Below, one piece after another: positions 1 to 13,487 of a stretch of DNA of 13,487 bases; the first letter of the stretch is position 1; the number at the start of each line of letters is the position of its first letter. The notes under the pieces were generated by a model, which made no database searches, had not been told where the DNA came from, and saw only the letters and a program-made list of their open reading frames with translations. The position numbers and the translations under genes are program-made. The stretch lies in the NCBI GenBank assembly GCA_022361315.1, contig JAKSBB010001056.1, forward strand, positions 1 through 13,487. Reading direction: 5' to 3'. The DNA comes from Desulfobacterales bacterium (GTDB taxonomy: Bacteria; Desulfobacterota; Desulfobacteria; Desulfobacterales; Desulfobacteraceae).

Positions 1-568
1 CACGGAGGAGTTTTTCAACAGTCCGCTCCGGGTTAAGATGGCGGATCAGGCCAGGGATAACTTGAACAGGGAACTGGCCCCCAAGGGGATTCTGGTCGAA
101 CACGTCCTGGTGCGGTATTTCAAGTACAGTGATGAAATCCAGAAAAACATTGAGGAGAAAAAGCTTAAGGATCAGCTGGTGTTTAAAAATCAGGCCGAGG
201 CCAGAGCTGCTGTTGAACAGGCAAAACTCACCAAGATCGAACAGGAAGGCAAGGTGCTGGTGGCCGTAGAACTGGAAAAAGGCAGGGCCTACGTGACTCG
301 CAAACGGGCGGAAAAGGACCTCTACGCCCGGACCAAACGGGCCAATGCGGACCTTCTGGTGAAGCTTGCGGAGGCGGAGAAAGTCCGGCTGAAAAATGAC
401 GCCCTGCAAGGCAAAGGGGCCGGCAGGATGGTGGGGTTGAAGATGGCTGAGGTGTACGAGGGGCTGGATGTGGTGATCCTGCCCAGCGACGGCCCCGGTG
501 GTGTGAACCCGTTGAATCTGAAAAATGCCATGGAACTCTTTGATGTGGAAGCCGGAGGTGCACAATGA
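1..568 (+). CDS. SPFH/band-7 domain protein, 5'-truncated (C-terminal part)
   Basis: The frame is open from the first bases of the window, so the true start lies upstream and the first ATG at 38 is internal. Visible are the end of a band-7/SPFH (stomatin/prohibitin/HflK-like) domain, with ARDNLNRELAPKGILVEHV and the following RYFKYSDEIQKNIEEKK, then a charged Ala/Glu/Lys-rich stretch (window residues about 60-140) expected to be coiled coil, and a short tail with VVILPSDGPGG. SPFH proteins form membrane-attached oligomeric rings or microdomains that scaffold proteases and other membrane proteins. The stop overlaps the next start (ATGA at 565-568), and the downstream gene is a paralogue with the same order of EKK, coiled coil and ALQGK, so the two probably form a hetero-oligomer in the manner of HflK/HflC. 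The N-terminal anchor cannot be seen. The family call is firm; the specific role is unknown. Confidence 0.85.
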   Translation, partial: TEEFFNSPLRVKMADQARDNLNRELAPKGILVEHVLVRYFKYSDEIQKNIEEKKLKDQLVFKNQAEARAAVEQAKLTKIEQEGKVLVAVELEKGRAYVTRKRAEKDLYARTKRANADLLVKLAEAEKVRLKNDALQGKGAGRMVGLKMAEVYEGLDVVILPSDGPGGVNPLNLKNAMELFDVEAGGAQ

Positions 569-1587
569 AACGTCTGTTTTTCTGTCTGATTCTGGCCGGA
601 TTGGTCATGGGTACCCAGGGCTGCATGCCCCATTCCACCGGGAGTACCGAGGTGGGGGTGCGGACCATCAAGTTTTCACTCTTCAAAACACGGGGGGTGG
701 AGAACAAGTACTATGCACCCGGTTCCACCTATTTTTTCATGCCCTTTGTCAATGACTGGCATACCTTTGACACCAAACTCCAAAACCTGGAGATGACATT
801 TCAGAAAAACCGGGGCGACCGGGCCACCCGGGACGACCTGCTTTTCAAAACCATAGACGGTAACGACATCAGTCTGGATGTTATTATCGTGTATAAGATT
901 GACCCCAAGAAAGCCCCTCATATTCTGCAGAACGTTGCCAGGGATGATGAAACCCTGAGAGGGAAGATTGTCCGTACCGTGGGCAGAAGTAAGCCCCGGG
1001 ATATCTTCGGTGAATTGAAAACCGAGGAGTTTTATGTGGCGGCCAAACGTGAGGAGCAGGCCCTGAGGGCCAAGAAGGTGCTTCAGGATATTCTTTCACC
1101 CATGGGTATTGTGGTGGAACGGGTGCTCACCAAAGACTACCAGTTTAACGCCAAGTATCAGAAAGCCATCGAGGATAAGAAAATCGCGGACCAGCGGGTG
1201 GAAAAGAATAAATCGGCCCAGCACGCCGCCCGGGAGGATTACAAACGGCGGCTGGAAGAGGCCCGCGGGGAAGTGAATAAAATGATTGCCGCCGTGGACG
1301 GTGAGTTCCAGCAGGCCAAAATCGAGGCGGATGTCTATTACGAAAAGCAGAGCCTTCTGGCGGAAGCCATAAAAGCAGAGGGCATTGCCGAGGCCAAGGG
1401 CATCCAGGAGATGAACCGGGCCATGGAGAGTGCCGGCGGCGAAGCCCTGGTAAAACTCCGTATTGCCGAAGCCCTCCAGGGGAAAAAGATTGTTCTGGTT
1501 CCGGTATCCGAGGGGGGAATGAATTTAAAAACCACGGATATCAACCGGCTGATCGAAATGAAGGGATTGCAGAATCTTAAGAAATGA
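565..1587 (+). CDS. SPFH/band-7 family protein with lipoprotein-like signal
   Basis: This 340-aa protein starts at ATG 565 behind a strong ribosome binding site (GGAGG, 554-558), overlapping the previous stop by 4 nt, so translational coupling is likely. The N terminus (Lys-Arg, then a hydrophobic stretch ending in VMGTQGC, Cys20) resembles a lipoprotein signal, but Thr at -3 and Gln at -2 make a poor lipobox; an uncleaved anchor is the alternative. An SPFH domain spans about residues 30-200 (IDGNDISLDVIIVYKID; ILSPMGIVVERVLTKDYQF), followed by an Ala/Glu/Lys-rich coiled coil (about 205-300) with AEGIAEAKGIQEMNRAM, typical of prohibitin-like proteins. The C terminus carries ALQGKKIVLVP, as in the upstream paralogue. 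It is likely to sit on the membrane as a scaffold or chaperone for membrane proteins. No protease or NfeD partner is seen in the window. Confidence 0.85.
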   Translation: MKRLFFCLILAGLVMGTQGCMPHSTGSTEVGVRTIKFSLFKTRGVENKYYAPGSTYFFMPFVNDWHTFDTKLQNLEMTFQKNRGDRATRDDLLFKTIDGNDISLDVIIVYKIDPKKAPHILQNVARDDETLRGKIVRTVGRSKPRDIFGELKTEEFYVAAKREEQALRAKKVLQDILSPMGIVVERVLTKDYQFNAKYQKAIEDKKIADQRVEKNKSAQHAAREDYKRRLEEARGEVNKMIAAVDGEFQQAKIEADVYYEKQSLLAEAIKAEGIAEAKGIQEMNRAMESAGGEALVKLRIAEALQGKKIVLVPVSEGGMNLKTTDINRLIEMKGLQNLKK

Positions 1588-1634
1588 TGGTATCGTGAGT
1601 TTCTGGATTTATACAACAACGATTCTGATACAAC

Positions 1635-3236
1635 ATGGACAAGCATAGCCTGCATACCCATCTGAACGATGCCGGCCGGCTGGCCGCCCTCAGGGATGTC
1701 GCCCTTATGGATACCCCTGCGGAGGAGGCCTTTGACCGGCTCAGCCGACTGGCGGCCAGGTTCACCGGTGCACCTGTGGCCCTGGTGTCTCTGGTGGGAA
1801 GGGACCGGCAGTTCTTCAAGAGTGCCGTCGGGTTGCCGGAACCCTGGCAGAGCCGGCGGGAAACCCCCTTGTCCCATTCCTTCTGCCAGTACAACCATGT
1901 GTCCGGAGCGCCCCTGGTGATTTCCGATGCCCGGAAAGAGCCCCTGTTCCGGAAAAATCTTGCCATCAGAGACCTCAATGTTATCGCCTATCTGGGCATT
2001 CCTCTGGTGACCCGGGATGATTATGTGCTGGGTTCCTTCTGCGTCATCGATGGTATTCCCAGGATCTGGTCCGCCACCGACATTGATACCGTCACCGATC
2101 TGGCTGCCTCTGTGATGACGGAAATTGACCTGAGGGCAGAGGTGGCCCAGCGGACAAAGGCGGAAATGGATCTGGCAAAACTCTGGGGGGCGGTGAAAAA
2201 CAGCCCCCTTTCCATTATAATGACGGATGTCCGGGGGATCGTGGAATATGTGAATCCGGGGTTCCGCACCATCACCGGGTTCACCGAAGCCGAAGTGGTG
2301 GGCAAAAACGTCAATGTGCTGCGATCCGATGTTCATAACAAGACGTTTTTTGATGACCTCTGGCGCACCCTGAAGGCCGGCCGCATCTGGCAGGGGGAGA
2401 TGTGCAGCCGTAAAAAGGACGGTGCCCTGTTCTGGGAACAGGCAAGTATTCTTCCGGTAAAAGATCCGGAAGGCAGCGTCACCCACTATGTGGCAATCAA
2501 GGAAGATATCACCCGTAAGAAAAAAATTGAGCAACTCAGGGATGATGTGGACCGGATCATGCGCCACGACCTCCGTCAGCCCCTCACCGGGATCATCACC
2601 TTGCCCCAGGTCATGCGGCTTCAGGGCACGCTCACCGAAGACCAGGTGCGGATGCTCAAGCTCATCGAAGATACCGGCAACCGCATGGCCGATATGATTG
2701 ATCTCTCCCTGGATATGTTCCGGATCGAAACCGGGGAATACCGGGTGACCCTGCAGCCGGTCAATGCAGTGGCTGTGATCCATCAGGTAGAAGATCAGTA
2801 CCGCCGGCTGGTGGAGCATAAATCCCTGTCCTGCCGGTTGGTTGGAGACGATGAGGAACTGGGGCCGGACGGCGTTCGGATGATCCGTTCCGAAGAGCGC
2901 CTCCTCTTTCCCTTGATTTCCAATCTTTTTGTCAATGCGGCTGAAGCCTCTCCCGAGGGGGGTGATATCCTCTTTTCAATCACACGGTTCGAGGATACCA
3001 CCACCATTTCCGTCACAAACCGTGGCGTGGTACCGGCCCGGGTCCGCAAACGGTTTTTTGAAAAGTACATCACCCACGGCAAGAAAAACGGCACCGGCCT
3101 GGGTACCTATTCCGCACGCCTGTTTGCCAGAGCCATGGGCTATGATATCCGCATGGAGACCATGGAAGACACCGGCATGACGGTGGTATCCATTGATATC
3201 CCAGGCTCGGCCACGGATATCAGTTCTGAAACCTGA
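1635..3236 (+). CDS. GAF-PAS sensor histidine kinase (orphan)
   Basis: This 533-aa predicted cytosolic sensor kinase has no transmembrane segment. A GAF domain occupies about residues 10-165 (RLAALRDVALMDTPAEEAFD, ALVSLVGRDRQFFKS), a PAS domain about 180-295 (NPGFRTITGFTEAEVVGKN; PAC-like YVAIKEDITRKK), and a dimerisation/phosphoacceptor helix holds the H box RHDLRQPLTGI with His311. The ATPase domain has an N box (LISNLFVNAAEAS, 428-439) and a glycine lid GTGLG (486-490). ATG 1635 is the first possible start after an in-frame stop at 1626-1628 and gives the usual GAF N terminus, but no clear Shine-Dalgarno precedes it. It lies 47 bp after the SPFH pair on the same strand, so co-transcription is possible. 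No response regulator is in the window, and the input signal (small ligand or redox through GAF/PAS) is unknown. Confidence 0.9.
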   Translation: MDKHSLHTHLNDAGRLAALRDVALMDTPAEEAFDRLSRLAARFTGAPVALVSLVGRDRQFFKSAVGLPEPWQSRRETPLSHSFCQYNHVSGAPLVISDARKEPLFRKNLAIRDLNVIAYLGIPLVTRDDYVLGSFCVIDGIPRIWSATDIDTVTDLAASVMTEIDLRAEVAQRTKAEMDLAKLWGAVKNSPLSIIMTDVRGIVEYVNPGFRTITGFTEAEVVGKNVNVLRSDVHNKTFFDDLWRTLKAGRIWQGEMCSRKKDGALFWEQASILPVKDPEGSVTHYVAIKEDITRKKKIEQLRDDVDRIMRHDLRQPLTGIITLPQVMRLQGTLTEDQVRMLKLIEDTGNRMADMIDLSLDMFRIETGEYRVTLQPVNAVAVIHQVEDQYRRLVEHKSLSCRLVGDDEELGPDGVRMIRSEERLLFPLISNLFVNAAEASPEGGDILFSITRFEDTTTISVTNRGVVPARVRKRFFEKYITHGKKNGTGLGTYSARLFARAMGYDIRMETMEDTGMTVVSIDIPGSATDISSET

Positions 3237-3373
3237 ACGGGGCCCGAATCCAAGCTTCTATTTCCTGCGTAATTCAGCTGAAAATATCCAATCATCCATT
3301 TGGGGGATGCCGCCGGTATAAAAAACGGCTATCAACGGCAAGCCAATAACAAGCGCAACCAGGAGAACCAGGA

Positions 3374-3847
3374 ATGAACGTTCAGGATGCCGTCCTTGAT
3401 GATATACCCGCCATGGCCCTGCACCACAGAAAAATGTTTGAAGAGATTTGGGAGAAAAACGATTCCAGGATTGAACGCATCCGGGGAGAGGAACTTGCAA
3501 CTGCATACAGGGATAAACTGAATACGCAGATGCCGGAGGGCCTTTGTAAGGCCTGGGTGATAAAAAAGGATAATGAAGTTATTGCCAGCGGCGCCATCAC
3601 ACTGGTGAGTTTTGTCCCCAGCCCGTCGGATTTAAATCACACCGTTGCCTATCTGCACAGTATTTACACCGAAAAAAGACATCGCAAAAAACAATGTGCG
3701 CGGATGATCCTTGACCGTGCCGTTCAATACTGCCGGGAGAACGGAATCGCCCGTGTATTTCTCAATGCCAGTGATGCCGGCAAGTCACTTTATGAAAGCG
3801 CAGGGTTTTCCTCTTCCCCGGATACCATGCGGTTGTTCGTTACTTGA
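3374..3847 (+). CDS. GNAT-family N-acetyltransferase
   Basis: This 157-aa protein is the size of a single GNAT domain, the fold that transfers an acetyl group from acetyl-CoA to an amine. It shows the N-terminal start MNVQDAVLDDIPAMALHHR, the central strand VIASGAITLV, the conserved VAYLHSIYTEKRHRKKQCARMIL block (motif A region) and the C-terminal FLNASDAGKSLYESAGF, where the Tyr-Glu-x-x-GF ending is classic. The acetyl-CoA loop is unusual: R/QxxGxG/A is replaced by RHRKKQCA, without glycines. Shine-Dalgarno-like AGGAG lies about 9 nt upstream. It stands 137 bp after the kinase gene and ends 10 bp from the convergent arsR-type gene. The substrate cannot be predicted; antibiotics, amino acids and protein N termini are all possible for this superfamily. 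Confidence 0.8.
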   Translation: MNVQDAVLDDIPAMALHHRKMFEEIWEKNDSRIERIRGEELATAYRDKLNTQMPEGLCKAWVIKKDNEVIASGAITLVSFVPSPSDLNHTVAYLHSIYTEKRHRKKQCARMILDRAVQYCRENGIARVFLNASDAGKSLYESAGFSSSPDTMRLFVT

Positions 3848-3857
3848 TGCCCATTGG

Positions 3858-4214
3858 TTAATCCGGCTGATGGGAAATATGATCCAGGCTCATCTGAATC
3901 AGGGATCTGACGTGGTCATCATCCAGGGAGTAATATACGATTTTTCCTTCCCTGCGGTTTTTCACCACCCTGAGGGTGCGAAGGACCCTGAGCTGATGGG
4001 ATACGGCAGATTCACTCTGGCCGCAGAGGGCGGCAATGTCACAGACACAATGCTCATGTACAAGGAGGGCGGTGACGATTTTGAGACGGGAGGCATCACT
4101 CAAGGCTTTGAATATCTCCGCCATACCGGCAATATCATCGGCTGCCGGCATTTCCTTTATCGTTTTTTTCACCTGCTCCTGATTGATGCATTTTATAGCG
4201 CATATATCATCCAT
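3858..4214 (-). CDS. ArsR/SmtB-family metal-sensing repressor, CadC/ZiaR type
   Basis: This 118-aa winged-helix regulator has the ArsR recognition segment CDIAALCGQSESAVSHQLRVLR and the beta-wing RREGKIVYYSLDDDHV. Both classical metal sites appear present. The alpha3N set is Cys5 and Cys9 (CAIKC) with Cys56 and Cys58 (EHCVCD), matching the spacing of CadC Cys7/Cys11/Cys58/Cys60. The alpha5 set is Asp99, His101, His112 and His115, matching the SmtB pattern with His in place of the last Glu. Family knowledge: such proteins repress metal-efflux genes and release DNA on binding Cd, Pb or Zn. No efflux ATPase, metallothionein or transporter is in the window, so the regulated gene is unknown. The start is ATG at 4212-4214 behind a weak GGTGA. 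Exact metal specificity is inference. Confidence 0.88.
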   Translation of the reverse strand: MDDICAIKCINQEQVKKTIKEMPAADDIAGMAEIFKALSDASRLKIVTALLVHEHCVCDIAALCGQSESAVSHQLRVLRTLRVVKNRREGKIVYYSLDDDHVRSLIQMSLDHISHQPD

Positions 4215-4264
4215 ATACCGTCACCACATGTTTATCTAAGGATTGACCGGACGCGCGCCCTAAG

Positions 4265-4293
4265 TTATGCGCACCCGTTACTGAATGAGTAAA
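4265..4293 (-). promoter_or_regulatory. Candidate promoter of the ArsR-type gene
   Basis: Read on the minus strand, TTTACT (4288-4293) is separated by 17 nt from GCATAA (4265-4270), which carries an upstream TG as in extended -10 promoters. The position, about 50 bp before the arsR start and after the end of the LysR gene, is suitable. The hexamers match consensus only partly, and no clear SmtB-type inverted repeat was found around it. Confidence 0.3.
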
Positions 4294-4356
4294 TTAAATC
4301 TTTTTGTTTGGCAAGGGATTTTGGAGGTCCTCCGCGAATACAATCTGAATTTTAAA

Positions 4357-5250
4357 CTATTTTTGTTTTCCCGACGTTGTTGCATTTTCCCCGGCCCCCG
4401 TCAAAGGCATGGAACGAAATTCCTCAGATATATATTGGGCAAGGGTATTCAAGGGTGAATTTTTCCGTTTATGGGCCTGATGCAAGGTGATAACGGCTGA
4501 AGGCAGAGCCGGCAAGGCATCTTCGGGTAAAATTCTCAGGCCCGATACATTGATGCTGGCCCCTATCGGGGCTACGGCCAGGCCGGCTTTCACAGCCGCC
4601 AAAACACCTGTAATACTGGGGCTGGAATACGCCACCCGGAATTTTATTCGATGTTTTTTCAATACCGTTTCCGTCCACTGGCGGTAAAGGCAGTCATGAA
4701 AAACCGCAATGGGTAAGGGGGAGCGTTTTTCCGGCTCTGTATCTTTCGGGCCTATCCAGAACAGTGGTTCGTATCTTAGAAATTCCCCGCCGGGTTCTAC
4801 GACTTCGGCGTTTCGAAGGCAAAGATCAAATTTGTCGGCTTGAAACAGTTTCAACAATTTATCAGAGCTGTCGCACACGAGGTCCACTTGAATTAAAGGA
4901 TATTTTTCCGAAAATCGTTTCAGAATGCCGGGAAAATGTAAATCCGCATAGTCTTCAACCGCTCCCAGCCGGATCAGGCCTTTCAGGTTCGGCTCCGATA
5001 AAGCGGCAAGTGCCCTGTCATGGAGCCGCAGCAGTTTTCCTGCGTACTTGAGAAGAATTTCGCCTTCCACAGTGAGCTGCACACCCCGGGCCAGACGTAT
5101 GAATAGGGGTTTTTCCAAATCTTCTTCCAGTTTTCGCATCTGCATGCTCACCGCCGACTGGCTGATGTTCACCTGCTTTGCTGCCTGGGTGAAGTTGCCC
5201 GTTTGGGCCGCTGCGACAAAGGTTCGTAATAGATCAGGGGTTAGTTCCAT
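4357..5250 (-). CDS. LysR-family transcriptional regulator (LrhA-like)
   Basis: This 297-aa protein has normal LysR length. The N-terminal winged helix-turn-helix (residues about 3-62) reads LLRTFVAAAQTGNFTQAAKQ followed by ISQSAVSMQMRKLEEDL, the family signature. The periplasmic-binding-protein-like effector domain follows from about residue 90 (LIRLGAVEDYADLHFPGILK; FDLCLRN; AVKAGLAVAPIGASI). The overall pattern resembles the LrhA/HexA branch rather than CysB or IlvY. Start ATG 5248-5250 has only a weak upstream GGGT. It is divergent from the exported repeat protein at 5435, and LysR regulators commonly control the divergent neighbour, so that gene is the first candidate target. The ArsR-type gene follows 142 bp downstream on the same strand. 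The effector is unknown. Confidence 0.92.
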   Translation of the reverse strand: MELTPDLLRTFVAAAQTGNFTQAAKQVNISQSAVSMQMRKLEEDLEKPLFIRLARGVQLTVEGEILLKYAGKLLRLHDRALAALSEPNLKGLIRLGAVEDYADLHFPGILKRFSEKYPLIQVDLVCDSSDKLLKLFQADKFDLCLRNAEVVEPGGEFLRYEPLFWIGPKDTEPEKRSPLPIAVFHDCLYRQWTETVLKKHRIKFRVAYSSPSITGVLAAVKAGLAVAPIGASINVSGLRILPEDALPALPSAVITLHQAHKRKNSPLNTLAQYISEEFRSMPLTGAGENATTSGKQK

Positions 5251-5301
5251 ATTTATTTACCCATTCGATTTGCTTATGCCTACCATGACAATTCATCGCT
5301 T

Positions 5302-5327
5302 GTCAAATATCAAAAAAATGGTCAAAT
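5302..5327. promoter_or_regulatory. Direct repeat GTCAAAT x2, candidate LysR-regulator operator
   Basis: GTCAAAT occurs at 5302-5308 and again at 5321-5327, 19 bp start to start, close to two helical turns and on the same DNA face. It lies in the 184-bp AT-rich gap between the divergent LysR gene and the exported repeat-protein gene, where LysR proteins usually bind. No clear T-N11-A dyad was established, so the assignment is tentative. Confidence 0.35.
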
Positions 5328-5355
5328 TAGCACTCATAACAAAGAATTATATATG
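5327..5355 (+). promoter_or_regulatory. Candidate promoter of the exported repeat-protein gene
   Basis: TTAGCA (5327-5332) and TATATG (5350-5355) are spaced by 17 bp, each matching four of six consensus bases. The predicted transcription start lies about 70 bp upstream of the ATG at 5435 and directly downstream of the GTCAAAT direct repeats, a geometry compatible with activation by the divergent LysR regulator. This is pattern matching only. Confidence 0.3.
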
Positions 5356-5434
5356 TTGTGGACCCGAATAAGCCCCGGGGATTCACACATCACACATTTA
5401 GATGCCTAAATTTATAGGAAGAAAGGAAAATACC

Positions 5435-5884
5435 ATGAAAGCAAACAGAAAAGAACTCATCGCCATCTTCGTCGCAATCACCCTTCTGGCTGGAACAAGC
5501 CTCGCTGCCTGGGCCTCCTACACCCCGGAACGCCCCTTGGCCGTTCACTCCAAAATTAGTGCCGCTCAAACCCCACCTCTTGATTGGCTGTTTGAGGGTG
5601 TCGCACCAAACCGTAACGTGAAGACTACTATTGGTACCGTTCAGTTCCGTGCGGTTAAAAATGACAACCGAAATAAAAGGTTCTTTTCAGCACACCCGGC
5701 CTCATTGCGGGGATTTTCAGAAAAGACCCCACTGGATCTGTTGTTCAACGGCGTCACTGCGGATAACGGGAAAAACGTTGTTGCACCCGGTGTCATCCTT
5801 CCACCCAAAAAACAGAATCTTAAAAAAGTACGGTCTTTAATGCTCGAAAAAACACCGCTGGACCTGCTGTTTATCGGTGCATAG
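5435..5884 (+). CDS. Exported protein with three TPLDLLFxG(V/A)-like motifs, unknown function
   Basis: This 149-aa protein is not one I recognise. The start at ATG 5435 is preferred because AGGAAGAAAGGA lies just upstream; an in-frame ATG at 5402 would put that site inside the gene. Residues 1-28 form a Sec signal peptide (Lys/Arg N terminus, hydrophobic IAIFVAITLLAG, likely cleavage after AWA). The mature part has three copies of one motif: TPPLDWLFEGV (46-56), TPLDLLFNGV (98-107) and TPLDLLFIGA (140-149), the last forming the exact C terminus. Linkers are basic and Asn/Lys/Pro-rich, with no Cys after the signal. It is divergent from a LysR regulator and followed by its own intrinsic terminator, so it is a single-gene transcription unit. 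The repeats could be short binding or anchoring helices or processed peptides; neither is shown. Confidence 0.72.
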   Translation: MKANRKELIAIFVAITLLAGTSLAAWASYTPERPLAVHSKISAAQTPPLDWLFEGVAPNRNVKTTIGTVQFRAVKNDNRNKRFFSAHPASLRGFSEKTPLDLLFNGVTADNGKNVVAPGVILPPKKQNLKKVRSLMLEKTPLDLLFIGA

Positions 5885-5919
5885 ATGTCCTTGTAAAGAA
5901 CGAAGCCATACCCCATGAT

Positions 5920-5953
5920 GGCCCTCTGATCTCCTCAGGGGGCCTTTTATTTT
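5920..5953 (+). terminator. Intrinsic terminator after the exported repeat-protein gene
   Basis: GGCCCTCTGA (5920-5929), loop TCTCC, then TCAGGGGGCC (5935-5944) form a 10-bp stem with one G-T pair, followed by TTTTATTTT (5945-5953). It begins 36 nt after the stop codon. The opposite strand lacks a T-run at the corresponding end, so it acts for plus-strand transcription only. Confidence 0.9.
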
Positions 5954-5975
5954 ACTAAAATGCTATCGGAATAGC
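5954..5975 (-). terminator. Possible weak terminator of the M23 peptidase gene
   Basis: On the minus strand, GCTAT, loop TCCG and ATAGC (5962-5975) are followed by ATTTTAG. The stem has only 5 bp and the T-run is short, but it lies 49 nt after the peptidase stop and no other candidate exists before the convergent neighbour's terminator. Confidence 0.28.
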
Positions 5976-6023
5976 TTTGATCTATCTATATTGAGTGGAG
6001 AAAGAAAAACCGGATGAGCCGTA

Positions 6024-7241
6024 TCACTGATCATAGGCGGCCAGATGCCCGGTGGCCCTGATTTTCTGGGACCAACGGTCTACCAGGGATTTGAATTCTG
6101 TCATATGTTTGTCAGGGACGGGGCTTCCCTTGGGAAGGTCAACGGTCAGGGGGTTCACAGGCCTGCCGTTTTTCCGAAGGGAAAAATCAAGATGATATCC
6201 TGTGGCAAGCCCTGTTTTTCCCACATATCCGATGATTTCGCCCTGGGTCACCCGGCCGCCCTTTTTAAGCCCCCGGGCAAAATGATTCATATGAAGGTAT
6301 TGGGTTTCATAGCCGTTTGCATGGCGAACGACCATATACCGCCCCTTGGTTTTTGTGTAACCTTTTTTCAGAATGGTGCCGTCTGCAACGGTTCTGATGG
6401 GGGTATTTCTCGGTGCGGCAAAGTCAATGGAGGTGTGGGGGCGGTAAATTTTCAGAATGGGGTGAAGCCGCCGGTTTGTGAATCCGGAAGATATTCTGGA
6501 GAATTTTAAGGGTGCTTTTAAGAAGGCCTTCTCAAGACTGTTTCCCTCTTCATCAAAATACCGGGGAATTGTATTGTCACCCTTAAACATAAAGGCCTGG
6601 TACTCTATGCCCCGGTTTGAGAAAAAAGCGGCCAGGACCTCGCCGTATCCCACAAATTCCCCGTGGCGGTACAATTTTTCAACCAGGAATTCCGCATGGT
6701 CCCCTTCACGGATATCCTTTGCAAAATCAATATCCCAGGAAAAAATATCCGACAATTTCATGGATAACAGATAGGGCTCCCCGCTTGACTTAAAGGCCTG
6801 TGCCAGGGTGGATTCAACCTTAATCCGGGCCACATGGTATTCCACCTCATATTCAATGGGGAGACGCTCAATATCATACCCATCTGCATTTTTCCGGACC
6901 ACCAGCCTTTCCTGCCCGTTGATTTCATATTCAAATTCAATAAAATTATTTTCTATTAAATGAATGGCATAGGGGTTGCCGATTCTGAGCCGGGTGAGTG
7001 GAAATACCTTTTTGGCTTGCCGTTCCAAACTGTATATGTCGGTCAAGGGCAGATACGCTTTTAATATGGTGGCAGCGGTATCCCCTGATTTCACCATTCC
7101 CTTTAAAACGGCCACCGGCATAACGGAGGCACCGGTATGCGTCAGGGCGGGTGATGATGCAGAATATACTGGAGACAAATAAAGGAAGAAAAACAAAACA
7201 ACTGCCAGAGGCATGGTCGGTAAAAAACGGCACTTTAACAT
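6024..7241 (-). CDS. Exported M23-family peptidase (MepM/LytM-like murein hydrolase)
   Basis: This protein is 405 aa from ATG 7241, preferred because it gives a good signal peptide (MLKCRFLPTM, hydrophobic core, PVYSA cleavage). A TTG at 7262 would add 7 residues; neither start has a clear ribosome binding site. The N-terminal half (SGDTAATILKAYLPLTDIY; IEYEVEYHVARIKVESTLAQ) resembles the LysM/OapA-like region of MepM-type enzymes. The C-terminal peptidase domain has SSGFTNRRLHPILKIYRPH and HTSIDFAAP (zinc ligands His269 and Asp273 from ATG 7241), YLHMNHF, and GYHLDFSLRKNGRPVNPL. The family's usual HxH motif here reads His-Leu-Asp, so the third zinc ligand would be Asp or the enzyme may be altered. 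The family cuts peptide cross-links in the periplasmic cell wall. It lies downstream of leuA but is separated by a hairpin and 276 bp, so it probably has its own promoter. Confidence 0.88.
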   Translation of the reverse strand: MLKCRFLPTMPLAVVLFFFLYLSPVYSASSPALTHTGASVMPVAVLKGMVKSGDTAATILKAYLPLTDIYSLERQAKKVFPLTRLRIGNPYAIHLIENNFIEFEYEINGQERLVVRKNADGYDIERLPIEYEVEYHVARIKVESTLAQAFKSSGEPYLLSMKLSDIFSWDIDFAKDIREGDHAEFLVEKLYRHGEFVGYGEVLAAFFSNRGIEYQAFMFKGDNTIPRYFDEEGNSLEKAFLKAPLKFSRISSGFTNRRLHPILKIYRPHTSIDFAAPRNTPIRTVADGTILKKGYTKTKGRYMVVRHANGYETQYLHMNHFARGLKKGGRVTQGEIIGYVGKTGLATGYHLDFSLRKNGRPVNPLTVDLPKGSPVPDKHMTEFKSLVDRWSQKIRATGHLAAYDQ

Positions 7242-7276
7242 AAAATCTAAATTCAAAATCAATCCGGTCTACAGGC

Positions 7277-7288
7277 ACCATGCATGGT
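7277..7288. repeat. 12-bp perfect palindrome upstream of the M23 gene
   Basis: ACCATGCATGGT is a perfect palindrome 36 bp before the preferred peptidase start (7241), in the expected leader of that gene. It could be an operator half-site pair or chance. No second copy was found in the window. Confidence 0.3.
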
Positions 7289-7486
7289 ACACACAGGTTG
7301 AGGTACAGGTTCTGTTCAGGCGGGCGTTTTGCCCAAAGTTTTTCTATACCTGTCTTAAAAGTTTCGAATTATCTATAAAATTGTAATAAAATAGTAAAGG
7401 ATTTTATGAGGCTTGAAAAAGGGGGGCGCAGGCAAGACAGATGCGCCTGGGGGAGTGTGGGACTTAAATTCACCTGTGTGGGGTGA

Positions 7487-7511
7487 CCGGCCCGGCACCA
7501 TGCCGGGCCGG
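7487..7511 (-). terminator. GC-rich hairpin behind leuA, without U-tract
   Basis: CCGGCCCGGC and GCCGGGCCGG form a perfect 10-bp inverted repeat around a 5-nt loop, starting 7 nt after the leuA stop on the minus strand. The stem is all G-C, but the minus-strand sequence after it (TCACCCC) has no T-run. It may be a transcript-stabilising 3' hairpin or pause site rather than a true intrinsic terminator. Confidence 0.55.
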
Positions 7512-7517
7512 CTGAGT

Positions 7518-9188
7518 TTATTGTTTTGTATCTGCCAGGAATCTGTTCAGGGCCTGGAGATAAGACTTGATGGAGGCTGAAATGGTGTCCTCATCCACGG
7601 CCCTGCCGATCCATACCGGATGTGAGAGGTTGTAGTCCACCTCCTTTCCGTTCTTGCTCAGTACCACCAGGGCTTCTGCTTCGCTGGAGTGGGTCCTGCC
7701 AAGGTTGCTGGGTTCATAAACCACCAGTTTGGGCTTTCTATCCCCGAGCCCCACCACATCGTCAACGGCACTGAAAACGGCATTGATGGGGCCGTTTTTA
7801 CCCATGAAGGCTTCACCGGTCACCTTTTTGCCGTCAATGACCAGCACCACCTGTGCCTGGCGGACGGTGGAATCGGCAAACTTGTTAAAGGCGTAATCCA
7901 CGAATTCGATGTGGGGAGCCTCCGTATACCTGAAATCATCTCCGATCACCCTTAATTCCCTGTCGCCGTAGGTGATATCATTTGATTTGATCACCGGCAT
8001 GATATGTTCCCGCACAAAGGCTTTGTCAAAATCAAACCCCAGTTCCGAGAGCCTGGCACTGACCCCGGCCACCCCGGTAAGTTTTGTAATCTGGTGGGCG
8101 TTACCGGTCCAGCCGATATCCTCCGGGGTACAGGGCAGGTAGATGAATTCGCCGATGGCCTTTCCCTTTTTATCCCCGTCGGAATGGACGCCGGAGCCGT
8201 GGCGCAGGGCGTTGGGCCCGATACCCGGGGCGTTATAGGGGATGGGGACACCACTTTCCTTTTCAATGAGTCTGGCCACGGCATTGGTCTTGCTCAGGTC
8301 AAACCCGGTAAAGAATTTGCGCTTGTAAACCGGTTTCAGGACCAGGTTCATGATCACCTGCTCAAGGGGGGTGTTGCCCGCCCGCTCTCCCAGGGAGTAC
8401 CAGGAACCTTCCACCTGGCGAACCCCCTGCTCAATCACCTCCAGGGTATCGGCCACGCTGACCCCGAAGTCGTTGTGGGCATGGAAACTGAGCATGACAT
8501 CCTCGGTACCCGGCACAAGTTTTTTAAAGTAGTCAACCGCCTCACCGATTTTGATTTCGATGCCCTTGGCAACGGTGTGGGGGATATTGATCACATCTGC
8601 CCCTTCCCTGATGGCGCTGCCGTATATTTCAGCGATATACTCCTGGAGAAAACGGTACTCGGGGTTCAGGGACTGGGACAGGGCAAGGATGGTATTCTGG
8701 GCGGAGAACTCCACCCGTCCCTTGCCCTTCATCAGATCTTTGGCATAGGCCACCGCCCGGGATGCTTTTTCCACCTGTTCTTTGGGATCGGCGTTGTATG
8801 CCCGGATGGACGCCTCGTCGATATTGAGTGTAAAGACGTGGATGGTGGGGTTGGGATTGTTTTTCAGGGCCTCCCATGTCCTGCTGATATTTTCGAGGTC
8901 CATGGTGGTCAGCCCGCAGATATGGGGCCCCTGGACATTGTCGGCAATGTCCTTGACGGTGTCGAACTCCATGGTATTGGAGCTGGGAAACCCCACCTCA
9001 ACCGTGCTCACACCGGTTGTTGCCAGGTACTCGGCGATCCTGCGTTTTGAGTTTCCCTTAAAGGTAACACCCCCCTGCTCCCCGTCCCGCAGGGTGGTGT
9101 CAAAGATCTCGATTTCTTCTTTTGCACCGGAATCCCCGGTCCCCCGTTCCAATGTCCAGATACCCGCTTCGTCTCTTACAATGGTCAT
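7518..9188 (-). CDS. leuA: 2-isopropylmalate synthase (divergent LeuA)
   Basis: This 556-aa protein would condense 2-oxoisovalerate with acetyl-CoA, the first committed step of leucine synthesis. The catalytic TIM barrel shows FDTTLRDGEQ (29-38), VEVGFPSSNTMEFD, the metal-binding HAHND (His236, His238) and GERAGNTPLEQVIMN with Asn272. A communication region has GPNALRHGSGVHSDG, and the C-terminal LeuA regulatory domain (about 430-556) retains GKNGPINAVFSAVDD and ASIKSYLQALNRF. It is divergent: FSAQNTILALSQ stands where typical LeuA has a FSPEDA-like segment, and GSWYSLGERA differs from the common GTINGIGERA. Citramalate, homocitrate or Re-citrate synthase are the sequence-based alternatives, but the Leu-rich leader and attenuator directly upstream and the intact regulatory domain favour leucine synthesis. 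The start ATG 9186-9188 has AGGAG 6 nt upstream. No leuB/C/D is adjacent. Confidence 0.82.
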   Translation of the reverse strand: MTIVRDEAGIWTLERGTGDSGAKEEIEIFDTTLRDGEQGGVTFKGNSKRRIAEYLATTGVSTVEVGFPSSNTMEFDTVKDIADNVQGPHICGLTTMDLENISRTWEALKNNPNPTIHVFTLNIDEASIRAYNADPKEQVEKASRAVAYAKDLMKGKGRVEFSAQNTILALSQSLNPEYRFLQEYIAEIYGSAIREGADVINIPHTVAKGIEIKIGEAVDYFKKLVPGTEDVMLSFHAHNDFGVSVADTLEVIEQGVRQVEGSWYSLGERAGNTPLEQVIMNLVLKPVYKRKFFTGFDLSKTNAVARLIEKESGVPIPYNAPGIGPNALRHGSGVHSDGDKKGKAIGEFIYLPCTPEDIGWTGNAHQITKLTGVAGVSARLSELGFDFDKAFVREHIMPVIKSNDITYGDRELRVIGDDFRYTEAPHIEFVDYAFNKFADSTVRQAQVVLVIDGKKVTGEAFMGKNGPINAVFSAVDDVVGLGDRKPKLVVYEPSNLGRTHSSEAEALVVLSKNGKEVDYNLSHPVWIGRAVDEDTISASIKSYLQALNRFLADTKQ

Positions 9189-9246
9189 GTGTCACTCCTA
9201 TGTTTAATATGAAAAAAATTACACTTTAAAATTTTTGATTCTGGAC

Positions 9247-9288
9247 AAAAAAAAAGCCGTTATCTGCCCGGAGAGGGCTGATAACGGC
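9247..9288 (-). terminator. leuA attenuator: intrinsic terminator hairpin
   Basis: On the minus strand, GCCGTTATC (9280-9288) pairs with GATAACGGC (9256-9264); after one mismatch the inner GCCC/GGGC also pairs around a TCTCC loop, giving a 13-bp stem. Nine T residues follow (9247-9255). It lies between the Leu-rich leader ORF and leuA, 59 nt before the leuA start. The plus strand also has a T-run after the stem (TTTTTT, 9290-9295), so the hairpin could stop transcription in both directions. Confidence 0.9.
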
Positions 9289-9322
9289 GTTTTTTGTCAA
9301 TATTTATATACTGTTATGCCAT

Positions 9323-9403
9323 TTAACCGCCCCTTTGCCCGGAAAAGCGTAGAAGAGCCCTGCTTAGAAGTAGTAGGAACAGGTTGGTCAGGTTGGCATT
9401 CAT
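9323..9403 (-). CDS. leuL: Leucine-rich leader peptide of the leuA attenuator
   Basis: The 26-codon ORF begins MNAN, continues LTNLFLLLLSRALL and ends with GQRGG and TAA. It has eight Leu codons, four of them consecutive (CTA CTA CTT CTA), so charging of leucine tRNA would be sensed there. The peptide has no function beyond its translation. Its ATG overlaps the stop of a three-codon frame (ATG ACA CTG TAA, 9403-9414) that sits directly behind AAGGA; the leader ATG itself is about 14 nt from that site, so translation may start by reinitiation at TAATG. The leader lies between the glycosyltransferase gene and leuA, followed 34 nt later by the terminator stem. It was found by reading the leader, and is too short for ordinary gene finding. 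The similarity to known leuL is in design, not sequence. Confidence 0.82.
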   Translation of the reverse strand: MNANLTNLFLLLLSRALLRFSGQRGG

Positions 9404-9516
9404 TACAGTGTCATATTTCCTTATTAAAAAAATTACCTGGCAGTGTTCTATAAACCGGGGTAAAAGTCAACGTTAAATTTCAACAAATAATGGAAGCTTG
9501 CAAACCCGGGTACTGT

Positions 9517-11223
9517 TTATGGCAGATCTCCTGGGGCAACTTGTCTTTTTTCCGGCAGGTGATGCACCACCCCGAGTTTCAATAGCAGGCAGACCGCCCT
9601 GTGGTTGAGCGCTCTGCCTCTTGGGGTATCTGCTTCAATTATCTCTTTAACCGCGGTTGGTTTTGATGGGATTTTTTTCAGCAGCCGGGTCAACGTCTCG
9701 GGATCCGGTATGACCTGATGCGCGAACTTGACCATTTCAAGCCGAACCCGTTTTTGCAACGCTTGAACGGATCTGTCCGGATCATGTTCTGTTCTGGCAA
9801 TTAAGGTATCTTCTGTGACGGTGGCCGTGGGATAATGGACAAACCCGGTGAACGGGTCCATCCTGGCCGGCCAGGGCGTGGGGTGTGGCCGTTTTTGGTT
9901 CTCTTTGGCCGCTTTGGTCCTGATCTGCCCGAGATGCGACCAGAGGTCTTCATATACCGGAATAATGGCAGACCAGTCATAGGTTTCCCTTGCCCGCTGC
10001 CGGCCGGCTGCCCCCATTTTTTGCCGTAATTCATTGTCGTTGATCAAAGTGATGAACGCCCGGGCGGTTTCCCCGATGTCCACACCGGCATGCATGCAGG
10101 TGTGGCCGCAGTAGTGATCATAGGTGTCCACCCGGGTGGCGTATCTAAAGGCCAGGTCCCGGCTCAGGCCTGCCGGGGGCATGGTGGTGGGAATCCTGAA
10201 GCCGTCCGTGTTATGACGCACCGTATCTTTATAGCCGTCCCAGTCCGAGACCACCACCGGCAGTCCTGCGGCCATGGCTTCAACAGGGGTAATGCCGAAG
10301 GTTTCCTGGATATTGTCGGACAGGGAACAGAAGATATCCGCACCTGCCCAGGCTGTTATCCGCTGGTGAGGATCACGGCCATCCAGATGTACAACCTCAA
10401 TGGAGGGGCAGGCAGTCCCTGCCGCATCGTTGAACGCATTCCGGATATAATCATTGGAAAACCATCCGCATTCCACCAGTTTGATCTTTTTTTCTGTATT
10501 CCGGGCGGCGGTTTCAAGGGCCTGATACATGGCAAGGGGGTGGGCCTTGGCGTGAAAGCTGAGCCGGCCCATATACAATATCACGACAGTATTACTGTCT
10601 GCCTGAAGGGCTCTTCTGGCAGCGGCTTTCTGATCTGGGTCAAATTGAAAATCATCGGTGTTAATACCCAGAGGAATGACCGGTAGCTTAGGCAGAATCA
10701 CCCTTTGAATACCCAGGCGCTGCCGGAGCCTGTTGGCCTCGGCCTGGAGCAGTGCCGTCACATTTTGTTTAACGGCTCTGGAAGTGCAGATGATTGCATC
10801 CCAGGGCTCGACCGGTGTGGTGAGCCATCCGGTGACGGCATCCATCACACCGGCACTGCTTGTGGTATGGGTAATACCGCACAAGGACCATCCGGAAGGA
10901 TTGATAAGGGAGCGCAAATGGGCCTGGGTCCCGATATCCGGCCCCGGATAGAAGAGGGTGCCTGCCCCCGTCAGGTGGTAAAGGTTCTCCTGGGTGATGG
11001 CGGAAACCGGCTCAGTCCTGTATTCTCTTACCTTGGATTCAAATTCAGCGGCCTGGTCCGGGTGCTTGACGCAGCTGTAGAACGCGTCTGCCCGGGAATA
11101 CCTGAGGTAGCCTTTTAAAAAGGATTCCCCTGCGGCATTCCGGCCCATCAGTTTTTTACCCGAGGTGCTGTAGGCGTCCGTCTGGAAATAGATGGCGGCC
11201 CGTGTGTGTGGCTGGGGTGTCAT
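9517..11223 (-). CDS. GT4-like (GT-B fold) glycosyltransferase with C-terminal extension
   Basis: This 568-aa protein is soluble by sequence. The donor-binding half shows PVIPLGINTDDF (181-192), ILYMGRLSFHAKAHP (215-229), and the EX7E motif E307-TFGITPV-E315 within DNIQETFGITPVEAMAAG, followed by LPVVVSDWDGYKDTVRH. These are hallmarks of retaining GT4-type glycosyltransferases, which use nucleotide-sugar donors to build polysaccharides, glycolipids or small glycosides. About 130 residues beyond the usual GT-B end (from about 435) hold a Pro/Arg-rich linker and a helical segment (LTRLLKKIPSKPTAVKEIIE; NHRAVCLLLKLGVVHHLP) of unknown role. ATG 11223 lies 9 nt after the apbE stop, so the two genes form an operon. 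No other polysaccharide genes are present, so acceptor and product are unknown. Confidence 0.85.
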   Translation of the reverse strand: MTPQPHTRAAIYFQTDAYSTSGKKLMGRNAAGESFLKGYLRYSRADAFYSCVKHPDQAAEFESKVREYRTEPVSAITQENLYHLTGAGTLFYPGPDIGTQAHLRSLINPSGWSLCGITHTTSSAGVMDAVTGWLTTPVEPWDAIICTSRAVKQNVTALLQAEANRLRQRLGIQRVILPKLPVIPLGINTDDFQFDPDQKAAARRALQADSNTVVILYMGRLSFHAKAHPLAMYQALETAARNTEKKIKLVECGWFSNDYIRNAFNDAAGTACPSIEVVHLDGRDPHQRITAWAGADIFCSLSDNIQETFGITPVEAMAAGLPVVVSDWDGYKDTVRHNTDGFRIPTTMPPAGLSRDLAFRYATRVDTYDHYCGHTCMHAGVDIGETARAFITLINDNELRQKMGAAGRQRARETYDWSAIIPVYEDLWSHLGQIRTKAAKENQKRPHPTPWPARMDPFTGFVHYPTATVTEDTLIARTEHDPDRSVQALQKRVRLEMVKFAHQVIPDPETLTRLLKKIPSKPTAVKEIIEADTPRGRALNHRAVCLLLKLGVVHHLPEKRQVAPGDLP

Positions 11224-11232
11224 GGGTTTATC

Positions 11233-12279
11233 TTACCGCCCCTTTTCAAACCGGTGGAAATTTGTGGAGCGAAGCGGAATCAGTCGGTCCCCGTCCTTTT
11301 TAACGATGAGGCATTCCGTGTTTTCAAGGCTGTTGATCAGGGCAATACCCGCGTCAACATCCATGACCATCAGTGCCGTTGCCAGGCCGTCGGCCCGGGT
11401 GCAGTCCGGGGCGATGACGGATGCACTGACCACTTTGTTCTCCACGGGGTAACCGGTTTTGGGATTGATGATATGGGAGTAGGTTTTTCCCTGGTATTCA
11501 AAGAAGTTTCTGTAGTTGCCGCTGGTGGCGATGGCGGCGTTGTCCAGGGACACCACTTTGTAAAGCCCCGGGTTCAGGGCGCCTTTCTTCGGCTTGGTGA
11601 TGCCCACAGTCCAGGGCTTACCTTTTTTATTCCGGCCGGATCCGGCCAGTTCCCCGCCGATTTCCACCAGATGATCCGGGATGCCGGCGTCGGCAAAGAG
11701 GCGGGCAATTTCATCCACCCCGTATCCCTTGGCGATGGACCCCAGGTCCAGGGTAATCCCCGGTACGGTTTTGGTCAGGGTCTTTTCCCCGAGAACCAGT
11801 CTGGCAAAACCGGTTTTTGCCAGGGCGGCCCGGATATCACTGTCGACAGGAAGTTGACCTGTCTTTTCACGTGTGCCGAATCCCCAGAGGTCCACCAGGG
11901 GTTTGACGGTGCCGTCCCAGGCCCCCTGGCTCCGGTCATGGAGATCCCGGCATTGCAGAAGTACGGCATAAAAGTCCCTGGACAATCGGAACGCCTGGTT
12001 CTCAGGTGTCCGGTTGAAGCGGGAAATCTCACTGTCCTTCTGGTACATGGAGAGCCGGGCATTTACCTCCTTGAGCCGGATCTTCACCTTTTTTTCCCAG
12101 AGGCTTTGGGATACGTCTTTTCGGGTGAGAAATTTTATCCGGTAAAAGGTACCCATGGTTTTTCCGGTGATAAGGATTTCTTTTTTGGTGGCTGCACCGG
12201 AAAGGCCGGGCACGGATAATATCAGGGACAGGGTGAGTAAGGCCTTTAAGATCAGACCAACACCTTTTGGGATGCGCAT
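11233..12279 (-). CDS. apbE: FAD:protein FMN transferase (ApbE family), exported
   Basis: This 348-aa protein would attach FMN, from FAD, to a Thr/Ser of target flavoproteins such as Nqr/Rnf subunits outside the cytoplasmic membrane. A Sec signal peptide (residues 1-30, ending LSGAA) lacks the lipobox Cys that many ApbE proteins have. Family motifs appear in order: GKTMGTFYRIKF (39-50), RLSMYQKDSEISRFN (75-89), WDGTVKPLVDLWGFG (121-135), LDLGSIAKGYGVDEIA (177-192), VEIGGELAGSG (205-215), IATSGNYRNFFEYQGK (250-265) with SHIINPKTGYPV (268-279), and the metal-site TRADGLATALMVM (294-306). The start ATG 12277-12279 has AAAGGCGG upstream. The glycosyltransferase gene follows 9 nt after its stop. 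No flavoprotein client is in the window. Confidence 0.93.
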   Translation of the reverse strand: MRIPKGVGLILKALLTLSLILSVPGLSGAATKKEILITGKTMGTFYRIKFLTRKDVSQSLWEKKVKIRLKEVNARLSMYQKDSEISRFNRTPENQAFRLSRDFYAVLLQCRDLHDRSQGAWDGTVKPLVDLWGFGTREKTGQLPVDSDIRAALAKTGFARLVLGEKTLTKTVPGITLDLGSIAKGYGVDEIARLFADAGIPDHLVEIGGELAGSGRNKKGKPWTVGITKPKKGALNPGLYKVVSLDNAAIATSGNYRNFFEYQGKTYSHIINPKTGYPVENKVVSASVIAPDCTRADGLATALMVMDVDAGIALINSLENTECLIVKKDGDRLIPLRSTNFHRFEKGR

Positions 12280-12295
12280 GGTACCGCCTTTATCT

Positions 12296-12474
12296 GTTTA
12301 AATGTTACGGTCTGCCCACCCATTAGCATAAACCCTCCAATAGAACAAGGATCAGGAGGGGGCATTGGCAGGGGAACCGGGGAATGCAAGAGGGGATGAT
12401 TCAGCCGCTGTATAACGGCTGCACTGGTTGATATTTCCCGGGGACCTGCTATGATATCCTTCGATAACATAAAC
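12296..12474 (+). ncRNA. Cobalamin-riboswitch-like structured leader
   Basis: A long-range stem closes the element: GTTTAAATGTTA (12296-12307) pairs with TAACATAAAC (12465-12474) as 10 bp with a 2-nt bulge, resembling P1. Inside are CGGTCTGCC with CTGCC/GGCAG pairing (12312-12316, 12367-12371) resembling P2 with an extra CCCTCC/GGAGGG arm (12333-12338, 12355-12360), then GGGGAACCGG (12371-12380), the CAGCCGCTGTATAACGGCTG hairpin (12402-12421) containing the conserved CCGCTGTA, and TTTCCCGGGGACCTGC (12434-12449) resembling the B12 box (CAGGAGACCTGCC). P3 pairing and the CCCGC part of the core look degenerate. It precedes the acyl-CoA synthetase gene on the same strand. A coincidental structured leader or a divergent subclass are alternatives. 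Confidence 0.55.
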
Positions 12475-12490
12475 CCCCCTACGGTCTGCC
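12306..12490 (+). repeat. 11-bp direct repeat TACGGTCTGCC flanking the riboswitch-like core
   Basis: TACGGTCTGCC occurs at 12306-12316 and again at 12480-12490, 174 bp apart. The first copy is the 5' part of the P2-like stem; the second follows the 3' side of P1. Each copy's CTGCC has a GGCAG downstream partner (12367-12371 and 12504-12508), so the copies could compete for the same partner. Confidence 0.6.
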
Positions 12491-12524
12491 ACGGTACATG
12501 TCCGGCAGCCCCTGCTTCACAGGA
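12486..12524 (+). promoter_or_regulatory. Candidate expression platform overlapping the ribosome binding site
   Basis: CTGCC (12486-12490) and GGCAG (12504-12508) can form a hairpin, followed by CCTG (12511-12514), loop CTTCA, CAGG (12520-12523). The second hairpin includes most of AGGA (12521-12524), the Shine-Dalgarno for the ATG at 12533. No T-run follows, so control of translation rather than termination is suggested. The 4-bp stem is weak alone. Confidence 0.4.
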
Positions 12525-12532
12525 AAATCCTT

Positions 12533-13487
12533 ATGCAGCTTTTTATCGATTTTGAAGAAATGACCCGGGTTCTGGCCCAGGCCGCCTCGGAGAACCGCTA
12601 TCAGCTCTTTGAACATGAAACCTATCAACTGCTTTCCGCACTGGGGTCCGAATCGGTCCCGGAATATCTGCTGTTTGAGCGGACCCACCGCCTGACTTCG
12701 GAACTGCTGGTACCTTTCTTAGGAGAGAAGGTGGTTATTAAGGTGGTGAGTCCCGATGTGGTGCACAAGTCGGATGTCGGGGGGGTAAAGGTGGTGTCCC
12801 GCCAGGCAGGGAAGGTCAGAAGTGAAAGCCGGCGTATGGTGGACACGGTGAGCGACCGGTTCACCCGGTTTCTTGAGGAAAATCCGGACCAGAGTCAGAA
12901 TTCGGATACGGATCAGGATCCGGACCAGAATCTGGCCCATTACCGGGGGCTGTCCGGCAGGGAATTGAGAGAGGCGGTCAATAAACGCATCCGCGGGGTG
13001 CTGATTACCCAGTACCTGCCGCCGGAATCCGATGCCCTGGGCAACGAACTTCTGGTGAGTCTTCGCTGGACCCGTGAATTCGGGATGGTGATCACCGCAG
13101 GGCTGGGCGGAACGGATACGGAACTCTATGCAGAACGTTTCCGTTTAGGGCAGGCCGTCATATCCGCATCCACGGCCGCGGTGACGGGGGATGAATTTTT
13201 TGACCTGTTCCGGAAAACCATTGCCTATGAGAAACTTTCCGGCCAGACCCGGTCCGGGAAGCGTCTGGTGTCGGACGAACAGCTCATGGAATGTTTCGGT
13301 GCATTCATCGCCGTGGGCAATTATTTTTCCCCCATGAATGCCGAGGCCCCTTATGTGATAGAGGAACTGGAGGTGAACCCCTTTGCTCTGGTGGATTACG
13401 AGATGGTGCCCCTGGACGGGCTCTGTAAATTTTCGGAAGCCTTCAGGCCGTCTGTACCCAGGGGGATAGACCGGATCGGCAACCTGC
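12533..13487 (+). CDS. NDP-forming acyl-CoA synthetase-like ATP-grasp protein, 3'-truncated
   Basis: The frame is open from ATG 12533 to the window end (318 complete codons, no stop), with AGGA 8 nt upstream. The visible part is an ATP-grasp domain of the type in the beta part of ADP-forming acetyl-CoA synthetases: LLVPFLGEKVVIKVVSPDVV, then HKSDVGGVKVV with His78, then GVLITQYLPPESDALGNELL, FGMVITAGLGGTDTELY and EELEVNPFALVDYEMVPLDG. The last residues, PRGIDRIGNL, look like the lead-in to a CoA-binding domain (usually NLLxPKSIAVIGAS), so the full protein may be a beta-alpha fusion. The family makes or uses acyl-CoA with ATP formation or consumption in the cytosol. A Asp/Gln/Asn-rich insert at residues 117-133 interrupts the domain. 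A riboswitch-like leader precedes it. Substrate is unknown. Confidence 0.85.
   Translation, partial: MQLFIDFEEMTRVLAQAASENRYQLFEHETYQLLSALGSESVPEYLLFERTHRLTSELLVPFLGEKVVIKVVSPDVVHKSDVGGVKVVSRQAGKVRSESRRMVDTVSDRFTRFLEENPDQSQNSDTDQDPDQNLAHYRGLSGRELREAVNKRIRGVLITQYLPPESDALGNELLVSLRWTREFGMVITAGLGGTDTELYAERFRLGQAVISASTAAVTGDEFFDLFRKTIAYEKLSGQTRSGKRLVSDEQLMECFGAFIAVGNYFSPMNAEAPYVIEELEVNPFALVDYEMVPLDGLCKFSEAFRPSVPRGIDRIGNL
12882..12932 (+). repeat. Short internal repeat coding a Asp/Gln/Asn-rich insert
   Basis: ATCCGGACCAGAGTC (12882-12896) recurs as ATCCGGACCAGAATC (12918-12932) with GGAT-rich DNA between (GGATAC GGATCA GGATCC). The stretch encodes PDQSQN...DQDPDQN inside the ATP-grasp domain and probably arose by slippage or local duplication in a surface loop. 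Confidence 0.7.

Follow-up and report, generated by a model that had tools for sequence, protein, structure and literature searches.

On the minus strand of the window (the whole 13,487-nt stretch of DNA analysed, from a Desulfobacterales bacterium), a divergent LeuA-like gene, assigned through profile and domain matches (7518-9188, 556 aa), lies behind a glycosyltransferase gene of the same strand (9517-11223), and between the two stand a short leader peptide ORF and a terminator hairpin. The leader ORF (9323-9403; ATG at 9403-9401, stop codon TAA at 9325-9323) has 26 codons and encodes MNANLTNLFLLLLSRALLRFSGQRGG, with eight leucines and neither isoleucine nor valine, which bears out the claim of an earlier sequence-only reading that a 26-codon ORF with eight Leu codons precedes leuA. 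Leader codons 10-13, the candidate control codons, read CUA CUA CUU CUA (9365-9376), and a second Leu pair, CUU CUA, forms codons 17 and 18 (9350-9355). A three-codon ORF (ATG ACA CTG TAA, 9403-9414) overlaps the leader ATG with its stop codon at 9403 (TAATG), an arrangement in which translational coupling is possible. The range 9247-9414 given in that reading does contain the leader and the terminator; its upper end, however, is the ATG of the three-codon ORF, the leader ATG being at 9403. Elsewhere in the window, on the plus strand, a 160-aa ORF (5402-5884) with three TPLDLLF-G-type repeats (TPPLDWLFEG, TPLDLLFNG, and TPLDLLFIG) had no Pfam match.

The start signal of the leader ORF is weak. 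Spacers of 14 nt and 3 nt separate its candidate ribosome-binding site, AAGGA (9418-9422), from the leader ATG and from the three-codon ORF, respectively; the latter, which contains one Leu codon (CTG), is thus the nearer of the two to AAGGA. A possible -35 element, TTGACT (9465-9470), was placed by eye through alignment with the TTGACTT of related loci and is followed by no clear -10 element, and a simple consensus scan of 9150-9560 returned no minus-strand promoter-like site.

The leucine codons of the leader are unusual in both number and kind. Eight Leu codons among the 25 non-start codons would be rare at the Leu frequency of the window (p = 0.0015), and CUA accounts for four of these eight, as compared with 6 of the 358 Leu codons in eleven ORFs of the window (Fisher p = 2e-5). 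The related loci show the same bias, with CUA making up 29 of 69 leader Leu codons versus 4 of 406 in their own leuA genes. In the Salmonella leu leader, an exchange of CUA for CUG is reported to have lowered sensitivity (PMC1183508).

Past the leader stop codon by 34 bases begins a terminator hairpin (9256-9288; GCCGUUAUC-A-GCCC / GGGC-A-GAUAACGGC), whose tail of nine U (9247-9255) ends 58 nt before the leuA ATG. The 13-bp stem and nine-U tail that had been described for this terminator are present, with the qualification that the stem includes one A.A mismatch. The hairpin has a predicted energy of -23.2 kcal/mol (z = -7.6), matched by none of 200 shuffles. A simple consensus scan of 9150-9560, with its rule worded for loops of 3-8, reported no terminator-like site, and the mismatch in the stem may be why it missed this one. 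The 5' side of the terminator (segment 3, 9274-9288) can pair instead with an upstream strand, segment 2 (GGGGCGGUUAAAUGGC, 9318-9333), which includes the leader stop codon. The earlier reading had taken GGCATAAC, directly behind the stop, as the antiterminator; that sequence is indeed found at 9313-9320, where it overlaps segment 2 and offers an alternative, shorter pairing, but it makes up only a part of the antiterminator strand, and 9333-9318 is the better-supported choice over GGCATAAC alone because it explains more of the conserved positions. Farther upstream lies the core of a protector segment 1 (9353-9358); on ribosome-free RNA, it is predicted to pair with 9334-9329, joined by 9399-9394 and 9390-9386.

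Folding with competing structures, which had been proposed as a check, gave the antiterminator with a modelled ribosome on the Leu codons and lost it with the ribosome at the stop. In the window, the terminator arm was paired upstream with a mean probability of 0.82-0.83 at every Leu position tried, and in 11 relatives, with the ribosome on the last Leu pair, the corresponding values were 0.76-0.91 (first truncation); with the ribosome at the stop, they fell to 0.07 in the window and to 0.02-0.39 in the relatives (first truncation). Antiterminator and terminator therefore exclude one another in the modelled folds, and the ribosome at the stop masks the former, with the caveat that the shuffle control was weak: among 1000 shuffled spacers, 90 for the window, 31 for L081, and 152 for L085 paired the terminator arm as well as the native spacer did. 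Given that 90 of 1000 shuffled spacers equal that of the window, antiterminator folding by itself proves little. Without a ribosome, segment 2 of the window is predicted to be hidden in the protector, and upstream pairing of the terminator arm dropped to 0.16, and later to 0.02. In the relatives at the first truncation, the ribosome-free fold favored the antiterminator over the terminator in 10 of 11 (0.76-0.90; L089, 0.36), and the protector, predicted in the window, was not predicted in 10 of 11.

These elements suggest a mechanism of the classical kind. When leucine is short, a ribosome would stall on the Leu codons of the leader and leave segment 2 (9333-9318) free to pair with the 5' arm of the terminator (9288-9274), so that RNA polymerase would read through into leuA. 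When leucine is plentiful, the ribosome would reach the stop at 9325 and cover segment 2, the terminator would form, and transcription would end in the U tract. If the leader were not translated at all, segment 2 of the window is predicted to be held by the protector, and termination would again result.

The leader, segment 2, and the terminator occur together in all 11 relatives whose upstream DNA is complete (a twelfth relative locus, which starts inside the leader, is left out of this count). The leaders of the relatives are rich in Leu, Ile, and Val, have 26-30 codons with 4-10 Leu codons, and end similarly; their ORF lengths differ by multiples of three, with the frame kept in 11 of 11. 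The window has one extra base, which can be placed just after the leader stop. The alignment of related leuA leaders that the sequence-only reading had called for came out in its favor, with the leader and its Leu codons conserved along with segment 2 and the terminator (11 of 11 relatives). Its further expectation of covarying stems held clearly for the terminator across a wider family described below, and only slightly, in that wider family alone, for the antiterminator; within the 12 leuA leaders themselves, we found no covariation in either the terminator or the antiterminator, both stems being nearly invariant.

Two sequence features of the relatives deserve separate mention. A near-perfect inverted repeat (TTAACTTTAATTAAAGTGAA), possibly an operator or a 5' hairpin, is located just before the leader ATG and after a promoter-like TTGACTT..TATAAT in L082, L083, L085, and L088-L092; it is weaker in L084 and L086, and absent in L081 and the window. 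A GGAGGUG..CACCUCC hairpin, perhaps a transcription pause hairpin, is situated inside the leader ORF, past the Leu/Ile/Val codons but before segment 2, in L082-L092 and in many ilv leaders, and is absent in the window.

The joint conservation also bears on a simpler account, by which the hairpin serves only to end transcription of the upstream glycosyltransferase gene, the Leu-rich ORF has arisen by chance, and leuA is transcribed from a promoter located after 9247. The hairpin does lie on the same strand as that gene and 229 nt behind it, and the consensus scan of 9150-9560 found no minus-strand promoter, hence none before the leader either. Against it, the relatives keep the leader ORF, segment 2, and the terminator together, the leader contains rare CUA codons, and matches to the same element elsewhere in the order stand before branched-chain amino acid genes. 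We consider this account very improbable.

A second alternative keeps the leader functional but assigns it another mode of action, either as a translated small protein or by acting on translation or on Rho-dependent termination, instead of through a stalling-based choice of hairpins. The leader peptide is hydrophobic, a protector is not predicted in most relatives, and there are precedents in Streptomyces, where similar ilvB and leuA leaders reportedly showed no classical attenuator behavior (PMC1262725). Against this, the peptide letters vary across the leaders while segment 2 and the terminator stay constant, and the Leu and Ile content shifts with the genes downstream, a shift not required of a peptide with one set function. 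Another mode of action consequently appears improbable to us, and we retain ribosome-mediated attenuation before leuA, the mechanism first read from the sequence and now supported by the conserved parts and the modelled competing folds.

The protein under this putative control is divergent enough to miss the cut-off of the LeuA family TIGR00973 (276 versus 598.7 bits). It nevertheless comprises an HMGL-like domain and a LeuA regulatory domain (Pfam), and among solved proteins its best relatives are all isopropylmalate synthases. It belongs to a distinct clade, in that 31 of its best 120 database matches (the window's own protein included) are at least 77% identical and the next stands at 46%. 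A sample of 389 genomes from the order to which Desulfobacter latus belongs contained the clade in 12; it was present in 11 of 86 genomes of the family of that species and in 1 of 30 from that of G282. Among the 11 clade genomes searched, LeuB is encoded in all 11, whereas a canonical LeuA over the cut-off was found in only one; the divergent protein is thus likely the isopropylmalate synthase in the other ten genomes. The catalytic and regulatory domains, together with a leucine pathway needing the enzyme, are consistent with a predicted 2-isopropylmalate synthase function. In G282, canonical leuA follows an ilv attenuator (L163), and the divergent leuA has an attenuator of its own (L081).

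The leuA attenuator is not an isolated element. A covariance model built from the 12 leuA leaders (the window and 11 relatives) had matches at E<=1e-3 in 304 of the 389 order genomes, a number to be read as a maximum, given that the terminator alone can score 34-48 bits. Among 60 loci read in two batches, 59 stand before ilvD or ilvB, and L113, the remaining locus, corresponds to the leuA of G282; a complete leader with at least 10 Leu, Ile, and Val codons is present in 58 of the 59 ilv loci, the other one starting at a contig end (L155, a contig-end fragment, was judged by eye). A further 47 loci, at least one of them a repeat, lie before ilvD, ilvB, cimA, or leuA (L174 judged by eye, L183 by a separate check); the leaders of L188 and L197 are only weak ones started by TTG. 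In a draw across the phylum, 39 of 395 genomes matched the refined model; the 15 phylum-sample genomes whose loci were read are not in the order sample, which is itself a draw, such that they may still be Desulfobacterales. Genes behind the matches were named by sequence motifs, and in an NCBIfam check, all 14 proteins examined besides that of the window exceeded a fitting cut-off (five CimA, four canonical LeuA, two IlvD, two IlvB, and one IlvN).

This wider set allowed the stems to be assessed for covariation. From 71 loci, L115 was dropped (the 3' arm of its terminator was not located), and the remaining 70 collapsed to 58 distinct rows, in an alignment whose segments were anchored by motifs, which favors pairing. 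For the terminator, 94.2% of cells were paired and 6 of the 13 pairs showed double changes (34 cells), whereas slid controls reached at most 49.2% paired, with double changes in 3 pairs and 6 cells. For the antiterminator, 85.2% of cells were paired (controls at most 62.9%), and the double changes, which affected 2 of the 15 pairs and 6 cells, were barely above those of the slid controls (up to 2 pairs and 3 cells); here, the extra base puts the window row out of register (9 of 15 pairs).

No match at the Rfam gathering score, whether to the Leu, Thr, or other leader families or to the T-box, was obtained in the window or in the loci of six relatives, the sub-threshold scores being 19.1 versus 55 bits for Thr_leader and 27.4 versus 70 for mir-3660. 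Among the top-ranked literature matches, in a coverage that mostly excludes subscription papers, no title concerned branched-chain amino acid attenuation in Desulfobacterota. Vitreschak 2004 and Lopatovskaya 2010 reportedly deal with attenuation.

Across this family, the control codons of the leaders tend to match the genes of the operon, as judged from the predicted leaders and gene assignments. The Leu share of the Leu, Ile, and Val codons is 0.44-1.00 in the 12 leuA leaders versus 0.14-0.54 in 58 ilv leaders (rank test p = 4e-8, with relatedness ignored), and the window leader marks the all-Leu end of the series. Three mapped ilv operons (L163, L164, and L168) contain ilvD and ilvB, then cimA and canonical leuA, and leaders at five loci with cimA followed by leuA are mixed. 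Leaders before canonical leuA (L190 and L196) are likewise mixed, and the L190 operon also contains leuC, leuD, and ilvB. At four loci, the retrieved stretch contains cimA but no leuA motif, and three of their leaders are Ile-dominated (9/10, 10/12, and 9/11 of their Leu, Ile, and Val codons), as would be expected if they sensed isoleucine made by the citramalate route; the exception, L194 of G468, is mixed, with 10 Ile, 4 Leu, and 3 Val by hand count. The cimA leaders L185, L187, and L191 have 9-10 Ile and 0-1 Leu codons, and L192 is alike (only 1.5 kb was read around L187 and L192). Desulfobacter vibrioformis has (i) an ilv operon of ilvD, ilvB, ilvN, and cimA, whose leader contains 2 Leu, 7 Ile, and 5 Val and behind which the stretch examined shows no leuA motif, and (ii) a leuA leader of 10 Leu, 1 Ile, and 2 Val.

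Segment 2 and the 5' arm of the terminator are nearly letter-identical between the leuA copies and many ilv copies, from which we infer that the leuA attenuator probably derives from an ilv-type attenuator recoded towards leucine. The attenuators before leuA, ilv, and cimA could instead have arisen independently and be alike by convergence, with no copying or recoding; a leader tree is compatible with such a history, in that it is weakly supported and leaves the leuA leaders ungrouped, but the letter identity goes beyond what pairing needs, and we regard independent origins as rather unlikely.

In summary, we assign a probability of about 0.88 to the reading that the window carries a classical ribosome-mediated attenuator through which charged leucine tRNA is sensed and expression of the divergent leuA is set, as a member of a branched-chain amino acid family of Desulfobacterota whose leuA copy was probably derived from an ilv-type element and recoded. 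As for the family at large, we see roughly even odds for a broader proposal, namely that it is a family absent from Rfam whose codons have been retuned with the genes of the operon (Ile for cimA without leuA, all three for ilv-cimA-leuA, and Leu for stand-alone leuA). By this proposal, leuA would have gone from the ilv operon in Desulfobacter-type genomes, where a divergent leuA elsewhere has a leucine-shifted copy and the ilv leader only 2 Leu, a regulatory subfunctionalization readable in codons. If true, these readings would (i) widen the reach of leader-peptide control over branched-chain amino acid synthesis across a phylum of anaerobes that matter in the environment, (ii) provide a model for flagging leader peptides whose shortness lets them escape routine annotation, and (iii) supply a natural series (Ile-dominated, Leu-only, and mixed) for testing the recoding of a sensor after an operon change. 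The leader codons also provide a separate line of evidence on which substrate is used by doubtful LeuA/CimA paralogues, that of the window among them.

Among known systems, the closest counterpart is the leu operon attenuator of enterobacteria (the leuL leader), which also has a CUA-rich Leu leader, an antiterminator, and a terminator before leuA. The likeness to these circuits that had been drawn from the sequence holds for attenuation as such, but not for an isolated element, since the family also stands before ilvD, ilvB, cimA, and canonical leuA in many relatives, which makes the window copy its leucine-coded member. Unlike leuL, the window attenuator precedes a divergent, perhaps single leuA, shows no similarity at the Rfam gathering score (the two were compared through Rfam only), and has a protector that is not predicted in most of its relatives. 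Enterobacterial ilvL is a mixed Ile/Val/Leu leader before ilv genes, as are the leaders of the ilv members here, and the same reportedly holds for corynebacterial ilvB leaders; both differ in that they belong to a different phylum and in that the window copy is coded for Leu only. Similar leader-peptide attenuators before paralogous genes also occur in bacilli, where histidine leaders are reported to precede hisS paralogues, with His codons in both copies (PMC2965389), whereas in the family described here the control codons differ between copies.
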